Shown here: positions 1 through 64,000 of the stretch, one piece after another
How positions within the stretch are numbered: position 1 is the first letter of the stretch
Layout: each line of letters begins with the position of its first letter
Assembly: GCF_027625935.1 (NCBI RefSeq)
Contig: NZ_CP115300.1
Span: 3,224,001-3,288,000, forward strand
DNA from: Streptomyces camelliae
GTDB taxonomy: Bacteria; Actinomycetota; Actinomycetes; Streptomycetales; Streptomycetaceae
Length of the DNA stretch: 64,000 nucleotides
Direction: 5' to 3'
The notes under the pieces: model-generated
Told to the model about the DNA's origin: nothing
Seen by the model: the letters and a program-made list of their open reading frames with translations, nothing else
The model's database searches: none
Position numbers and translations under genes: made by a program

Positions 1-577
1 TGGACAGCCGGTCGATGTACAGGTAGCCGTAGAGGTGGTCGGTCTCGTGCTGCAAACAGCGTGCGAAGTAGCCGGTGCCGCGGACCTTGACCGGGTTGCC
101 CCGCTCGTCCTGGCCGGTCACCTCGGCGTAGTCGGGACGCGCGAGCGGCGCGTAGGCCCCGGGCACGGACAGGCAGCCCTCGTTGCTGTCGTCCAGCCGG
201 CGCCGGTCGGCCGCCAGGTCGACCAGCTTCGGGTTGCACACCACGCCGACGTGCCGCTTGCCCTCGTCGTCCTGGCAGTCGTAGACGAACACCTTCAGGT
301 CGACGCCGATCTGGTTGGCGGCCAGGCCCACGCCCTCGGCGGTGCGCTGGCTGGCGAACATGTCGGCGACCAGCTGCTGAAGCTCCTCGCCGAACTCGGT
401 GACGTCCTTGCACTCCTTGTGCAGCACCGGGTTGCCGACGACCGTGATCGGCCGCGAGGTGCCGCGCTCACGCCAGGCCTTCTCGCGCTCCTCGCAGTCC
501 TCCGTGTCGACGACGTACCCCTCGTCATCGACGGGGAGCACGCCCGCGTGCTGCTGATCGGTGTCCTGCTGGGCCAT
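1..577 (-). CDS. def: Peptide deformylase, C-terminus cut by window edge
   Basis: Removes the N-formyl group from nascent proteins using a metal centre. The 192 residues present contain motif 2 (EGCLSVPG) and motif 3 (QHETDH), whose Cys and two His bind the metal, plus the early [10 protein letters not shown] motif. The start is the ATG at 577, giving [10 protein letters not shown]. The first ~40 residues, rich in D and E, precede the conserved domain, which begins near [11 protein letters not shown]. The reading frame is still open at base 1, so the last residues lie outside the window. Family and motifs are clear. Several Streptomyces carry more than one deformylase, so which paralogue this is cannot be told from the sequence. 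Confidence 0.93.
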
Positions 578-664
578 GACCGACGTACGCCTTCCTGCAA
601 CCTTGGAAAAGTCCCGAGCCAAAAAGTCTCGGGTACAGCCTAAAGGCGGCCGGTCACCGTCGGC

Positions 665-1672
665 TCAGCAAACCTCTTCCAGGTCCCGCCAGTCCCGCGA
701 GTCCGGACTGTCCGCGACCCAGCCGTCCAGCAGCCCACGGACCAGCGAAGCCGGCGCGGCCACCCCGCACTCCCGCTCCGGCACCCACAGCTGCCCGTCC
801 GTGCGGTGCCCCAGCGGCCCGGGATGCCCCGGCTCGCTGTGATCGTGCGGGTCCAGATGCACCCCGTCCCCCTCGTCGGAGGGCATACGCGACTCGGAGC
901 ACATCCGGCACAGCAGCCGCACCGAGGACGACCAGTCCTCCGCGGCGAACCCGGCGTCGGCGGCGAGCTGCTCCAGCGCGTCCCGGTCCGCCTCCGTGGC
1001 CGCCTCCAGCAGGACCACCCAGGTCGGCACGGGTGAGGGCGCCCACAGCTCGATCTCGTCGAAGACCGGGTAGGCATGGCCGGCGGACGTCGTGCGCTCG
1101 CCGTGCGGGACACCGTCGTGCAGCACGACCTCGCCCCAGCGTCGCCCGGACGAGGGAAGCGGGATGGACAGCACCTCGATCCGCGCGGGGTCGAGCCTGC
1201 GGCCCCAGACGACCTCGGCCTCGCCCTCCGGGGAGAGCCGTACGGCCGCGCTGCCCAGCTCCATGCCGACCGGTTCGCCGGAGGCGGCGGCGCCTGCCCC
1301 GGGCTTCGGCCGGGAGGCGCCCCCGGGCACCTTCAGGCCGTACGCCTGCCAGGCGCGGCGGGCCAGCGGCCAGTCCTGCAGGGCGGTGGCGGCGATGCCG
1401 ACGTTCCACCAGTCGGGCGCCCCGGTCTCCCGGTCGAGCAGGGCGACGGCGCGCAGTCCGGCCGCGCGGGCCTGCTCCCAGTCGTGCCGGAACTTGTGCA
1501 GCAGGGCGAGGTTGAACCAGGACTCCGACAGCCAGGGCTCCAGATCGGCGGCCCGTGTCAGCAACTCGCCCGCGTCCTCGTAGCGGCCGTCGCCGATGAG
1601 CGTGAACGCGCGATCGGTGGCCTGCCGCCAGGAGGCGGAGGGCCGGTGCCGTCCCTTGCCGAAGATCCTCAC
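665..1672 (-). CDS. Tetratricopeptide repeat protein, 335 aa
   Basis: Cytoplasmic protein with TPR-like helices in residues ~15-110, including YEDAGELLTRAADLEPWLSE and WFNLALLHKFRHDWEQARAAG, followed by a region of unknown fold. A TPR suggests a protein-protein interaction role, but no partner or catalytic motif is visible. The frame is open further upstream to an ATG at 1771. I chose the GTG at 1672, which starts right before the conserved RIFGKGRHRPSASWRQATDRAF block; the upstream residues are low-quality sequence. It lies between def and the HD-domain gene pair on the same strand. Function is unknown. Confidence 0.8.
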   Translation of the reverse strand: MRIFGKGRHRPSASWRQATDRAFTLIGDGRYEDAGELLTRAADLEPWLSESWFNLALLHKFRHDWEQARAAGLRAVALLDRETGAPDWWNVGIAATALQDWPLARRAWQAYGLKVPGGASRPKPGAGAAASGEPVGMELGSAAVRLSPEGEAEVVWGRRLDPARIEVLSIPLPSSGRRWGEVVLHDGVPHGERTTSAGHAYPVFDEIELWAPSPVPTWVVLLEAATEADRDALEQLAADAGFAAEDWSSSVRLLCRMCSESRMPSDEGDGVHLDPHDHSEPGHPGPLGHRTDGQLWVPERECGVAAPASLVRGLLDGWVADSPDSRDWRDLEEVC

Positions 1673-1770
1673 GATTCCCGCCTGCCAGTTCCAGTTCCAC
1701 AATGGGCTGGCTTGTGCCCCCGGACACCCTCTCCCTCGCATCCAACCACGTGCGGTGGGGAAGGCGCTCA

Positions 1771-3063
1771 TTACCCATGGGTTACCCAGCCGGGCGCGGG
1801 GTCAGACAGTGCCGTGCGTCTCCCCTCGCCCCGCACCGGCGCGGCCTCCCGCCAGCCGCGCGGCCGAGCCAGCACCCGGGCGAGGGACTCGACGACCTCG
1901 GGGGCGTAGTCCCCGGCGGTGGCGAGCCGCAGCTCCTCCAGGGCCCGCAGGGGGCCCTCGGGGCCTGCGTCCCGGGTCAGCTCCTCGTAGGCGTTCACGG
2001 CCCGGACGATCCGCGCGGCGACGGGCTGCTCCCGGCACGGGTCGGCCTGCCGCTCGACCACGACGGCGACCGCCGCGTCCACCCCGGTCTGCCGTACGAC
2101 GGCTCCGCCGAGCAGCGCGATCCGCCGCTGCTGCGCGGCGGGCAGCGAGGCGGTGGCGCCGGCCGGGACCGGGTCGACCAGGCTGAGCTGGCCGATGTCG
2201 TGCATGAGGGCCGCGTACTCCAGAACGGTCAGCTCACCTCCGGCGAGGCCCATATCGCGGCCGACGGCGAGACTGAGCGCGGCGACCCGGCGGGCGTGGC
2301 CCACGGGGGTGTACCCGGCTATCTCGGTGGCGCGGGCCAGGGAGGCGATGGTCTGCCGGTAGGTGGCGCGCACGGCCGCGTACCGGCGGACGGAGAGCTG
2401 GGTGAGCAGCAGGGGCAGGCAGAACACGGGCAGCGCCCACAGTCCGACGACGGCGACGGCGAGCGCCATCACGGCGCCGGTCGCGCCGACGGCGGAGCCG
2501 ATGCCGAGCAGCCCGCGCAGTTCCTCGCGCAGGCGCGGGGCGAACGGCCAGTGGGTGCGGGCGTGCGCGAGGGCGGCGGCGAGGACGGCGTCGCACAGTC
2601 CGGTGAGGCCGAGCAGGGCGATGAGGAGCAGGGCGTAGGCGGAGCCTTCCCAGGAGGCGAACAGGCCCTCGTTGTAGAGGGGTTGGAAACAGACAGCGGT
2701 GAAGCCGACGGTGAGGACGCGGCGGGCGAGGTGGTCGAGGGTGGGGGTGCGGCCGGACCAGATGTGCGGGACGGCACCGAGTACGGCGGCGGCGAGGGCG
2801 ACGGTGACGACCTGGGCGGCGTGATGGTGGGTGGGCCGCCCGGCGTCGGCGCCGAGCAGGGCGTAGGCCAGCGAGCCGGCGGCGGCGAGCGGCGCGGCCT
2901 GGCGTGCCTCGGCGTCGGTCCACCGGGTCAGCTCGCCGACGGCTATGAGCACCCCGAAGGCGAGCGCGATCCCGCGGTCGGCGAGGCCGGTCCCCAGGGT
3001 GACGGCGAGGCAGCCGGCCGCGGTGAGCGCGGCGGCGCCGTGGATCACCCGCAGCGCGGTCAC
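1771..3063 (-). CDS. Membrane protein with degenerate HD-GYP-like domain, 430 aa
   Basis: The N-terminal half (~residues 1-220) is a series of hydrophobic segments. The C-terminal half is HD-like: GHARRVAALSLAVG, then the metal-binding MHDIGQLSL. The position where an active HD-GYP has HHERxDGxGYP reads VVERQADPCREQ, so the GYP signature is lost. Ligand binding or a regulatory role is more likely than c-di-GMP hydrolysis, although HDIG is kept. The GTG start overlaps the stop of the preceding gene in a GTGA arrangement, so the two are probably translationally coupled. HD-domain membership is confident; activity is inference. Confidence 0.82.
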   Translation of the reverse strand: MTALRVIHGAAALTAAGCLAVTLGTGLADRGIALAFGVLIAVGELTRWTDAEARQAAPLAAAGSLAYALLGADAGRPTHHHAAQVVTVALAAAVLGAVPHIWSGRTPTLDHLARRVLTVGFTAVCFQPLYNEGLFASWEGSAYALLLIALLGLTGLCDAVLAAALAHARTHWPFAPRLREELRGLLGIGSAVGATGAVMALAVAVVGLWALPVFCLPLLLTQLSVRRYAAVRATYRQTIASLARATEIAGYTPVGHARRVAALSLAVGRDMGLAGGELTVLEYAALMHDIGQLSLVDPVPAGATASLPAAQQRRIALLGGAVVRQTGVDAAVAVVVERQADPCREQPVAARIVRAVNAYEELTRDAGPEGPLRALEELRLATAGDYAPEVVESLARVLARPRGWREAAPVRGEGRRTALSDPAPGWVTHG

Positions 3064-4592
3064 CGGGGCGTCCCGGTACCGGGGACCGGCCGGACCGGCT
3101 CCTGGGGTGCCGTCCTGTGCGCCGGGGCGGGTGCCGCCGTGTACGCCGGGTCGTCGTGCCCTGGTCCGCCGTGCGGCTGCTCGCCGGGTGGAGATTCGCC
3201 GTATCCCGGTTCGCCGGCCGCCGGTTCGCCGGGCTCCTGCCCGCCGGGCACCTGCTCGGCTGACCTCGGTCCGCCAGGCGCCGATTCACCGGGCGCCGGA
3301 TCGTCGGCTCCGTCGGCTCCCTCGGCTCTGTTCCCCGCGTCGGCTTCGTCGGCGGTGACCGTGGGATGCCAGCCCTGGCGGCGCAGGGCGCGGCCCAGTG
3401 CGCCGACCATCCGGGGGTCGAACTGGGCGCCCGCGCAGCGCTCCAGCTCGGCGAGGGCCGTCTCGACCGGGCGGGCCCTGCTGTAGGAGCGGGTGGAGGT
3501 CATCGCGTCGAAGGCGTCGGCGACGGCGACGACCCGGGCGCACTCGGGGATCCGGTCGCCGGCCAGGCCGTACGGGTAGCCGCTGCCGTCGAGGCGTTCG
3601 TGGTGGTGCAGGATCGCCGTGCGGGCCTCGCCGAGGAAGGAGATCCCGCGGACCATCTCATGGCCGTACTCGGGGTGCAGTTCGATGATCCGGCGTTCCT
3701 CGGGGGTCAGCGGGCCGTCCTTGCGCAGCAGCCGGGTGGGGACGCCGAGCTTGCCGACGTCGTGCAGGATGCCGGCGAAGCGGAGCACCTCGACGCGGTC
3801 GTCGTCCATGCCGAGTTCGCGGGCGATCAGGACGGAGGCCTGGCCGACGCGTTCGCTGTGGCCGCGGGTGTAGCCGTCCTTGAGGTCGACGGCCTGGACG
3901 AGGGCGCGGATGGTGGCCTGGTGGGCGGCGCGCTGCCGGTGGTATTGGGCGAAGACCCACCAGGAGACGTACATCGGCAGCAGCACGAGCAGCGCGGCGA
4001 CCGGGCCGTACGGGCTGCGCCACAGCACGGCCATCATCAGCCCGGCGAGTCCGTGCACGGCGACCGGCGCGAGCGTGCGGGACAGCAGCCCGCGCCAGGC
4101 CCGGCGCACCGGCACGCGCTCGGCAACGGCCAGGATGCCGCCGTCGAGGCCGGTGAGGATCAGGCAGAAGGCGAGGACCGCCGCGCCGGCGGGCAGCAGG
4201 GCGTAGGGGAAGTCGGAGCCGACGACGGCGTCGCGGCCGCCGAGCGTCCAGTGCACCGTGGCGGCGCCCCACACGGCGAGCGCGGGCTGCGCGGCCCGCC
4301 ACACCCGCCGGAGCGGGGCGGTCCGCTGCTCGACCGGGCAGAGCAGGGCGGCCGGCACCGGGACGAGCGCGGCGGCCGGCGGGGGCAGCAGGAACGCGCC
4401 GGCGAGCAGAACGGGATGGAAGGTGCCGCCGAAGCGGCGCCGTACGACGTACTCGCAGACGGCGTAGAGCGCGGAGAGCAGGGCCAGCGCCCACCAGGGG
4501 GTCTGTATCGCCGGCAGCGGCAGCAGGCAGAGCAGCGCCAGCACGGCGACGGCGGCCACATAGCCGCGTGCTCTCGCCGGAACCGCCTCCAT
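3060..4592 (-). CDS. Membrane HD-GYP domain phosphodiesterase, 510 aa
   Basis: Residues ~8-215 are mainly hydrophobic membrane segments. Residues ~225-400 form a complete HD-GYP domain: GYTRGHSERVGQ, FAGILHDVGKLGVP, HPEYGHEMV, HHERLDGSGYPYG and VADAFDAMTSTRSY. The last ~105 residues are a Pro/Gly/Glu-rich, probably disordered tail. HD-GYP proteins hydrolyse cyclic di-nucleotides, usually c-di-GMP, which in Streptomyces controls development; the substrate here is not shown. A good ribosome binding site (GGGGAGGGG) sits just before the ATG at 4592. The stop overlaps the next gene's GTG by four bases. It lies downstream of rsrA, after a 111-bp gap. Confidence 0.92.
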   Translation of the reverse strand: MEAVPARARGYVAAVAVLALLCLLPLPAIQTPWWALALLSALYAVCEYVVRRRFGGTFHPVLLAGAFLLPPPAAALVPVPAALLCPVEQRTAPLRRVWRAAQPALAVWGAATVHWTLGGRDAVVGSDFPYALLPAGAAVLAFCLILTGLDGGILAVAERVPVRRAWRGLLSRTLAPVAVHGLAGLMMAVLWRSPYGPVAALLVLLPMYVSWWVFAQYHRQRAAHQATIRALVQAVDLKDGYTRGHSERVGQASVLIARELGMDDDRVEVLRFAGILHDVGKLGVPTRLLRKDGPLTPEERRIIELHPEYGHEMVRGISFLGEARTAILHHHERLDGSGYPYGLAGDRIPECARVVAVADAFDAMTSTRSYSRARPVETALAELERCAGAQFDPRMVGALGRALRRQGWHPTVTADEADAGNRAEGADGADDPAPGESAPGGPRSAEQVPGGQEPGEPAAGEPGYGESPPGEQPHGGPGHDDPAYTAAPAPAHRTAPQEPVRPVPGTGTPR

Positions 4593-4703
4593 CGCGCCCC
4601 TCCCCGACCATGCCCTGCCCCGGCTGGGAGCCTAGGGCGGGAATGCCGGGGTACGGGGCTTATGACCTGAGGATTAGCACGTTCGGGTGATACGACCCGG
4701 CGC

Positions 4704-5006
4704 TCAGGTGTCCTGCGGGGCGGCGGTGGCGTCGCGTTCCGGCAGGGGGTGGCCGGAGCGGATCAGGTCGATCCGCCCCATGACCTTGGCACGCAGGTCG
4801 GCGGGCACGTCGTCATGGCCGCAGCACCGCTTGACCAGCTTCTTCACGGCCTGCTCCAGGCCGTACTTCTCCAGGCACGGGGAGCATTCCTCGAAGTGGT
4901 GCTGGAACTTGTCGCGATCGACGTCCGGCATCTCGCTGTCGAGGAACTCGTAGAGGTGATCGAGGACCTCGCGGCAATCCGTCTCGTGCGGGTCTCCGCA
5001 GCTCAT
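4704..5006 (-). CDS. rsrA: Zinc anti-sigma factor RsrA
   Basis: Redox-sensitive anti-sigma factor that holds sigma-R inactive under reducing conditions and releases it when thiols form disulfides. The 100-residue protein has the ZAS-family motif H37-x3-C41-x2-C44 together with C11, plus C3 and a C61-C62 pair in KRCCGHDD. The length matches the family. Its ATG overlaps the sigR stop codon as ATGA, so it is translationally coupled to its partner sigma factor. It is transcribed with sigR from the sigma-R promoter upstream. Confidence 0.97.
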
Positions 5007-5698
5007 GAGCCCGAGCCTTTCGCTTCGTTCGACTCTCCGGCGCCCGCCGGGACCAGCCCCCGCTCACGGGCGTAGTCCTCCAGCATGCCGCGCAGCTGAC
5101 GGCGGCCCCGGTGCAGCCGGGACATCACCGTACCGATGGGTGTCCCCATGATGTCCGCGATCTCCTTGTACGCAAAGCCCTCGACGTCCGCGAGATAGAC
5201 GGCGATGCGGAACTCCTCGGGGATCGCCTGCAGCGCTTCCTTCACGTCCGAGTCGGGCAGGTGGTCGAGCGCCTGCGACTCGGCGGAGCGCAGACCCGTC
5301 GACATGTGCGACTCGGCGCGGGCCAGCTGCCAGTCCTCGATCTCCTCCGCGGCGGAGCGCTGGGGCTCGCGCTGCTTCTTGCGGTAGGAGTTGATGAACG
5401 TGTTGGTGAGGATCCGGTACAGCCACGCCTTGAGGTTGGTGCCCTCGCGGAACTGGTGGAAGGACCCGTAGGCCTTGGCGTACGTCTCCTGCACCAGGTC
5501 CTCGGCGTCGGCCGGGTTGCGTGTCATGCGCAGTGCGGCCGAGTACATCTGGTCGAGGTATTCGAGCGCGTCCCGCTCGAAGCGCGCGCTGCGCTCCGCG
5601 GTGGACTCGGAGTTCGTCCCCGCGCTCGTGCCCCGGCCCTCGGGCTGCTCCGCCTGGCCGTTGTCGGTCCCTGCGTCGGTACCGGTGACCGGACCCAC
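5003..5698 (-). CDS. sigR: ECF sigma factor SigR (thiol-oxidative stress)
   Basis: Directs transcription of the thiol-oxidative stress regulon. Region 2 is visible as [20 protein letters not shown] followed by [23 protein letters not shown]. Region 4 is [42 protein letters not shown]. The GTG at 5698 gives 231 residues. A GAGGAGG sequence overlaps this GTG, and a GTC at 5689 sits nine bases from it, so the exact short-form start is uncertain. The frame is also open to an ATG at 5863 with its own ribosome binding site, exactly 55 codons longer, matching the known sigma-R-prime isoform of Streptomyces. The stop overlaps rsrA. Confidence 0.97.
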
Positions 5699-5863
5699 CT
5701 CCTCAAGATCCCGGGCGGGACCGAGTCCGGTCCCACTCGTTTCGGAGGATAGAACACGACCCGTACCTGCCGCCGCTCGAATAGGAGCGGTCTTCGCCGC
5801 GTGCAGCACCGTCCAGTCCAGGTCAGTACTGCTGCTGCGGGCCGGGCAGATGGTCGAACCCAT
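5699..5863 (-). other. N-terminal extension encoding the long SigR isoform
   Basis: In-frame extension of sigR from an ATG at 5863, preceded by AGGAGAGGGAG at eight bases spacing. It adds 55 residues. In Streptomyces coelicolor a 55-residue longer, unstable sigma-R isoform is made from the transcript of the sigma-R-dependent promoter, giving self-limiting amplification. Here the promoter lies about 60 bases upstream of this ATG, so the same arrangement is present. Production of the isoform in this strain is inferred. Confidence 0.8.
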
Positions 5864-5925
5864 GCGGCGGACTCCCTCTCCTACGACGTCTTCGGTGCCG
5901 AGGCCTCAGCACTTCTGTCCGCCAC

Positions 5926-5951
5926 AACAGCGGTCCGTCACACAACATTCC
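5926..5951 (-). promoter_or_regulatory. Sigma-R-dependent promoter of sigR (p2)
   Basis: Read on the minus strand: GGAAT (5951-5947), an 18-base spacer, then GTT (5928-5926). This is the sigma-R consensus -35/-10 pair with ideal spacing. It precedes the ATG at 5863 of the long isoform, giving positive autoregulation. Confidence 0.9.
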
Positions 5952-5957
5952 CGGGCG

Positions 5958-6584
5958 TCATCCGAGTGACGCGATCCACTCCACGACCCCCTCGGTGATG
6001 ATCTCCAGGGCCCGCTCCTGGGTGACCTCGGCGCGCCCCGGGATCGCGAACCCGTGATCGCCGTACGGCACCTCGATCAGTCCGTACGAGCCCTCGGGGA
6101 ACTCGTCCGGTTTCCCGAAGGGGTCGTTGCCGCCCTGGACGACGAGCGTGGGCACCCGGGTCCCGAGCAGTTCCTCGGCGCGGGACTTCTCCGGCTTGCC
6201 CGGCGGGTGCAGGGGGAAGCCGAGCGCGAGCACGGCGTACGCGCCCAGCTCGGCCGCCGTACGGCAGGCGACCCGCGCCCCGGCGCTGCGTCCGCCGGAG
6301 ATCACCGGCAGCTCCATCCCGGACAGCGCGGGCCAGATCCCGCGCCAGCCGGTGTCCAGGGTCTTCGGTGCGGGCGCGACCTTCTTGCCCGCGACCCGCC
6401 AGGGCTGCTCGACCAGCGCCACGCTCACCCCGTGCGCGGGGAGGGCCTGCGCGAGTGCCTGGAGGTCCCGCGCCTCGATGCCGCCGCCGACGCCATGGCC
6501 GAGGGCGAGCACGAACTGGGGTTTCATCGCCGTGCGCCAGGTGATGCGTGCGGTCCCGGCGTCGGTCTCGACAATCTCGATCAC
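5958..6584 (-). CDS. Alpha/beta hydrolase of the KANL3/Tex30-like family, 208 aa
   Basis: Small cytosolic alpha/beta hydrolase-fold protein. The strand-loop VLALGHGVGGG lies near residue 25. The nucleophile elbow is GGRSAGARV (G-x-S-x-G, Ser near residue 99). A late Asp lies in VVQGGNDPFGKPDEF and the catalytic His in PYGDHGFAIPGR. No signal peptide is seen. Substrate is unknown. The gene ends seven bases before the sigma-R promoter of sigR and begins just after the stop of the SRAP gene upstream, with a 1-bp gap, so the two form one transcription unit. Confidence 0.88.
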   Translation of the reverse strand: MIEIVETDAGTARITWRTAMKPQFVLALGHGVGGGIEARDLQALAQALPAHGVSVALVEQPWRVAGKKVAPAPKTLDTGWRGIWPALSGMELPVISGGRSAGARVACRTAAELGAYAVLALGFPLHPPGKPEKSRAEELLGTRVPTLVVQGGNDPFGKPDEFPEGSYGLIEVPYGDHGFAIPGRAEVTQERALEIITEGVVEWIASLG

Positions 6585-6585
6585 G

Positions 6586-7401
6586 CTAGAAGAGTGTGCC
6601 CTCTTCCGGGGCCGGCAGCTCCTTCAGCAGCTCCGCGCCGTTGTTGCGGACGTTGCTGACGGCCGTGGAGACGGGGTAGGCGCGCATCAGGCCGGGCGGG
6701 GGCGGGGCGAGCAGCTCGCGCAGGGCCTCGGGGTCGGTGCGGGCGGGGTCGAGCCAGGCGTCCCAGCGGTCCCGGGTGAGCATCAGCGGCATCCGGGGGT
6801 GGATCTCGGCGAGGGAGCCCGGTCCCTGTGCCGGGGCGACGGCCAGCGGGGTCTGCTCGGCCTCCGTGGTGATCACCGAGCAGGTGGCCCACCAGGCCTG
6901 GGGGTGGTCGTCGGGCAGGGTCCGGTCGCGCCAGAACTCGTACAGCCCGGCCATCGCGAAGACCGAGCCGTCGGCGGGCAGCACGAAGTACGGCTGCTTG
7001 CGGGGCCGCTTCTTCTTGCCCTCGACCTCCAGCTCCCGCTCCTGGGTGCCGGTGACCCACTCGTAGTAGCCGTCGGCCGGGATGATGCAGCGGCGGGCGG
7101 CGAAGGCGCGGCGGTAGGCGGGCTTCTCGTGCACGGTCTCCGCGCGCGCGTTGATCATCCGGGCACCGCCCTCGGGCGTCTTGGCCCAGGACGGCACCAG
7201 CCCCCACTTCAGCTTGCGCAGCTGGCGAACCGGACGTGGTGAGTCCGCGTCTTTCAGGGGACGGTCGAGGACGGCGTAGACCTCCTTGGTCGGAGCCACG
7301 TTGTAGTCCGGCTCCAGGGTCTCCTCGGGCTCCCACTTCTCGATCTCAAAGATTCCTGCGAGATCCTCGGGCCTACGACTCGATGCATACCGTCCGCACA
7401 T
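6586..7401 (-). CDS. SOS response-associated peptidase (SRAP/HMCES/YedK family)
   Basis: Protects abasic sites in single-stranded DNA by forming a thiazolidine crosslink through Cys2. The start was set at the ATG at 7401 because the protein must begin MCGRYA to expose Cys2; the frame extends further upstream but would bury it. Other conserved residues are visible: Asn in INARAET, Glu in DGYYEW and His in IHPRMPLML. The 271-residue length is typical. A Lys/Arg-rich stretch (EGKKKRPRKQ) sits in a surface loop near residue 135. It is divergent from the M50-like gene and leads directly into the hydrolase gene. Confidence 0.95.
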   Translation of the reverse strand: MCGRYASSRRPEDLAGIFEIEKWEPEETLEPDYNVAPTKEVYAVLDRPLKDADSPRPVRQLRKLKWGLVPSWAKTPEGGARMINARAETVHEKPAYRRAFAARRCIIPADGYYEWVTGTQERELEVEGKKKRPRKQPYFVLPADGSVFAMAGLYEFWRDRTLPDDHPQAWWATCSVITTEAEQTPLAVAPAQGPGSLAEIHPRMPLMLTRDRWDAWLDPARTDPEALRELLAPPPPGLMRAYPVSTAVSNVRNNGAELLKELPAPEEGTLF

Positions 7402-7451
7402 ACACGTCACACTGCCAGACTCCGGACCAGTACAGGGAGCCACTCGGACAT

Positions 7452-8174
7452 ATGGACAGCCTCGCCGCCCTCGCGCTGCCCGACCTCTGGGACCGGCTCA
7501 CCGGCACCCAGCCCGACCCCGCCCTGTGGGTGGTGATCGTCACGCTGGCGGCCGCGCTCGCCGTCGTCGTCCCGCACGCGGCGTGGCGGATATCCCGCAA
7601 CGCCGTCACCATCGCGCACGAGGGCGGCCACGGCCTGATCGCCCTGCTCACCGGCCGGCAGCTCACGGGCATCCGGCTGCACTCCGACACCAGCGGCCTC
7701 ACGGTCAGCCGGGGCAAGCCGTACGGGCTGGGCATGATCCTGACGGCGGCGGCCGGGTACACGGCCCCCTCGCTGCTGGGGCTCGGCGGGGCCGCGCTGC
7801 TGGTGGCGGGCCGGATCACGCTGCTGCTCTGGGTGGCGACGGCCCTGCTGGTGGTGATGCTGGTGATGATCAGGAACGCGTACGGCGTGCTCACCGTGGT
7901 CCTGGCCGGCGGCGCCTTCCTGCTGGTGTCCTGGCTGACCGGCCCCCAGGTGCAGGCCGCCTTCGCGTACGCGGTGGTGTGGTTCCTGCTGCTCGGCGGG
8001 GTACGGCCGCCCTTCGAGCTCCAGTCGAAGCGCTCCCGGGGAGGCGCCGGCGACTCGGACGCGGACCAGCTGTCCCGGCTGACACACGTCCCGGCGGGGC
8101 TGTGGCTGTTCCTGTTCCACGCGGTGTCGGTCTGCTCGCTGATCGGTGGCGGGCGCTGGCTGCTGGAAGGTTGA
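7452..8174 (+). CDS. M50B-like integral membrane metallopeptidase, 240 aa
   Basis: Membrane-embedded zinc protease candidate. The metal motif HEGGH (in [17 protein letters not shown]) lies near residue 60 after one or two membrane segments, and several further hydrophobic segments follow. The family is related to site-2 proteases and the SpoIVFB group. No PDZ or CBS domain is present. The ATG at 7452 was chosen. Upstream, only 50 bases separate it from the divergent SRAP gene. aroA follows after 28 bases. The substrate is unknown. Confidence 0.88.
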
Positions 8175-8202
8175 CGGCCGACCCTGCTTATACAGTGGGC
8201 CC

Positions 8203-9519
8203 ATGGCCCCGAACACCGCCCTTCCCGCACTCTGGCCCGCCCCGCACGCGAGCGGAGCCGTCGACGCGACGGTCCACGTGCCGGGGTCCAAGTCGGTCAC
8301 CAACCGCGCCCTGGTCCTCGCCGCCCTGGCCTCCGAGCCGGGCTGGCTGCGCCGCCCGCTGCGCTCCCGCGACACCCTGTTGATGGCCGGTGCCCTGCGG
8401 GCCATGGGCATCGAGATCGAGGAAGGGGTCGGCCCCGAGGGCACCGGCGAGGCCTGGCGGGTGCTGCCCACCGGCCTGCGCGGCCCGGCCACGGTGGACG
8501 TCGGCAACGCCGGCACGGTGATGCGCTTCCTGCCCCCGGTCGCCGCGCTGGCCGACGGCCCGATCCGGTTCGACGGCGACCCGCGGTCGTACGAGCGTCC
8601 CCTGAACGGCGTGATCGACGCGCTGCGCGTCCTCGGCGCCCGGATCGACGACGACGGCCGGGGCGCGCTGCCGCTGACCGTGCACGGCAGCGGGGCGCTG
8701 GACGGCGGCCCGGTGTCGATCGACGCCTCCTCGTCCTCCCAGTTCGTGTCGGCCCTCCTGCTGTCCGGCCCGCGCTTCAACCAGGGCGTCGAGGTCCGCC
8801 ACACCGGCGCGACCCTGCCCTCCATGCCGCACATCCGGATGACCGTCGACATGCTGCGCGCGGTCGGCGCCCAGGTGGACACCCCGGAGTCGGGCGGCGA
8901 GCCGAACGTGTGGCGGGTGACGCCGGGCGCGCTGCTCGGCCGGGACCTGACGATCGAGCCGGACCTGTCCAACGCCCAGCCGTTCCTGGCGGCGGCGCTG
9001 GTGACCGGCGGCAAGGTGGTGATCCCGGACTGGCCGGAGCGGACCACGCAGCCCGGCGACCGGCTGCGGGAGATCTTCACCGAGATGGGCGGCTCCTGTG
9101 AACTCACCGACTACGGGCTGGTGTTCACCGGTTCGGGTGTCATCCACGGGATCGATGTGGACCTCGGCGACGTCGGCGAGCTGACCCCCGGCATCGCGGC
9201 CGTGGCCGCCCTCGCCGACTCCCCCTCCACCCTGCGCGGTGTGGCCCATCTGCGGCTGCACGAGACCGACCGGCTGGCCGCGCTCACCAAGGAGATCAAC
9301 GAGCTCGGCGGTGACGTCACGGAGACCGCCGACGGCCTGCACATCCGCCCGCGCCCGCTGCACGGCGGGACCTTCCACACCTACGAGGACCACCGCATGG
9401 CGACCGCCGGCGCGATCCTCGGCCTCGCGGCCGAGGGCGTGCTCATCGAGAACGTGGCGACGACGGCCAAGACCCTGCCGGACTTCCCCGAGCTGTGGAC
9501 CGGGATGCTCGGGCAGTAG
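8203..9519 (+). CDS. aroA: 3-phosphoshikimate 1-carboxyvinyltransferase (EPSP synthase)
   Basis: Shikimate pathway enzyme that transfers enolpyruvyl from PEP to shikimate-3-phosphate. The 438 residues carry the family motifs [56 protein letters not shown] and [16 protein letters not shown]. The ATG at 8203 gives [11 protein letters not shown]. Compared with the E. coli GNAGTAMRPL loop, this protein has Val and Phe at the positions of Ala98 and Pro101. It is followed by rsgA after 11 bases, so the two are probably cotranscribed. Confidence 0.97.
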
Positions 9520-9530
9520 GGACGTACGTC

Positions 9531-10541
9531 ATGCGCCGCTACGGCAAGCACACCGACGAGGACGACATCCGCACCCGTCCCAACCGCAGGGGGACCCGGC
9601 CCCGTACGAATATCCGTCCCGCCCACGAGGACGCGGCCGAGGGCATGGTCCTCACCGTCGACCGGGGCCGGCTGACCTGTCTGGTCGAGGACCGTACGGT
9701 CCTGGCGATGAAGGCCCGCGAACTGGGCCGCAAGGCCGCCGTGGTGGGCGACCGGGTGGCGCTGGTCGGCGATCTGTCCGGCAAGAAGGACACGCTCGCG
9801 CGGATCGTGCGCATCGAGGAGCGCTCCTCGGTGCTGCGCCGCACGGCCGACGACGACGATCCGTACGAGCGCGTGGTCGTGGCGAACGCGGACCAGCTGG
9901 CGATCGTCACGGCCCTCGCCGACCCCGAGCCGCGCCCCCGCCTCATCGACCGCTGTCTGGTGGCCGCGTTCGACGGCGGCCTGGAGCCGCTGCTGGTGAT
10001 GACGAAGTCGGACCTCGCCCCGCCGGACAAGCTGCTGGAGCTGTACGGCGACCTGGACATCCCGTACGTCGTCACCAGCCGCGAGGAGCTGGAGAACGGG
10101 GACGCGGCGGACCGGGTGCGCACGCTTCTGGACGGCCGGGTCACCGCGTTCGTCGGCCACTCCGGCGTCGGCAAGACGACCCTGGTCAACGCGCTCGTCC
10201 CGCGGGACCGGCGGCGTACGACGGGACAGGTCAACGCAGTGACCGGGCGGGGCCGGCACACCACCACCTCGGCGCTGGCGCTGCCGCTGAGCGCGGACGA
10301 CGGCTGGGTCATCGACACCCCGGGCGTGCGCTCCTTCGGGCTCGCGCACATCGACCCGTCCCGCGTGATCCACGCCTTCCCCGACCTCGAATCCGGCACG
10401 GAGGGCTGCCCGCGCGCGTGCAGCCACGACGAGCCGGACTGCGCGCTGGACGCCTGGGTCGAGGAGGGGCACGCGGATCCGGCCCGGCTGTACTCGCTGC
10501 GCCGGCTGCTGGCCACGCGGGAGCGCCGGGAAGGGGACTGA
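9531..10541 (+). CDS. rsgA: Ribosome small-subunit-dependent GTPase A
   Basis: GTPase assisting late maturation of the 30S subunit. The GTPase motifs occur in the circularly permuted order typical of the family: G4 (VMTKSDL) before G1 (GHSGVGKTTLVNAL), then G3 (DTPG). The N-terminal OB-like segment is around residues 35-90. The C-terminal zinc site is the Cys/His cluster CPRACSHDEPDC. Start is the ATG at 9531 (MRRYGKHTDEDD). The 336-residue length fits. It follows aroA on the same strand. Confidence 0.96.
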   Translation: MRRYGKHTDEDDIRTRPNRRGTRPRTNIRPAHEDAAEGMVLTVDRGRLTCLVEDRTVLAMKARELGRKAAVVGDRVALVGDLSGKKDTLARIVRIEERSSVLRRTADDDDPYERVVVANADQLAIVTALADPEPRPRLIDRCLVAAFDGGLEPLLVMTKSDLAPPDKLLELYGDLDIPYVVTSREELENGDAADRVRTLLDGRVTAFVGHSGVGKTTLVNALVPRDRRRTTGQVNAVTGRGRHTTTSALALPLSADDGWVIDTPGVRSFGLAHIDPSRVIHAFPDLESGTEGCPRACSHDEPDCALDAWVEEGHADPARLYSLRRLLATRERREGD

Positions 10542-10625
10542 CCACCGCGTTGTTTGGCCGGGTGAACGGCCGGTAAGTGCATACTCGCACCGAACCGGTG
10601 ATCCGGATCAACGGGAGGACAGCGC

Positions 10626-10949
10626 ATGGCGTGGCTGCTGGTCGTGGTGGCCGGGATGCTGGAGACCGGTTTCGCCGTCTGCCTGAAGCTCTCCCACGGG
10701 TTCACCCGGCTGTGGCCGACGATCGCCTTCGCCTGCTTCGCGCTGGGCAGCTTCGGTCTGCTGACCCTCTCGCTGAAGAAGCTCGACGTCGGCCCCGCCT
10801 ACGCCGTGTGGACCGGGATCGGCGCGGCGGGCACCGCGATCTACGGCATGGTCTTCCTCGGCGACCTGGTGTCCACGCTGAAGCTCGTGTCGATCAGCTT
10901 CGTCATCGTCGGGGTGATCGGCCTCCAGCTCTCGGGGTCGGCGCACTAG
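10626..10949 (+). CDS. Small multidrug resistance family transporter, Gdx/SugE-like
   Basis: 107-residue four-helix inner membrane antiporter. The sequence fits the guanidinium-exporter (Gdx) branch: GFTRL after helix 1 and AYAVWTGIGA in helix 3. Glu13, Ser42, Tyr59 and Trp62 of the Gdx site are present. The usual Trp16 is Phe. The likely role is export of guanidinium or small quaternary ammonium ions as an antiparallel dimer. A GGGAGG ribosome site precedes the ATG. No convincing guanidine riboswitch was recognised in the 84-base gap to rsgA. Its 3' end overlaps the convergent WD40 frame by 47 bases. Confidence 0.93.
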   Translation: MAWLLVVVAGMLETGFAVCLKLSHGFTRLWPTIAFACFALGSFGLLTLSLKKLDVGPAYAVWTGIGAAGTAIYGMVFLGDLVSTLKLVSISFVIVGVIGLQLSGSAH

Positions 10950-13209
10950 CGCTCCGCGGGGAGAGCCGTGGTGGGCCGTCGTCGTCCGCGGGTTCGTCGT
11001 GGCTGGTCGCTCCCCCAAGCTCTCGACTTCGTTCGAGCAGGGAGGTACCCCCATCGCGGCGGAGCCGCATGTCGATACAGCCCCGCGCCCCTTCAGGGCG
11101 CCGGCCTGGGGCCGGTTCGAAGAGCGCCAGTTCTGCGCCGAAGCCGACCAGGAGGGTGCCGTGCCCGGCCGGGGCCACGGTGTGCACGCGGTACGGGACG
11201 TGCAGGGCGCGGCCGGCCGGGGCGTGGGCGGCGAGGTCCCAGGCGCGCACGGTGCAGTCGTCGCCGCCGGTGACCGCGAGCACCCGGCCGCCGAGCGTGG
11301 TGACCGTGAGGGCGGCGATCCGGCGCCGGTGACCGCGCAGCGGCCCGCCGCGCGGACGGCCCGTGGCGAGGTCCCAGACCAGCGGCCGGGTGTCGTAGCC
11401 GGCGGTGGTCACGGCGAGCGGCACACCGTCCGGGCAGGCCGTCGCGACCTGGTCCACCGCCCGTGAGTGACCGGACATCGGCGGGCCGAGCGGGGCGCGT
11501 CCGGCCAGGTCCCAGCGCCGTACCGTGCGGTCGCCGTGGCCCGTGACGACCAGTGGCCCGGCGTCGGTGCCGATGGCCGCGAGCGCCCCGACGGGCAGCG
11601 GGTCGGCGGTCTCCAGCGGCGGCCCGGTCTCCTCCCGGGCGGCCAGGTCGAACACCCGGACCGAGCCGCGCCGGGTGCCCACGAACAGCAGCGCCCGCCC
11701 GGCCACGACGGCCGTCGCGAGGGCGCACGGCTCCGGGTCCCGGCAGTCGAGCGGGGCGTCGGCCGCCTCGCGGGTCGCCAGGTCGGTGCACCGTACGAAC
11801 CCGTCCCGGTCCAGCGTCAACAGCAGTGTGCGCCCGGCCAGTTCGACGGTGACCGGGCGGGCGGCCGGGTTCGTCCCCGGGTGGCCGGGCAGCGGCTCGA
11901 CGGGGTGCGGGCGGGCCGCGTCCCACAGGTCGACGGTGCCGTCGTGGCGGCCGGTGACCGCGAGCCGGCGGCCGGCCACGGCCGCCGTGGTCAGCGACGC
12001 CACGCGCCGGCCGGGCCCGTCGAGCACGGTGCCGCCGTGCCGCCGGCCGGTCAGCCGCCAGCTGCGCAGCACCCCGTCGGTGGCCTCCCCCACCACCACC
12101 GGCCGGCCGTCGAGAACGCTCAGCGCCACCTCGCGCACCGGCTCCTGGTGGCCGGTGAAGGCGTTGGCGAGCGGTGTGCCGGTGGCCGCGTCCCACACCC
12201 GGACCGCGCGGTCCCGCCCGCCGGTGACGACGAGGGTCCGGCCGTCCACCACGGCCGCGGCGACCGCGCTCACCGCATGGCCGTGCCCGGTGAAGGGGGT
12301 GCCGCACTGCTGCCGGGTGGCGAGGTCCCAGACGCGGGCCGTGCCGTCCATGCCCGCGGTGACGGCGAGGGTACGGCCGCCCGCCTGCACGGTGGCCACG
12401 GCCGACACCGGCGCGGTGTGCCCGGTGAGCGCGCGGCCCGCCGGCCGGCCGGTGGCCAGGTCGCGGACGCGGACGTCGTGGTCGTGTTCGCCGGCCGTGA
12501 CGAGGACCGGCCGCCCGGCCACCTCGGCCGTGGCTACGGCGGTCACCCAGCCCCGGTGTCCCCCGGCGGGCTCGGCGACGGTCCGGCCGCTCGCCGGGTC
12601 CCACACCCGCACCAGCCCGTCCCAGCCGCCGGTGACCAGGAGGGTACGGCCGTCGAGGCGGGCGGTGGCCGCGTGCGTGAGCAGACCCCGGTCCACCCGC
12701 ACCGGCTCCCCGGCCGGCTCCCCCGTCTCCAGGTCCCAGGCCCGCAGGGTGTCGCCGTCGCGGTCGGGCCGCCAGCTGCGGTCGGGATGGTCGTGCCCGG
12801 TGAGCAGGAGCACCCGGTCCTCGTACGGGACCACGCCGACGACGCGGGCGGGATGCGGCGCCTTGAACAGCTCCACCGCCGTCCCGTCCAGCACGTCCAC
12901 CGCCCGCACCTCGCCGAAGGGCCCGGCGTCCACGGACACCAGCCGCCCGCGCCGTACTGCCGTCACGGTGTGTACGGCGGTGCGGCCCAGCACGTGCACG
13001 ATCCGCTCGTCGGCCCAGCGCCCGCTCGCCCAGGCGCCGACCCGCCAGGGCGCACCCTCCTGCGCGGCGGCGAACCGTGCCACGAGGTCCGGCCAGCCGA
13101 ACCGCGCGGCCTCCAGCGACAGCAGCTGGGCACGTTCCGCGTCGTCCAGATCCTGGAGCCGGTGCGCCACGGACCGGTACACGACGGCACTGCGCCGTTC
13201 CTCCTCCAC
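10903..13209 (-). CDS. WD40 repeat protein, 768 aa
   Basis: Large WD40 propeller protein. About ten to twelve repeats run through residues ~95-715, each with a variable strand ending such as DGLVRVWDPASGR, DGTARVWDLATRQ, DRAVRVWDAATG and DCTVRAWDLAAH, separated by GH dipeptides. The first ~90 residues are a helical, WD-free domain. No kinase, NACHT or transmembrane segment is fused. It is probably a cytosolic scaffold of unknown partners. The last ~45 residues derive from a dispersed intergenic repeat and are unlikely to be functional. The frame ends inside the convergent SMR gene. Three tandem repeats lie just upstream of the ATG at 13209. Confidence 0.88.
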   Translation of the reverse strand: MEEERRSAVVYRSVAHRLQDLDDAERAQLLSLEAARFGWPDLVARFAAAQEGAPWRVGAWASGRWADERIVHVLGRTAVHTVTAVRRGRLVSVDAGPFGEVRAVDVLDGTAVELFKAPHPARVVGVVPYEDRVLLLTGHDHPDRSWRPDRDGDTLRAWDLETGEPAGEPVRVDRGLLTHAATARLDGRTLLVTGGWDGLVRVWDPASGRTVAEPAGGHRGWVTAVATAEVAGRPVLVTAGEHDHDVRVRDLATGRPAGRALTGHTAPVSAVATVQAGGRTLAVTAGMDGTARVWDLATRQQCGTPFTGHGHAVSAVAAAVVDGRTLVVTGGRDRAVRVWDAATGTPLANAFTGHQEPVREVALSVLDGRPVVVGEATDGVLRSWRLTGRRHGGTVLDGPGRRVASLTTAAVAGRRLAVTGRHDGTVDLWDAARPHPVEPLPGHPGTNPAARPVTVELAGRTLLLTLDRDGFVRCTDLATREAADAPLDCRDPEPCALATAVVAGRALLFVGTRRGSVRVFDLAAREETGPPLETADPLPVGALAAIGTDAGPLVVTGHGDRTVRRWDLAGRAPLGPPMSGHSRAVDQVATACPDGVPLAVTTAGYDTRPLVWDLATGRPRGGPLRGHRRRIAALTVTTLGGRVLAVTGGDDCTVRAWDLAAHAPAGRALHVPYRVHTVAPAGHGTLLVGFGAELALFEPAPGRRPEGARGCIDMRLRRDGGTSLLERSRELGGATSHDEPADDDGPPRLSPRSASAPTPRAGGRSPRR
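10985..11101. repeat. Dispersed Streptomyces intergenic repeat with hairpins
   Basis: The block contains a GCTCCCCCAAGCTCTCGA ... GGGAGGTACCCCC unit, a GGCGGAGCCGC unit and the GGCGCCCTGAAGGGGCG hairpin. I recognise this sequence type as a common intergenic repeat in Streptomyces chromosomes. Here it is translated as the last ~45 residues of the WD40 protein, which suggests that it replaced the original 3' end. Confidence 0.6.
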
Positions 13210-13222
13210 CGCACACCCCCTC

Positions 13223-13294
13223 GAAAAGGGGGAGATACCCCCTTGAAAAGGGGAGCCTACCCGTCAACTGAAAACGGGAGCCTGCCCGTCAACT
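13223..13294. repeat. Three tandem 22-25-bp repeats upstream of the WD40 gene
   Basis: Units at 13223-13244, 13245-13269 and 13270-13294 all begin GAAAA followed by a G-run, then A-T/C-C-run. The second and third are 25 bp and differ at only two positions. Each carries short GGG/CCC inverted arms. They fill the gap between the TetR gene and the WD40 start, so they may be operator iterons. Confidence 0.75.
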
Positions 13295-13321
13295 CCCGCC
13301 GCCTGTACGGCAGTCCGCTGC

Positions 13322-13927
13322 TCAGGCCGCCCGCTGGGGGACCACCGCCCGGACCAGTTCCGCGACGCCGCCCTCGCCCGGCGGGGCCGCGACGCAGGAC
13401 AGGGCGAGGCGGACGACGAGTTCGCAGGGGTGGGTCAGCTCGGCGGTGTCGACGGGGGTGGCGGCGGGGCCGGCCAGGGCGGTGACCGCGCGGTCGCGCA
13501 CGATCCGGACGAAGTCGCGGGGCGTCGGCAGCGGCCCGTCGGCCCGGCGCTGCGCGGGCACCGCGGAGGCGGAGGGCACGGCGGTGAGCGGCGGGGCGGG
13601 CAGCCGCTCGCTCCAGCAGCCGGTGAGCATGGCCCGGATCAGCGCGTTCTCCCGCGCGGCGGAGCTGGTCCACTCGGCGACGGCGGTGAGCCGCTCGCGG
13701 GGCTCGGCGGAACCGGCGAGCGCCCGCTCGACCCCGGCGAGGTAGCCGTCGGCCGCCCGCCGCACCAGCGCCCGGGCCAGGCCGTCCTTGCTGCCGAACT
13801 CGTTGTACAGAGTCTGCCGGGACACTCCGGCCGACGCGGCGACGTCGACCATCCGCACCGCGGACCACGGCCGGCGCGCAAGCGCCGTGAAGGCGGCGTC
13901 CAGTAGTGACTCCCGGGCAGCAGGCAT
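13322..13927 (-). CDS. TetR/AcrR family transcriptional regulator, 201 aa
   Basis: The N-terminal DNA-binding helix-turn-helix is plain: SLLDAAFTALARRPWSAVRMVDVAASAGVSRQTLYNEFGSKDGLARAL (residues ~7-54). The remaining ~145 residues form the ligand/dimer domain, whose ligand cannot be predicted. Two ATGs are adjacent at 13930 and 13927. The second has better spacing (five bases) from GGAGG, so 13927 is used. It lies upstream of the WD40 gene on the same strand, and the tandem repeats between them are candidate binding sites. hisN diverges from it. Confidence 0.9.
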   Translation of the reverse strand: MPAARESLLDAAFTALARRPWSAVRMVDVAASAGVSRQTLYNEFGSKDGLARALVRRAADGYLAGVERALAGSAEPRERLTAVAEWTSSAARENALIRAMLTGCWSERLPAPPLTAVPSASAVPAQRRADGPLPTPRDFVRIVRDRAVTALAGPAATPVDTAELTHPCELVVRLALSCVAAPPGEGGVAELVRAVVPQRAA

Positions 13928-14109
13928 CATCGCCTCCGTGGCCAGACCAGCTCTGCGCCCAGAGTTGACGCGCCCGTATGCACTGTCAAGGGTGCGCGGG
14001 GGTACACGGTCGAGGGTGCGCGGGAGTACGCGCTGCCGCGCCGGCTCCGCACCGGGCACGCCCCTGCCCCGCTGGCCCCGCCCCGAGCACGGCGGCTACC
14101 GTTTGCTGC

Positions 14110-14910
14110 ATGCCGGACTACCTTGACGACCTGCGCCTCGCCCACGTCCTCGCGGACGCCGCCGACGCCGCCACCATGGACCGCTTCAAGGCCCTCGACC
14201 TGAAGGTGGAGACGAAGCCGGACATGACCCCGGTGAGCGAGGCCGACAAGGCGGCGGAGGAACTCATCCGCGGCCAGCTCCAGCGCGCCCGCCCGCGGGA
14301 CGCGGTCCTCGGCGAGGAGTACGGCGTCGAGGGCACCGGTCCCCGCCGCTGGGTGATCGACCCCATCGACGGCACCAAGAACTACGTCCGTGGCGTCCCC
14401 GTCTGGGCCACGCTCATCTCCCTGATGGAGGCGGGCGAGGGGGGCTACCAGCCCGTCGTGGGCGTCGTCTCCGCCCCCGCGCTGGGCCGCCGCTGGTGGG
14501 CCGCGAAGGGCCACGGTGCCTTCACCGGCCGTAACCTCACCTCGGCGAGCCGGATCCATGTCTCCCGGGTCGGCAAGCTCGCGGACGCCTCCTTCGCGTA
14601 CTCCTCGCTGTCCGGCTGGGAGGAGCAGGGCCGCCTCGACGGCTTCCTGGACCTCACCCGCCAGGTGTGGCGCACGCGCGCGTACGGCGATTTCTGGCCC
14701 TACATGCTGGTCGCCGAGGGCGCGGTCGACATCTGCGCCGAACCGGAGCTGTCCCTGTGGGACATGGCCGCGAACGCGATCGTCGTCACCGAGGCCGGCG
14801 GCAGCTTCACGGGCCTCGACGGCCGGCCGGGACCGCACAGCGGCAACGCGGCCGCGTCCAACGGCCTGCTCCACGACGAGCTGCTGGGGTATCTCAACCC
14901 GCGCCGCTGA
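14110..14910 (+). CDS. hisN: Histidinol-phosphatase, inositol monophosphatase family
   Basis: Metal-dependent phosphatase that dephosphorylates histidinol phosphate in histidine biosynthesis. The 266 residues show the family metal motifs [19 protein letters not shown] and [15 protein letters not shown]. The length and the sequence [21 protein letters not shown] fit the actinobacterial HisN group rather than SuhB or CysQ, although substrate choice within this superfamily is hard to prove from sequence. Start is the ATG at 14110. It is transcribed away from the TetR gene. Confidence 0.85.
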
Positions 14911-15049
14911 GCACGGAGATCCGGCCCGCACGCCCTCAACTGGCGTCGCGCGCCCTCTTGTTGACTCTCCCTTTACCTGGCACTCTGGGCCCACCCTCAT
15001 TTGTGAACTTGTGAATCCCGGCACGGGATTCCTAGGAGGTGGACCATCC

Positions 15050-15445
15050 ATGCTCGTCCGTGACGCCATGAGCACGGTGATCCTCACCGTCGGCCCCACC
15101 CACACCCTCCGCCAGGCAGCCACCCTGATGTCCGCACGCCGCACCGGCGCCGCCGTGGTCCTCGACCCGGACGCCGGCGGCATCGGCATCCTGACCGAAC
15201 GCGACATCCTCGACTCCGTCGGCCTCGGCCAGAACCCGGACACCGAACCCGTCCATGCCCACACCACCACCGACGTCGTCTTCGCCGCCCCCGCCTGGAC
15301 CCTCCAGGAGGCCGCCCGCGCCATGACCCACGGCGGCTTCCGGCACCTGGTCGTCCTGGACGGCGGCGAGGTGGCCGGCATCGTCTCGGTCCGCGACATC
15401 ATCCGCTGCTGGCTCCCGGCCCGCGCGCCCGCACCGGCCCGCTGA
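15050..15445 (+). CDS. Two-CBS-domain protein, 131 aa
   Basis: Stand-alone Bateman module: CBS1 covers residues ~1-60 (MLVRDAMSTVILTVGPTHTL to GILTERDIL) and CBS2 residues ~70-125 (VFAAPAWTLQEAARAM to GIVSVRDIIR). Such modules bind adenine nucleotides or related ligands and regulate partners. No effector domain is fused. The AGGAGG at 15034-15039 lies ten bases from the ATG. A bidirectional terminator separates it from the convergent catalase gene. Confidence 0.92.
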   Translation: MLVRDAMSTVILTVGPTHTLRQAATLMSARRTGAAVVLDPDAGGIGILTERDILDSVGLGQNPDTEPVHAHTTTDVVFAAPAWTLQEAARAMTHGGFRHLVVLDGGEVAGIVSVRDIIRCWLPARAPAPAR

Positions 15446-15472
15446 GCGTGCGCAACGGGGGCAGACGCGGAA

Positions 15473-15507
15473 CGGGCCGGACCCCGAGCACCGTGGGGTC
15501 CGGCCCG
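15473..15507. terminator. Bidirectional hairpin between CBS gene and catalase
   Basis: Perfect 13-bp stem, CGGGCCGGACCCC at 15473-15485 pairing with 15495-15507, around a 9-base loop. It lies between two convergent genes, so it can serve both. Confidence 0.8.
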
Positions 15508-15546
15508 CCGAGCAGCACGGAGGCGTGCCGCCGTCTCAGGCGCGGC

Positions 15547-17016
15547 TCAGCCGCGCAGCTCCCGCACGGCCGCTTCCAGTCGCTTGCCGAAGTCGGCGTC
15601 GGCGCGTCCGAAGTTGCCGATCGCACGCTCGGCGATCTCGTCCTTCGACACCTTGGCGATGAAGCCCGCCAGGTTGGCGACCAGCCGCTCCTTCTCGTCC
15701 TCCGCCATCAGCCGGTAGAGGTTGCCCGCCTGGACGAAGTCGTCGTCCTCGGCGTGCACCGGGGTCGGGTGGTCGCCGGTGGCGCCGGCGACGGAGACGG
15801 GCTGCCACAGCGCACGGCCCGTCTGCCGCGGCCCGCCGAAGCTGTTCGGCTCGTAGTTCTTCGCCCCACCGTGCCGGCCGTCGTACAGGAAGCCGTCCCG
15901 GGAATTGGTGCGCGCCTCGGTGGCGTGCGGGCGGTTCACCGGCAGATGGTCGGCGTTGATGCCGACGCGGTAGCGGTGGGCGTCGCCGTACGCGAAGAGG
16001 CGGCCCTGGAGCATCTTGTCGGGGGACGGGCCGATGCCCGGCACGAAGTGCGCGGGGCTGAAGACCGACTGCTCGACCTCGGCGAAGATGTTCTGCGGGT
16101 TGCGGTTCAGCTCCAGCTTGCCGATCTCGACGACCGGGTAGTCCGCGTGCGGCCACACCTTGGTCAGGTCGAACGGGTTGAAGCGGTACGTCGCCGCGTC
16201 CGCCGCCGGCATGATCTGCACGCCCACGGTCCAGCTCGGGAACTCGCCGCGCTCGATGGCCTCGCGCAGGTCGCGCTGGTGGGAGTCCGGGTCCGCGCCG
16301 GCGATCCGGTCGGCCTCCGCCTGGGTGAGGTTCTTGATCCCCTGGTCGGTCTTGAAGTGGTACTTGACCCAGAAGACCTCGCCGGCCTCGTTGTTCCACT
16401 GGTAGGTGTGCGAGCCGAAGCCGTCCATGTGCCGGTACGACGCCGGGATGCCCCGGTCGCCGAACAGCCAGGTCACCTGGTGGGTCGACTCGGGGCTGAG
16501 CCCCCAGAAGTCCCAGACGTTGTCGGCCTCCGTGGAGCCCGTGTACGGGTCGCGCTTCTGGGTGTGGATGAAGTCCGGGAACTTGATCGCGTCCCGGATG
16601 AAGAACACCGGGGTGTTGTTGCCGACGAGGTCGTAGTTGCCCTCCTCGGTGTAGAACTTCAGCGCGAAGCCACGCGGGTCGCGGACGGCGTCCGCCGCGC
16701 CGAGGTTTCCGGCCACGGTCGAGAAGCGCAGGAAGACCTCGGTCTCCTTGCCGGCCTCGGAGAGGAAGGCGGCCCTGGTGTACGGCGTGACGTCCGCCGT
16801 CACCGTGAAGGTGCCGTACGCACCCGCACCCCGCGCGTGCACCACACGCTCGGGAATGCGCTCCCGGTTGAAGTGGGCGAGCTTCTCCAGCAGCAGCTGG
16901 TCCTGGACCAGCACCGGCCCACCGACGCCTGCCGTCTCGCTGTTCTGGTTGTCGGCGACCGGGGCACCGGCCTCCGTGGTGAGCGGTCCCTGCGTCACGT
17001 GCGCCTCCTGCGTCAT
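15547..17016 (-). CDS. katA: Monofunctional heme catalase, small-subunit clade, 489 aa
   Basis: Decomposes hydrogen peroxide. The distal His is in [16 protein letters not shown], the distal Asn in [14 protein letters not shown], and the proximal heme Tyr in [14 protein letters not shown]. The RFSTVAG signature is present. The length, without the C-terminal flavodoxin-like domain, places it in the small-subunit group. The start is the ATG at 17016, with a GGACAGGT ribosome site. It is divergent from a Fur-family regulator, and the 117-bp gap contains a palindrome close to the katA start, so repression by that regulator and induction by peroxide are likely. Confidence 0.95.
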
Positions 17017-17052
17017 ACCTGTCCTGCGACTAAAGCCGTTCCGGATCCTACA

Positions 17053-17067
17053 TTAGACTAGATCTAA
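17053..17067. promoter_or_regulatory. Candidate Fur-family (CatR) operator
   Basis: TTAGACTAGATCTAA, an inverted repeat with TTAGA/TCTAA arms around five bases, is an AT-rich island in GC-rich DNA. It lies 37 bases upstream of the catalase ATG and 67 bases upstream of the Fur-family gene. Its position and palindromy fit a CatR/PerR-type box. Binding is inferred. Confidence 0.72.
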
Positions 17068-17133
17068 GTCAAATGCTGGTCCAATCTCACACCTATTCCC
17101 GTCCTGGTCCCCCCTCCTGTTAGGCTGGTAGCC

Positions 17134-17550
17134 ATGAGCGACCTTCTGGAACGGCTGCGTGGACGCGGATGGCGGATGACCGCGCAGCGGCGCGTGGTGG
17201 CCGAGGTCCTGGACGGCGAGCACGTCCACCTCACGGCCGACGAGGTCCATGCGCGCGCTGTCGCGAAGCTCCCGGAGATCTCCCGGGCGACCGTCTACAA
17301 CACCCTGGGCGAGCTGGTCTCCCTCGGCGAGGTGCTGGAAGTCTCGACGGACAAGCGTGCGAAGCGGTACGACCCGAACGCGCACCGCCCGCACCACCAC
17401 CTGGTCTGCGCCCACTGCGGCGCGATCCGCGACGTCCACCCGACGGGCAACCCGCTCGCCGACCTCCCCGACACGGAGCGCTTCGGCTTCACGGTGTCGG
17501 ACGTCGAGGTGACGTACCGGGGGCTGTGCCCGGACTGCGCCGGTTCCTGA
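17134..17550 (+). CDS. catR: Fur-family peroxide-responsive repressor (CatR/PerR type)
   Basis: 138-residue Fur superfamily regulator. The winged-helix N-terminus is RMTAQRRVVAEVLDGEHVHLTADEVHARA through ISRATVYNTLGEL. The metal region contains HRPHHHLVCAHCGAIRDV and the C-terminal GLCPDCAGS, giving two CxxC pairs for the structural zinc. The divergent catalase neighbour points to a peroxide sensor that represses katA and itself, rather than a ferric or zinc uptake repressor. The ATG at 17134 is used. Confidence 0.87.
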   Translation: MSDLLERLRGRGWRMTAQRRVVAEVLDGEHVHLTADEVHARAVAKLPEISRATVYNTLGELVSLGEVLEVSTDKRAKRYDPNAHRPHHHLVCAHCGAIRDVHPTGNPLADLPDTERFGFTVSDVEVTYRGLCPDCAGS

Positions 17551-17613
17551 GACAGGGGGGCGCAAGCCCCCCTCTCTCCTTTCCGCTCCCGAACTTTTCT
17601 GCTCCCGAACGCA

Positions 17614-17651
17614 CCTAGGGCCGGAATCCATCTCTGGATTCCGGCCCTAGG
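17614..17651. terminator. Perfect 17-bp hairpin between catR and tRNA-fMet
   Basis: CCTAGGGCCGGAATCCA at 17614-17630 pairs with 17635-17651 around a TCTC loop. It can end both the catR transcript and the minus-strand tRNA transcript. A similarly placed hairpin follows the second tRNA copy. Confidence 0.82.
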
Positions 17652-17658
17652 CCTTCAG

Positions 17659-17732
17659 TAGCGGGGACAGGATTTGAACCTGCGACCTCTGGGTTATGAG
17701 CCCAGCGAGCTACCGAGCTGCTCCACCCCGCG
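17659..17732 (-). tRNA. Initiator tRNA-Met (CAT), copy 1
   Basis: 74-nt cloverleaf on the minus strand. The anticodon loop is CTCATAA, and the anticodon stem CTGGG/CCCAG has the three G-C pairs characteristic of initiators. The first acceptor position is an unpaired C1 x U72. The TTCAAAT T-loop is present. CCA is not encoded. It is identical to the copy at 19927-20000. Confidence 0.96.
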
Positions 17733-17808
17733 TCGGTGAACACGACATTACGTGAGGGAGGTGGACCGAGGCAAATCAGTTACCGGAGACGTGGCGGGGC
17801 TCACTTCT

Positions 17809-19722
17809 TCACGCCGAGAGTTCCTCGCGCAGCGCGTCCCTGAGCCGTCCCGCCCGCTCCGTGACCTCCGCGGGTCCGAGGGCCACCGCCCGGTCGGCCC
17901 AGCGCTGCCCCTCCGCCAGCTCGCCCCGACGCGCGTAGACAAGGGCCAGCCGGAGTGCCGCCCGGCCGTGCCCGGCGTCCGCGGCGCGGGTCCACCAGAC
18001 CGCCGCCTCCGGCTCGCTGCCCTCCCGGGCCAGGAGCAGCCCCAGGTTGAAGGCACCGTTGCGCGACCCGGCCTCGGCCGCCGCCCGGTACCACCGCGCC
18101 GCCTCGACCACGTCACCCCGGGCGGCGGCCAGCATGCCGACCCGCACTTGCGCCCGCCGGTGGCCCTGCGTGGCGGCGCGCTCGTACCACTCCTCGCACT
18201 CGGTCTTCTCGTGCACGATCTCGCCCAGCTCGTGCGCGGGCTCCGGCGGCCGGCGGGCGTCGAGCAGTGCGGCCAGCCGGTACGCGCCCTCCGCGCTGCC
18301 GCCGCCCGCCGCGCACCGCAGATGCCGCTCGGCCTCCTGCTCGTCGCCCTCGCGCAGCCGGGCGATGCCGACCTGGAGCGCGGCCTCGGTGTGCCCGGCG
18401 GCAGCGGCCCGTTCGTACCAGCGCAGGGCCATGGTCTCCTCGCCGCGCCCGGCGTAGAGGATCCCGAGGTTGAACGCGGCGTCCACGCTGCCGGCCTCGG
18501 CGGCCTTGGAGAACCACGGCTCGGCGCCGGTGGTGTCGCCGTGCTGGAGCAGCAGGATGGCGAGGGCGTTCGCGGCCTCCCGGTGTCCGGCGTAGGCGGC
18601 CCGCCGGTACCACTGCTCGGCCTGCGCGGTGCGCCCCTGCTCTGCGCAGAGCAGCCCGAGGTTGTACGCGCCGTTGTCGTCGCCCGCGTCCAGCGCCGCC
18701 CGGTACCAGCGCTCGGCGGTCTGCGTCTCACCGCGCTCGGCGTGCAGCGCGCCGAGCGCGTTGGCCGCGTTGCCGTCGCCCTCCTGGGCGGCGCGCAGCC
18801 ACCACACGGCCGCGCTCTCGGTGTCCCCGGCGTCGCGCAGCAGGAAGCCCAGCGCACAGGCGGCGCGGGCCTCGCCGTCCTTGGCCGAGGTCAGATACCA
18901 GCGCCCGGCCTCCTTCAGCTCGCCCCGCTTCTCCAGGATCGCGCCGAGGTGCAGCGCGGCCCGCCGGTGACCGCGCGCGGCGGCCTGCCGGTACCACTGC
19001 TCGGCCTCGGCGACAGCGTTGTCACCGCCGGTCTCCTCCGTACGACCACCCTGACCGGACGTGCGGCCGGCCCCCTCCTGGACACCGTTGCCACCAGCGC
19101 TCCGATGGGCCGGCGCACCTCCGCCCCGGAGATCGGCCTCCTCGTGTCCGGCCCTGCGGTCGAGCGCGCGCGCCAGCCGGTACGCCGCCTCCCGGTGGCC
19201 GCGCTCGGCGGCGGCGCGCATCCAGTGCTCGGCCCCGACGTCCCCGCGGTGCTCCAGCAGGTCGGCGAGGGCATAGGCACCGAGGGCATGGCCCTGCTCG
19301 GCGGACTGGCGCAGCCAGTACTCGGCGGCGGGCTCGTCCCCGCGTTCGCGGTGATAGCGGCCGAGGGCGTGCGCGGCGGCGGCGGAACCCGCGACGGCGG
19401 CGACGCGCCACCAGCCGGCGGCCTCGTCGGGGTAGCCGCGCTGGTGCAGCAGGACGCCGAGATTGTTGGCGGCGGCACGGTCACCGGCCGCGGTGGCGGC
19501 CCGCAGCTGGGGTTCGGCTCCGTCGAGGTCGCCGCGGCGCAGCAGCAGGCTTCCGAGGACACTCGCGGCCTCGGCGTCGCCGCTCTGCGCGGCGAGTCCG
19601 AAGCGTACCTCCTCGGCGGCGTCCCCCATGTCGCTCAGCTCGTCGCGGGTCGGCTCCTCACCGGAAGGCTGCACAAATCGCCCTGACTCGAACAGAGTTG
19701 CCTTGTCCCCCATAACGTCCAT
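17809..19722 (-). CDS. Sel1/TPR repeat protein, 637 aa
   Basis: Built almost wholly of ~36-residue Sel1-like repeats (for example AEQWYRQAAARGHRRAALHLGAIL and AERWYRAALDAGDDNGAYNLGLL), running from residue ~40 to 610, with one disordered break around residues 195-240 (RGGGAPAHRSAGGNGVQEG). The superhelix is expected to be a cytosolic scaffold; partners are unknown. The ATG at 19722 (MDVMGDKATLF) has AGGTGGT upstream; an internal ATG at 19713 is also possible. It is flanked by two identical initiator tRNA genes on the same strand. Confidence 0.9.
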   Translation of the reverse strand: MDVMGDKATLFESGRFVQPSGEEPTRDELSDMGDAAEEVRFGLAAQSGDAEAASVLGSLLLRRGDLDGAEPQLRAATAAGDRAAANNLGVLLHQRGYPDEAAGWWRVAAVAGSAAAAHALGRYHRERGDEPAAEYWLRQSAEQGHALGAYALADLLEHRGDVGAEHWMRAAAERGHREAAYRLARALDRRAGHEEADLRGGGAPAHRSAGGNGVQEGAGRTSGQGGRTEETGGDNAVAEAEQWYRQAAARGHRRAALHLGAILEKRGELKEAGRWYLTSAKDGEARAACALGFLLRDAGDTESAAVWWLRAAQEGDGNAANALGALHAERGETQTAERWYRAALDAGDDNGAYNLGLLCAEQGRTAQAEQWYRRAAYAGHREAANALAILLLQHGDTTGAEPWFSKAAEAGSVDAAFNLGILYAGRGEETMALRWYERAAAAGHTEAALQVGIARLREGDEQEAERHLRCAAGGGSAEGAYRLAALLDARRPPEPAHELGEIVHEKTECEEWYERAATQGHRRAQVRVGMLAAARGDVVEAARWYRAAAEAGSRNGAFNLGLLLAREGSEPEAAVWWTRAADAGHGRAALRLALVYARRGELAEGQRWADRAVALGPAEVTERAGRLRDALREELSA

Positions 19723-19885
19723 CGTCGCACCACCTGCAACCTGGGTACACCCGGTATACCGCAGCCCGTGAGGTCACTTCAGCGTTTTGTCGACATGCCC
19801 ACAGGACGACAAGTCAAACACACCCCCCTCAACTCCTCACGGCGGCGCGGCCGTACCTCCTTTCCGCACTTGAGTTCGCACACCA

Positions 19886-19919
19886 CGAAGGCCCGGATCC
19901 CTTGGGATCCGGGCCTTCG
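19886..19919. terminator. Perfect 16-bp hairpin after tRNA-fMet copy 2
   Basis: CGAAGGCCCGGATCCC at 19886-19901 pairs with 19904-19919. It lies seven bases beyond the 3' end of the minus-strand tRNA, so it probably terminates that transcript. Confidence 0.8.
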
Positions 19920-19926
19920 ATCGCAG

Positions 19927-20000
19927 TAGCGGGGACAGGATTTGAACCTGCGACCTCTGGGTTATGAGCCCAGCGAGCTACCGAGCTGCTCCACCCCGCG
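19927..20000 (-). tRNA. Initiator tRNA-Met (CAT), copy 2
   Basis: Identical over all 74 bases to the copy at 17659-17732, with the same CTCATAA anticodon loop, initiator-type anticodon stem and C1 x U72 end. It lies downstream of the UPF0182 gene on the same strand with only 41 bases between. Confidence 0.96.
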
Positions 20001-20041
20001 CCGTTGCTCGGTAACCGTACCACGGCGCGGGGTGTCCTTGA

Positions 20042-22942
20042 TCAACTCTTGCTTCCCGTCCCGCTCTTGCCGGCCTTGGCCTCGGCGTCCGCCGCCCGCT
20101 TCAGCGCGGCCTTCAGATCCTTCTGGGCCTTGTCGTACGCGGTCCAGTCCGGCCCGTTCGGGTTCTGCAGGGCCTGTTGCCCCGCGTCGAAGGCCTTCTG
20201 GGCGTCGTTCAGGGCCTGTTGGACGGTCGGATTGGCGGAGGCGGGCGGCTTGGTGGTGCCGGTGTCCGGTGGCGGGGTGGTCGAAGCCGTCGTACCGAAG
20301 ACCTTGTCGAGGGCCGCGTCGAGGGTGTTCTCGAACGCCGTCCTGCCCTCGTAGGTGACCAGCACCTTGCGCAGCAGCGGGTACTTCAGCCCGCCGCCGC
20401 GTACGTAGACCGGCTCCACATAAAGCAGTCCTCCGTCCAGCGGCACGGTCAGCAGGTTGCCGTACTCGATGTCGGAGTCGCCGCCCTTGAGGAGTCTGAT
20501 CGCGGCGGCGATGTCCTGTTCGGAGTTGAACTGGCTCTGTACCTGCTTGGGTCCGTCGACCGTCGTGCTCGTCGGCAGTTTCAGGATTCTGATCTTGCCG
20601 TAGTCACCGCTGCCGGCTTCGGAGTCGACCGTCATGAACGCGCTGAGATTGTCCCGGCCGTTGGGTGTGAACGTCGTCGACAGCGAGAACGCCTGCTGGC
20701 TCTGGTCGGGCATCTTCATGCTCAGGTAGTACGGCGGCACCGCGCTGCCCGACTTGTTGGTCGGGTCGTCCGGCACCTGCCAGACCTCGCTGCCGGTGAG
20801 GAACGTCTGCGCGTCCGTCACGTGGTAACGGGTGAGCAGCTCGCGCTGGACCTTGAACAGGTCCTGCGGATACCGCAGATGGGCCATCAGGTCCCCGGAG
20901 ATGGCGCTCCTCGGCTGCACCGTGCCCGGGAAGGCCTTCATCCAGGTCTTCAGCACCGGGTCCTGGGTGTCCCACTGGTAGAGCTTGACCTCGCCGGTGT
21001 AGGCGTCGACGGTCGCCTTCACCGAGTTGCGGATGTAGTTGACCTGGTTCTGCTGGGCCACCACCGCGCGGTTGTTGTTCGCGGCGGTCAGTGAGTCGGC
21101 CGTCGTGTCACCGAGGGTCGTACGGGAGGAGTAGGGGTAGCCGTTGGACGTCGTGTACGCGTCGACGATCCACTGGATACGGCCCTTCACGACCGCCGGG
21201 TAGGCGTCGCCGTCGATGGTCAGCCAGGGGGCGACCGCCTCGACGCGCTCCTTGGGCGTGCGGTTGTACAGGATCCGCGAACCCTTGCCGATCGCGCCCG
21301 AGTAGAGGATCTGCGGCTCGTTGAACGCCACCGCGTACGCGGCCCGGTTGATCGGGTTGTCGAGGTTGACCCCGCTCCCGCCCTGGTAACTGGTGGTCTT
21401 CTCGCCGTCGTTGTCGGTGTAGTCGATCTCCTGCTGGGGACCGCCGACGATCGAGTAGGTGGTGGTCTTCTCGCCGTAGTAGATCCGCTGCTCATAGGTG
21501 CCGAGGTCACCCGTGGACGGCATGTCGGACTCGGTGAAGACCGGCTGGCCCTGGTCGTCGGCGGCGGTGCCCTTGGCGGCGACCACGCCGTAGCCGTGCG
21601 TGTAGCGGAAGTGGTCGTTGATCCAGTTGTTCTTCGGGATGCCGTCCAGGTTCAGTTCGCGCAGACCGATGACCGTGTCTTGATCCTTGCCGTTCTTGCC
21701 GTCCTTGGCGCTGTACCGGTCGACGTCCAGGTTGGTCGGGAAGGCGTAGTAGTTCTTCATCTGCTGCAGCTGCTGGAACGTCGGCGAGACGATGTTCGGG
21801 TCCATGATGCGGATGCTCGCCGCGTCGTTCGCGTCGTCGCGCAGCTTGGTCGTGTCCTTCGTCGAGGACTGACCGGAGTACTCGGTGACCTTGGCGTCGT
21901 CGATGCCGTACGCCTCACGGGTCGCCTTGAGGTTCTTCTGGACGTACGGGGCTTCCTTGGCCTGCTCGTTGGGCTGGACCTGGAACTTCTGCACGATCGC
22001 CGGGTAGAGCCCGCCGATGAGGATCGCCGACAGGACCATCAGGCCGAAGCCGATGACGGGCAGCTGCCAGGTGCGCCGCCACAGGGTGGCGAAGAACAGC
22101 AGCGCGCAGATGACGGCGATGCAGAACAGGATCGTCTTCGCCGGCAGATAGGCGTTGGCGTCGACGTAGCGCAGGCCGGTCCAGTTGCCGGTCGCCTTGA
22201 AGTCGCTGGACTTGACGGCCAGGCCGTAGCGGTCGAGCCAGTAGGCGACCGCCTTGAGGGCGACGAAGATGCCGAGCAGCACCGACAGATGCCCGGTCGC
22301 GGCGGCGGTGGCCCGCGCGCCGGGGCTGGTCAGGCGCAGCCCGCCGTACAGGTAGTGCGTGAGCGCGGCGGCGATCAGGCTCAGGATGGCGGCGGCGAAG
22401 CCGAAGCCCAGCAGGAAGCGGTACCAGGGCAGGTCGAAGGCATAGAAGGAGACGTCGAGGTGGAACTGCGGGTCCTTCTGATGGAAGGGCACGCCGTTGA
22501 CCCACATCAGCCACAGCCGCCACTGGCCGGCCGCGGAGGCGCCCGCGATCAGCCCGACGAGCGCGGTGACGGCGAGCAGCAGCCACTTCTTGTACGGCGC
22601 GATGCCCATCCGGTACCGGTCGAGGCTCTGCTGCTCCATGGACATGGCGCTCAGCGGGGGCCGCAGCCGGTGCGCGATCCAGATGTTGAGCCCGACGGCG
22701 ACCGCCATCAGCAGACCGAAGACGAAGAACAGCCCGATCTTGGTCCACAGCGTGGTCGTGAACACCGACGAGTAGTGCACCGACCGGTACCACAGCCAGT
22801 CCGTCCAGAAGCCCGCGAACATGGTGAACGCCATGCCGAGGACGGCCAGGACGCCCAGTGTCATGAGCAGGGTCCGGACCCCCCGGGTCGGGCGGCCCGC
22901 TCTGATCCGTGGCCCCGTCGGGCCTCCGCCGCGGTCCGGCAT
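20042..22942 (-). CDS. UPF0182 family large membrane protein, ~966 aa
   Basis: Conserved actinobacterial membrane protein of unknown function. Seven or so hydrophobic helices lie in the first ~330 residues (for example [20 protein letters not shown]). A large soluble domain follows, probably extracytoplasmic, with conserved stretches such as [21 protein letters not shown] and [17 protein letters not shown]. The tail is a Pro/Thr-rich linker and a Lys/Ala coiled segment. The start is taken as the ATG at 22942 ([14 protein letters not shown]). The frame is open upstream, and a TTG at 22954 with AGG spacing is a possible alternative. It is divergent from the PPA1309 gene. Confidence 0.92.
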
Positions 22943-23104
22943 CTGGAAAGCCAAGGTGCGCACCTCGAAGTTCGCTGTCGATCCGTCAGTCAGGCCCTCG
23001 TGTTCGCGGACCCGTCGTGGCCCCCCGTGATCGCGGACCCACACCTATGCAACTTACTCACGGTTTGCTCGGTTCCCGATTCCGGCCATGAAGGAGGCAG
23101 GATT

Positions 23105-23653
23105 GTGACCATGTCCAACACTCCCATGGCAGCGAGCCCGCTCACCCGGGCCGTACTCGAAATCGACGAGTACGTCTCCGGCCTCGGCTGGGACCAGCCC
23201 GCTCGCCTCTTCGCCCTTGTCGACACCGCGCGGCTGCGGACCCAGGAACCCGCGCTCGCGGCCCAGCTGGGCCTGGAGGCCGAGTCCGAGACCGCCGGTC
23301 TCACCCCGATCGAGCAGGACGAGCTCCCGTCCGGCAAGCCGCTCGACGACTTCCTCGGCACCATCGCCTGGCCCGACGCGGTGGCCGGCTGCGCGCTCTC
23401 GGTGGAGCGCCTGATGCTGCCGCCGTCCGCCGAGGCGCAGGTCCCGCAGAACCTGAGCGAGGCCAAGCTGGCCAAGTGGGTCGCCCAGCACCCCGAGCGC
23501 CAGGAGGTGCGGATGACGGTCGCGGTGCTGCGCGACGGCAGCCGCGAGTCGGCGATCCGGCTGCGCGAGAAGGACACCCCGACGGAGGTCCTCACCGGCC
23601 CGGACCTGGTGCCCGCCCTGGCGGAGGCCCTGACGGCGACGTTCGCGGACTGA
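23105..23653 (+). CDS. PPA1309 family protein, 182 aa
   Basis: Conserved actinobacterial protein of unknown function, usually next to the UPF0182 and YlbL-type genes, as here. The sequence is soluble with no signal peptide. The conserved block is AVLEIDEYVSGLGWDQPARLFALVDT at the N-terminus. The start is placed at the GTG at 23105 because AGGAGG (23091-23096) lies eight bases from it; the in-frame ATG at 23111 is 14 bases away. It ends at a strong hairpin shared with the convergent YlbL gene. Confidence 0.9.
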   Translation: MTMSNTPMAASPLTRAVLEIDEYVSGLGWDQPARLFALVDTARLRTQEPALAAQLGLEAESETAGLTPIEQDELPSGKPLDDFLGTIAWPDAVAGCALSVERLMLPPSAEAQVPQNLSEAKLAKWVAQHPERQEVRMTVAVLRDGSRESAIRLREKDTPTEVLTGPDLVPALAEALTATFAD

Positions 23654-23684
23654 CCGCCTCTCTCCGGTTCTCTCGGTACGGCGA

Positions 23685-23716
23685 TGGGGGCGCCCCTGCC
23701 TCGGGGGGCGCCCCCA
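23685..23716. terminator. Bidirectional hairpin between PPA1309 and YlbL genes
   Basis: TGGGGGCGCCCC (23685-23696) pairs perfectly with 23705-23716 across an eight-base loop. The convergent layout lets it act on both transcripts. Confidence 0.78.
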
Positions 23717-23739
23717 GCCGTGTGTCACGGGCGGGCGGC

Positions 23740-24837
23740 TCAGCCCTTGGTGGTGCACCTGGGCAGCGCGCCGGTGTTCCCGGTGCGGATGTCCTTGAGG
23801 GCGCCGAGCGCGTCGCCGATCGTCTTGACCTTCACCAGCGTCAGCCCGCCCGGGGTGTCCTTGGCGGCGGCCGCGCAGTTGTCGGCGGGGGTCAGGAAGT
23901 ACTGGGCGCCCCGCTCGCGCGCGCCGACGGTCTTCATCTCGACGCCGCCGATCGGGCCGACGGTGCCGTTGTCGTCGATCGTCCCGGTGCCGGCGACGAA
24001 CTTGCCGCCCGTGAGGTCGCCCGGGGTGAGCTTGTCGTAGATCCCGAGGGCGAACATCAGACCGGCACTGGGGCCGCCGACGTCGGCGAGCTTGATGTCG
24101 ATGGTGAACGGAAAGGTGTGGTCGGTCCCGGCGGAGATGCCGACGATGGCCCGCTTGGGCCCGCTGTCGTCGGACGCCTTCGTGGTGAGGGTGACGTCCT
24201 GGGTCGCGGTCGCCGTCTTGTGCGCCTTCTCCGCGGCGGCCTGGTCCTTGGCGGGGACGACGGTGAAGACGACGTCCTGGCCGGCCTTGTGCTTCGTGAC
24301 GAGCGTGGCGACGTCGGACGGCTGCTTGACCGCCGTGCCGTCGACGGCCTTGATCACGTCACCGGCGTGCAGTTTGCCCTCGGCCGGGGAGCCCTTGACG
24401 ACGGTGGAGACGATCACCCAGGACTTCACCGGGATGCCCAGCTCCTTCAGGGCGGCGACCTTGGCGCTCTCCTGGGACTGGCTGAACTCCTCGGCGTTCT
24501 GCTGGGTGGACTGCTCCTCCGTCGTGCCGTTCGGGTAGAGCGTGTCGTGCGGCACGATCTTGGTGTCGGGGTCCAGCCAGCCGTAGACCGCCTCCACCAG
24601 GTTCATGCGGAAGTCCGCGCTGGTCACCCGGACCGTGGTCATGTTCAGGTGGCCGCTCGCCTCGTACGTCTTGTGCCCGTTGATCTGCAGCACCGGCTCG
24701 CCGTCGTGCTCCCCCAGCGTGTTCACGGTCGGGCCGGGCGACATCTCCGCGTAGGGCACGGGGATGAGCACTCCGGCGCACAGGAGCGCGATCAGCATCA
24801 GGGTGGAGGCGAGCATCGTCGCGGTGCGGCGTGGCAT
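23740..24837 (-). CDS. YlbL-type PDZ/Lon-like membrane-anchored serine protease
   Basis: 365-residue protein with one N-terminal membrane anchor (MLASTLMLIALLCAGVLIPV), a PDZ-like domain at ~residues 125-195 (VVKGSPAEGKLHAGDVIKAVDG) and a C-terminal Lon-type S16 proteolytic domain. The Ser of the Ser-Lys dyad is in DVGGPSAGLMFALG and the Lys in GGVEMKTVGARERGA. The active domain faces outward. It lies between the PPA1309 gene and a small membrane protein, an order conserved in actinobacteria. The substrate is unknown. Confidence 0.93.
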   Translation of the reverse strand: MPRRTATMLASTLMLIALLCAGVLIPVPYAEMSPGPTVNTLGEHDGEPVLQINGHKTYEASGHLNMTTVRVTSADFRMNLVEAVYGWLDPDTKIVPHDTLYPNGTTEEQSTQQNAEEFSQSQESAKVAALKELGIPVKSWVIVSTVVKGSPAEGKLHAGDVIKAVDGTAVKQPSDVATLVTKHKAGQDVVFTVVPAKDQAAAEKAHKTATATQDVTLTTKASDDSGPKRAIVGISAGTDHTFPFTIDIKLADVGGPSAGLMFALGIYDKLTPGDLTGGKFVAGTGTIDDNGTVGPIGGVEMKTVGARERGAQYFLTPADNCAAAAKDTPGGLTLVKVKTIGDALGALKDIRTGNTGALPRCTTKG

Positions 24838-24862
24838 GCCATGACAGTACGGGACGCCTCTG

Positions 24863-25060
24863 TCAGCGGCCCGTCAGGGCACCCCCGTCAGGCTCCGCCG
24901 GCGCCCGGGTGGGCTTCTCCATCGCCGCGCGGAACCGGGCATAGCCGTCCAGCTCGGGCCCGTCACCGCGCACCTTGCGGGTCCGATTGGCCCAGCTGCC
25001 CCAGAGCCCGCCACCGATCGCGGCCAGAAGCGGAATCAGCAGCCAGACAAGCGCCCCCAT
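24863..25060 (-). CDS. Small membrane-anchored protein, 65 aa
   Basis: One hydrophobic helix at the N-terminus (MGALVWLLIPLLAAIGGGLWG) is followed by a basic, polar tail (NRTRKVRGDGPELDGYARFRAAMEK). This fits a single-pass protein with a cytoplasmic C-terminus. A clear ribosome site (GGGAGG) precedes the ATG at 25060. It lies 25 bases upstream of the YlbL gene on the same strand, so it is probably cotranscribed and may partner with it. No function is known to me. Confidence 0.85.
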   Translation of the reverse strand: MGALVWLLIPLLAAIGGGLWGSWANRTRKVRGDGPELDGYARFRAAMEKPTRAPAEPDGGALTGR

Positions 25061-25199
25061 GCCGACCTCCCAACGCTCATGAGCGTCGCAACTGACTGAT
25101 CAGCAGATTAACCATCCGCACTGACAACGCTCACGCCAGGGGGCCGGTTACGCAACCGGAGGGGCAGGATTGCTCCAGGTGACCGACCTCAGCGGTACC

Positions 25200-25661
25200 T
25201 CAGCAGGCCCCGACCCACTCCTCGGTTCCGTCGGAGAACCTCTGGTGCTTCCAGATCGGAACCTCGTGCTTGAGGTCGTCGATCAGCTTGCGGCAGGCCT
25301 CGAAGGCCTCCGCGCGGTGCGGGCACGACACGCCGACGACCACGGCGAGGTCTCCCACCCGGAGGTCCCCCACCCGGTGCACGGCGGCCAGCGCCCGTAC
25401 CGGATAGTCGGCCGCGACCTTCTCCGCTATGCGCCGCATCTCGGCCTCGGCACTGGGGTGGCAGGAGTATCCGAGCGCGTCCACGTCGGCGCCCGAGTCG
25501 TGGTTCCGCACGGTCCCCACGAACAGCGCGACGCCCCCGGCCGCGTCGTCCCCGACGGCCCGGAACACCTCGTCCACGGAGAGCGCGGTCTCCCGGACGG
25601 CGATCAGCTTGATGGGATCCTGCGCCGCCCGCTCACCGGGATGGTCGTTCACGTGTGCCAT
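25200..25661 (-). CDS. moaE: Molybdopterin synthase catalytic subunit MoaE
   Basis: Large subunit of molybdopterin synthase, which inserts sulfur into precursor Z using the MoaD thiocarboxylate. Family motifs seen are GGVALFVGTVRNHD, the HRVGDLRVGDLAVVVGVSCPHR active-site region, and the catalytic lysines in KHEVPIWKHQRFSDG. The start used is the ATG at 25661 (MAHVNDHPGERAAQD). Upstream in-frame ATGs lack ribosome sites. No moaD lies next to it. MoeZ at 58.8 kb in the same window could charge the small sulfur carrier. Confidence 0.94.
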   Translation of the reverse strand: MAHVNDHPGERAAQDPIKLIAVRETALSVDEVFRAVGDDAAGGVALFVGTVRNHDSGADVDALGYSCHPSAEAEMRRIAEKVAADYPVRALAAVHRVGDLRVGDLAVVVGVSCPHRAEAFEACRKLIDDLKHEVPIWKHQRFSDGTEEWVGAC

Positions 25662-25776
25662 GTCCCCCATCGTGCCGCACGCCTGTGACAACGGGGAATA
25701 CGAGATTCACCAGGCACGCGCGTGAGGCGTCTTGGATGCTTCTACAGTCACCGGCCGACCGGGGCCGGCGGCCTGG

Positions 25777-26889
25777 TCAGAGGCGCCGCCGAGCCTTGCG
25801 AGCCCGCCGTACGACGGCGGCGGCGCCCAGCAGGGCCACCGTGGCCCCGGCCGCACCGGCGGCCGTGGCGTCCTTGCGGCCGAGCCGGCGCCCGGCCACC
25901 GTGTGCCGCCCGGAGACCTCCTCCAGCAGCTCCGCGAGGACCTCCTCGTTGGTCCAGCGCGGCCGCCACCCGGCGTCGTGCAGCCTGCTCCCGCTGACCA
26001 CCCAGGGGTACATCGTGTAGGCCAGGTCCCCGGCCGGGGACGGCGTGAGCCCGATCCGGTGCAGCCGGGCCGCGGCGCCGAGCGCGACCGCCGACGGCAG
26101 CTCCATCCGCCGGATCCCGCTCAGCTCCTCGACCTCCTCCTGCTCCAGCCACCCGTCGCAGCCGACGGCCAGCTCCCCGTCGACCTTCTCCAGCACGGCG
26201 TACTCCAGCGCGCCGCACAGGTCCTCGACATGGCAGAACTGCCACGCGGGCCGCGACCCGGCGACGACGAGCAGCCGCGGCGACTCGAAGTACCGGGTCA
26301 GCGCGGTGTCCGTTCCCCCGACCAGCACGGCGGGCCGTACGACGGTGACGTTGAGCCCGGGATGCGCGCGTGGCGCGCGCCGGGCCAGCCGCTCGATCTC
26401 CAGCAGGTCCCCGACGCCGGTGGCCTCGGCGGTCGCGCGCAGCTCGGCGTCCTCCGACAGCGGCAGCTCGTTGTCCGGCAGGGCGCCGTAGACCATCGCC
26501 GAGGTGCACAGCACGACCCGGTGCACGCCGGCGGCCGCGGCGGCCGTGAGGACGGTCTGGGTCCCCCGGACGTTGTAAGCGGTGCGAGCGGCCGGATCGG
26601 TCTCCAGGTCCAGGTCGAGCGCGAGGTGGACGACCACGTGGGCGCCCCGCAGCTTGTCCGCGATGGCCGGGTCGCGGACGTCGAGGATGTGCCACTGCGC
26701 CTCGGCGCACTCGCCGCGCCGCTCGTCGATCGCGATGACCTGCTTGATCTCCTCGGAGGCGGCGAGCCGCTCGGTGAGCAGGGCGCCGACCCCGCCGGCG
26801 GCGCCGGTGACCGCTACGACGGGTCCGCGCGCTGCGGGAGGGGTTGACGGGTTTCGCGCTGCGCGAACCTGCGGATCTGGGGAACTCAC
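25777..26889 (-). CDS. NAD-dependent epimerase/SDR-like protein with C-terminal anchor
   Basis: 370-residue extended-SDR Rossmann protein. The nucleotide loop is VVAVTGAAGGVGALLTERLAA near residue 25, followed by VVVHLALDLD and VVLCTSAMVYG. The expected catalytic YxxxK is absent: the matching segment reads GDLLEIERLARRAPRAHPG. It may bind NAD(P) without classic dehydrogenase activity. The C-terminus ends in a hydrophobic stretch (AAGAAGATVALLGAAAVV) with an Arg/Lys-rich tail, suggesting membrane attachment. The GTG at 26889 has GGAG eight bases upstream. It is divergent from the DUF2342 gene. Confidence 0.85.
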   Translation of the reverse strand: MSSPDPQVRAARNPSTPPAARGPVVAVTGAAGGVGALLTERLAASEEIKQVIAIDERRGECAEAQWHILDVRDPAIADKLRGAHVVVHLALDLDLETDPAARTAYNVRGTQTVLTAAAAAGVHRVVLCTSAMVYGALPDNELPLSEDAELRATAEATGVGDLLEIERLARRAPRAHPGLNVTVVRPAVLVGGTDTALTRYFESPRLLVVAGSRPAWQFCHVEDLCGALEYAVLEKVDGELAVGCDGWLEQEEVEELSGIRRMELPSAVALGAAARLHRIGLTPSPAGDLAYTMYPWVVSGSRLHDAGWRPRWTNEEVLAELLEEVSGRHTVAGRRLGRKDATAAGAAGATVALLGAAAVVRRARKARRRL

Positions 26890-27081
26890 CGGGCGTCTCC
26901 AGCGGTTGTCTTCAATACGGGCGCGAGTGACGCGTACGTACCAGGTGCATCCATCCTGCCGCAGGCCTTCCGTGGGCGAAGCACCGAGGCCCGATCGGGT
27001 CCAGGTGTCTACGCTGGGTGGTGTTGTCGGGCAGCCGCGCCGCCGGAGACAGACCGGTGGCCTTACCAGCCGAGGAATCCC

Positions 27082-28512
27082 GTGAGTGACACCCCATTCG
27101 GATTCGGCCTTCCGCCGGAGGAGCCGGACGACGGCGACGAGGGCAAGAAGAAGGACCAGCAGAGCGGTGGTGGTCAGGGACCGGCCAACCCGTTCGGCTT
27201 CGGCGGCCTGCCCGGAGCCGGGGGCTTGGGCGGTCCCGGCGCCGACAATCCGCTCGCAGCGATGTTCGGTTCCCTGAACCCCACCGACCTGGGCGCCGCG
27301 TTCCAGCAGCTCGGCCAGATGCTCTCCTACGAGGGCGGCCCGGTGAACTGGGAGATGGCCAAGCAGATCGCCCGCCAGACGGTCGCCCAGGGCAGCCCGG
27401 ACGGCACGAAGGACGCCAGCGTCGGCCCCTCCGAGCGCAAGGCCGTCGAGGAGGCCGTCCGCCTGGCCGACCTGTGGCTGGACGACGCGACGTCCCTGCC
27501 GTCGGGCTCCGCCTCGGCGGTGGCCTGGTCCCGCGCGGAATGGGTCGAGGCGACGCTGCCCGCGTGGCAGGAGCTGGTCGACCCGGTCGCCGAGCGGGTC
27601 GGCGCGGCCATGGGCGATGTCCTGCCGGAGGAGATGCAGGCCATGGCGGGCCCGCTGATCGGCATGATGCGCTCGATGGGCGGCGCCATGTTCGGCACGC
27701 AGATCGGTCAGGCCGTCGGCGTGCTCGCGGGTGAGGTCGTCGGCTCCACCGACATCGGCCTGCCGCTCGGCCCGGCCGGCAAGGCCGCGCTGCTCCCGGC
27801 CAACGTGGAGGCCTTCGGCAAGGACCTCGGTGTGCCGCAGGAGGAGGTGCGGCTGTATCTGGCCCTGCGCGAGGCGGCCCACCAGCGCCTGTTCGCGCAC
27901 GTGCCGTGGCTGCGCTCGCACCTGTTCGGCGCGGTCGACGGCTACGCGCGCGGGATCAAGGTCGACACCGCCAAGCTGGAGGACGTGGTCGGCCAGTTCG
28001 ACCCGCAGAACCCCGAGCAGCTGCAGGACGCGCTGCAGCAGGGCATGTTCCAGCCCGAGGACACGCCCGAGCAGAAGGCCGCCCTGGCGCGTCTGGAGAC
28101 GGCTCTGGCGCTTGTCGAGGGCTGGGTGGACGCGGTGGTGCACGCGGCCGCGAAGCCGCGGCTGTCGTCCGCCGACGCGCTGCGCGAGACCCTGCGCCGG
28201 CGCCGCGCGACCGGTGGCCCGGCGGAGCAGACGTTCGCCACGCTGATCGGCCTGGAGCTGCGCCCGCGCCGGCTGCGCGACGCCTCCCGCCTGTGGGCCT
28301 CGCTCACGGACGCGCGCGGGGTCGACGGCCGCGACGGCCTGTGGGCCCACCCGGACATGCTGCCGACGGCGACCGACCTGGACGACCCGGACGGCTTCGT
28401 GCACCGCGAGCAGCTGGACTTCTCCGAGCTGGACAAGATGCTCGGGGAAGCCGCCGACAAGCCCGACCTGCACAAGAAGGACGACGGCAGCAAGGGCGAC
28501 GACGCCGAGTGA
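27082..28512 (+). CDS. DUF2342 zinc-dependent metalloprotease-like protein, 476 aa
   Basis: Member of the actinobacterial zincin-like DUF2342 family. A disordered Gly/Asp/Lys-rich N-terminus (~60 residues) precedes a helical domain. Conserved segments include MAGPLIGMMRSMGGAMFGTQIGQA and LREAAHQRLFAHVPWLRSHL, the latter holding the likely Glu/His metal ligands. Proteolysis is assigned by family and not proven. The GTG at 27082 gives VSDTPFGFGLPPEEPDD. The stop overlaps the NUDIX gene's GTG as GTGA, so the two are coupled. Confidence 0.9.
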   Translation: MSDTPFGFGLPPEEPDDGDEGKKKDQQSGGGQGPANPFGFGGLPGAGGLGGPGADNPLAAMFGSLNPTDLGAAFQQLGQMLSYEGGPVNWEMAKQIARQTVAQGSPDGTKDASVGPSERKAVEEAVRLADLWLDDATSLPSGSASAVAWSRAEWVEATLPAWQELVDPVAERVGAAMGDVLPEEMQAMAGPLIGMMRSMGGAMFGTQIGQAVGVLAGEVVGSTDIGLPLGPAGKAALLPANVEAFGKDLGVPQEEVRLYLALREAAHQRLFAHVPWLRSHLFGAVDGYARGIKVDTAKLEDVVGQFDPQNPEQLQDALQQGMFQPEDTPEQKAALARLETALALVEGWVDAVVHAAAKPRLSSADALRETLRRRRATGGPAEQTFATLIGLELRPRRLRDASRLWASLTDARGVDGRDGLWAHPDMLPTATDLDDPDGFVHREQLDFSELDKMLGEAADKPDLHKKDDGSKGDDAE

Positions 28513-29030
28513 GCCTGTACGACGACGCGGTCCTCGTGCTGAAGGCGTACGAGGGCCAGGAAGAGCTGTGCCAGGCCTATCTGGACCATCTGGCGGCCCA
28601 CCCGGACGGCCTGTGGAAGGCATGTCACGCGGGCCACATCACGGCGAGCGCCCTGGTGATCGACCCCTCGCGCGAGCGCGTGCTGCTGACACTCCACAAG
28701 AAGCTCCGGATGTGGCTGCAGATGGGCGGCCACTGCGAGCCGGAGGACACCTCGCTGGAGGCGGCGGCCCTGCGGGAGGCGACCGAGGAGTCCGGCGTCG
28801 CCGGGCTGTCGCTGCTGCCCGGCGGCCCGGTCCGCCTGGACCGGCACCCGATCCCGGCGCCGTGTCACTGGCACTTCGACGTCCAGTACGCGGTCCTGGC
28901 CCCGCCGGGAGCGGTGCATACGATCAGCGACGAGTCCCTCGACCTGCGCTGGTTCGCCTACGACGAGGTGGCAGACGCAGCGGACGAGTCGGTCGTACGG
29001 CTGCTGGAAGCGACCCGCGCCAGGCTCTGA
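28509..29030 (+). CDS. NUDIX hydrolase, 173 aa
   Basis: The Nudix box is GGHCEPEDTSLEAAALREATEESG, carrying the REATEES metal-binding core, at residues ~77-100. The substrate, some nucleoside diphosphate-linked compound, is not predictable. The GTG start is inside the stop of the DUF2342 gene. The N-terminal ~45 residues (YDDAVLVLKAYEGQEELCQAYLDHLA) are helical and typical of the actinobacterial group found next to DUF2342. A hairpin terminator follows after four bases, and then the MITE-like element. Confidence 0.93.
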   Translation: MSLYDDAVLVLKAYEGQEELCQAYLDHLAAHPDGLWKACHAGHITASALVIDPSRERVLLTLHKKLRMWLQMGGHCEPEDTSLEAAALREATEESGVAGLSLLPGGPVRLDRHPIPAPCHWHFDVQYAVLAPPGAVHTISDESLDLRWFAYDEVADAADESVVRLLEATRARL

Positions 29031-29034
29031 CGGT

Positions 29035-29068
29035 GTGCGGGGTGGCCGCCTTCGCGGTCACCCCGCAC
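29035..29068 (+). terminator. Hairpin terminator of the DUF2342-NUDIX unit
   Basis: GTGCGGGGTGGCCGC (29035-29049) pairs with 29054-29068 with one G-U wobble, around a CTTC loop, four bases after the NUDIX stop. Confidence 0.75.
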
Positions 29069-29074
29069 CGGCGG

Positions 29075-29394
29075 CTAGGGGGTGTCGTTTGGATCAGGCC
29101 GGCCGTGACGAACGGTGCGGACCGGCCGACCCGAGCGGGCTCTGGTGCGTGCAGCTGCAAGGCGGAGGAGGCCGTGACATCAGCCGCTGCCGCGGCGGGC
29201 GACGCGATGGGGGTCCCCCGCGATGGGGGCCCCTCCCGCGCTGGGGGTCCCCCCGCGCGAGCGAAGCCGAGCGTGGGGGAGAAGCCGAGCGTGGGGGAGA
29301 AGCCGAGCGTGGGGGAGTCGGCGACCGACGACAACGCCGCAGATGTGCGTGTCAGGGCCCGCGACGCCGGGATGATCCAAACGACACCCCCTAG
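29075..29394. mobile_element. 320-bp MITE-like element with 22-bp perfect terminal inverted repeats
   Basis: The left end 29075-29096 begins CTAGGGGGTGTCGTTTGG. The right end 29373-29394 is its exact reverse complement over 22 bases. Both ends carry CTAG, which may be duplicated target or include a TA duplication. The interior has no plausible gene. It contains GGGGGTCCCCC-type palindromes and a three-copy 18-bp tandem repeat. The right-hand CTAG supplies the TAG stop of the AIM24 gene, so the insertion is placed exactly at that stop codon. A mobilising transposase is not in the window. Confidence 0.82.
29264..29317. repeat. Three 18-bp tandem repeats inside the MITE-like element
   Basis: AAGCCGAGCGTGGGGGAG is repeated exactly three times head to tail. 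The unit resembles the tail of common Streptomyces intergenic palindromes, so the element may have captured one and expanded it. Confidence 0.9.
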
Positions 29395-30146
29395 CTCCAG
29401 ACGTTCCCCTGGTTCTGCCCGCGCGCCCCCTGCTGGCCCATGCCGAACTGGGCGGCGATGCCCGACCCGATCACCGCGTTCTGCGGCGGCAGCAGCTCGC
29501 TGGGCTGGACGAGCGCGAACCCGGTCCCCATGAAGCTCAGCTCCCAGCCCTCACCGGTGTTGCCGCGCCGGCGCCACACCCCGGAGGAGTGCGTCTGGGC
29601 CTGCATCTGCACCCGCAGCCCCGTGGACCAGGCGACGATCGCGTCCGCGTCGCAGTTGACGTACCGGTCCGGCGTGACCTGCATCAGCAGCGGCGCGCCC
29701 GAGGTCATCAGGGCGACCTTGCCGTGCCCGGTGATGTTCAGCTGGTACTTCCCGGAGCCGGAGATGCCGTAGAGGCTGTCGACGGCGATGACCTCGTGGT
29801 GCAGCGAGGAGTCCATGGCGAGGACGTAGGAGCTGTCGACGGTCAGCCCGTCCTGCTCGACGTCCATGATGTGCACGTGCTGGGCGAGGTTGGCGAGGTA
29901 GACCGTGCCCTGTCCGTGACAGCGCATCAGGTCCAGGCCCTCGCCGGTGTACGCACGCGCGCGTGCCTGGTTGTTGCTCTGGTACTCGGCGTCGAACTCC
30001 ATCAGCCCCTGGTAGGCGACCATGCTGCCCTTGCGGGCGAGGATGTCGTCGTGGCCCTGCAGGGTGACGCGGAGCAGCTGTGAGTTCTGAAGGCTCCAGC
30101 GTTCCTGCGTCTGGAGGTCGTTGTGCGCGAAAAGCGGGCTCTGCAT
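29391..30146 (-). CDS. AIM24 family protein, 251 aa
   Basis: Third gene of an AIM24 operon. The AIM24 (PF01987-type) fold is a beta-rich domain, seen as repeated strands: DILARKGSMVAYQGLMEFD, GEGLDLMRCHGQGTVYLANLA, YVLAMDSSLHHEVIAV, YQLNITGHGKVALMTSGAP and ALVQPSELLP. There is no signal peptide. The start is the ATG at 30146 with GGGAG upstream. The stop TAG is part of the right inverted repeat of the MITE-like element. The biochemical role of bacterial AIM24 proteins is poorly known. Confidence 0.9.
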   Translation of the reverse strand: MQSPLFAHNDLQTQERWSLQNSQLLRVTLQGHDDILARKGSMVAYQGLMEFDAEYQSNNQARARAYTGEGLDLMRCHGQGTVYLANLAQHVHIMDVEQDGLTVDSSYVLAMDSSLHHEVIAVDSLYGISGSGKYQLNITGHGKVALMTSGAPLLMQVTPDRYVNCDADAIVAWSTGLRVQMQAQTHSSGVWRRRGNTGEGWELSFMGTGFALVQPSELLPPQNAVIGSGIAAQFGMGQQGARGQNQGNVWS

Positions 30147-30163
30147 GACGTTCTGGCTCCCCC

Positions 30164-30844
30164 TCAGCCCCGGATCCGGAGGCGGTCGGTGCTGTCCTCG
30201 CTGGGCTGGACGACGACGATGCCCTGGCCGGAGAAGGCCATCTGGTAGGCCTCGCCGCTGCCCCGGCCGATCAGCGACTGCGCCTTGAAGCTGCGCTTGC
30301 CCCGCACCTTCAGGTTCGGCGACCAGGCGACCAGCGCGTCGGGGTCGACGTACGTCTCGTCCTCGCCGCCGCCGCAGTCGACGACGATCGGCGTGCCCCG
30401 GGAGGTCAGCGCGACCCAGCCCTGCCCGGAGATCTTGGTGTTCCACAGCCCCTGCCCGGCGAACTTCGCCAGACCCTTGACCCGCTCCACGCCCCAGCTC
30501 AGGTGGGCGTCGAAGGCGAGGAGGTTGGTCGCGTTGACGGAAATGCCGTCGCCGTTGAGATTGATCACGACGACGTTGGCGCCGTAGTCGGCGAGGTAGA
30601 GCAGTCCGTCACCGGTGCACTTCATCAGGGGCGCGCCCTCGCCGGTGATCCAGTCCCGGGCGATCTGGCGCACGGCCGGCGGGTTCGGCTCGTACTGGAC
30701 GAAGCCTTCGTAGGCGACCATCGACCCCACGCGCGCGAGGAGGTCGTTTCCGGTCTGCATGGCGACCTTCAGCATGTGCTGGCCGTGGTTCTCCATGCGG
30801 GCGGTGACGGGTGCGGGGGCGTAGCCCGCGAGCGGCTGGTTCAT
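30164..30844 (-). CDS. AIM24 family protein, 226 aa
   Basis: Second AIM24 paralogue. Family strands are seen in NDLLARVGSMVAYEGFVQYE, GEGAPLMKCTGDGLLYLADYG, LLAFDAHLSWGVERVKGL and GQGIVVVQPSE. It is the shortest of the three and lacks extra domains. The gaps to its neighbours are 11 and 17 bases, with all three genes on one strand, so they form an operon. The divergence between the paralogues is considerable, which suggests different subunits rather than recent duplication. Confidence 0.9.
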   Translation of the reverse strand: MNQPLAGYAPAPVTARMENHGQHMLKVAMQTGNDLLARVGSMVAYEGFVQYEPNPPAVRQIARDWITGEGAPLMKCTGDGLLYLADYGANVVVINLNGDGISVNATNLLAFDAHLSWGVERVKGLAKFAGQGLWNTKISGQGWVALTSRGTPIVVDCGGGEDETYVDPDALVAWSPNLKVRGKRSFKAQSLIGRGSGEAYQMAFSGQGIVVVQPSEDSTDRLRIRG

Positions 30845-30855
30845 GACGGGCTCCC

Positions 30856-32649
30856 TCAGACCTCGTACGGCTGGACGACGATGAAGTTGCCGGGCGCCCC
30901 CCGGAACTGGAGGTTGACGCTCTCTCCGGTGTCGCCCGGGTAGGCGTTGCGGCGCATGCGGACCTGGCTGGAGACGATCACCTGGGAGGCGGCCGACCAG
31001 GCGACGACGGCGTTGCAGTCGGCGAAGGTGGTCGGCGTGACCGGCAGGACGACGGGCGTGCCGTGCGTCTTGACGACGATCGTCCCGGTGCCCTGGAACT
31101 GCATGGTGAACAGCGCGCCGCCGGGGATGCCGTGGCCCTCGATCCGGCGGACCTCGTGGTGCAGGCTCTCGTCGAAGGCGAGGACGTTCTCCGAGGACAC
31201 GCAGATCGCGTCGCCCTGGAGCTCGATGGGGTGCAGCTGGGTGGCGTTCTCGGCGAGGAACACCTGGCCCTGGCCGGTGCAGCGCATCAGCTGCATCTCC
31301 TGGCCGGTGGCGTGACCGACGATGCGCCCGGCGAATCCGGCGCCCTTGTAGCTGAAGTCGACCTTGCCCTGGTAAAGCACCATGCTGCCCTGCCGGGCCA
31401 GCACGGGCTGCCCGCCGATGCCGAGGTCGACCCGGACGAGCTTCTTGTTCTGCAGCGTCCAGCGCTGCCCGGTGGGCGTCTCCTTGAACATCTGGAGCGC
31501 GGCCGTGACCCCGGCACCGGCCTGCGGGGCGCCCTGCGGCACTCCGTAGCCGGCCGGCTGCTGCCCGGGGACCTGACCGTAGGGCTGCTGCTGGCCGTAG
31601 CCGGGGGGCATGGGGGCGCCCGGCTGGCCGCCGTAGGAGGGCTGCTGCTGCCCGTAGCCCGGCGGCATCGGCGCGCCCGGCTGACCGCCGTACGACGGCT
31701 GCTGCGGAGGCTGGCCGTACGGCTGCTGCTGAGGCGGCTTACCGTACGGCGCGGGGGCCGGGGCGGGCGGCTGGACCGTACCGGCGGCGGGCGGGCTCAG
31801 GGGGGCGATGACCGTGGGCGCGCCGTGCACGTTCGGCGCAGGGGCCGGGGGCGGGGTCTGGCCGGGCGGGATCTGACCGGGCTGCGGGGTGAAGCCCTGC
31901 GGGGGCGTGTGGCCGGTCGGTGCGGCGAAGCCCTGCGGGGGCGTGCCACCGGCCGGCGGGGCGAAGCCCTGGGCAGCGGCGGACTGTGGTGCGGGGGCGG
32001 GGGCGGCCGGGGCGGCGAACGCGGGCGGGGCTGTGGCCTGGGCGGGCGGGGCGAAGCCGGGGGCGGCGCCGGTCTGCGGCTGCTGCGGCTGCGACTGCTG
32101 CGGGGTGGCGGGGGCCTCCTCCTCCAGCACCTCGCCGCCGAAGTTCTTCAGCAGCGCCTCCAGACCACCGTCGAAGCCCTGTCCGACGGCGGCGAACCGC
32201 CACACGTCCTTGAGGTAGATGTCACCGAGCATCACGGCCCGCTCGGTGGAGAACTCCGCGCCGTTGAACGAGTACCGCGCGACCTCCTCGCCGCCCGCCA
32301 CGATGCGCAGGTAGCCGGGGGCGACCTGCGACATCTGCCCGGCGCCGTCGATGGTCGCGGTGAAGGACAGCTTGCGGATGTGCGAGGGGATCCGGTCCAG
32401 GGTGACCCGGAACGACTCCGTGTCGCCCGCCTGGGCACCCAGCAGTTGGAGGGACTCCTCGGGGGACTTCGGCTGGTTGAAGAAGACGAAGTACCGGTCG
32501 TCCGAGAGGCGCTCGTCGCCGTCCAGACCGAAGCAGCTGATGTCGAAGGTCAGTCCGGGGGCGGAGATCTGCACGCCTACGTACAGATCCGTGCCCGCCG
32601 TGAGGTCACTGATCCTGGCCTTGTGGCCCCGTTGGAATTCCCTGGCCAT
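30856..32649 (-). CDS. TerD-AIM24 fusion protein, 597 aa
   Basis: N-terminal TerD domain, residues ~1-180, with the TerD pattern DLYVGVQISAPGLTFDISCFGL, DDRYFVFFNQPKSPEES and the Asp-rich turns expected to bind calcium. A ~200-residue Pro/Gln/Gly linker follows (residues ~185-385), with two 19-residue repeats containing GGQPGAPMPPGYGQQQ. The C-terminal AIM24 domain spans residues ~390-597. The start is the ATG at 32649. TerD proteins belong to tellurite-resistance-type stress systems; AIM24 function is obscure. This gene leads the operon with two stand-alone AIM24 genes, so the three probably form one complex. Confidence 0.92.
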   Translation of the reverse strand: MAREFQRGHKARISDLTAGTDLYVGVQISAPGLTFDISCFGLDGDERLSDDRYFVFFNQPKSPEESLQLLGAQAGDTESFRVTLDRIPSHIRKLSFTATIDGAGQMSQVAPGYLRIVAGGEEVARYSFNGAEFSTERAVMLGDIYLKDVWRFAAVGQGFDGGLEALLKNFGGEVLEEEAPATPQQSQPQQPQTGAAPGFAPPAQATAPPAFAAPAAPAPAPQSAAAQGFAPPAGGTPPQGFAAPTGHTPPQGFTPQPGQIPPGQTPPPAPAPNVHGAPTVIAPLSPPAAGTVQPPAPAPAPYGKPPQQQPYGQPPQQPSYGGQPGAPMPPGYGQQQPSYGGQPGAPMPPGYGQQQPYGQVPGQQPAGYGVPQGAPQAGAGVTAALQMFKETPTGQRWTLQNKKLVRVDLGIGGQPVLARQGSMVLYQGKVDFSYKGAGFAGRIVGHATGQEMQLMRCTGQGQVFLAENATQLHPIELQGDAICVSSENVLAFDESLHHEVRRIEGHGIPGGALFTMQFQGTGTIVVKTHGTPVVLPVTPTTFADCNAVVAWSAASQVIVSSQVRMRRNAYPGDTGESVNLQFRGAPGNFIVVQPYEV

Positions 32650-32778
32650 GCGTTACGACCGTCCCCCATCCCGAATGTGAGTGCGTCGCGCCAGGCTAAC
32701 GGCAAAGTCCGACAACGGACGCAGCCGGTACAGACCCGGTACACAACCCGCGCAGGGGGCGGACGTACGGCCTCCGGC

Positions 32779-33375
32779 TCACTCCCCGCGCGCGCCGGGC
32801 ACATGCGGCAGCCGTTCGGCCGCGACCACCCCTTCGAGATAGCCACGGGCCCGCTCGGTACGCGGATAGGCCTCCAAGAGCCGCCAGAAGTCCGGCCCAT
32901 GACCGGGCACCAGCAGATGCGCCAGCTCATGGCAGAGGACGTAGTCGACGACGTACTCGGGCATCCCCTGCAGCCGGTGCGAGAGCCGGATGCTGCCCTC
33001 GGCCGGCGTACACGAACCCCAGCGGGTGTTCTGGTTGGTGACCCAGCGCACGGAGGCGGGGCGCGCCCGGCCGTCGAAGTACTGCGCCGACAGCCGCTCG
33101 GCACGCTCGGCCAGCTCGGCGTCGCCGAGGACCCGTTTGCTCTCCTGGGCGGCGAGTTTGTCGAGCATGACGGTGATCCAGCGCTGCTCCTCCGCCTTGG
33201 ACATCCGGGCGGGGATCAGTACGACGGTGCGATCGCCCTCGCGGTACGCGGAGACCGTCCGGCGGCGCCGGGCACTCCTGCGGACCTCGATCGCGCTCGC
33301 CCCCGAGCCGCTGGGCGGCTGGCTCGTCGTGCTGCGCTGTGGCTTTCCGGCGCGGTGCAGTGGGTCGGCGGGCAC
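32779..33375 (-). CDS. YgjP/WLM-type zinc metallohydrolase, 198 aa
   Basis: Member of the M48-related YgjP (DUF45) family. The metal motif is CHELAHLLVPGHGPDFW near residue 145, preceded by the family marker NQNTRWGSCTPAEGSIRLSHRL. The N-terminal half (EVRRSARRRRTVSAYREGDRTVVLIPARMS) is the YgjP substrate-side region. The start is the GTG at 33375. It is a cytosolic protein of unknown substrate, possibly peptidase-like. It lies upstream of the TerD-AIM24 operon with a 129-bp gap, so it has separate control. Confidence 0.9.
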   Translation of the reverse strand: MPADPLHRAGKPQRSTTSQPPSGSGASAIEVRRSARRRRTVSAYREGDRTVVLIPARMSKAEEQRWITVMLDKLAAQESKRVLGDAELAERAERLSAQYFDGRARPASVRWVTNQNTRWGSCTPAEGSIRLSHRLQGMPEYVVDYVLCHELAHLLVPGHGPDFWRLLEAYPRTERARGYLEGVVAAERLPHVPGARGE

Positions 33376-33711
33376 GCCCCGACGTTACCCGGTGGGCCCG
33401 GGCAAAGTCCCGGCTCCGGGACGGTTCGCTGCCGATCCCCCACCATGCGTCTGATTCCTATGATTCCTACGACTGATCCGCACATCCGGTTTGCACGGCT
33501 CCGCTCCCGGCCGCCCGATCCACTTCCGACCGTCTCATACGACAAACACCCCTGCCCTGTGGATAACTCCCGGCACGGGTCGGGCGGGAACGGCATGCTG
33601 GCATTCGTCGGCGGGGCACGACCGGCTCCACCGGCGACAAGGACGTCCGGCGATCTTCCAAGGAGACTCCAGGGACGTTCCGGAGGATCCTTCAACGGAC
33701 GGGGGACAGTC
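33376..33711. other. 336-bp intergenic region with a DnaA-box-like site
   Basis: No gene is supported here. The region separates the divergent YgjP and ThiF-like genes, so it must hold both promoters. A TGTGGATAA at 33558-33566 is the reverse complement of the DnaA box TTATCCACA. A short direct repeat (GATTCCTATGATTCCTACGA) lies near 33452. Ribosome site GGGGGAC precedes the ThiF-like start. Confidence 0.5.
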
Positions 33712-34974
33712 ATGCATCCGGTGATGAAGCCCGCGCTGCGGCGTGGCTGGCGCGATCGCGACACGGTGCAGTTCGGGATGACTCCGGCGCACGCGGTGAC
33801 GCTGGGACCGGTGGACGCGACGACACGCGGCTTCCTGGATCTGCTCAACGGCACGCGCGGACTGCCGCTGCTGCGCGAGGAGGGCCACCGCATGGAACTG
33901 CCGGCCGACCGGGTCGACACCCTGCTGAAGCGGCTCACCCGGGCCGGCCTCGTCGACGACGCGCGCGGCGGCGGACCGGCCGCGGACGCGCTGCGCGCAC
34001 AGGACCACGTCCTGCAGCGGCTGCGCCCGGACCTCACCTCGCTGTCCCTGACCACGGCCGAGCCGGGCGGTGCGCTCGCCCGCCTCGCCGCCCGCCGCGC
34101 GCTCAGAGTGCGGGTGGAGGGCGCGGGACGGGTCGGCGCCGTGCTGGCATCGGTGCTGTCGGGCGCCGGCATCGGCGAGGTGGATGTGCGCGACACCGGA
34201 CACGTGGAGCCCTGGGACGTGGCCCCGGGCGGACTGCCCGCCGACGCGGTCGGCGAGCGCCGCGACGCGGCGGCGCGGGCCGCCGTCCGCCGCGCGGCAC
34301 CGGACCGCCCTCGGCGCCACGCCCACTCCCCCGGATCCGGCGCCCGCGAACCCGGCCTCTCCCTGGTGATCCTCACACCCCGCGACGACGTGAGCGTGTA
34401 CGCACCGGACCCGGTCGCGACCGAGCCCCTGATGGCCTCCGGAACACCCCATCTGTACGCCGGTGTCGTGGAGGGCACGGGTGTCGTCGGACCGCTGGTC
34501 CTGCCCGGCGGGTCCGGCTGCGCCGGCTGTCTGCACTTCGACCGTGCGGACCGGGATCCGGCCTGGCCCCGGCTGATCGCACAGTGGCGGTCCGCGCCGG
34601 CCCGCCGGGTCGGGGCCTGCGATCTGGCGCTGGCCACGGCGGTCGCCGGACTGGCCGCGGCACACGCGCTGGCCTTCCTCGACGGGCGGTCGCCGTCCGG
34701 CACCGGGGCCCGCTGGGAGGCTTCTCTGCCCGGCCTGGACTGGTCCGCCCGACCGGTCCGGCCGCATCCGGCGTGCGGGTGCGGTGCGGCGGAGAAATCC
34801 ACCGGGAAGACCAAGAAGAAGAACGGGAGGCAGGCCGGGGAGAAAGCCAAGGGGGAGCACGTCTCAACCAACGAGAAGCCACGCGCGACAATGGCGGTGC
34901 AACGGCCGTCGACGGAGCGACGATGCGAAACGGGCGCGGCGCGGCCGACTGGGACTTGGAGGGCGCATGTCTGA
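33712..34974 (+). CDS. ThiF/E1-like family protein, 420 aa
   Basis: A helical N-terminal region (~residues 1-120) precedes a Rossmann-like E1 segment (LRVRVEGAGRVGAVLASVLSGAGIGEVDVRD), where the ATP-binding glycine loop is weaker than in MoeB/ThiF. Paired cysteines follow in GSGCAGCLHFDRAD and HPACGCGA, possible zinc ligands. The C-terminal tail is Lys-rich (KSTGKTKKKNGRQAGEKAKGE) and probably disordered. Adenylation of a ubiquitin-like protein or peptide is possible but not shown. The stop overlaps the ABC1 kinase start by eight bases. Mycobacteria keep a similar gene next to the ABC1 gene and whiB7. Confidence 0.78.
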   Translation: MHPVMKPALRRGWRDRDTVQFGMTPAHAVTLGPVDATTRGFLDLLNGTRGLPLLREEGHRMELPADRVDTLLKRLTRAGLVDDARGGGPAADALRAQDHVLQRLRPDLTSLSLTTAEPGGALARLAARRALRVRVEGAGRVGAVLASVLSGAGIGEVDVRDTGHVEPWDVAPGGLPADAVGERRDAAARAAVRRAAPDRPRRHAHSPGSGAREPGLSLVILTPRDDVSVYAPDPVATEPLMASGTPHLYAGVVEGTGVVGPLVLPGGSGCAGCLHFDRADRDPAWPRLIAQWRSAPARRVGACDLALATAVAGLAAAHALAFLDGRSPSGTGARWEASLPGLDWSARPVRPHPACGCGAAEKSTGKTKKKNGRQAGEKAKGEHVSTNEKPRATMAVQRPSTERRCETGAARPTGTWRAHV

Positions 34975-36349
34975 TCTTCCCCGGAAGGCGGTCACCCGTA
35001 CCGCCAAGCTCGCCGCGCTCCCGCTCGGCTTCGCCGGCCGGGCGACCTGGGGGCTGGGCAAGCGGATCGTGGGCGAGTCCGCGGAGATCGTCGGCAGAGA
35101 ACTGCAACAGCGTACGGCGGAGCAGCTGTTCAAGGTGCTGGGCGAGCTGAAGGGCGGTGCGATGAAGTTCGGGCAGGCGCTGTCCGTCTTCGAGTCCGCA
35201 CTGCCCGAGGAGGTCGCCGGTCCCTACCGCGCCGCCTTGACCAAGCTCCAGGAGGCGGCTCCGCCGATGCCGACCCGCACGGTGCACGGCGTGCTGGAGC
35301 AGCGGCTGGGCCCGGACTGGCATGATCTGTTCGAGGAGTTCGAGGACAAGCCGGCCGCCGCGGCCTCGATCGGGCAGGTGCACCGGGCGGTGTGGCACGA
35401 CGGCCGCGAGGTGGCGGTCAAGGTCCAGTACCCCGGCGCCGGCGAGGCACTGATCTCCGACCTGGGTCAACTGAGCCGTTTCGCCCGTCTGTTGGGACCC
35501 CTGATCCCCGGCATGGACATCAAGCCGCTGATCGCGGAACTGAAGGACCGCGTCTCCGAGGAACTGGACTACGCGCTGGAGGCCCAGGCCCAGGCCGTGC
35601 ACGCGGAGGAGTTCGCCGACGACCCGGACGTGGTGGTCCCGGCGGTGGTGCACCAGTGCGAGCAGGTCCTGGTCACGGAGTGGATCGACGGGATCCCCCT
35701 GTCGGAGATCATCACGGACGGCACCGAGGAGCAGCGCGACCGCGCCGGCCAGCTGCTGGCCCGGTTCCTGTTCTCGGGCCCTGCCCGCACCGGCCTGCTG
35801 CATGCCGACCCCCACCCGGGGAACTTCCGTCTGCTGCCCGGCGGCCCGTCAGGCGAGGACGACTGGCGCCTCGGCGTCCTGGACTTCGGCACCGTCGACC
35901 GCCTCCCCGGCGGCCTGCCGACACCGATCGGCGTCTCCTTGCGGATGACACTGGATGGCGAGGCCGAGCCGGTCTACGAACTCCTCTGCAAGGAGGGGTT
36001 CGTGAAGGAGTCCATAGAGCTGGACCCCGACGCGGTGCTCGACTACCTGCTGCCGATCATCGAGCCGGCCCGCGTCGACTCCTTCACCTTCACCCGTAGC
36101 TGGATGCGCAGCCAGGCCGCCCGCATCGCCGACCCCCGCTCCCCCGCGTATCAGCTGGGCAAGCGGCTGAACCTGCCGCCGTCCTATCTGCTGATCCACC
36201 GGGTGACCTTGAGCACGATCGGTGTGCTGTGCCAGCTGGGCGCCACGGTGCGGCTCCGGGAGGAACTGGAGGAATGGCTGCCGGGGTTCGTCGAGGACGA
36301 CCTGCCCGGCGAGGCCCTGCCCGGCGAGGAGCCGGCGGCGGAGGCCTGA
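34967..36349 (+). CDS. ABC1/UbiB (AarF) family atypical kinase, 460 aa
   Basis: Atypical protein-kinase-like ATPase. Family hallmarks are the KxGQ motif in GGAMKFGQALSVFE, the Ala-rich loop AAASIGQVHRAVW, the Lys of VAVKVQYPG, the catalytic LLHADPHPGNF and the metal-binding VLDFGTVD. Members assist quinone or lipid metabolism, and the exact role in actinobacteria is unclear. Its gene overlaps the end of the ThiF-like gene, implying coupling. The whiB7-type regulator lies nearby on the opposite strand, as in mycobacteria. A G-rich tract follows the stop. Confidence 0.93.
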   Translation: MSDLPRKAVTRTAKLAALPLGFAGRATWGLGKRIVGESAEIVGRELQQRTAEQLFKVLGELKGGAMKFGQALSVFESALPEEVAGPYRAALTKLQEAAPPMPTRTVHGVLEQRLGPDWHDLFEEFEDKPAAAASIGQVHRAVWHDGREVAVKVQYPGAGEALISDLGQLSRFARLLGPLIPGMDIKPLIAELKDRVSEELDYALEAQAQAVHAEEFADDPDVVVPAVVHQCEQVLVTEWIDGIPLSEIITDGTEEQRDRAGQLLARFLFSGPARTGLLHADPHPGNFRLLPGGPSGEDDWRLGVLDFGTVDRLPGGLPTPIGVSLRMTLDGEAEPVYELLCKEGFVKESIELDPDAVLDYLLPIIEPARVDSFTFTRSWMRSQAARIADPRSPAYQLGKRLNLPPSYLLIHRVTLSTIGVLCQLGATVRLREELEEWLPGFVEDDLPGEALPGEEPAAEA

Positions 36350-36370
36350 TCCGGCATGCCCTGAAGGGGC

Positions 36371-36406
36371 GGAGGGGGAGGGGTGGGAGGGGGGAGGGGG
36401 AGGGGG
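36371..36406 (+). repeat. G-run tract, potential G-quadruplex
   Basis: Six or more runs of three to six G separated by single A or T bases, between the convergent ABC1 and small-protein genes. On the plus-strand RNA it would follow the ABC1 stop and could fold into a quadruplex that affects termination or 3' stability. Confidence 0.6.
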
Positions 36407-36421
36407 CCCGAAGGAAAAGGC

Positions 36422-36643
36422 TCACCACCAGGAAGAATCCAGCCGCCCCTCGATCGCCCTGAGGTTCTCCCGGGAGCAGATGTCGCAGAAGTACCGGCGG
36501 ATGCCGTTCTCCACGGAGCAGGTCCAGGTGACCGACTGGGGGCCGGGGCCGGCGGCGGGGGTGCCGCAGCGGGCGCAGGTGAGGGGAAGCCGGGGCTCCG
36601 TGGTGGAGCCGCCCTGATCACTGCCTCCGGGAGGACTCGTCAC
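36422..36643 (-). CDS. Small cysteine-rich (zinc-ribbon-like) protein, 73 aa
   Basis: Two CxxC pairs, LTCARCGTPA and YFCDICSREN, about 30 residues apart, fit a zinc ribbon. The C-terminus is LRAIEGRLDSSWW. The GTG at 36643 was chosen (VTSPPGGSDQGG); the frame extends to an ATG at 36685 without a better ribosome site. It is probably a nucleic-acid- or protein-binding module conserved among Streptomyces. Function is unknown. Confidence 0.75.
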   Translation of the reverse strand: MTSPPGGSDQGGSTTEPRLPLTCARCGTPAAGPGPQSVTWTCSVENGIRRYFCDICSRENLRAIEGRLDSSWW

Positions 36644-36689
36644 CCGGTGACGATAACTCCCGGACCGGCCGATCGTCGTACGCAACGCA

Positions 36690-36729
36690 CCGCGGGGGCC
36701 CGTCCGTTCGGCCGGACGGGCCCCCGCGG
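36690..36729. terminator. 17-bp hairpin downstream of the wblC unit
   Basis: CCGCGGGGGCCCGTCCG (36690-36706) pairs perfectly with 36713-36729. It lies just past the stop of the 107-residue gene on the minus strand, so it probably ends the wblC operon transcript, although no U-tract follows. Confidence 0.72.
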
Positions 36730-36781
36730 GGAAGTCTTCGCCTCCCTGGGCCGGGAGGCCACCGCTTCTCAGGTGTGATCG

Positions 36782-37105
36782 CTACTGCATGACGGCCTGG
36801 GCGAGCGCGCGGCGGGCGCGGAGCGAGGCACGCTCGGCCCGGCGCTGCATCCGCTGGGCGACCACCAGGCGCAGGGCCCGGCGCTCTCTCCCGGCGTCAT
36901 GGAGTCGCTCGTGCATATGCGCACGAGCCAGGGCTTCTTGCATGAGTTGCATCTCACGGTTCCTGTTCTGGCGCGCTTCGGTCGCGCCGGTGATGGGGAA
37001 GTCTGTGGTCGCGGAGCCTGTGGGCTCGCTGGTGGACGGCTTCATCGGGGCCTGCTTCTTGGGGTCGTGCGTGAGGGGGCGATCGATCGTTCCTGCGGTG
37101 TTCAT
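36782..37105 (-). CDS. Uncharacterised basic helical protein coupled to wblC, 107 aa
   Basis: The N-terminal ~45 residues are polar and disordered (MNTAGTIDRPLTHDPKKQAP). The rest is a long Arg/Ala/Gln-rich helix (REMQLMQEALARAHMHERLHDAGRERRALRLVV), possibly a coiled coil. There are no known domains. Its ATG overlaps the wblC stop as ATGA, so it is made from the same mRNA and probably induced by the same antibiotic stress. The tight coupling argues that it is real. Confidence 0.8.
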   Translation of the reverse strand: MNTAGTIDRPLTHDPKKQAPMKPSTSEPTGSATTDFPITGATEARQNRNREMQLMQEALARAHMHERLHDAGRERRALRLVVAQRMQRRAERASLRARRALAQAVMQ

Positions 37106-37470
37106 GCCGTGACCGGGTTCTTCCGCGGGCGACCACGCGGCCGCTTCCGGGCGACGACGACACCCTGGACGAAGAGCTCGCCGCCCCAGACGCCCCAGGG
37201 CTCGCGCCGCTCCTTGGCACCGGCGAGGCAGGCCTCGATCAGCGGGCAGGTGCGGCAGAGGGACTTGGCGTACTCGACGTCCGCCGGCGACTCGGCGAAG
37301 AAGACCTCCGGGTCGTAGGAGCGGCAGGGGACGGGTACGCCGAGGTTCTCGATGGCGTCGTCGAGCGCGGTGAGCGCGGTGAGGGGGATCAAGGTGGAGT
37401 CCTCCGTGAGGCCGGGCGGGGGGATCGTTTGCGAAGGCGGTACGGACGGGGCGTGCGCTTCGAGTTGCAC
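37102..37470 (-). CDS. wblC: WhiB-family antibiotic-stress regulator WblC (WhiB7 type)
   Basis: Iron-sulfur transcription factor that works with the primary sigma factor to switch on intrinsic antibiotic resistance. Four Cys ligands are in PCRSYDPEVFF and LCRTCPLIEAC. The PWGVWGGELF motif binds the sigma factor. The C-terminal AT-hook RPRGRPRKN is diagnostic of the WhiB7/WblC branch. The GTG at 37470 (VQLEAHAPSVPPS) has AGGAAG upstream. A long 5' leader with an upstream ORF and a terminator precedes it. Its stop overlaps the next gene. Location beside uvrD2 and an ABC1 gene matches mycobacterial whiB7. Confidence 0.96.
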   Translation of the reverse strand: MQLEAHAPSVPPSQTIPPPGLTEDSTLIPLTALTALDDAIENLGVPVPCRSYDPEVFFAESPADVEYAKSLCRTCPLIEACLAGAKERREPWGVWGGELFVQGVVVARKRPRGRPRKNPVTA

Positions 37471-37577
37471 GGTTGGTCTTCCTCGTCTGGTCGTTCCGGC
37501 CGGTTGACCGGGTGTCGGCTTGGTACCGGGTTCTTTTCTTGTCCCGAGGCCCCTTCGCTCCGTCTTCCCGCTTGAGG

Positions 37578-37621
37578 GAAAACAGAAGGGCCGCGGATCC
37601 CGGATGGGGTTCCGCGGCCCT
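37578..37621 (-). terminator. Intrinsic terminator (attenuator) in the wblC leader
   Basis: AGGGCCGCGGA arms at 37621-37611 and 37597-37587 form an 11-bp stem whose loop can pair further. On the minus strand a U-rich run TTCTGTTTTCCC follows directly. It lies 21 bases after the upstream ORF stop and ~110 bases before the wblC start, which is where a conditional terminator is expected. Confidence 0.87.
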
Positions 37622-37642
37622 GAAGGCGCCGGCCTGATCGGA

Positions 37643-37963
37643 TCAGGCTGGATCACTCCAGGGTTCTGGCCCACGGAAGGCCCACATCAGGTGGTGCTGC
37701 GTCGTCTGCTTCCGGAATCCGGCACCGGCCGCCGCAAAGGCATAGGCATGTGCCTGTGCCGCTACCGCTTCCAGTGCCTTGGTCGGTCGCTCATTGCGCT
37801 CGCGGACGGGAAGACCCGCGAGGGCGAGGGAGGATGCCGGCCGGACGGCACGGATGCCGGACAGACCGGTGCCCTGGTTCGAGGCGCCGAGCATGCACGT
37901 GGAGACGGTCGAGCGATCGGTCAGTTTGGCCGAGCTGATGGTGCTGGTGTTGATGCTGATCAC
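37643..37963 (-). CDS. Upstream ORF in the wblC leader, 106 codons
   Basis: GTG at 37963 preceded by a perfect AGGAGG (37977-37972) at eight bases. It encodes MISINTSTISSAKLTDRS... ending in RGPEPWSDPA. No domain is recognised. WhiB7/WblC genes are known to be preceded by translated upstream ORFs whose ribosome stalling during translation stress prevents leader termination. The stop at 37643 lies just ahead of the terminator hairpin, so normal completion would leave it free to form. The length is greater than the short leader peptides of mycobacteria. Translation is inferred from the strong ribosome site. Confidence 0.72.
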   Translation of the reverse strand: MISINTSTISSAKLTDRSTVSTCMLGASNQGTGLSGIRAVRPASSLALAGLPVRERNERPTKALEAVAAQAHAYAFAAAGAGFRKQTTQHHLMWAFRGPEPWSDPA

Positions 37964-38074
37964 TGGACTCGCCTCCTCTCGGCGTCTTGGGGACCGGCGC
38001 GAACCAGTCCGTTCGGATGTGCAAGTACATCACGGAGCCGGGGCCTTGGAGAAGGCCGCTGCTTCCGTGCCTAG

Positions 38075-38115
38075 AACCTATGGGGATTGCTGGGGCATGC
38101 GCAAACTATTTTTTC
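38075..38115 (-). promoter_or_regulatory. WblC-responsive promoter of the wblC leader
   Basis: On the minus strand an AT-rich GAAAAAATAGTT (38115-38104) abuts the -35 TTGCGC (38104-38099). An 18-base spacer then leads to the -10 TAGGTT (38080-38075). An AT-rich patch immediately upstream of -35 is the signature of WhiB7/WblC promoters, where the AT-hook binds, so autoregulation is likely. The upstream ORF starts ~110 bases downstream. Confidence 0.83.
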
Positions 38116-38127
38116 GACGAGTTCGCA

Positions 38128-40350
38128 TCAGTCGTCCCCGTCGCCTTCCTTGATGTCCTGACCTGCGCAGATGGCCAGAACGTCAGCCCCGTAGCTGCGC
38201 AGCTTGCGGTTGAGGACGCCGGAGATGCGGGAGAGTTCGGCGGAGTTCTCCGGCCGGGCCTCGGCGATGGCCATGAGGGTTCGGTCGGTGAAGACGCAGA
38301 AGTCCGGTTGTCCGCTGCGCTCGGCCTGGACGGCCCGCCACTCGCGGAGGCGCTCGTAGAGCCCTTCGTCCATGTCCGAGGGGCAGTCCTCGCAGCGCAT
38401 CAGCTTCATCTCGCCCGCCTCGGTGAGCGTCCGTCCGCAGACCCGGCAGCGGGCGGGGGTGCGCTGGGCGCGTCGCGGTACGGCGGCGGTGTCGCGGCTG
38501 GTGCCCCGTTCGACGCCCGCCGCGGCGCCGGTGCCGGTATGGCCGGCCGTGGCGGTGGTGCCGTGCCGGAGACCGTCGAGGAAGCGGCTGGGCCGGCGGT
38601 TGGGGCGTCCGCCGGGTGAGCGGGACAGGGCCCAGGAAACGTGGAGGCGTTCCCGCGCACGGGTGACGCCGACGTAGAGGAGCCGGCGTTCCTCCTCGAT
38701 CTGCTCATCGGTCTTGGCGTAGGTGATGGGCAGCATGCCCTCGGCGACGCCGACCAGGAAGACGGCGTCCCACTCCAGGCCCTTGGCGGCGTGCAGGGAG
38801 GCGAGGGTGACGCCCTGGACCGTGGGGGCGTGCTGGGCGCCCGCCCGCTCGTCCAGTTCCGCGACGAAGTCGGCGAGGGTGGCCTTCGGGCTGGCGGCGG
38901 CGAGGTCGTGCGCGAGGTTGACCAGGGCGGCCAGGGACTCCCAGCGCTCTCTGACGGCGCCGGAGCCGGCCGGGGGCTCGCTGGTCCAGCCCTCCCCGGA
39001 GAGGACGGCACGCACCTGGGAGGGCAGGTCGACGGCGTCGTCCAGCAGGGAGTCGTTGCCGCCGAAGCGGGCCGCGCCGCGCAGGGCGAGGCCGGCCTTG
39101 CGGACCTCGGGCCGGTCGAAGAAGCGCTCGGCGCCGCGCAGCTGGTAGGGGACGCCGGCGTCGGCGAGGGCCTGTTCATAGGTCTCGGACTGGGCGTTCG
39201 TACGGAACAGGACGGCGATCTCGGCGGCGGGGACGCCCGCGTCGATCAGTTCGCGGATGCGGCGGGCGGCGCCTTCGGCCTCGGCGGGTTCGTCGGTGTA
39301 CTCGGTGTGGACGGGCTCGGGGCCGGGGGGGCGCTGGGAGACGAGTTCCAGCCGGTGGTCGGCGGCTCGGCCGCGGGCCTGGGCGAGCAGGCCGTTGGCG
39401 AGGCGGACCACCTGGGGGGTGGAGCGGTAGTCCCGGACCAGTTTCACGACGGTGGCGCCCGGGTGCCTGGCCCGGAAGTCGAGGAGGTGGTCGGGGGTTG
39501 CTCCCGTGAACGAGTAGATGGTCTGGCTGGCGTCGCCGACGACGCACAGGTTGTCGCGGTCGCCGAGCCACAGCTCCAGCAGGCGCTGCTGCAGTGGGCT
39601 GACGTCCTGGTACTCGTCCACGACGAAGTGCTGGTACTGCGCGCGGACCTGTTCGGCGATGTCGTGTCGGTCCTGGAGGATGGCGACGGTCAGCAGCAGG
39701 ACGTCCTCGAAGTCGATCACCGCGCGGTCGCGTTTTAGGTCTTCGTAGGCCGCGTAGAGGTGTGCGATCTCGGCGGGATCGCGGGGCGCCTCACGGCCGG
39801 CCTTCGCAGCTGCGTAGGGGTAGTCGGCGGGGACGGTCTGGGTGACCTTGGACCATTCGATTTCCGCGGTCACATCGCGTAGCTCGCCGCGGTCGAGCCG
39901 GGTGCCGCAGGCGGCGGCCGCGTCGGCGACGAGTTGGAGCTTGCGGTCGATGAGCCGGGGCATGCCGCCACCGATCGCTTTCGGCCAGAAGTACTGGAGC
40001 TGGCGCAGGGCGGCGGAGTGGAAGGTGCGGGCCTGGACGCCGTGGGCGCCGAGCTGGCGCAGCCGGCCGCGCATCTCTCCGGCGGCGCGGTTGGTGAAGG
40101 TGACGGCGAGCACGCTGGAGGGCTGCAGGATCCCGGCGCGCACCCCGTAGGCGATACGGTGTGTGATCGCCCGGGTCTTGCCCGTGCCCGCCCCGGCCAG
40201 GACGCACACCGGGCCGTGCAGGGCGGTCGCCACCGCGCGCTGCTCGGGGTCGAGCCCTTCGAGCACCGCGTCGGCCCCACTCGGCGGAGCCGAATATTGA
40301 GAACTGCCGGGGCCCTGCGGGAAGAGGGTGGAGTGCGTTGCTGCTGTCAC
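38128..40350 (-). CDS. uvrD2: ATP-dependent DNA helicase UvrD2 with HRDC domain, 740 aa
   Basis: Superfamily 1A helicase. Walker A is AGAGTGKT near residue 50, motif II is VDEYQDVS, and motif VI is LLYVGVTRARERL. Near residue 640 is the tetracysteine zinc motif CRVCGRTLTEAGEMKLMRCEDC, followed by a C-terminal HRDC domain (ERLREWRAVQAERSGQPDF ... RKLRSYGADVLAI). This layout defines mycobacterial-type UvrD2. The GTG at 40350 was chosen; residues further upstream in the frame are not conserved. The ribosome site is weak. The divergent mycoredoxin gene shares a 205-bp intergenic region containing DnaA boxes. Confidence 0.95.
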   Translation of the reverse strand: MTAATHSTLFPQGPGSSQYSAPPSGADAVLEGLDPEQRAVATALHGPVCVLAGAGTGKTRAITHRIAYGVRAGILQPSSVLAVTFTNRAAGEMRGRLRQLGAHGVQARTFHSAALRQLQYFWPKAIGGGMPRLIDRKLQLVADAAAACGTRLDRGELRDVTAEIEWSKVTQTVPADYPYAAAKAGREAPRDPAEIAHLYAAYEDLKRDRAVIDFEDVLLLTVAILQDRHDIAEQVRAQYQHFVVDEYQDVSPLQQRLLELWLGDRDNLCVVGDASQTIYSFTGATPDHLLDFRARHPGATVVKLVRDYRSTPQVVRLANGLLAQARGRAADHRLELVSQRPPGPEPVHTEYTDEPAEAEGAARRIRELIDAGVPAAEIAVLFRTNAQSETYEQALADAGVPYQLRGAERFFDRPEVRKAGLALRGAARFGGNDSLLDDAVDLPSQVRAVLSGEGWTSEPPAGSGAVRERWESLAALVNLAHDLAAASPKATLADFVAELDERAGAQHAPTVQGVTLASLHAAKGLEWDAVFLVGVAEGMLPITYAKTDEQIEEERRLLYVGVTRARERLHVSWALSRSPGGRPNRRPSRFLDGLRHGTTATAGHTGTGAAAGVERGTSRDTAAVPRRAQRTPARCRVCGRTLTEAGEMKLMRCEDCPSDMDEGLYERLREWRAVQAERSGQPDFCVFTDRTLMAIAEARPENSAELSRISGVLNRKLRSYGADVLAICAGQDIKEGDGDD

Positions 40351-40386
40351 ACCGCAATGCTGCCAGGTCGTCCGGGACTGCCGTGG

Positions 40387-40456
40387 CGGTTGTCCACAGG
40401 CGGGCGGGCTTTGTCGTACTAATGCGGCAGGCGTCACAGCAGCCTGTGGACAACCG
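40387..40456. promoter_or_regulatory. Inverted pair of DnaA boxes between uvrD2 and mycoredoxin
   Basis: CGGTTGTCCACAGGC at 40387-40401 is repeated as its exact reverse complement at 40442-40456. Each 15-bp arm contains TTGTCCACA, the Streptomyces DnaA box. The centres are 55 bp apart. The pair sits in the shared regulatory region of two divergent genes. Confidence 0.78.
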
Positions 40457-40482
40457 GGGTGACAGGGCGCATACCCCCGGTG

Positions 40483-40508
40483 GGAATGGCGGGCCCGTCG
40501 CGTACGTT
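40483..40508 (+). promoter_or_regulatory. Sigma-R promoter of the mycoredoxin gene
   Basis: GGAAT (40483-40487), an 18-base spacer and GTT (40506-40508), the same geometry as the sigR promoter in this window. The mycoredoxin ATG is 47 bases downstream of the -10 element. Confidence 0.9.
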
Positions 40509-40555
40509 CTCTCCCCGGACGACCTTTTCCGAGCTGCCTGAGGAGCGCGAGAGAC

Positions 40556-40798
40556 ATGCAGGGCACTGTGACGATGTACAGCACGACTTGGTGCGGCTAC
40601 TGCCAGCGGCTGAAGAAGCAGCTGGAGCGGGAGGGCATCGCCTACACCGAGATCAACATCGAGCAGGACCCCGAGTCCGCCGCGTTCGTGGAGAAGGCGA
40701 ACGGCGGAAACCAGACGGTCCCGACCGTGCTCTTCGCGGACGGCAGCACGCTGACGAACCCGTCGCTGGCTCAGGTGAAGCAGAAGCTGGCCGCGTAA
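40556..40798 (+). CDS. mrx1: Mycoredoxin (glutaredoxin-like, mycothiol-dependent)
   Basis: 80-residue glutaredoxin-fold protein with active site WCGYC at residues 12-16 and a cis-Pro loop TVPTVLFADG. It reduces protein-mycothiol mixed disulfides in actinobacteria, which lack glutathione. Its own sigma-R promoter lies upstream, consistent with a thiol-stress role. The ATG at 40556 is preceded by GAGGAGCGCGAGAG. A hairpin follows the stop. The convergent methyltransferase frame overlaps its 3' half because of an apparent frameshift in that gene. Confidence 0.95.
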   Translation: MQGTVTMYSTTWCGYCQRLKKQLEREGIAYTEINIEQDPESAAFVEKANGGNQTVPTVLFADGSTLTNPSLAQVKQKLAA

Positions 40799-41453
40799 GG
40801 TCCGCGCTGCCGGACGGCGGTTCCCGAGCCCCCTGGGGTTCAGGAACCGCCGTTTCGCGTCTTGTCCCACACGAGGACGTACCGCACAGCAGCCTGCGCC
40901 GGAAGCGGCAGCCCGGCAGCAGACGGCGGGCGGCCGTGCGGGCCTCGCCCCAGTGCATGGCGGAGTCCTCCACCGGCATGCCGGTGGGGCCGCGTTTGCC
41001 GCCGTGGGCGCGGGCGTACAGAAGGCTCACCGGCAGTCCGCAGCCGCTGATCACCCAGTCCAGCGGGGTGTGGTTGTACGCCATTCCGACGACGACCAGT
41101 CGGCCGCCGGGCGCGACCAGCCGGGTCAGGCCGCCGATCGCGTCCTCGAAGCGGGCGTGGTGCACGACGGCGACGGCGCTGACGAAGTCGTAGCCGTCCG
41201 TGGGGAGCGAGACGCCGTCGAGGTAGTCGGCCTCGACGAAGGTGACGTTCCCCGGCTGCCGGGCGCGGGCCTGCCGGATCATCTCCGGCGAGCGGTCCAC
41301 GCCCGTGACCGTCCGCGCGCGGGCGGCGAGCTTGCGGGCCAGGAGGCCGTCGCCGCAGCCGACGTCCAGGGCCGTGCGGCAGCCGTCGGGTACGGCCGCC
41401 AGCACCGCCCGGTGGTAGTGGACGTTGTGGTTCCAGTACGGGTCGCCGGTCAT
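40653..41453 (-). CDS. Class I SAM-dependent methyltransferase with apparent 3' frameshift
   Basis: The SAM-binding Rossmann fold is clear: motif I LDVGCGDGLLARKLA, acidic loop VTGVDRS, then VEADYLDG and FVSAVAVVHH. The ATG at 41453 gives MTGDPYWNHNVHYHR. The conserved frame runs to RRRLLC at about 40884. After that the sequence makes sense only in another frame, which reads RYVLVWDKTRNGGS and stops at 40840, right inside the shared hairpin. In the uncorrected frame the ORF continues through the terminator and antisense to mycoredoxin. One base missing near 40885 (expected TGG, seen TG) explains this. It may be a true mutation or a sequencing error. It follows nudC by 11 bases. Confidence 0.85.
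   Translation of the reverse strand: MTGDPYWNHNVHYHRAVLAAVPDGCRTALDVGCGDGLLARKLAARARTVTGVDRSPEMIRQARARQPGNVTFVEADYLDGVSLPTDGYDFVSAVAVVHHARFEDAIGGLTRLVAPGGRLVVVGMAYNHTPLDWVISGCGLPVSLLYARAHGGKRGPTGMPVEDSAMHWGEARTAARRLLPGCRFRRRLLCGTSSCGTRRETAVPEPQGAREPPSGSADLTRPASASPEPATGSSACCRPRRARSGPSGFRRSPSPRTRRTRGPARC
40816..40851. terminator. Hairpin after mycoredoxin, shared with the methyltransferase gene
   Basis: GGCGGTTCC (40816-40824) pairs with 40843-40851, and the inner GAGCCCC/GGGGTTC arms extend the stem. It lies between two convergent genes. Confidence 0.8.
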
Positions 41454-41464
41454 CGGGGGTGTCT

Positions 41465-42409
41465 TCAGACGAAGCTTCGTGTCGGCAGCGGCTTGCCGTA
41501 CCACATCTCGATCAGGCGGGCCGCGATGGAGATGCCGTAGGGCGGCATCACCTCGCCGGATTCGAAGGCGTCGTGCAGTTCCTCGCGGGAGAACCAGCGG
41601 GCCTCGTGGATCTCGTCGCCGTCGACGTCGATCTCGGTGGACGTGGCACGCGCCATGAAGCCGAGCATCAGGCTGGACGGGAAGGGCCAGGGCTGGCTGG
41701 CCACGTACTCCACCGAGCCGATGGTGACACCGACCTCCTCGGACACCTCGCGGCGCACCGCCTGCTCGATGGACTCGCCCGGCTCGACGAATCCGGCGAG
41801 CGTGGAGAAGCGGCCCTCGGGCCAGTGCACCTGGCGGCCGAGCAGGATGCGGTCGTCCGCGTCGGTGACGGCCATGATCACGGCCGGGTCGGTGCGCGGG
41901 TAGTGCTCGGCGCCGCAGGCCGGGCAGCGGCGGATGTGGCCGGCGGCGGCGATGACCGTGCGCTCGCCGCAGCGGGAGCAGAAGCGGTGGGTGCGCTGCC
42001 AGTTCTCCAGGCCGACCGCGTGCACCATGAGCCCGGCGTCGCGCGGCGACAGCAGCAGGCCCGCCTCCCGCAGGCCGGCGGGGCGCGCGGACTGGTCGAT
42101 GCGGCCGGGCAGCGCGTCCTTCTGCAGCGCGAAGTAGCTGACGCCGTCCTCGTCGATGCCGAGGAAGTAGCGGTGCGCCTCGGTGAGCGGGGCCTCGAAG
42201 GAGGGCGTCATGACGAGTTCGGTACGGCCGTCCGGGGTCTCGTCGATGAGCACCTGGCCGCCGGAGACGACGAAGCAGCGGGTCGTGGGGTGGCTCCATG
42301 CCGCCGCGAGCCAGGCTTCGTCGAGCCGGTGGTGGGCGGCGCGGTCGATGCCGCTCGGGGCGGTCAGCGAGATGGGACGGTCGGCTGTGTCGTCGGTCCA
42401 GGTGGTCAC
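41465..42409 (-). CDS. nudC: NAD(+) diphosphatase / NAD-RNA decapping NudC
   Basis: 314-residue NUDIX enzyme hydrolysing NADH and removing NAD caps from RNA. The zinc ribbon is CSRCGERT...CPACGAEHYP at ~residues 145-170. The Nudix box is GFVEPGESIEQAVRREVSEEVGV. The NudC specificity motif SQPWPFPSSLMLGF follows it. The GTG at 42409 (VTTWTDDTADRPIS) has GGAAG six bases upstream. It lies between the M20 peptidase and the methyltransferase, matching its position near uvrD2 and mycoredoxin in mycobacteria. Confidence 0.95.
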   Translation of the reverse strand: MTTWTDDTADRPISLTAPSGIDRAAHHRLDEAWLAAAWSHPTTRCFVVSGGQVLIDETPDGRTELVMTPSFEAPLTEAHRYFLGIDEDGVSYFALQKDALPGRIDQSARPAGLREAGLLLSPRDAGLMVHAVGLENWQRTHRFCSRCGERTVIAAAGHIRRCPACGAEHYPRTDPAVIMAVTDADDRILLGRQVHWPEGRFSTLAGFVEPGESIEQAVRREVSEEVGVTIGSVEYVASQPWPFPSSLMLGFMARATSTEIDVDGDEIHEARWFSREELHDAFESGEVMPPYGISIAARLIEMWYGKPLPTRSFV

Positions 42410-42562
42410 GGGTGCTTCCAACTCCCCCAGTGCAGCGGTTCGTTCGGCGGGCGGTTCGGCGGGGCGTTCGGCGTGGGGCACCGGGCCGGATGGGGCGGGC
42501 GTGCGGGGCGGTTCCTCCAGTGTGCCCCGGGCGCGGTGCCCTCCCGTGCGGCGCCGGTCCGG

Positions 42563-43966
42563 TCAGGGCGTGGGACGCCAGTTCTCGGCCAGGTCTCCCC
42601 ACAGATAGGCGCTGGTCTCGACGCCCTTGAGGAGGAGATCCAGTTCGACCTTCTCGTCGGGGGCGTGCCAGCCGTCGGAGGGGACGGAGATGCCCAGGAA
42701 GAGCACGGGGGCGCCGAGGACTTCCTGGAGGTCGGCGGCGGGCCCGGAGCCGCCTTCGCGCGTGTAGCGGACCGGTCCCTCGAAGGCGCGGCCCATGGCG
42801 CGGGCCACGGACTGCAGGGCGGGGTGGTCGAGCGGGGTCAGGCACGGGCGCGTGGCCGGGCCGAAGTCGATCTCGCAGCGGATCCCGGCCGGCACCTGTT
42901 CGGCGGCCCAGGCGCGCACGGCCTTCTCGATGTGCTCGGGCTCCTGGCCGGCGACCAGCCGGAACGACAGCTTCACCAGGGCCGAGGACGGGATGATCGT
43001 CTTGCTGCCGGGGCCCTGGTAGCCACCGCTGATGCCGTTGACCTCGGCGGTCGGGCGGGCCCAGATCCGCTCCAGGGTGGTGTGCCCGGCCTCGCCGTGG
43101 GCGGCGCGGGACTTGGCCGTGTGCAGCCAGCTTTCCTCGTCGAAGGGCAGTTCGGCGAACAGCTCGCGTTCGCGGTCGGTCAGCTCGACGACGCCGTCGT
43201 AGAAGCCGGGGATCGCCACGCGTGCGTGCTCGTCGTGCAGGGCGGCGACCAGGCGGGCGATCGCGGTGGCCGGGTTGGGCACCGCGCCGCCGAAGGAGCC
43301 GGAGTGGATGTCCTGGTCGGGGCCGTACAGGCGGATCTCGCACTCGGCGAGGCCGCGCATGCCCGTGCACACGGTCGGGGTGTCCTCGGACCACATGCCG
43401 GTGTCGGAGACGATCACGGCGTCGGCGGCGAGCCGGCCGGCGCGCTCCTCCACCAGGGACCGGAAGTGCGGGGAGCCGGACTCCTCCTCGCCCTCGATGA
43501 GCAGCTTCAGGCTGACGGCGGGGGCGGTGCGGCCGGTGGCGGCGAGGTGGGCGCGGACGCCGAGTGTGTGGAAGAACACCTGGCCCTTGTCGTCGGCCGC
43601 CCCGCGCGCGTAGAGGCGGTTGCCGCGGACGATCGGTTCGAAGGGGTCGCTGTTCCAGCCGTCCTCGCGGGCGGCGGGCTGCACGTCGTGGTGGCCGTAG
43701 ACGAGGACGGTGGGGGCCTCGGGGTCGCCGGAGGGCCACTCGGCGAAGACGGCGGGGGCGCCGGGGGTCTGCCAGATCTCGACCGTGGGGAAGCCGGTCT
43801 CCTTGAGCTTGGCGGCGAGCCAGTCCGCGCTGCGCCGTACGTCGGCCGCGTGGGCGGGCTGGGCCGACACGGAGGGGATGCGCAGCCATGCGGCGAGGTC
43901 GTCGAGGAAGGCCGTGCGGTGCTGCTCGATGTACGTGCGGACGGCGCTGTCCGGGGTCTGGCTCAT
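42563..43966 (-). CDS. M20 family dipeptidase/metallopeptidase, 467 aa
   Basis: Dinuclear zinc exopeptidase. Metal ligands are visible in VLVYGHHDVQPA (His), GAADDKGQVF (Asp), EGEEESGSP (Glu pair) and VSDTGMW (Asp). The dimerisation domain lies in the middle (~residues 210-360, IHSGSFGGAVPNP). It is cytosolic with no signal peptide. Related enzymes are dipeptidases of broad specificity. The start is the ATG at 43966. It sits 53 bases downstream of adnB on the same strand, so cotranscription is possible without a functional link. Confidence 0.93.
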   Translation of the reverse strand: MSQTPDSAVRTYIEQHRTAFLDDLAAWLRIPSVSAQPAHAADVRRSADWLAAKLKETGFPTVEIWQTPGAPAVFAEWPSGDPEAPTVLVYGHHDVQPAAREDGWNSDPFEPIVRGNRLYARGAADDKGQVFFHTLGVRAHLAATGRTAPAVSLKLLIEGEEESGSPHFRSLVEERAGRLAADAVIVSDTGMWSEDTPTVCTGMRGLAECEIRLYGPDQDIHSGSFGGAVPNPATAIARLVAALHDEHARVAIPGFYDGVVELTDRERELFAELPFDEESWLHTAKSRAAHGEAGHTTLERIWARPTAEVNGISGGYQGPGSKTIIPSSALVKLSFRLVAGQEPEHIEKAVRAWAAEQVPAGIRCEIDFGPATRPCLTPLDHPALQSVARAMGRAFEGPVRYTREGGSGPAADLQEVLGAPVLFLGISVPSDGWHAPDEKVELDLLLKGVETSAYLWGDLAENWRPTP

Positions 43967-44019
43967 GCTCACGAGCCTATCGGCCCGCACCGACATCCTC
44001 GGCGGGCGGTTCGTCACAC

Positions 44020-47000
44020 TCAGGTCGCCTTGTGTGCCGTTCCGGCGTCTTGCGTGAGGAGCCGTTCCAGGGCGGCCCGGTCCGGCAGGTTCCGCGGCCG
44101 TACGATCTCGCCGCTGCGCACGTACAGGAAGGCGGCCGTGACCGACTCGGGGGGCACGCCCTGCTGCTCGGCCCAGGCCAGCCGGTACACGGCGAGCTGG
44201 AGCGGGTCGGCGGCGCGGACGCGGCTGGTCTTCCAGTCGACGATCTCGTACGTCGTCTCGTCGCCGTCGCCGTTTCTGTAGACCGCGTCGATCCGGCCGC
44301 GTACGACGCGCCCGGCGAGGGCGAGCTGGAAGGGGGCCTCGACCCGGTACGGGGTGCGTTGGGCGTACGCGCTGCGTTCGAAGGCCTCTTTCAGGGCTTC
44401 CAGGTCCGCCTCGTCGGCGATCTCGGCGTCGCTGCCGGGCAGCTCGTCGGGTTCCAGCAGGGGCAGGGTCAGTTCCTCGAAGCGGGCCTCGACCCAGGCG
44501 TGGAAGCGCGTGCCCCGGCGCGCGGCCGGTTGCGGGGGCCGCGGCATGGGGCGCGCGAGTTCCTGTGCGAGCCCGTCGGGGTCCTCGGCCAGCAGCATCA
44601 GCTGGGACGCGGTGAGCGTGGCGGGCAGGGGGACGTCCGTGACGGCCTGCCGGGCGCGCAGCAGCTCTCCGGTGAGCGCGTCCAGGTCGCGGTCCCAGGA
44701 GGCGATGGTGCGGGTCTCCTCCGGGGTGAGGTGCGTGTGCGGCGGCGGCTCGGTGGGCCCGGGGAGGTGCCGGCGGGCGGGCGCCTGGTGCGGCACCGTG
44801 GGCCGGGCGGTGTCCCAGGTGTCCCGGCCGGCGGAGCCGGCCGGATCGTCCGCGGCAGGTGTGTCCGTGTCGTACGGGGGCTCCTGTTCCCGGAAGGTGT
44901 CCTCGCCGTAGGGTCCCTCGCCGTAGGACCCCTCCTCGTACAGCCCCTCCTCGTAGGGGACGTCCTCCTCGTAGGGGACGTCCTCGTCGTAGGGGACGTC
45001 CTCGTCGTACGGGAAGTCCTCGTTGTACGGATCGTCGTCGTACGGCTCCTCCGGCGGTGTCGGCCAGTCCGGGTCGTCGAAGACGGCCGGGTCGTGGGCG
45101 GCCTGCGGATGGCCGGGGCTCTGGGCGAGGGCGCCCAGGTGGGCGAGTACGGTCTCGGCGGCCGCGCGGCGGCGGGCCAGGGCGGCCTCGTCCAGCGGCA
45201 GCGGCCACGCCTGGTCGGCGGTCGCCGCGTGCAGAGCCGGGTTCTCCTCGTCCTCGGCGGGCTCGTCCGCCCACTGCTCGATCTCGCCGTACCCCGCGGC
45301 GCATTGCTCGTACAGGGCCTGGAGAAAGCCGGACGGGCCGCGCGGCCGCTTCTGGCTGGGTCCCCACCAGTGGCCGGAGCCGAGCAGGAGGGAGCGGGGG
45401 CGGGTGAAGGTGACGTAGCCGAGTCGGAGTTCCTCGGTGTGCTGGTGGTCCTTCATGGCCTCGTGGAAGGCCTTCATGCCGCGCGAGTCCCAGCTCTCGA
45501 CGTCGGGCAGGGTGTCGGTGTCGCCGCGCAGCGCGTGCGGCACCACCTTGGCCTGTGCCGTCCACTTCTCGCGGCCCTGGGCACTGGGGAACGTCCCCTC
45601 GACCAGTCCGGGGACGGCCACGACGTCCCACTCCAGGCCCTTGGACTTGTGGGCGGTGAGCACCTTGACGGTGTTCTCGCCGCCGGGCAGGGCGTTGTCG
45701 AGGCCCTTCTCGTACTGGGCGGCGGTGCGCAGGAAGCCGAGGAAGGCGAGCAGGGTGGCCTCGCCGTCGCTCGCCGCGAAGGAGGCGGCGATGTCCAGGA
45801 AGTTGGAGAGGGTCTCGCGGCGGCGGGCGGCCAGGGCGTGCGGCGACGCCGACAGCTCCACCTCCAGGCCGGTGACGGCGAGCACGCGGTGCAGGACGTC
45901 CATCAGCGGGTCGGACAGGGAGCGGCGCAGGTCGCGCAGTTCGGCGGCCAGGCGGGCGAAGCGCACGCGCGCGTCCGCGGAGAACGGCAGTCCGTCGTCG
46001 CCGCCCTCCTCGAAGTCGCCCTCCGCCGGCGTCTCCAGGAAGGTGTCGAGGGCGTCGGCGAGCGATATCACCTCGGCCGGGTCGATCCCCTCGACGGCTG
46101 CGGCGAGCCGGCGGTCCGGGTCGTCGGTGTCGCCCACGCGCGCGTGGGCGACCAGCAGCCGGGCGCGGCGGCCCAGCAGGGCGAGGTCGCGGGGGCCGAT
46201 GCGCCAGCGCGGGCCGGTCAACAGGCGCACCAGGGAGGCGTTGGCACCGGGGTCCTGGAGCACCTCGCAGACGGCGACGAGGTCGGCGACCTCGGGCAGG
46301 TGCAGCAGTCCGGACAGGCCGACCACCTCGACGGGGATGTCCCGGGCCACGAGGGCGCCCTGGATCTCGGCGAAGTCGGTCGCCGTACGGCACAGTACGG
46401 CGATCTCGCCGGGGGCCGTGCCGGTGTGCACGAGGTGGGCGATCGAGTCGGCGAGCCAGTCGATCTCCTCGGCGTGGGTGCGCAGCAGGGCGCAGCGGAC
46501 GGTGCCGTCGCGCTCGGCACCGGGGGCCGGGCGGAGGGCCTCCACGCCCGCGTGCATGGCGCGCAGGGGCTCGGCGAGGCCGTTGGCGAGGTCGAGGAGG
46601 CGGCCGCCGCTGCGACGGTTCTCGCTGAGCGCCTGCCGGGTGGCGGGGCGGCCGCCGGCGTGCGCGAAGTGCGCGGGGAAGTCGTCGAGGTTGGCGACGG
46701 AGGCGCCGCGCCAGCCGTAGATGGCCTGGCAGGGGTCGCCGACCGCGGTGACCGGGTGGCCGGTGCCGCCGCCGAACAGGCCTGCCAGCAGGACGCGTTG
46801 GGCCACAGAGGTGTCCTGGTACTCGTCCAGGAGCACCACGCGGAACTCCTCGCGCAGCAGGCGGCCGACCTCGGGCACGCGCGCGAGGCGGGCGGACAGG
46901 GCTATCTGGTCGCCGAAGTCGAGCAGGTCGCGCTCGCGTTTGGCGGTCCGGTAGCGCTGGACGAGGTCGGCGAGTTCACGGCGGGCGGCGGCCGTGTCGG

Positions 47001-47634
47001 GGACCTTGCGCAGGTCGGCGTTGGTGAGTTTGGCGCCCTGGAGGGTGTGCAGCAGGTCGGCGTCCCAGGCGCGCAGTTGCTCGGGGCCGACGAGGTGTTC
47101 GGCGAGCTCGGAGTCGAGGGCGAGCAGGTCGCTGACGAGGTCGGCGAAGGAGCGGGTCAGCGCGGGGTAGGGGCCGGGTGCCTCGCGCAGCACGCGTGCG
47201 GCGAGCTGGTAGCGGGTGGCGTCGGCGAGCAGCCGGGAGGTGGGCTCCAGGCCGATGCGCAGGCCGTGGTCGGTGAGCAGGCGGCCGGCGAAGGCGTGGT
47301 AGGTCGAGATCACCGGCTCGCCGGGCGGGTTGTCCGGGTCGATGACATCGGGATCGGTGACGCCGGCCTTGATCAGCGCCTTGCGGACGCGTTCGGCCAG
47401 CTCGCCGGCGGCCTTGTTGGTGAAGGTCAAGCCGAGGACCTGTTCGGGGGCGACCTGCCCGGTGCCGACCAGCCAGACCACGCGAGCGGCCATCACGGTG
47501 GTCTTGCCGGACCCGGCTCCGGCCACGATCACCTGCGGGGCGGGCGGCGCGGTGATGCAGGCCGTCTGCTCCGGGGTGAACGGGATGCCGAGGAGCTCTT
47601 TGAGCTGCTCGGGGTCGGTGATACGGGCGGGCAT
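44020..47634 (-). CDS. adnB: AdnB subunit of the AdnAB helicase-nuclease, 1204 aa
   Basis: UvrD-like motor with a C-terminal RecB-family nuclease, part of the actinobacterial double-strand-break end-resection machine. Walker A is VAGAGSGKTTVMAA, motif II LLDEYQDTS, motif VI LGYVTFTRPR. The nuclease core is YEIVDWKTSRVRAADPLQLAVY. A remarkable acidic Tyr/Glu/Asp/Pro insert (~residues 860-915, repeats of PYDEDV and PYEEDV) links helicase and nuclease. The ATG at 47634 gives MPARITDPEQLKELL. adnA lies 109 bases upstream. Confidence 0.95.
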   Translation of the reverse strand: MPARITDPEQLKELLGIPFTPEQTACITAPPAPQVIVAGAGSGKTTVMAARVVWLVGTGQVAPEQVLGLTFTNKAAGELAERVRKALIKAGVTDPDVIDPDNPPGEPVISTYHAFAGRLLTDHGLRIGLEPTSRLLADATRYQLAARVLREAPGPYPALTRSFADLVSDLLALDSELAEHLVGPEQLRAWDADLLHTLQGAKLTNADLRKVPDTAAARRELADLVQRYRTAKRERDLLDFGDQIALSARLARVPEVGRLLREEFRVVLLDEYQDTSVAQRVLLAGLFGGGTGHPVTAVGDPCQAIYGWRGASVANLDDFPAHFAHAGGRPATRQALSENRRSGGRLLDLANGLAEPLRAMHAGVEALRPAPGAERDGTVRCALLRTHAEEIDWLADSIAHLVHTGTAPGEIAVLCRTATDFAEIQGALVARDIPVEVVGLSGLLHLPEVADLVAVCEVLQDPGANASLVRLLTGPRWRIGPRDLALLGRRARLLVAHARVGDTDDPDRRLAAAVEGIDPAEVISLADALDTFLETPAEGDFEEGGDDGLPFSADARVRFARLAAELRDLRRSLSDPLMDVLHRVLAVTGLEVELSASPHALAARRRETLSNFLDIAASFAASDGEATLLAFLGFLRTAAQYEKGLDNALPGGENTVKVLTAHKSKGLEWDVVAVPGLVEGTFPSAQGREKWTAQAKVVPHALRGDTDTLPDVESWDSRGMKAFHEAMKDHQHTEELRLGYVTFTRPRSLLLGSGHWWGPSQKRPRGPSGFLQALYEQCAAGYGEIEQWADEPAEDEENPALHAATADQAWPLPLDEAALARRRAAAETVLAHLGALAQSPGHPQAAHDPAVFDDPDWPTPPEEPYDDDPYNEDFPYDEDVPYDEDVPYEEDVPYEEGLYEEGSYGEGPYGEDTFREQEPPYDTDTPAADDPAGSAGRDTWDTARPTVPHQAPARRHLPGPTEPPPHTHLTPEETRTIASWDRDLDALTGELLRARQAVTDVPLPATLTASQLMLLAEDPDGLAQELARPMPRPPQPAARRGTRFHAWVEARFEELTLPLLEPDELPGSDAEIADEADLEALKEAFERSAYAQRTPYRVEAPFQLALAGRVVRGRIDAVYRNGDGDETTYEIVDWKTSRVRAADPLQLAVYRLAWAEQQGVPPESVTAAFLYVRSGEIVRPRNLPDRAALERLLTQDAGTAHKAT
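44889..45052. repeat. Degenerate 18-bp tandem repeats within adnB
   Basis: Repeated units of the GTAGGGGACGTCCTCGTC type encode the acidic PYxEDV linker. They are codon-level repeats that can expand or contract without changing frame. Confidence 0.8.
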
Positions 47635-47743
47635 GTCGCAAAAGGCTAGCGGCGGGCACTGACAATCGAGGCCGGATCGACCCCGCGGGGAGAGAGAAGC
47701 GCAGGTCAGCACCTGTGGTGCGGTACGTCACTCCCGCAGCGGC

Positions 47744-50700
47744 TCATTCGACCACGTGCCGCCCCTCGGGCCGGGCGCTGCACGAGGCGCGGAAGGCGCA
47801 GTGTGTGCAGTGCTGACCGGTGCTGGGCGCGAACCGCTCGTCGAGGACCTTGCCGGCGGCGGTGGCCAGCAGCTCTCCGACCCACTCCCCCGCCAGCGGC
47901 TCCTGGCTCTGCGTCTTGGGCAGGCTGTCACCTCCGTCGCGCTTGGCGGCGCCCTGTCTGAGGTGCACCAGCTCGGCGCCGCCGGGCTCGGGACGCACGC
48001 CGTCGAAGGCCTCGTCCACGGCGCCCTCACGGACGGCGAGCTGGTAGACGGCGAGCTGGGGGTGGCGGGCCACCTCGGCGGCGCTGGGCGCCTGTTTGCC
48101 GGTCTTGAAGTCCACCACGTAGGCGCGGCCCTCGCCGTCCACCTCCACGCGGTCCATCTGGCCGCGGATGCGGATCTCGTAGTCGCCCGCTCCGAGGGTG
48201 ACGTCGAAGTCCTGCTCGCTCGCCACCGGGGTGCGCCCGGTGCGGTCCAGGACGTGCCAGTTCAGGAAGCGTTCGAGCGCCACGCGAGCGTTGTCCTTCT
48301 CCTGCCGTGACTTCCAGGGCGCGTCGAAGGCGAGCGCGTTCCACACGGAGTCCAGGCGTTCCATGAGGACGTCGAGGTCGGCCGGGGTACGGCCGGAAGC
48401 GACCTCGTCGGCGAGGACGTGGACGACGTTGCCGAAGCCCTGCGCGGTGGTGGCGGGCGCGTCGGCCTTCACCTCGCGCCCGAGGAACCACTGGAGCGCG
48501 CAGGTGTTGGCGAGCTGGTCGAGGGCGCTGCCGGAGAGCACGACCGGCTGGTCGCGGTGGCGCAGCGGCACCTTGCTCCGGGTCGGGTCGTACATGCCCC
48601 ACCAGCGGTAGGGGTGCGCGGACGGTACGAGCGGGCGGCCGTCCTCGTCGGTGAGGGCGGCGAGCCGGGCCAGGCGGCGGGCGGCGGCCTCGCGCAGGGC
48701 GGCGGACGCGCGCGGGTCGACGGTGGTGGCGCGCAGCTCGGCGACGAGCGCGGCCACGGACAGCGGACGGCGCGGGCGGCCGGTGACGTCCTGGGGCTCG
48801 ACGCCGACTTCGGCCAGGAACCGGGACGGCTGGTCGCCGTCGTCCGCCGGTGCCTTCACCGCGGTGACGACGAGACGTTCACGCGCGCGCGTGGCGGCGA
48901 CGTAGAACAGCCTGCGTTCCTCGGCGAGCAGCGCGCCCGGCGTGAGCGGTTCGGCGAGTCCGTCGCGGCCGATGCGGTCGGCCTCCAGCAGGGAGCCGCG
49001 GCGGCGCAGGTCGGGCCACAGCCCCTCCTGGACGCCGGCGACGACGACCAGCTGCCATTCCAGGCCCTTCGCGCGGTGGGCGGTCATCAGGCGTACGGCG
49101 TCGGGGCGCACCGCGCGGCGGGCGAGGGTGTCGGCGGCGATGTCCTCGGCCTCGATCTCCTCCAGGAAGTTCAGCGCGCCCCGGCCCCCGGTGCGCTCCT
49201 CCGCGCGCGCGGCGGTCGCGAACAGCGCGCACACGGCGTCCAGGTCGCGGTCGGCGTTGCGGCCGGCCGCGCCGCCGCGCCGGGCGGCCCGTTCAAGGCG
49301 CGCGGGCCAGGGTGTGCCCTCCCACAGGTCCCACAGTGCTTCCTCGGCCGTTCCGCCGCCGGCGAGGCGTTCGCGGGCCTTGCGGAGCAGCGCGCCGAGG
49401 CGCTGCGCCCCGCGCGCGTACGCCGGGTCGTGCACGGCCAGCCGTTCGGGCTCGGCGAGGGCACGCGCGAGCAGTTCGTCGGACGGCGGCGGCAGTGGGT
49501 TCCCGGCGGTCCGCTCCTCCTCGCGCAGTGCCCGCCCGAGCCGGCGCAGATCGGCCGCGTCCATGCCGGCGAGGGGGGAGGTGAGCAGGGTGAGGGCGGT
49601 CTCGGTGTCGAGCCAGGGGGTGTCCGGTGCCGCTTCTGCCGTGTCTTCCGGTTCTGCGGTGTCTTCCGGAGTGGCTTCCTCAGGGTCCTCCGGAGTGGCT
49701 TCCTCAGGGTCCTCGGCGGGGGGCTCAGGCTCCGGGGCGAGCGCGTCGGCGTTCTCCTCGCGGTGCCCGGACTCCGCCGTGGCGACCGCACGCAGTGCCG
49801 TCAGCAGAGGCGCCACCGCCGGTTCGTGCCGCAGGGGCAGGTCGTCGCCGTCGATGTCCAGCGGGACACCGGCCGCGGTCAGGGCGCGACGGAGGGTCGG
49901 GAGGCGGGATCCGGCCCGGACCAGGACGGCCATGTCGCTCCAGCGGACACCGTCCTCCAGGTGTGCGCGGCGCAGGATGTCCGCGATGTTGTCCATTTCT
50001 GTACCAGGCGTCGGGTACGTGTAGGCCTCGACGCGGCCCCCGTCCCGGACGGCGGCCGGCTCGCGGTGGGCGCGCACCTGGCCGGCGGGCAGCCGGGTCA
50101 GCGGCATCCGCTGGGTGATCAGCCGGGTGGCGGCCAGCAGGGCGGCACCGGAGCGGCGGGAGGTGCGCAGCACCTCGACGGGGGCGGGGCGGCCGTCCGC
50201 GCGCGCGAAGGCCGCCGGGAAGTCGAGGATGCCGTTCACGTCGGCGCCCCGGAAGGCGTAGATCGACTGGTCGGGGTCGCCGAAGGCGACGAGCGTGCGT
50301 CCGCCGCCGGCCAGCGCGCGCAGGAGGCGTATCTGGGCGGGGTCGGTGTCCTGGTACTCGTCGACATACACGGCGTCGTACCGGGCGGCGAGCCGGGCGG
50401 CGGTCTCGGGGCGCTGGGCGAGCAGGACCGCGCGGTGGACCAGTTCCGCGTAGTCGATCACACCCTGCAGGTCGAGGACGTCCAGGTACTCGGCGAGGAA
50501 CGCCGCCGCGGCGCGCCAGTCGGGGCGGCCGATGCGGCGGGCGAAGGCGTCCAGAGCGTCGGGGCCGAGGCCCAGCTCACGGCTGCGCGCGAGGACGGCA
50601 CGGACCTCGTCGGCGAACCCGCGCGTGGTCAGGCAGGCGCGCAGTTCGTCGGGCCAGCGCATGCGGCTGAGGCCGAGCCGCTCCAGCTCGGGCTGTCCGG

Positions 50701-51160
50701 CGAGCAGCTCGCGCACGGCGACGTCCTGCTCGGGGCCGGAGAGCAGGCGCAGCGGGTCGGCGAACCGGTCGCTGTCCTGGTGGGCGCGCACGAGGGCGTA
50801 GCAGTACGAGTGGAACGTGGTCGCCCTGGGCGCGCGGGCGGCGCCGATGCGCAGGGCCATGCGGTCACGCAGGTCGACGGCGGCCTTGCGGCTGAACGTC
50901 AGCACCAGGATGCGCTCCGGGTCCGCGCCGCGGGCGATCCGCTCGGCCACGGACTCGACCAGGGTGGTGGTCTTGCCGGTGCCGGGGCCGGCGAGGACGA
51001 GCAGCGGTCCGGAACGATGGTCAACCACGGCACGCTGTGCCGCGTCCAGACGAGGGGGATCCGTCGCAGCGGGAGGGGTGCGGACCAGTCGGTAAGCGCC
51101 ACGGCTCCCCTGCCGCACCTGGGGGTGCGGCAGGCGTTCGGTGGAGGAAGAGGAGCTCAC
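47744..51160 (-). CDS. adnA: AdnA subunit of the AdnAB helicase-nuclease, 1138 aa
   Basis: UvrD-like ATPase: Walker A VLAGPGTGKTTTLVES, motif II YVDEYQDTDPAQ, motif VI LFYVAATRARERL. The C-terminal nuclease carries GQMDRVEV, AYVVDFKTGKQ and HPQLAVYQLA. It is framed by Cys residues, one in LANTCALQWFLG and three in HCTHCAFRASC, which fits the iron-sulfur staple of the AddB/AdnA type. A Glu/Pro/Thr repeat insert lies near residues 480-520. The GTG at 51160 (VSSSSSTERLPH) was chosen; an upstream GTG at 51205 is also in frame. The product pairs with AdnB, encoded just downstream. Confidence 0.94.
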   Translation of the reverse strand: MSSSSSTERLPHPQVRQGSRGAYRLVRTPPAATDPPRLDAAQRAVVDHRSGPLLVLAGPGTGKTTTLVESVAERIARGADPERILVLTFSRKAAVDLRDRMALRIGAARAPRATTFHSYCYALVRAHQDSDRFADPLRLLSGPEQDVAVRELLAGQPELERLGLSRMRWPDELRACLTTRGFADEVRAVLARSRELGLGPDALDAFARRIGRPDWRAAAAFLAEYLDVLDLQGVIDYAELVHRAVLLAQRPETAARLAARYDAVYVDEYQDTDPAQIRLLRALAGGGRTLVAFGDPDQSIYAFRGADVNGILDFPAAFARADGRPAPVEVLRTSRRSGAALLAATRLITQRMPLTRLPAGQVRAHREPAAVRDGGRVEAYTYPTPGTEMDNIADILRRAHLEDGVRWSDMAVLVRAGSRLPTLRRALTAAGVPLDIDGDDLPLRHEPAVAPLLTALRAVATAESGHREENADALAPEPEPPAEDPEEATPEDPEEATPEDTAEPEDTAEAAPDTPWLDTETALTLLTSPLAGMDAADLRRLGRALREEERTAGNPLPPPSDELLARALAEPERLAVHDPAYARGAQRLGALLRKARERLAGGGTAEEALWDLWEGTPWPARLERAARRGGAAGRNADRDLDAVCALFATAARAEERTGGRGALNFLEEIEAEDIAADTLARRAVRPDAVRLMTAHRAKGLEWQLVVVAGVQEGLWPDLRRRGSLLEADRIGRDGLAEPLTPGALLAEERRLFYVAATRARERLVVTAVKAPADDGDQPSRFLAEVGVEPQDVTGRPRRPLSVAALVAELRATTVDPRASAALREAAARRLARLAALTDEDGRPLVPSAHPYRWWGMYDPTRSKVPLRHRDQPVVLSGSALDQLANTCALQWFLGREVKADAPATTAQGFGNVVHVLADEVASGRTPADLDVLMERLDSVWNALAFDAPWKSRQEKDNARVALERFLNWHVLDRTGRTPVASEQDFDVTLGAGDYEIRIRGQMDRVEVDGEGRAYVVDFKTGKQAPSAAEVARHPQLAVYQLAVREGAVDEAFDGVRPEPGGAELVHLRQGAAKRDGGDSLPKTQSQEPLAGEWVGELLATAAGKVLDERFAPSTGQHCTHCAFRASCSARPEGRHVVE
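49665..49712. repeat. Two exact 24-bp tandem repeats within adnA
   Basis: The unit TCCGGAGTGGCTTCCTCAGG plus GTCC is repeated head to tail and encodes the PEEATPED acidic linker. It lies in the insert between helicase subdomains. Confidence 0.88.
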
Positions 51161-51417
51161 GTGGTTGGCCGGTCCTGGTGGTCGTGCTGATGGGCGGACG
51201 GTCACGCGCGCGAGGCGGTGGCCGCGGGGTGCGGGGGACGGGTGCGGCCGAGGTTACGCCGCCGCCTGGGCCGGAAGCAGGGCTTCCGGTTCATCCCTCG
51301 TGGCGCTCGCGCCACGCGCGTCCCGTACCTCACGAACGTACGTCATGCCACGAACGTCCCCCGTGTCCCCCGTACGGGCCACAGGCTCTCCTCGACGGCA
51401 TCCGATGGCGGAAGCTG

Positions 51418-51855
51418 TCAGGTGTGACCCTCCGCGTCCGCCCCGCCGTCCCACCGGGCCCGCCGCATGTCGAGCCGCGGCAGATGCCCCTCTGCGCTCC
51501 TGCCTGCCTCTTTGAGCGGCGTGCCCTCCGCGCGGTAGTGGTCGAGGGCTCTGAGCTCATGCCCCGGCAGCAGCACCCCGTCGGCGCGTACGACACGCCA
51601 CCACGGCACCGCGCCTCCGTAGAGAGCCATCACCCGGCCGACCTGGCGCGGTCCGCCCATCCGTCTCCCACCACCCTTGCCGGAGAGCGCTTCGCGCTCG
51701 CCCTCCTCATACTCAAGCCACTCGGCGACATCCCCGTACGTCATCACGCGTCCCGGCGGAATGCGCTCGGCGACCTGGAGGACCCGCTCGGCATACTCCG
51801 GCAGCGCGTCCCCGTACCCGTCGCGGGTGTCCTCGGCAGGGCTCTGCTCGCTCAT
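51418..51855 (-). CDS. Alkyltransferase-like protein (ATL), MGMT family, 145 aa
   Basis: DNA-binding domain of the O6-alkylguanine alkyltransferase family: GRVMTYGDVAEWLEY, then RQVGRVMALYGGAVPWWRVVRADG. The reactive Cys of the PCHR motif is replaced by Trp (PWWR), so it cannot transfer alkyl groups. ATLs instead bind alkylated guanine and recruit nucleotide excision repair. The start is the ATG at 51855; an ATG at 51864 is also in frame. It lies upstream of adnA with a 257-bp gap that holds only regulatory sequence. Confidence 0.93.
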   Translation of the reverse strand: MSEQSPAEDTRDGYGDALPEYAERVLQVAERIPPGRVMTYGDVAEWLEYEEGEREALSGKGGGRRMGGPRQVGRVMALYGGAVPWWRVVRADGVLLPGHELRALDHYRAEGTPLKEAGRSAEGHLPRLDMRRARWDGGADAEGHT

Positions 51856-52041
51856 TCGTCCCATCCTGCCGCACTCCACCGACAGCGCGGCGCGGGTCGT
51901 GAGGACGGGCCCTCTCGCCCCTGGACGGCGCTTCGGGCAGACTGTGCGCCCGCGCATCCGCACCCTGATGCCCCCGTGTGTCGGTGGGGCATGCCACCAT
52001 CGTGCGGGCGGTGACCGGTGATACGAGACCAAGAAGAGACC

Positions 52042-54900
52042 ATGAATCAGCAGGGCGTGCACCCCGAAGGCGCGGCGGGCACCCCTGGCGCCGCCGCGCG
52101 CCCCGGCGCCGGCAAGGACGACACCGGCGCACGGCAGGACGACACCGGTCCGCGCAAGGACGACACCACGCGCGCGCGTGCGGACGAAGGCGCGTCTCGG
52201 AGGAACGACCGCACCCGCGCGGGTGCGGACGGCGACGACGACACCGAGGGAGCGCACGTCCCTCAGCACACGCCCCCCGGCCAGGGTCCGGGCGCCGACG
52301 ACGAGCCGCACGCCGGTGAGGTGGAGGGCGACGAACCGCTGCTCCCCGCGCGCGTGCACCGCCCGTCCGACCTCATGCGGTGCCTGGTGGGCGTGCTCGC
52401 CATCGTGGTGCTGCTCGCGATCGCCGCGTTCGCCCACGGCACCACCTCGGGCCTCGAACAGGACATCAACAAGGGCACCGGACAGGCCCCCGACCTGCTG
52501 ATCAGGTTCGCCGGACTGGCGTCCAGCATCGCGATCCTGCTGGTGCCGGTCGCCTTCGCGATCGAACGGCTGATCAAACGCGACGGGCTCCGCATCGCCG
52601 ACGGCGTCCTCGCGGCGGTCCTCGCCCACGGAGTGACCCTCGCCACCGACCTGTGGGTCGCGCGGGCCGCGCCGGGCTCGATCCAGGAGGCGCTCACCCA
52701 GCCCTCGCCAGGTGACCTGCATGCCCTGACCGACCCCGTGCACGGCTATCTGGCCCCTGTCATCGCCTATATGACGGCTGTCGGCATGTCCCGCAGACCC
52801 CGATGGCGCTCGGTGCTGTGGATCGTGCTGCTGCTCGACGCGTTCTCGATGCTGGTCACCGGCTACACGACGCCGTTCTCGATCATCCTGACGGTGCTGA
52901 TCGGCTGGACGGTCGCCTACGGCACGCTCTACGCGGTCGGCTCCCCCAACGTCCGCCCCACCGGGCAGACCCTGATGGCAGGCCTGAGGCACGTCGGCTT
53001 CCACCCCGTCGCCGCGGCCCGCGAGGAGGCCGGGGAGACCGAGAACGGCGACCGCGGCCGGCGCTACTTCGTCACCCTGGAGGACGGCCCGCCGCTGGAC
53101 GTCACGGTCGTCGACCGGGAACAGCAGGCCCAGGGCTTCTTCTACCGCGCGTGGCGCAATCTGACCCTGCGCGGTTTCGCCACCCGCTCCAGCCTGCAGT
53201 CGCTGCGCCAGGCGCTGGAGCAGGAGGCGCTGCTGGCCTACGCGGCGATCGCGGCCGGCGCCAACGCGCCCAAGCTGATCGCCACCTCGGAACTCGGCCC
53301 CGACGCCGTCATGCTCGTCTACGAGCACACCGGCGGGCGCACCCTGGACTCGCTGCCCGGCGAGGAGATCACCGACGAGCTGCTGCGGAACACCTGGCAC
53401 CAGGTGCAGGCGCTGCAGTCCCGGCGGATCGCGCACCGCAGGCTCGCGGGTGACGCGATTCTGGTGGATCGTTCCGGCAAAGTGATCCTCACCGAACTGC
53501 GCGGCGGCGAGATCGCCGCCGGCGAGCTGCTGCTGCGCATGGACGTGGCCCAGCTGGTCACCACCCTCGGTCTGCGGGTGGGCGCCGAGCGGGCCGTGGC
53601 CTCGGCCGTCGGGGTGCTCGGCCCCGACGCGGTCGCCGACTGTCTGCCCCTGCTCCAGCCGATCGCGCTGACGCGCTCCACGCGCGCGACACTGCGCCGG
53701 CTGGCCCGGGAGCGCGCCCAGCGGGAACGCGAAGCAGTCCTGGAGGCATCCCGGCAGGCGAAGCAGGCCCGGCCGGAGGAAGCGGCCGACGCGACCTCGG
53801 CCGGGCTGGAAAAGCTCGACAAGAAGACCGTCCGCGCCGAGCAGCGCGCGGAACGGCGGGCCATCGACGAAGCCCTCGAAGAGGCCCGTGAGGAGGACCT
53901 GCTCACCCAGATCCGCCACCAGGTACTGCGGATCAGGCCGCAGGCCCCCGTGGAGCCGGCCCGGCTGGAGCGGGTGCGGCCGCGCACGCTCATCAGCTTC
54001 ATCGCGGGCGCGATCGGCGCGTACTACCTGCTGACGCAGCTGACCCACATCGAGTTCGGCACGCTGTTCGCCCAGGCCCAGTGGGGCTGGGTGGCCGCAG
54101 CGGTGCTGTTCTCCGCCCTCAGCTACGTCGCCGCGGCGATGGCGCTGCTGGGCTTCGTACCGGAGCGGGTGCCGTTCCCGCGGACGGTGGCGGCGCAGGT
54201 CGCCGGGTCCTTCGTGAAGATCGTCGCGCCGGCCGCGGTCGGCGGTGTCGCCCTGAACACGCGCTTCCTGCAGCGCACCGGCGTACGCCCGGGGCTCGCG
54301 GTGGCGAGCGTCGGCGCGTCCCAGCTGTTCGGGCTCGGCGCACACATCATGATGCTGTTGACCTTCGGCTATCTGACCGGCACCGAGAAGACGCCGTCGC
54401 TGTCGCCGTCCCGCACGGTCATCGCGGGTCTGCTGACCGTGGCGGTGCTGGTGCTCGTGGTGACGTCGGTGCCGTTCCTGCGGAAATTCCTCGTCACGCG
54501 CGTGAGGTCGCTGTTCGCCGGTGTCGTCCCGCGCATGCTCGACGTGCTCCAGCGGCCGCAGAAGCTGATCACCGGCATCGGCGGCATGCTCCTGCTGACC
54601 GCCTGCTTCGTGATGTGCCTGGACGCGTCCGTCCGCGCGTTCGGCGGCGGCACGGCCTCGCTGAGCATCGCCAGCGTCGCCGTCGTCTTCCTCGCCGGCA
54701 ACGCGCTCGGCTCCGCGGCGCCCACCCCGGGCGGCGTCGGCGCGGTCGAGGCGAGCCTCACGCTCGGCCTGATCGCCTTCGGCCTGCCCAAGGAGGTCGC
54801 CGCCCCGGCCGTCCTGCTGTACCGGCTGCTCACCCTGTGGCTGCCGGTGCTGCCCGGCTGGCTGGCCTTCAACCAGCTCACCCGCAAGGGAGCTCTGTAG
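52042..54900 (+). CDS. Pseudokinase-LPG-synthase-like multidomain membrane protein, 952 aa
   Basis: Order: a disordered charged N-terminus (~residues 1-105) with DDTGxR repeats; four to six membrane helices (~110-300); a soluble kinase-like domain (~320-540); a charged coiled linker (~545-640); and a C-terminal block of about eight helices of the lysylphosphatidylglycerol synthase TM (UPF0104) family, ending in the conserved ALGSAAPTPGGVGAVEASLTLGL. In the kinase-like part the catalytic loop reads IAHRRLAGDAILVDRSGKVILTEL, lacking the HRD Asp and DFG, so it looks inactive. The start is the ATG at 52042 with GAAGAG upstream. A role in envelope lipid or polymer transport is possible. Confidence 0.85.
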   Translation: MNQQGVHPEGAAGTPGAAARPGAGKDDTGARQDDTGPRKDDTTRARADEGASRRNDRTRAGADGDDDTEGAHVPQHTPPGQGPGADDEPHAGEVEGDEPLLPARVHRPSDLMRCLVGVLAIVVLLAIAAFAHGTTSGLEQDINKGTGQAPDLLIRFAGLASSIAILLVPVAFAIERLIKRDGLRIADGVLAAVLAHGVTLATDLWVARAAPGSIQEALTQPSPGDLHALTDPVHGYLAPVIAYMTAVGMSRRPRWRSVLWIVLLLDAFSMLVTGYTTPFSIILTVLIGWTVAYGTLYAVGSPNVRPTGQTLMAGLRHVGFHPVAAAREEAGETENGDRGRRYFVTLEDGPPLDVTVVDREQQAQGFFYRAWRNLTLRGFATRSSLQSLRQALEQEALLAYAAIAAGANAPKLIATSELGPDAVMLVYEHTGGRTLDSLPGEEITDELLRNTWHQVQALQSRRIAHRRLAGDAILVDRSGKVILTELRGGEIAAGELLLRMDVAQLVTTLGLRVGAERAVASAVGVLGPDAVADCLPLLQPIALTRSTRATLRRLARERAQREREAVLEASRQAKQARPEEAADATSAGLEKLDKKTVRAEQRAERRAIDEALEEAREEDLLTQIRHQVLRIRPQAPVEPARLERVRPRTLISFIAGAIGAYYLLTQLTHIEFGTLFAQAQWGWVAAAVLFSALSYVAAAMALLGFVPERVPFPRTVAAQVAGSFVKIVAPAAVGGVALNTRFLQRTGVRPGLAVASVGASQLFGLGAHIMMLLTFGYLTGTEKTPSLSPSRTVIAGLLTVAVLVLVVTSVPFLRKFLVTRVRSLFAGVVPRMLDVLQRPQKLITGIGGMLLLTACFVMCLDASVRAFGGGTASLSIASVAVVFLAGNALGSAAPTPGGVGAVEASLTLGLIAFGLPKEVAAPAVLLYRLLTLWLPVLPGWLAFNQLTRKGAL

Positions 54901-54903
54901 GAC

Positions 54904-54930
54904 CGCGGGCCGTACCTCGTACGGCCCGCG
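54904..54930 (+). terminator. Hairpin after the LPG-synthase-like gene
   Basis: Perfect 12-bp stem, CGCGGGCCGTAC (54904-54915) pairing with 54919-54930 around CTC, three bases after the stop. It separates this gene from the peptidase pair. Confidence 0.75.
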
Positions 54931-54969
54931 CCCCGCGCGCGCGGGCGTGCACGCGGCCACGATGGGTAC

Positions 54970-56514
54970 ATGGCGAACCCCTCCCGGCTGCGCGCCGCCG
55001 CCCTGACCACCACCGCCGTGCTGCTGGCCACGATGCTGGCCGGATGCGGCGACAGCGCCAAGGACGGGGACCTCGCGGCGCAGAAGCTGGACTGGAAGGG
55101 CTGCCCGGCCCCGTCCGAGGCCGAGGGCGGCGGCAGCGCCCCGTCCCCGCTGCCGAACGGCGGCACATGGCAGTGCGCCACCATGAAGGCGCCCCTGGAC
55201 TGGAGCAAGCCCAAGGGCGACACGATCGGCATCGCCCTCATCCGCACCAGGACAAGCGGCCCCGCGAGCAAGCGGATCGGCTCGCTCGTGTTCAACTTCG
55301 GCGGCCCCGGCGGCAGCGGCGTCAGCACCCTGCCCGCGTTCGGTTCGGACTACGACGTCCTGCGCACCCGCTACGACCTGGTCAGCTTCGACCCGCGCGG
55401 GGTCGGCCGCAGCGCGCCGGTGAAATGTGAGAGCGACGCCCAGCTGGACGTGTTCTTCCAGCAGGACGCGACGCCCGACACCAGCGCCGAGCGCGCCCAA
55501 CTGGTGAACCGCACCAAACAGTTCAACACGGCCTGCGAGAAGAACTCCCAGAAGGTCCTGCCGCATGTGGCGACCACGGACGCAGCCCGCGACATGGATC
55601 TGCTGCGGCAGGTGCTCGGCGACGACAAGCTGCACTACTTCGGCATCTCCTACGGAACCGAACTCGGCGGCGTGTACGCCCACTTGTTCCCCAAGAACGT
55701 CGGCCGGGCCGTCCTGGACGGCGTCATCGACCCCACGCAGGACCCTGAACAGAGCGCGCTCGGGCAGGCCAAGGGCTTCCAGCTCGCGCTCGACAACTTC
55801 GCCGACGACTGCACGTCGAAGCCCACCCAGTGCCCGATCGGCAACACCCCGCAGGACGTGAAGAACCGCATCGCGAAACTGCTCGGCGACCTGGAGAAGA
55901 AGCCGATCCCCGGTATCCCCCCGCGCCCGCTCACCCAGACCGCCGCGACGAACGGCATCGCGCAGTCCCTGTACTCGAAGGACTTCTGGGAGTACCTGAC
56001 CGAAGGGCTGGAGGAGGCCTACGCCGGCGACGGCAAGATCCTCATGCTGCTGTCCGACGCGATGAACGGCCGCAGCGAGAACGGTGAGTACAGCAACATC
56101 ACCGCGGCGAACATCGCCATCAACTGCGCCGACGAGAAACCGCGGTACACCCCCGACGACATCCAGCGGAAACTGCCCGAATTCCGCGCCGCTTCCCCCC
56201 TGTTCGGGGACTTTCTCGCCTGGGGCATGATCAGCTGCACCGACTGGCCCGTGGCCGGCGCCGCCGACCATCCCGACGTCAGCGCGCCCGGGTCGGCGCC
56301 CATCCTCGTCGTCGGCAACACCGGCGATCCGGCCACCCCGTACGAGGGCGCGAAGAAGATGGCCGACGCACTCGGCAAGGGCGTCGCGGTCGAGCTGACG
56401 TACAGGGGCCAGGGGCACGGCGCGTACGACAGCAAGGACAAGTGTGTGCAGGGTGCGGTGAACCGCTACCTGCTCGACGGGACGGTGCCGAAGGCCGGCT
56501 CGGTCTGCTCCTGA
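54970..56514 (+). CDS. Secreted lipoprotein S33 peptidase (tripeptidyl aminopeptidase-like), 514 aa
   Basis: Signal peptide with lipobox LAGC (Cys26), so it is membrane-tethered outside the cell. The alpha/beta hydrolase fold has the oxyanion strand LVFNFGGPGGSG, nucleophile GISYGTELGG, the acid in VVGNTGDPATPYEGA and the His in GQGHGAYDS. The C-terminal TAP-like domain ends in a Cys-containing tail. It resembles the Streptomyces SlpD/SlpE and Tap mycelium-associated peptidases. The next gene is a paralogue in tandem. The ATG at 54970 is 40 bases after the preceding hairpin. Confidence 0.93.
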   Translation: MANPSRLRAAALTTTAVLLATMLAGCGDSAKDGDLAAQKLDWKGCPAPSEAEGGGSAPSPLPNGGTWQCATMKAPLDWSKPKGDTIGIALIRTRTSGPASKRIGSLVFNFGGPGGSGVSTLPAFGSDYDVLRTRYDLVSFDPRGVGRSAPVKCESDAQLDVFFQQDATPDTSAERAQLVNRTKQFNTACEKNSQKVLPHVATTDAARDMDLLRQVLGDDKLHYFGISYGTELGGVYAHLFPKNVGRAVLDGVIDPTQDPEQSALGQAKGFQLALDNFADDCTSKPTQCPIGNTPQDVKNRIAKLLGDLEKKPIPGIPPRPLTQTAATNGIAQSLYSKDFWEYLTEGLEEAYAGDGKILMLLSDAMNGRSENGEYSNITAANIAINCADEKPRYTPDDIQRKLPEFRAASPLFGDFLAWGMISCTDWPVAGAADHPDVSAPGSAPILVVGNTGDPATPYEGAKKMADALGKGVAVELTYRGQGHGAYDSKDKCVQGAVNRYLLDGTVPKAGSVCS

Positions 56515-56550
56515 GCCCCCTCAATCTCCGCAAACCAGCAGGTCAGAAGG

Positions 56551-56559
56551 TTATCCACA
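56551..56559 (+). promoter_or_regulatory. Isolated DnaA-box-like site upstream of the second peptidase
   Basis: TTATCCACA, the classical DnaA box, is in the 132-bp gap between the two peptidase genes. A single box can be chance; it is recorded because of the inverted pair at 40.4 kb and the site at 33.56 kb. Confidence 0.4.
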
Positions 56560-56646
56560 GGGCTGAAACGCGTTCGGTCCGATCCGCCTACCATGGCCTG
56601 AACGCCCGGCGCGGCACGACGCGAAGGGCCTGTGAGGGGGATGCGC

Positions 56647-58221
56647 ATGAGGGGGTTTCTGCGCTGGACGGCCGTCGTGGCCGCGGCGCTGCTGGTGGCC
56701 GGCTGCAGCAACGGCACGTCCGGCGGAGGCGGGCACGGAGACGAGGGCAAGGGGAGGGGTACGACGGCCCCGCCGGCATCAGGGGACTCGGCGTCGCGGT
56801 CCACGCCCGCCGAGCCGGAGCTTCCGGCCTCTCTCACCTCCCAGCACCTCGACTGGCAGCGCTGCGAGGCCACCAAGAGCCCCGCGGCGGCCCCGGGCGA
56901 CGCATGGCGGTGCGCGACACTCAAGGTGCCGCTGAACTGGTCCGAGCCGAACGGCACGACGATCGGCCTCGCCCTGATCCGCGCGAAGGCGACCGGCAGC
57001 GACCGCATCGGCTCGCTGCTGTTCAACTTCGGCGGCCCCGGCGGCTCGGGCGTGGAGATGATGCCGTACTACGCGAACACCGCCTCCGCCCTGCGCAAGC
57101 GCTACGACCTGGTGAGCTGGGACCCGCGCGGCGTCGGCGCCAGCGAGGGCGTCCGCTGCCGCGGCGACCGACAGATCGCGGCCGCCGAGGACGTGGACGC
57201 CACACCGGACACCCCGCAGGAGGAGAAGGCCTACCTCCAGGACGCCGCCGACTTCGCCAAGGGCTGCCAGAAGGCCGCCGGCCCGCTCCTGGCGCATGTG
57301 TCCACCACCGACACCGCACGCGACATGGACCTGATACGCCAGGTCCTCGGCGACGACAAGCTGCACTACTTCGGCATCTCCTACGGCACCCAACTCGGTG
57401 GTGTGTACGCCCACTTGTTCCCGCAGCGGGTGGGACGGCTGATCCTCGACGCGGTGGTCGACCCGACCGCGGACACGGTGGGCCACGCCGAGAACCAGGC
57501 CCGCGGCTTCCAGCGGGCTCTGGACGACTATCTGAAGTCCACCGGGCAGGATCCCGCGCAGGGCTCCCGGAAGATCGCCGCCCTGCTGAAGCGGATCGAC
57601 GCGAAACCGCTGCCGACGTCCTCCGGGCGGAAGCTGACCCAGACCCTCGCGACCACCGGGATCGTCCTGCCGCTGTACAGCGAGGCCGGCTGGCCGAGGC
57701 TGACCAGCGCGCTCGACGCGGCGGAGAACGGCGACGGCTCACAGCTGCTGGCACTCGCGGACGACTACAACGAGCGTGACACCTCGGGCCATTACGGCAC
57801 CACGACCCATTCCCAGCGGGTCATATCGTGCCTGGACGACAAGGAGCGGCCGACGCTCGCCGAGACGAAGCAGCGGCTGGCGGAGTTCGAGCGGATCTCG
57901 CCGGTCTTCGGGGACTTCCTGGGCTGGGACACAGCCGGCTGGTGCCATGCCTGGCCGGTGCCGGGACAGTACGACCACCCTCAGGTCAGCGCGCCAGGGG
58001 CAGCGCCGGTCCTGCTGGTCGGCAACACCGGGGACCCGGCGACCCCGTACGAGGGCGCCCGCAGAATGGCCGACGCGCTGGGCAAGGGTGTCGGGGTCGA
58101 ACTCACCTGGAAGGGCGAGGGACATGGGGCGTACGGCAACGGCAGCGCGTGCGTGGACTCGACCGTGAACGCCTATCTGCTGAAGGGAGAGGTGCCCAAG
58201 GACGGCAAGGTCTGCACCTGA
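56647..58221 (+). CDS. Secreted lipoprotein S33 peptidase, paralogue of the preceding gene, 524 aa
   Basis: Lipobox LVAGC (Cys20), then a Gly/Ser-rich spacer and the S33 domain with LLFNFGGPGGSG, GISYGTQLGGVYAHLF, VVG-like LLVGNTGDPATPYEGA and GEGHGAYGN. It shares long identical stretches with the preceding protein around the nucleophile (GDDKLHYFGISYGT), so the pair arose by tandem duplication and then diverged. The ATG at 56647 has GAGGGGG at six bases; the ATG at 56641 is too close. Exported aminopeptidase activity is likely. Confidence 0.92.
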   Translation: MRGFLRWTAVVAAALLVAGCSNGTSGGGGHGDEGKGRGTTAPPASGDSASRSTPAEPELPASLTSQHLDWQRCEATKSPAAAPGDAWRCATLKVPLNWSEPNGTTIGLALIRAKATGSDRIGSLLFNFGGPGGSGVEMMPYYANTASALRKRYDLVSWDPRGVGASEGVRCRGDRQIAAAEDVDATPDTPQEEKAYLQDAADFAKGCQKAAGPLLAHVSTTDTARDMDLIRQVLGDDKLHYFGISYGTQLGGVYAHLFPQRVGRLILDAVVDPTADTVGHAENQARGFQRALDDYLKSTGQDPAQGSRKIAALLKRIDAKPLPTSSGRKLTQTLATTGIVLPLYSEAGWPRLTSALDAAENGDGSQLLALADDYNERDTSGHYGTTTHSQRVISCLDDKERPTLAETKQRLAEFERISPVFGDFLGWDTAGWCHAWPVPGQYDHPQVSAPGAAPVLLVGNTGDPATPYEGARRMADALGKGVGVELTWKGEGHGAYGNGSACVDSTVNAYLLKGEVPKDGKVCT

Positions 58222-58320
58222 CGCACGCGGACGCCCTGACACGGACGAGGGCCCCGGGCGCCGTACGCACCCGAAGTCCCCGCAACCCGCCCTCACCCGA
58301 GTTGCTTCGGGGCGAAGAAG

Positions 58321-58671
58321 TCAGTCATCCGTGTCCACAGGACCGACGTCGCGGAAGACATGTCTGTAGTCACCGCTCCGGACAAGGTCGTCGACGACGT
58401 CGATCATGCCGAGAACGCCCCGGTCGCGGACGATCAGCCCATCCCAGACACAGAAGTACCTGCCGCCGAGGCACTCACCGGTCTGTTGCCAACGGTCCAT
58501 GGTGCGGCGGACATTGTCCAGGGTGTAAATGGTCCCCGACCAGCGTTCCCCGTCGTCGAAGATCACCCACATGTCGACGTCGTCGATCTCGTCGAGGGGC
58601 ACCCCGGCATCGGGGACGAAGCAGATCTCATAGCCGTCACGTCGAACGCGGTAGAACGCCCCGTCCCACAC
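58321..58671 (-). CDS. Uncharacterised acidic protein, 116 aa
   Basis: Soluble, Asp-rich protein starting VWDGAFYRVRRDGYEICFVPD at a GTG with GAGGAG nine bases upstream. There is no signal peptide, membrane segment or known motif. The mixed alpha/beta pattern (DVDMWVIFDDGERWSGTIYTLDNVRR) and acidity resemble small antitoxin or immunity proteins, but no toxin gene is next to it. It is surrounded by the S33 peptidase gene on one side and moeZ on the other. Confidence 0.75.
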   Translation of the reverse strand: MWDGAFYRVRRDGYEICFVPDAGVPLDEIDDVDMWVIFDDGERWSGTIYTLDNVRRTMDRWQQTGECLGGRYFCVWDGLIVRDRGVLGMIDVVDDLVRSGDYRHVFRDVGPVDTDD

Positions 58672-58715
58672 CGGGTTGGGCTCCTCACCACTCAGCCGTC
58701 CTACAACGACAGAAA

Positions 58716-58747
58716 CCCACGGCGTCCGAGCTGGTCGGAGCCGTGGG
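58716..58747 (-). terminator. Terminator downstream of moeZ
   Basis: CCCACGGC and TCCGA arms at 58716-58729 pair with 58735-58747. Read on the minus strand the hairpin is followed by TTTCTG. It lies 33 bases after the moeZ stop. Confidence 0.8.
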
Positions 58748-58779
58748 CTTCCTGCCCCGCTGGTCGGCGAGGCTTCTGA

Positions 58780-59958
58780 TCAGTAGACCGGCTTGTGCGG
58801 CTCGATCTGGTTGACCCAGCCGATGACGCCGCCGCCCACGTGGACGGCGTCGGCGAAGCCTGCGGACTTCAGGACCGCGAGGACTTCCGCACTGCGGACA
58901 CCCGTCTTGCAATGCAGGACGATCTTCTTGTCCTGCGGGAGGCCCTCCAGGGCGCTGCCCATGAGGAACTCGTTCTTCGGGATCAGCTTGGCGCCGGGAA
59001 TGGAGACGATCTCGTACTCGTTCGGCTCGCGGACGTCGATGATCTCGATGTTCTCGCCGTCGTCGATCCACTCCTTGAGCTGCTTCGGAGTGATGGTGGA
59101 GTCGACGGCCGCCGCCTGGGCCTCCTCGGACACGACGCCGCAGAAGGCCTCGTAGTCGATGAGCTCGGTGACGGTCGGGTTCTCACCGCAGACCGCGCAG
59201 TTCGGGTCCTTGCGGACCTTGACCGTGCGGTACTGCATCTCCAGGGCGTCGTAGATCATCAGGCGGCCGACCAGCGGCTCGCCGATGCCCGCCAGGAGCT
59301 TGATGGCCTCGTTGACCTGGATGGAGCCGATGGACGCGCACAGCACGCCCAGGACGCCGCCCTCGGCGCAGGACGGGACCATGCCCGGCGGCGGGGGCTC
59401 GGGGTAGAGGCAGCGGTAGCAGGGGCCGTGCTCGGACCAGAAGACGGAGGCCTGGCCGTCGAAGCGGTAGATCGAGCCCCACACGTACGGCTTGTTCAGC
59501 AGCACGCAGGCGTCGTTGACCAGGTAGCGGGTCGCGAAGTTGTCGGTGCCGTCGACGATCAGGTCGTACTGGCTGAAGATGTCCATCACGTTGTCGGCCT
59601 CAAGCCGCTCCTCGTGAAGGATCACGTTCACGTACGGGTTGATGCCCTTGACGGTGTCACGGGCGGACTCGGCCTTGGAGCGGCCGATGTCGGACTGGCT
59701 GTGGATGATCTGGCGCTGCAGGTTCGACTCGTCGACCTCGTCGAACTCCACGATGCCGAGCGTGCCCACGCCCGCGGCGGCCAGGTACATCAGCGCCGGC
59801 GAGCCCAGGCCGCCGGCGCCCACACAGAGCACCTTGGCGTTCTTCAGCCGCTTCTGCCCGTCCATGCCCACGTCGGGGATGATCAGGTGGCGGGAGTACC
59901 TGCGGACCTCGTCTACGGTGAGCTCAGAGGCTGGCTCGACCAGGGGTGGCAACGACAC
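58780..59958 (-). CDS. moeZ: Adenylyltransferase/sulfurtransferase MoeZ
   Basis: E1-like adenylation domain (residues ~1-270; VLCVGAGGLGSPALMYLAAAG, DGTDNFATRYLVND, zinc Cys pairs CYRC and CAVC) fused to a C-terminal rhodanese domain (active Cys in VLHCKTGVRSAEVLA). It activates and sulfurates small carriers such as MoaD, ThiS, CysO and secondary-metabolism sulfur carriers. The 392-residue length is standard for the actinobacterial two-domain form. The GTG at 59958 follows a sigma-R promoter, linking sulfur-carrier charging to thiol stress. Confidence 0.96.
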   Translation of the reverse strand: MSLPPLVEPASELTVDEVRRYSRHLIIPDVGMDGQKRLKNAKVLCVGAGGLGSPALMYLAAAGVGTLGIVEFDEVDESNLQRQIIHSQSDIGRSKAESARDTVKGINPYVNVILHEERLEADNVMDIFSQYDLIVDGTDNFATRYLVNDACVLLNKPYVWGSIYRFDGQASVFWSEHGPCYRCLYPEPPPPGMVPSCAEGGVLGVLCASIGSIQVNEAIKLLAGIGEPLVGRLMIYDALEMQYRTVKVRKDPNCAVCGENPTVTELIDYEAFCGVVSEEAQAAAVDSTITPKQLKEWIDDGENIEIIDVREPNEYEIVSIPGAKLIPKNEFLMGSALEGLPQDKKIVLHCKTGVRSAEVLAVLKSAGFADAVHVGGGVIGWVNQIEPHKPVY

Positions 59959-60002
59959 GGGGACTCCGTTGGTCGGTCAATCACTACGGTTGTTCTCCCC
60001 GT

Positions 60003-60028
60003 AACACTGCCACGGCCTTTTTCATTCC
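60003..60028 (-). promoter_or_regulatory. Sigma-R promoter of moeZ
   Basis: Minus strand: GGAAT (60028-60024), 18 bases, GTT (60005-60003). Same geometry as at sigR and mrx1. It overlaps the last codons of the spherulin-4 gene and sits ~45 bases upstream of the moeZ GTG. Confidence 0.88.
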
Positions 60029-60771
60029 GAGACACCCGTTCCGATACGCGAGACAATGTCGTCCCAGTAACCGGGCATCGACTCCCACGGATCGGCTCTC
60101 CCGCCACGGTCCGTGTGGTCGGTGAAGTAGATCGTCGCGGCTCCCTGCCAGCGGGCGATGCGCAGCGCCTCGTCCAGGTGGCCTCGGGGTACGCCGTGCA
60201 CGAAGTGGCAGAAGCGGTCGGGCGGATAGTCGGCGGTCCACTCGGCGACCTGCGACCAGCGGTAGTCGGACCAGGGGCCGGAGAAGGTCACCAGCTGGTC
60301 GGCGTTCTCCGTGTAGCCGGGGTGCGGATGGCTGCCGTGGCCGAGGACGATGTGGGCGGTGTCACTGATCGCCCGGAGGGTGGTGACCGCCCGGCGGACC
60401 TCGGGGAGCGCGGTGCGCTCGGTGGGACAGCGGTCCAGCAGGAAGCCGTCGACGCGGTACCAGTCGAGGTGGTGGTGGGCGTCGCCGAGCAGGTCGGCGA
60501 AGGGGCGGGCGCCGTAGGTCACATCCAGGTGGCCGAGGACGCGGACGCCGGCGGCCCGCAGTCGGCCCACGACTTCCAGGCAGTGCGGGTCGGGCCGGGT
60601 GCCGGGTCCCGCGGACACGTTGAGGACGACCCAGTCCAGCGGGGTGCCCGGGCGGGCGAGTTCGGCCCACTGGGCGGGGGCGACGAGCGGGTGGGCGTAG
60701 CCGGGGATGCCGAGGGCGGTGCGCAGGCCCGTGCCCGTGGCGCCCGTGGTGGTGCTGGTCAGATGCGGCAT
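60022..60771 (-). CDS. Spherulin-4 family (GH114-like) putative glycosidase, 249 aa
   Basis: TIM-barrel-like spherulation-specific family 4 protein: LGIPGYAHPLVAPAQWAELA at the N-terminus, WVVLNVSAGPG, VLGHLDVTYG, VDGFLLDRCPTE, and IYFTDHTDRGG. The conserved Asp residues in DGFLLD fit the acid residues of related glycosidases such as the PelA hydrolase domain. There is no signal peptide, so export by another route or an internal role must be assumed. The ATG at 60771 overlaps the epimerase stop by 13 bases. It is the last gene of the glycan operon. Confidence 0.85.
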   Translation of the reverse strand: MPHLTSTTTGATGTGLRTALGIPGYAHPLVAPAQWAELARPGTPLDWVVLNVSAGPGTRPDPHCLEVVGRLRAAGVRVLGHLDVTYGARPFADLLGDAHHHLDWYRVDGFLLDRCPTERTALPEVRRAVTTLRAISDTAHIVLGHGSHPHPGYTENADQLVTFSGPWSDYRWSQVAEWTADYPPDRFCHFVHGVPRGHLDEALRIARWQGAATIYFTDHTDRGGRADPWESMPGYWDDIVSRIGTGVSE

Positions 60772-61718
60772 GCCGCCTCCATCCAGATGTCGGCCAGGGA
60801 TTCTTCGAGGTTGATGCGGGGCCGCCAGCCGAGTCGGTCCCGCGCGGTGCGCACATCGGCCTGCTGCCAGCTGCCGCAGCCGTCCGGGTACGGGTACGCG
60901 ACCGGGGCGGCGTGGTCGGAGTCGGCGCGCGGGTGGCCGATGGCGCTGCGCAGCGGGCCGGGCGGCGCGTCGAGTTCGTGCAGGGCGCCGCCGTACCCGG
61001 CGACCCGGGCAAGGACGGCGGCGGCGTCACGGAGGCGGACGGCGCGGCCGGAGCCGATGTTGATGACGCCCTGCGCGGCGGAGAGCGAGGCCGCGTGGAC
61101 GGCGCGCGCGACGTCGCGTACGTCGACGAAGTCACGCTGGACGCCGAGCCCGCCGAGTTTGAGTTCGCCGTCCCCGGACTGCATGGCGCGCCGCATGGCC
61201 TCGGCGAGCCGGCCCAGCGGGGAGCCGGCCGGGGTGCCGGGACCGGCCGGGGAGAAGACGCGCAGCACGACGGCGTCCAGGCCCGAGCCGAGAACCAGTT
61301 CGGTCGCGGCGAGCTTGCTCACGCCGTACGGGCCGCCGGGGCGGGGCACCGCGTCCTCGGCCGTGGAGGAGCCGGGCTGGCTGGGGCCGTACTCCGAGCC
61401 GCACCCGATCTGTACCAGGCGGGCGCCGCAGCCGCTGCGGCGCAGGGCCTCGCAGACGGTGGCGACGGCGACGGTGTTGTGCCGGGTGAGTTCGCGGGCG
61501 CCGCCGCGGGTGGCGCCGGCGCAGTTGACGACGACCCCGGGGTGGACCGCGTCGAGGAAGCGGGTGAGCGCGCCCGGGCTGCCGGTGGCGAGGTCGAAGC
61601 GGACGTCGGCGTCGTCCCCGCGGCCGAGCGCGGTGAGCTGGACGGCAGGGTCGGCGAGCAGGCGGTCGGCGACGAAGCGGCCGATGTACCCGTTGGCTCC
61701 GATCAGCAGGACCCTCAT
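60759..61718 (-). CDS. NAD-dependent nucleotide-sugar epimerase/dehydratase, 319 aa
   Basis: Extended SDR: NAD loop VLLIGANGYIGRFVADRLL at the N-terminus, the catalytic YGVSKLAATELV (Tyr-x3-Lys), substrate region VLRVFSPAGPG and DFVDVRDVARAV. It probably interconverts a nucleotide sugar for the glycan assembled by the neighbouring glycosyltransferase. The ATG at 61718 overlaps the stop of the 39-residue ORF as ATGA, and its own stop overlaps the spherulin-4 start. Confidence 0.92.
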   Translation of the reverse strand: MRVLLIGANGYIGRFVADRLLADPAVQLTALGRGDDADVRFDLATGSPGALTRFLDAVHPGVVVNCAGATRGGARELTRHNTVAVATVCEALRRSGCGARLVQIGCGSEYGPSQPGSSTAEDAVPRPGGPYGVSKLAATELVLGSGLDAVVLRVFSPAGPGTPAGSPLGRLAEAMRRAMQSGDGELKLGGLGVQRDFVDVRDVARAVHAASLSAAQGVINIGSGRAVRLRDAAAVLARVAGYGGALHELDAPPGPLRSAIGHPRADSDHAAPVAYPYPDGCGSWQQADVRTARDRLGWRPRINLEESLADIWMEAACRI

Positions 61719-61834
61719 CGGGCGCCTCCCGCGGTGTGCGCGCCGGCGGCACCGGCCGTGGCGAGGGCGCCGGTTGTCGCGGGCGCTCCGGCGGCTCCGG
61801 TGGCTCCGGACGCTCCGGGTCGGGAGGTGGTCAT
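61715..61834 (-). CDS. Small Gly/Ala/Thr-rich ORF, 39 aa
   Basis: Encodes MTTSRPGASGATGAAGAPAT and so on: a low-complexity GAxGAxG pattern, reminiscent of collagen-like or linker sequence, with no membrane segment. GGAGAA lies six bases upstream of the ATG at 61834, and the stop overlaps the epimerase ATG (ATGA). This suggests a real translated ORF that couples translation of the epimerase. Whether the peptide itself has a job is unknown. Confidence 0.6.
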   Translation of the reverse strand: MTTSRPGASGATGAAGAPATTGALATAGAAGAHTAGGAR

Positions 61835-61908
61835 CTGGTGTTCTCCTTCAGAAGGGTGGCGCGGGTGCACGCGGTGGTGGGCCGGTGGCGAAGGGTTCAC
61901 TCGGGGGC

Positions 61909-63549
61909 TCACTCGGGGGCTCCCGTGGACGCGTGGGCCGAGGCCTGGGTGAGGGTGCGGCCGGCGTGGAGCAGCAGGGCGAGGGCCGCGACGCCGCAGG
62001 CGACGGCCGGGACGGTGGCGGCGCCCCAGGCGTCCACGAGGGTCCGGACAGGGGCCGCCAGGACGGCGCAGCCGGGCAGCCGGCCGGCCAGCGGCAGGGC
62101 GAGGGCCATCGCCTCCGTGGCCGCGGCGGCGCCCAGCGCGAGGGCCGGGGCACGTCGGCGGTGGTGTACGGCGAGCAGCCGGGCGAGCAGGAGCAGGGCG
62201 CCCAGGGTGAGGGCCTGCGGACAGGCCGCGGGTTCGCGCAGGACCGTACCGCACAGCAGGAGCAGTGCGGTGAGCGCGCCCAGGAACAGGGTGAACGTGC
62301 CGTACAGCAGCGGTCTGGCGGCGGCCGTGAAGTCCTCAAGGCCCCGGCTGCCGGCGAGCCTGCGGCGGGCGCCGGCGCTGAGCAGGTGGGCGCACCAGGC
62401 CGCCGGGGCGCAGGCCAGCGTGAGGGCCAGGGCGGGCACGACGGCCGTGGGCCAGGGGCCGCCCGGGGCGCCGGTCGGCAGGGCGTCGGGGCCGCCCGTC
62501 AGGACCGCGTCGAGCAGGCCGTCGCCGAAGAGGGCGTACCCGAGCAGCCAGAGGGTCCACACGCGCGTGCCGCTCGCCCTGCGCCACGCGGAGATGCCGG
62601 GCGGGCCGGCGAGGGGGCCCCGGCGCAGCACCGCGCGCAGGGCGAGGCCGACGGCGAGGAGGCCGGCGCCGGCGACGAGCGGACGGAGCTGTCCGTGGGT
62701 GTGGCGCAGTCCGGCCGCGGTGGCTGCGCCCAGGGCGCCGGGCAGGAGCGTGAGCAGGACCCGGCCGGCCCGGACGCGCGGCGCGGGCAGGGGTGCGGGT
62801 TCGGGGCGTGCCTCACCGCTGCCGCGTGGCACGCGCGCGTACAGCTCCTCGGCGAGCGAGAAGACGTCACGGTGGCGGAACCGGGCGGCGGTCCGGTCGG
62901 TGATGCCGTGGGCCTCCAGCCCGGCGGCGATCTCCAGCGGGTCCACGGCCCGCTCACACAGCTCACGGTGCCGGTGCAGCAGGGCCTTCACGGGGTCGGC
63001 AGCTCCACGCCGGGGCACGGTGCGCGCGGAGGTGGCGGGAGCACCGGCGGAGGAGGCGGGAGCACCGGCGGAGGGTGGCGGCACCGACACGCCTGAGGCG
63101 TTCACAGAAGCCGACGGCATCGACCGATCGGGAACGCCCGCGGAAGCCGACTGTTCGGATGCGACGGGACCGCTCTCGGGAGCCGACGCCGCGAACGTGG
63201 CAGGGTCACTCTCGGAAGCCGACACCACGGACCTGACGGGCCCGCTCGCGGAAGCCGACACCACGGACCTGGCAGGGTCACTCTCGGAAGCCGACACCAC
63301 GGACCTGACGGGCCCGCTCGCGGAAGCCGGCGGCGTGGACGCGCCGGGAGCGCTCCCGGCGGCCGCCGATTGCCTGCGCGACGGTGTGTCCGCCCACTCG
63401 CCGTCCCGTGCCTCCGCCTCCCCTTCCCCGACTTCCCCGAACCACTCCCCCGACCGCGCGTCCCACGGCTCGGCGCCGCTCGGCATGCCGGGCAGGTCCG
63501 GGCTGCTGAGCCCGTCGCCGGTGCCATGGCCGTCGTTCTGAACGTCCAT
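61909..63549 (-). CDS. Multi-pass membrane protein with repeat-bearing N-terminal region, 546 aa
   Basis: Residues ~1-180 are disordered and Ser/Ala/Pro-rich, with six 12-residue repeats of ASGPVRSVVSAS/ESDPARSVVSAS type. A small helical domain follows (KALLHRHRELCERAVDPLEIAAGLEAHGITDRTAARFRHRDVF). The remainder (~residues 255-535) holds about ten hydrophobic helices. The ATG at 63549 has GGAGG seven bases upstream and overlaps the glycosyltransferase stop as TGATG. The position between a glycosyltransferase and sugar enzymes suggests polymer export or assembly, but no known exporter motif is seen. Confidence 0.82.
   Translation of the reverse strand: MDVQNDGHGTGDGLSSPDLPGMPSGAEPWDARSGEWFGEVGEGEAEARDGEWADTPSRRQSAAAGSAPGASTPPASASGPVRSVVSASESDPARSVVSASASGPVRSVVSASESDPATFAASAPESGPVASEQSASAGVPDRSMPSASVNASGVSVPPPSAGAPASSAGAPATSARTVPRRGAADPVKALLHRHRELCERAVDPLEIAAGLEAHGITDRTAARFRHRDVFSLAEELYARVPRGSGEARPEPAPLPAPRVRAGRVLLTLLPGALGAATAAGLRHTHGQLRPLVAGAGLLAVGLALRAVLRRGPLAGPPGISAWRRASGTRVWTLWLLGYALFGDGLLDAVLTGGPDALPTGAPGGPWPTAVVPALALTLACAPAAWCAHLLSAGARRRLAGSRGLEDFTAAARPLLYGTFTLFLGALTALLLLCGTVLREPAACPQALTLGALLLLARLLAVHHRRRAPALALGAAAATEAMALALPLAGRLPGCAVLAAPVRTLVDAWGAATVPAVACGVAALALLLHAGRTLTQASAHASTGAPE
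63142..63357. repeat. Six 36-bp tandem repeats in the membrane protein gene
   Basis: Units start at 63142, 63178, 63214, 63250, 63286 and 63322. The core is GGAAGCCGACACCACGGACC. Alternate units are more alike, giving a 72-bp higher-order period in the central four. They encode a 12-residue protein repeat and keep the frame whatever their number. Confidence 0.88.
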
Positions 63550-64000
63550 CACGCCCCCTCCGCAGCCGCCAGTGGTGTCGCGCGGACCGGTGCGGTCGTG
63601 GCCCAGCCGGGGGCGGTCCGGGGCAGGACGCGGGCCGTGGGGCCGGTCCAGCGGCCGGGGACGTGGGACTCGGCGGGGACGGCGAACGGCAGGGGCTCGC
63701 CGGCCTCGTCGAGGACGACCCGGCGCACCGGACAGTGCGACACGATCTGCAAGTAAATGCCGTGAAATGCCGCGATGTTCTGCTCGACGGTGAACAGTTC
63801 GAGCGCGCGGGCGCGTGCGGCGGCGCCGAGGCGCTCACGGCGCTCGGGGTCGTCCAGCAGCGCCACGCACGCCTCCGCGAGCGCCCGTGGATTGCGCGGG
63901 GGTACGACCAGTCCCGTGCCGCCGATGGCCTCCACCACGGCGCCGACATCCGTGGACACCGTGGCGCGGGCGCAGAACATGGCCTCGATGAGGCTGATCG
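63549..64000 (-). CDS. Glycosyltransferase family 4 (PelF-like), N-terminus outside window
   Basis: Only the C-terminal ~150 residues are present. The GT4 sugar-nucleotide-binding end is clear: FCARATVSTDVGAVVEAIGGTGLVVPPRNPRALAEA, then LFTVEQNIAAFHGIYLQI. A ~60-residue non-conserved tail follows. The arrangement with a spherulin-4 hydrolase and an epimerase resembles PelF-type glycosyltransferases, but the N-terminal DUF3492 domain that would prove it lies beyond base 64000. The stop overlaps the membrane protein gene's start. Confidence 0.85.
   Translation of the reverse strand, partial: ISLIEAMFCARATVSTDVGAVVEAIGGTGLVVPPRNPRALAEACVALLDDPERRERLGAAARARALELFTVEQNIAAFHGIYLQIVSHCPVRRVVLDEAGEPLPFAVPAESHVPGRWTGPTARVLPRTAPGWATTAPVRATPLAAAEGA

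Follow-up and report, generated by a model that had tools for sequence, protein, structure and literature searches.

Results

Organisation of the wblC locus

In the window (the whole stretch of 64,000 nt that was analysed, belonging to a 9.6-Mb genome) the WhiB7-type gene wblC is preceded by a leader of about 600 nt, the transcription start of which we infer to lie near 38068, directly after a UvrD-type helicase gene. The locus is composed as follows:

37102-37470, reverse strand: wblC (WhiB7 type), 122 amino acids, GTG start; Pfam WhiB domain PF02467, E 1.2e-14
37587-37621, reverse strand: intrinsic terminator hairpin, starting 21 nt past the uORF stop, with 11 outer and 3 inner pairs
37643-37963, reverse strand: upstream open reading frame (uORF) of 106 codons, GTG start at 37963, TGA stop at 37643-37645
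37972-37977, reverse strand: Shine-Dalgarno sequence AGGAGG of the uORF, with an 8-nt spacer to the start
38075-38113, reverse strand: WblC-type promoter, as read from the sequence
38075-38080, reverse strand: -10 hexamer TAGGTT of this promoter
38099-38104, reverse strand: -35 hexamer TTGCGC, followed by an 18-nt spacer
38108-38113, reverse strand: AAAAAT box of this promoter

The promoter, the 106-codon uORF with its AGGAGG and the terminator 21 nt past the uORF stop all lie where a first-pass annotation of this DNA had placed them; the U-run that it had ascribed to the terminator proved to be interrupted (tail UCUGUUUU).

A match to wblC was found in 148 of 150 same-genus genomes, and an NCBIfam search of its product assigned no family. 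Our comparisons use 163 distinct leaders, namely the window's own, those from 140 fetched same-genus genomes and 22 same-genus loci from an order search; the genomes G028, G036, G090, G113, G120, G121 and G141, which carry wblC, were left out of this set. The arrangement of box, -35 and -10 recurs in 160 of the 163 leaders when loose patterns are applied to the bare sequence. The described WblC motif is GAAAWY, located 3 nt upstream of the -35, and the wblC promoter is reported to be autoregulated (PMC7157823); the box in the window matches this motif at five of six positions. A generic sigma-70 scan of 37000-38700 listed no promoter, because both hexamers fit the consensus poorly. The helicase gene immediately upstream of the promoter (38128-40584) encodes a UvrD-type protein with an HRDC domain, and helicase-like peptides resembling it were seen by eye upstream of many other actinobacterial whiB7 loci.

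Distribution and length of the uORF

The uORF was present in every one of the 163 same-genus leaders, with 88-127 codons (median 107), a GTG start in 151 and an ATG start in 12 of them, and TGA as the stop in all. AGGAGG precedes the chosen start in 160 leaders and five of its six bases do so in 3, a count that is partly circular since the start was picked by the best Shine-Dalgarno match. Conservation around this site (CGCCGAGAGGAGGCG) extends well past the AGGAGG core throughout the genus. The length of the uORF is therefore the norm of the genus and not special to this strain, and in other genera of the order 11 of 14 loci have an uORF of 103-152 codons (two of the remaining three lack a candidate and one has a weak candidate of 65 codons). 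Thus the uORF cannot be called unusually long, as the first-pass annotation had done. The same annotation described mycobacterial uORFs as short, which is correct in so far as they are shorter (median 64 codons), but they are not very short: 37 of 39 mycobacterial whiB7 leaders contained an uORF, of 49-102 codons. This sample consisted of the best 80 of 441 named loci, found with a WhiB7 query that proved to be mycobacterial; among its non-mycobacterial loci 31 of 41 had an uORF (37-162 codons, median 85).

Other genera contributed 65 loci, 14 of them from the order search and 51 from a class search; an uORF candidate was chosen in 57 of these and none in 8. The choice was mechanical, its score favoured endings such as PPV, and some choices are weak (e.g., L197 and L211); the 29 best-scoring uORFs have a median of 75 codons and range from 43 to 138. 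The candidates from these genera (L173-L237) often end in WSPPV, GPPV or SPPG, compared to WSDPA in Streptomyces. With a score of at least 6, 19 end in PPV and 9 in PPG, numbers that lean upward because the score partly favoured such endings. Perhaps they reflect another antiterminator strand with another coding outcome.

Homologues of the uORF product form 1681 protein clusters, and among the 120 listed the named ones are hypothetical or uncharacterized proteins from Streptomyces. An Rfam search with E up to 1 returned four matches, all to animal RNA families and far below their gathering scores.

Selective constraint on the uORF

Synonymous and non-synonymous change was compared in 600 leader pairs with an uORF identity of at least 80%, drawn from a subset of 121 leaders. 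The uORF gave a pN/pS of 0.85 (pS 0.169, pN 0.144), and wblC of the same pairs 0.18 (pS 0.189, pN 0.034). Along the uORF the constraint is distributed unevenly:

Codons 2-12: pS 0.139, pN 0.254
Codons 13-36 (37856-37927, reverse strand): pS 0.110, pN 0.161, synonymous sites strongly constrained
Codons 37-56: pS 0.347, pN 0.207
Codons 57-70: pS 0.108, pN 0.120
Codons 71-82: pS 0.193, pN 0.095, ratio 0.49
Codons 83-92: pS 0.070, pN 0.168
Codons 93-106: pS 0.092, pN 0.019, ratio 0.21, similar to wblC

The low ratio in codons 93-106 means that, judged by the ratio alone, selection on the peptide is possible there. More than 90% conserved are the residues K13, T15, D16, C23, L25, G33, W94, R97, P101 and W102; the codons of the invariant residues are mostly invariant at their synonymous sites as well. 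Codons 13-36 are nearly invariant synonymously across the 163 leaders, including the rare codons AAA13 and GAT16. A search for helices in this stretch yielded a hairpin at codons 14-19, which is 75-98% paired without convincing covariation and does not account for the constraint.

Rare codons make up 39.6% of uORF codons 57-70 and 37.2% of codons 95-106, whereas they account for 7.5% in a 464-kb sample of this genome comprising 334 predicted genes. We considered the rare-codon stretch of codons 57-82 as a slow-translation signal and rejected it, as it is not extreme and seems partly due to RNA pairing: 1503 of 117773 26-codon windows, in 74 of the 334 predicted genes, match or undercut it in codon adaptation. 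The codons of A63 and G80 covary (GCG with GGC in five of six cases), which suggests that part of the stretch is shaped by RNA pairing.

RNA elements of the leader

Upstream of the terminator the leader contains the following elements, several of them within the uORF:

38031-38069, reverse strand: stem-loop SL1 at the 5' end of the leader, folding at -20.6 kcal/mol
37991-38010, reverse strand: stem-loop SL2, upstream of the uORF ribosome-binding site
37970-37984, reverse strand: near-invariant CGCC-GAGAGGA-GGCG element, which contains the AGGAGG of the uORF
37721-37778, reverse strand: hairpin S2:S3, formed by GGCACYGG (37771-37778) and CCGGUGCC (37721-37728) and enclosing the alanine block
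37721-37777, reverse strand: alanine-rich block, codons 63-81, with 11 Ala among 19 residues, inside the rare-codon-rich codons 57-82
37668-37678, reverse strand: antiterminator strand S4, UUCCGUGGGCC, uORF codons 96-99, pairing with 37610-37620
37649-37660, reverse strand: UGGA-GNRA-UCCA hairpin, codons 102-105
37632-37648, reverse strand: stop-codon hairpin, spanning the uORF stop

In the 163 leaders the outer six pairs of SL1 are 90-99% paired with some changes on both sides, and seven pairs of SL2 are 80-98% paired with alternation of CG and UA (the eighth reaches 49%). The four pairs of the candidate CGCC-GAGAGGA-GGCG helix are 98-100% paired with hardly any variation, and the helix is unproven because its sequence scarcely varies.

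Within and directly behind the 3' part of the uORF the support was assessed on 78 aligned leaders. In S2:S3 94.0% of the cells are paired and four of eight pairs show changes on both sides; in the stop-codon hairpin the respective values are 98.5% and four of seven pairs, and codon 106 varies with its hairpin pairs kept. The UGGA-GNRA-UCCA hairpin is 98.7% paired and its stem is free of covariation. Of the 163 leaders 153 have a GUGA, GAGA or GCGA loop here, and the GAGA variant, present in 14, changes codon 103 from Ser to Arg. Taken together, the terminator, the stop-codon hairpin, S2:S3 and the GNRA hairpin contain 25 cells with both-side changes compared to a shuffled mean of 4.5, and none of 500 shuffles equalled this number, although such controls ignore the kinship among the 78 leaders. 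Sliding the partners by 1-3 columns reduced the pairing from 98.0% to 27-49%, and a slide of -3 kept 19 both-side cells.

Two further pairings were rejected. Codons 31-33 with codons 79-81 displayed no clear covariation on inspection of the 70 commonest combinations, and RNAalifold proposed a pairing of codons 80-81 with a strand behind the stop, one pair of which is lost in 5 of 78 sequences.

On these comparative data the 3' half of the uORF looks constrained as RNA. More generally, the uORF appears to be constrained mostly as an RNA that happens to be translated and less as a peptide.

Terminator, antiterminator and predicted switch

The terminator stem is nearly invariant, with 99.6% of the cells paired in the 78 aligned leaders. 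For the 83-nt segment 37560-37642 the folding energy is -48.2 kcal/mol (z -4.36; none of 200 shuffles was as good), a value that includes a second hairpin. This hairpin (37560-37586) follows right after the terminator and pairs the U-rich tail of the latter; the alignment shows little conservation on the 3' side of the second hairpin. A strict terminator scan did not list the hairpin at 37587-37621, probably because of its internal mismatch.

The partner of S4 is GGGCCGCGGAA, the 5' arm of the terminator (37610-37620), so that the same arm is common to terminator and antiterminator. In the 78 leaders 98.1% of the S4 cells are paired with one both-side change, and the two outer pairs are lost in 6 leaders; in one leader (L125) codon 96 and both arms of the terminator have all changed together. 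Since S4 has almost no covariation of its own, its support comes from conservation and from the literature. When the window's segment stops short of the 3' arm of the terminator it folds into the antiterminator, and when it is complete its minimum-energy fold has the terminator. In the RNAalifold consensus of the complete segment the antiterminator is absent and part of S4 is paired locally instead. Therefore, the switch must be kinetic.

We located the switch by a folding scan of 61 leaders (every second of the 121). The transcript was cut off ahead of the terminator's 3' arm, and the ribosomal A site was placed in turn on each of the final 41 sense codons and on the stop (codons 66-107 in the window). 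The scan assumes equilibrium, a ribosome whose front lies 12 nt beyond the codon in the A site, and that bases on either side of the ribosome do not pair with each other. The mean pairing probability of S4 was 0.58-0.72 at A-site positions -40 to -15 relative to the last sense codon, fell to 0.36 at -14, 0.18 at -13 and 0.06 at -12, and was 0.00 from -11 on. In the window's own leader it was 0.69 at codon 91, 0.40 at codon 92 and 0.08 at codon 93. Leaders differed more from one another at -40 to -33 (sd 0.20-0.25) than close to the switch (sd 0.07-0.11), thus some leaders have competing structures at those upstream positions. As modelled, the leader is a two-state switch with a predicted step at codons 92-93 of 106, and no gradient.

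The alanine block

Eleven Ala per 19 residues, as found in codons 63-81, were reached by 15 of 120111 19-residue windows of the 334 predicted genes, all of them in one gene. The highest Ala count in any 19 residues has a median of 10 over the 163 leaders (range 7-13), and 158 leaders have 8 or more. Of 1320 background segments, each 106 residues long, 124 attain 8 Ala and 16 attain 10. Between the end of the block and the stop lie a median of 27 codons (10th-90th percentile 25-30), and about 11-13 codons separate its end from the predicted switch. Such an Ala cluster ahead of S4 is the arrangement expected of an alanine-responsive attenuator. All four Ala codons are used at A71 and at A78, with Ala kept in 96-97% of the leaders; this variety argues for selection on the amino acid, although RNA structure could equally constrain the first two bases of these codons. 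At least 8 Ala in 19 residues occur in 36 of 37 mycobacterial uORFs, compared to 10 of 31 from other named genera (best 80 of 441 loci), and in 13 of the 57 uORFs of the order and class sample, a few of which resemble mycobacterial ones. On inspection, the mycobacterial uORFs are unrelated in sequence to that of Streptomyces.

Discussion

The wblC leader analysed here is a real, genus-wide and well-conserved example of a known attenuator type. It unites a WhiB7-type gene, an uORF with a Shine-Dalgarno sequence, a terminator, an overlapping antiterminator strand and a WblC-box promoter. We consider it highly probable that the leader acts as an uORF-controlled transcription attenuator of the whiB7/wblC type that is gated by the ribosome. 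Ribosome-controlled attenuation of wblC was also the proposal of the first-pass annotation, and it gains from a near-invariant, mutually exclusive antiterminator strand in the last codons and from the publication of the mechanism.

According to this model, a freely moving ribosome would reach the last uORF codons in time and cover S4 (codons 96-99), the terminator would then fold and transcription would end before wblC. If the ribosome were delayed or halted before about codon 91, S4 would be free to pair with the terminator's 5' arm, and the RNA polymerase would continue into wblC. The WblC made in this way would activate its own promoter; this autoregulation, as well as the control of read-through by uORF translation and antibiotics, is taken from the literature. 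What we add to the model are the elements, their conservation and covariation and the computed site of switching among the final 41 codons. The model further supposes that ribosome positions upstream of codon 66 act like the scanned ones and that the alanine block would be the main stall zone. If codons 1-65, which lie ahead of the scanned part, indeed behave alike, the long uORF would not grade the output by stall position but would provide about 90 codons where any delay counts, and its length could raise the total chance of a lagging ribosome.

One would argue that it is the encoded peptide which acts, be it as a regulatory peptide in free form or by a sequence-specific arrest that involves most of its length, a possibility also raised in the first-pass annotation. 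The genus-wide conservation of the ORF, its ten residues above 90% and the low pN/pS of codons 93-106 (0.21) and 71-82 (0.49), where selection on amino acids is possible, would agree with this. However, the comparison of synonymous and non-synonymous change that the annotation had suggested returned a pN/pS of 0.85 for the uORF against 0.18 for wblC, and a pN of 0.144 against 0.034, and only codons 93-106 are as low as wblC. The invariant residues mostly coincide with invariant synonymous sites, codon 103 changes from Ser to Arg with the GNRA loop retained, and codon 106 changes with its hairpin pairs retained. Because the ratio is so different from that of wblC and residues at the end change while the pairing is kept, the sequence comparison makes a free peptide product unlikely, and an acting peptide of either kind seems to us improbable; the alanine block may still act through the nascent chain or the tRNA. 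The same annotation had suggested that the length allows many stall positions and graded sensing. Read-through would then differ by stall position via several alternative RNA structures. In favour of this are the three stretches with lowered synonymous change (codons 13-36, 57-70 and 83-106), the GGCAC(C/U)GG-like strands at codons 31-33 and 62-65, both of which are complementary to codons 79-81, and the wider spread of the scan at -40 to -33. Contrastingly, the mean of the 61 leaders is a plateau with a single step across the last 41 codons, the scan of codons 66-107 predicts a two-state step at codons 92-93, and the pairings that could provide further states (codons 31-33 with 79-81, and codons 80-81 with the post-stop strand) are those rejected above. 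Graded sensing is thus unlikely, if somewhat less so than an acting peptide.

Ribosome-dependent control of translation is known for resistance genes, and the long and structured leader might suggest that it is the translation of wblC that is controlled, as in the erm type, instead of the termination of transcription. Yet the uORF is separated from wblC by a strong and conserved intrinsic terminator, and the published work on the whiB7/wblC family describes transcriptional attenuation (PMC11550727, PMC4128351). We regard erm-type control as very improbable.

The mycobacterial whiB7 leader is reportedly the subject of studies by Burian and Thompson in 2018 and by Poulton in 2024. In whiB7/wblC leaders uORF translation favours the terminator, and disrupted translation leads to the antiterminator (PMC11550727, PMC10727445); induction by amino acid starvation is described as well (PMC11550727, PMC12121999). 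The closest relative is the Streptomyces wblC attenuator of Lee, Lee and Roe (2022), which is described as having the same gene, an uORF, a Rho-independent terminator and an antiterminator that forms on failed uORF translation (PMC11550727); it is the same locus in another strain. The mycobacterial whiB7 leader (Dinan 2014, PMC4128351) likewise combines an alanine-rich uORF, a terminator and attenuation, but its uORF is shorter (median 64 codons), unrelated in sequence and different at its C-terminal end. In attenuators of the trp/ilv type, such as the ilvB1 leader (PMC13236596), stalling at regulatory codons also frees an antiterminator, however, they precede a biosynthetic operon and not an activator of resistance transcription, as is the case here with a putative role of Ala codons. 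The S. coelicolor ABCF leaders are5sc and tiaA, from the same genus, share the uORF and the premature terminator and differ by very short uORFs (MLV and MVGDDDISG) and by stalling at the start codon (PMC12421871). The attenuation mechanism is therefore already known, and our comparison adds the range of uORF lengths, the pN/pS analysis, the RNA elements within the uORF and the predicted switch codon. In the literature we found no Streptomyces report of an alanine block, a pN/pS or a switch codon, which is weak evidence of absence since Lee 2022 was outside our reach. We see the useful additions in the constraint on RNA rather than on peptide and in the alanine block.

The alanine block is a plausible candidate for a stall zone. 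The mycobacterial whiB7 is said to respond to alanine starvation (Poulton 2024). Additionally, chloramphenicol and linezolid arrest ribosomes best when Ala is the penultimate residue (PMC8987054), and the WblC regulon of S. coelicolor includes genes for aminoacyl-tRNA synthetase, tRNA and amino acid biosynthesis; alanine goes unmentioned in the text of the regulon paper (PMC7157823). A literature search found no report of wblC induction by alanine starvation in Streptomyces. From the conservation of Ala together with the starvation, drug-arrest and regulon facts one may tentatively propose, with the balance still somewhat against it, that the block is a selected stall zone which senses both alanyl-tRNA shortage and drugs of the phenicol/oxazolidinone type.

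These findings also call for caution: conserved annotated hypothetical proteins like the product of this uORF (1681 clusters) need not mean a conserved protein function. In the 2025 eLife paper on toiL, antibiotic-induced stalling in the whiB7 uORF is stated to be untested (PMC12121999). For Streptomyces the present map makes the question of stalling concrete, as it offers a predicted switch at codons 92-93, a proposed stall zone at codons 63-81 and RNA elements that can be separated from each other.
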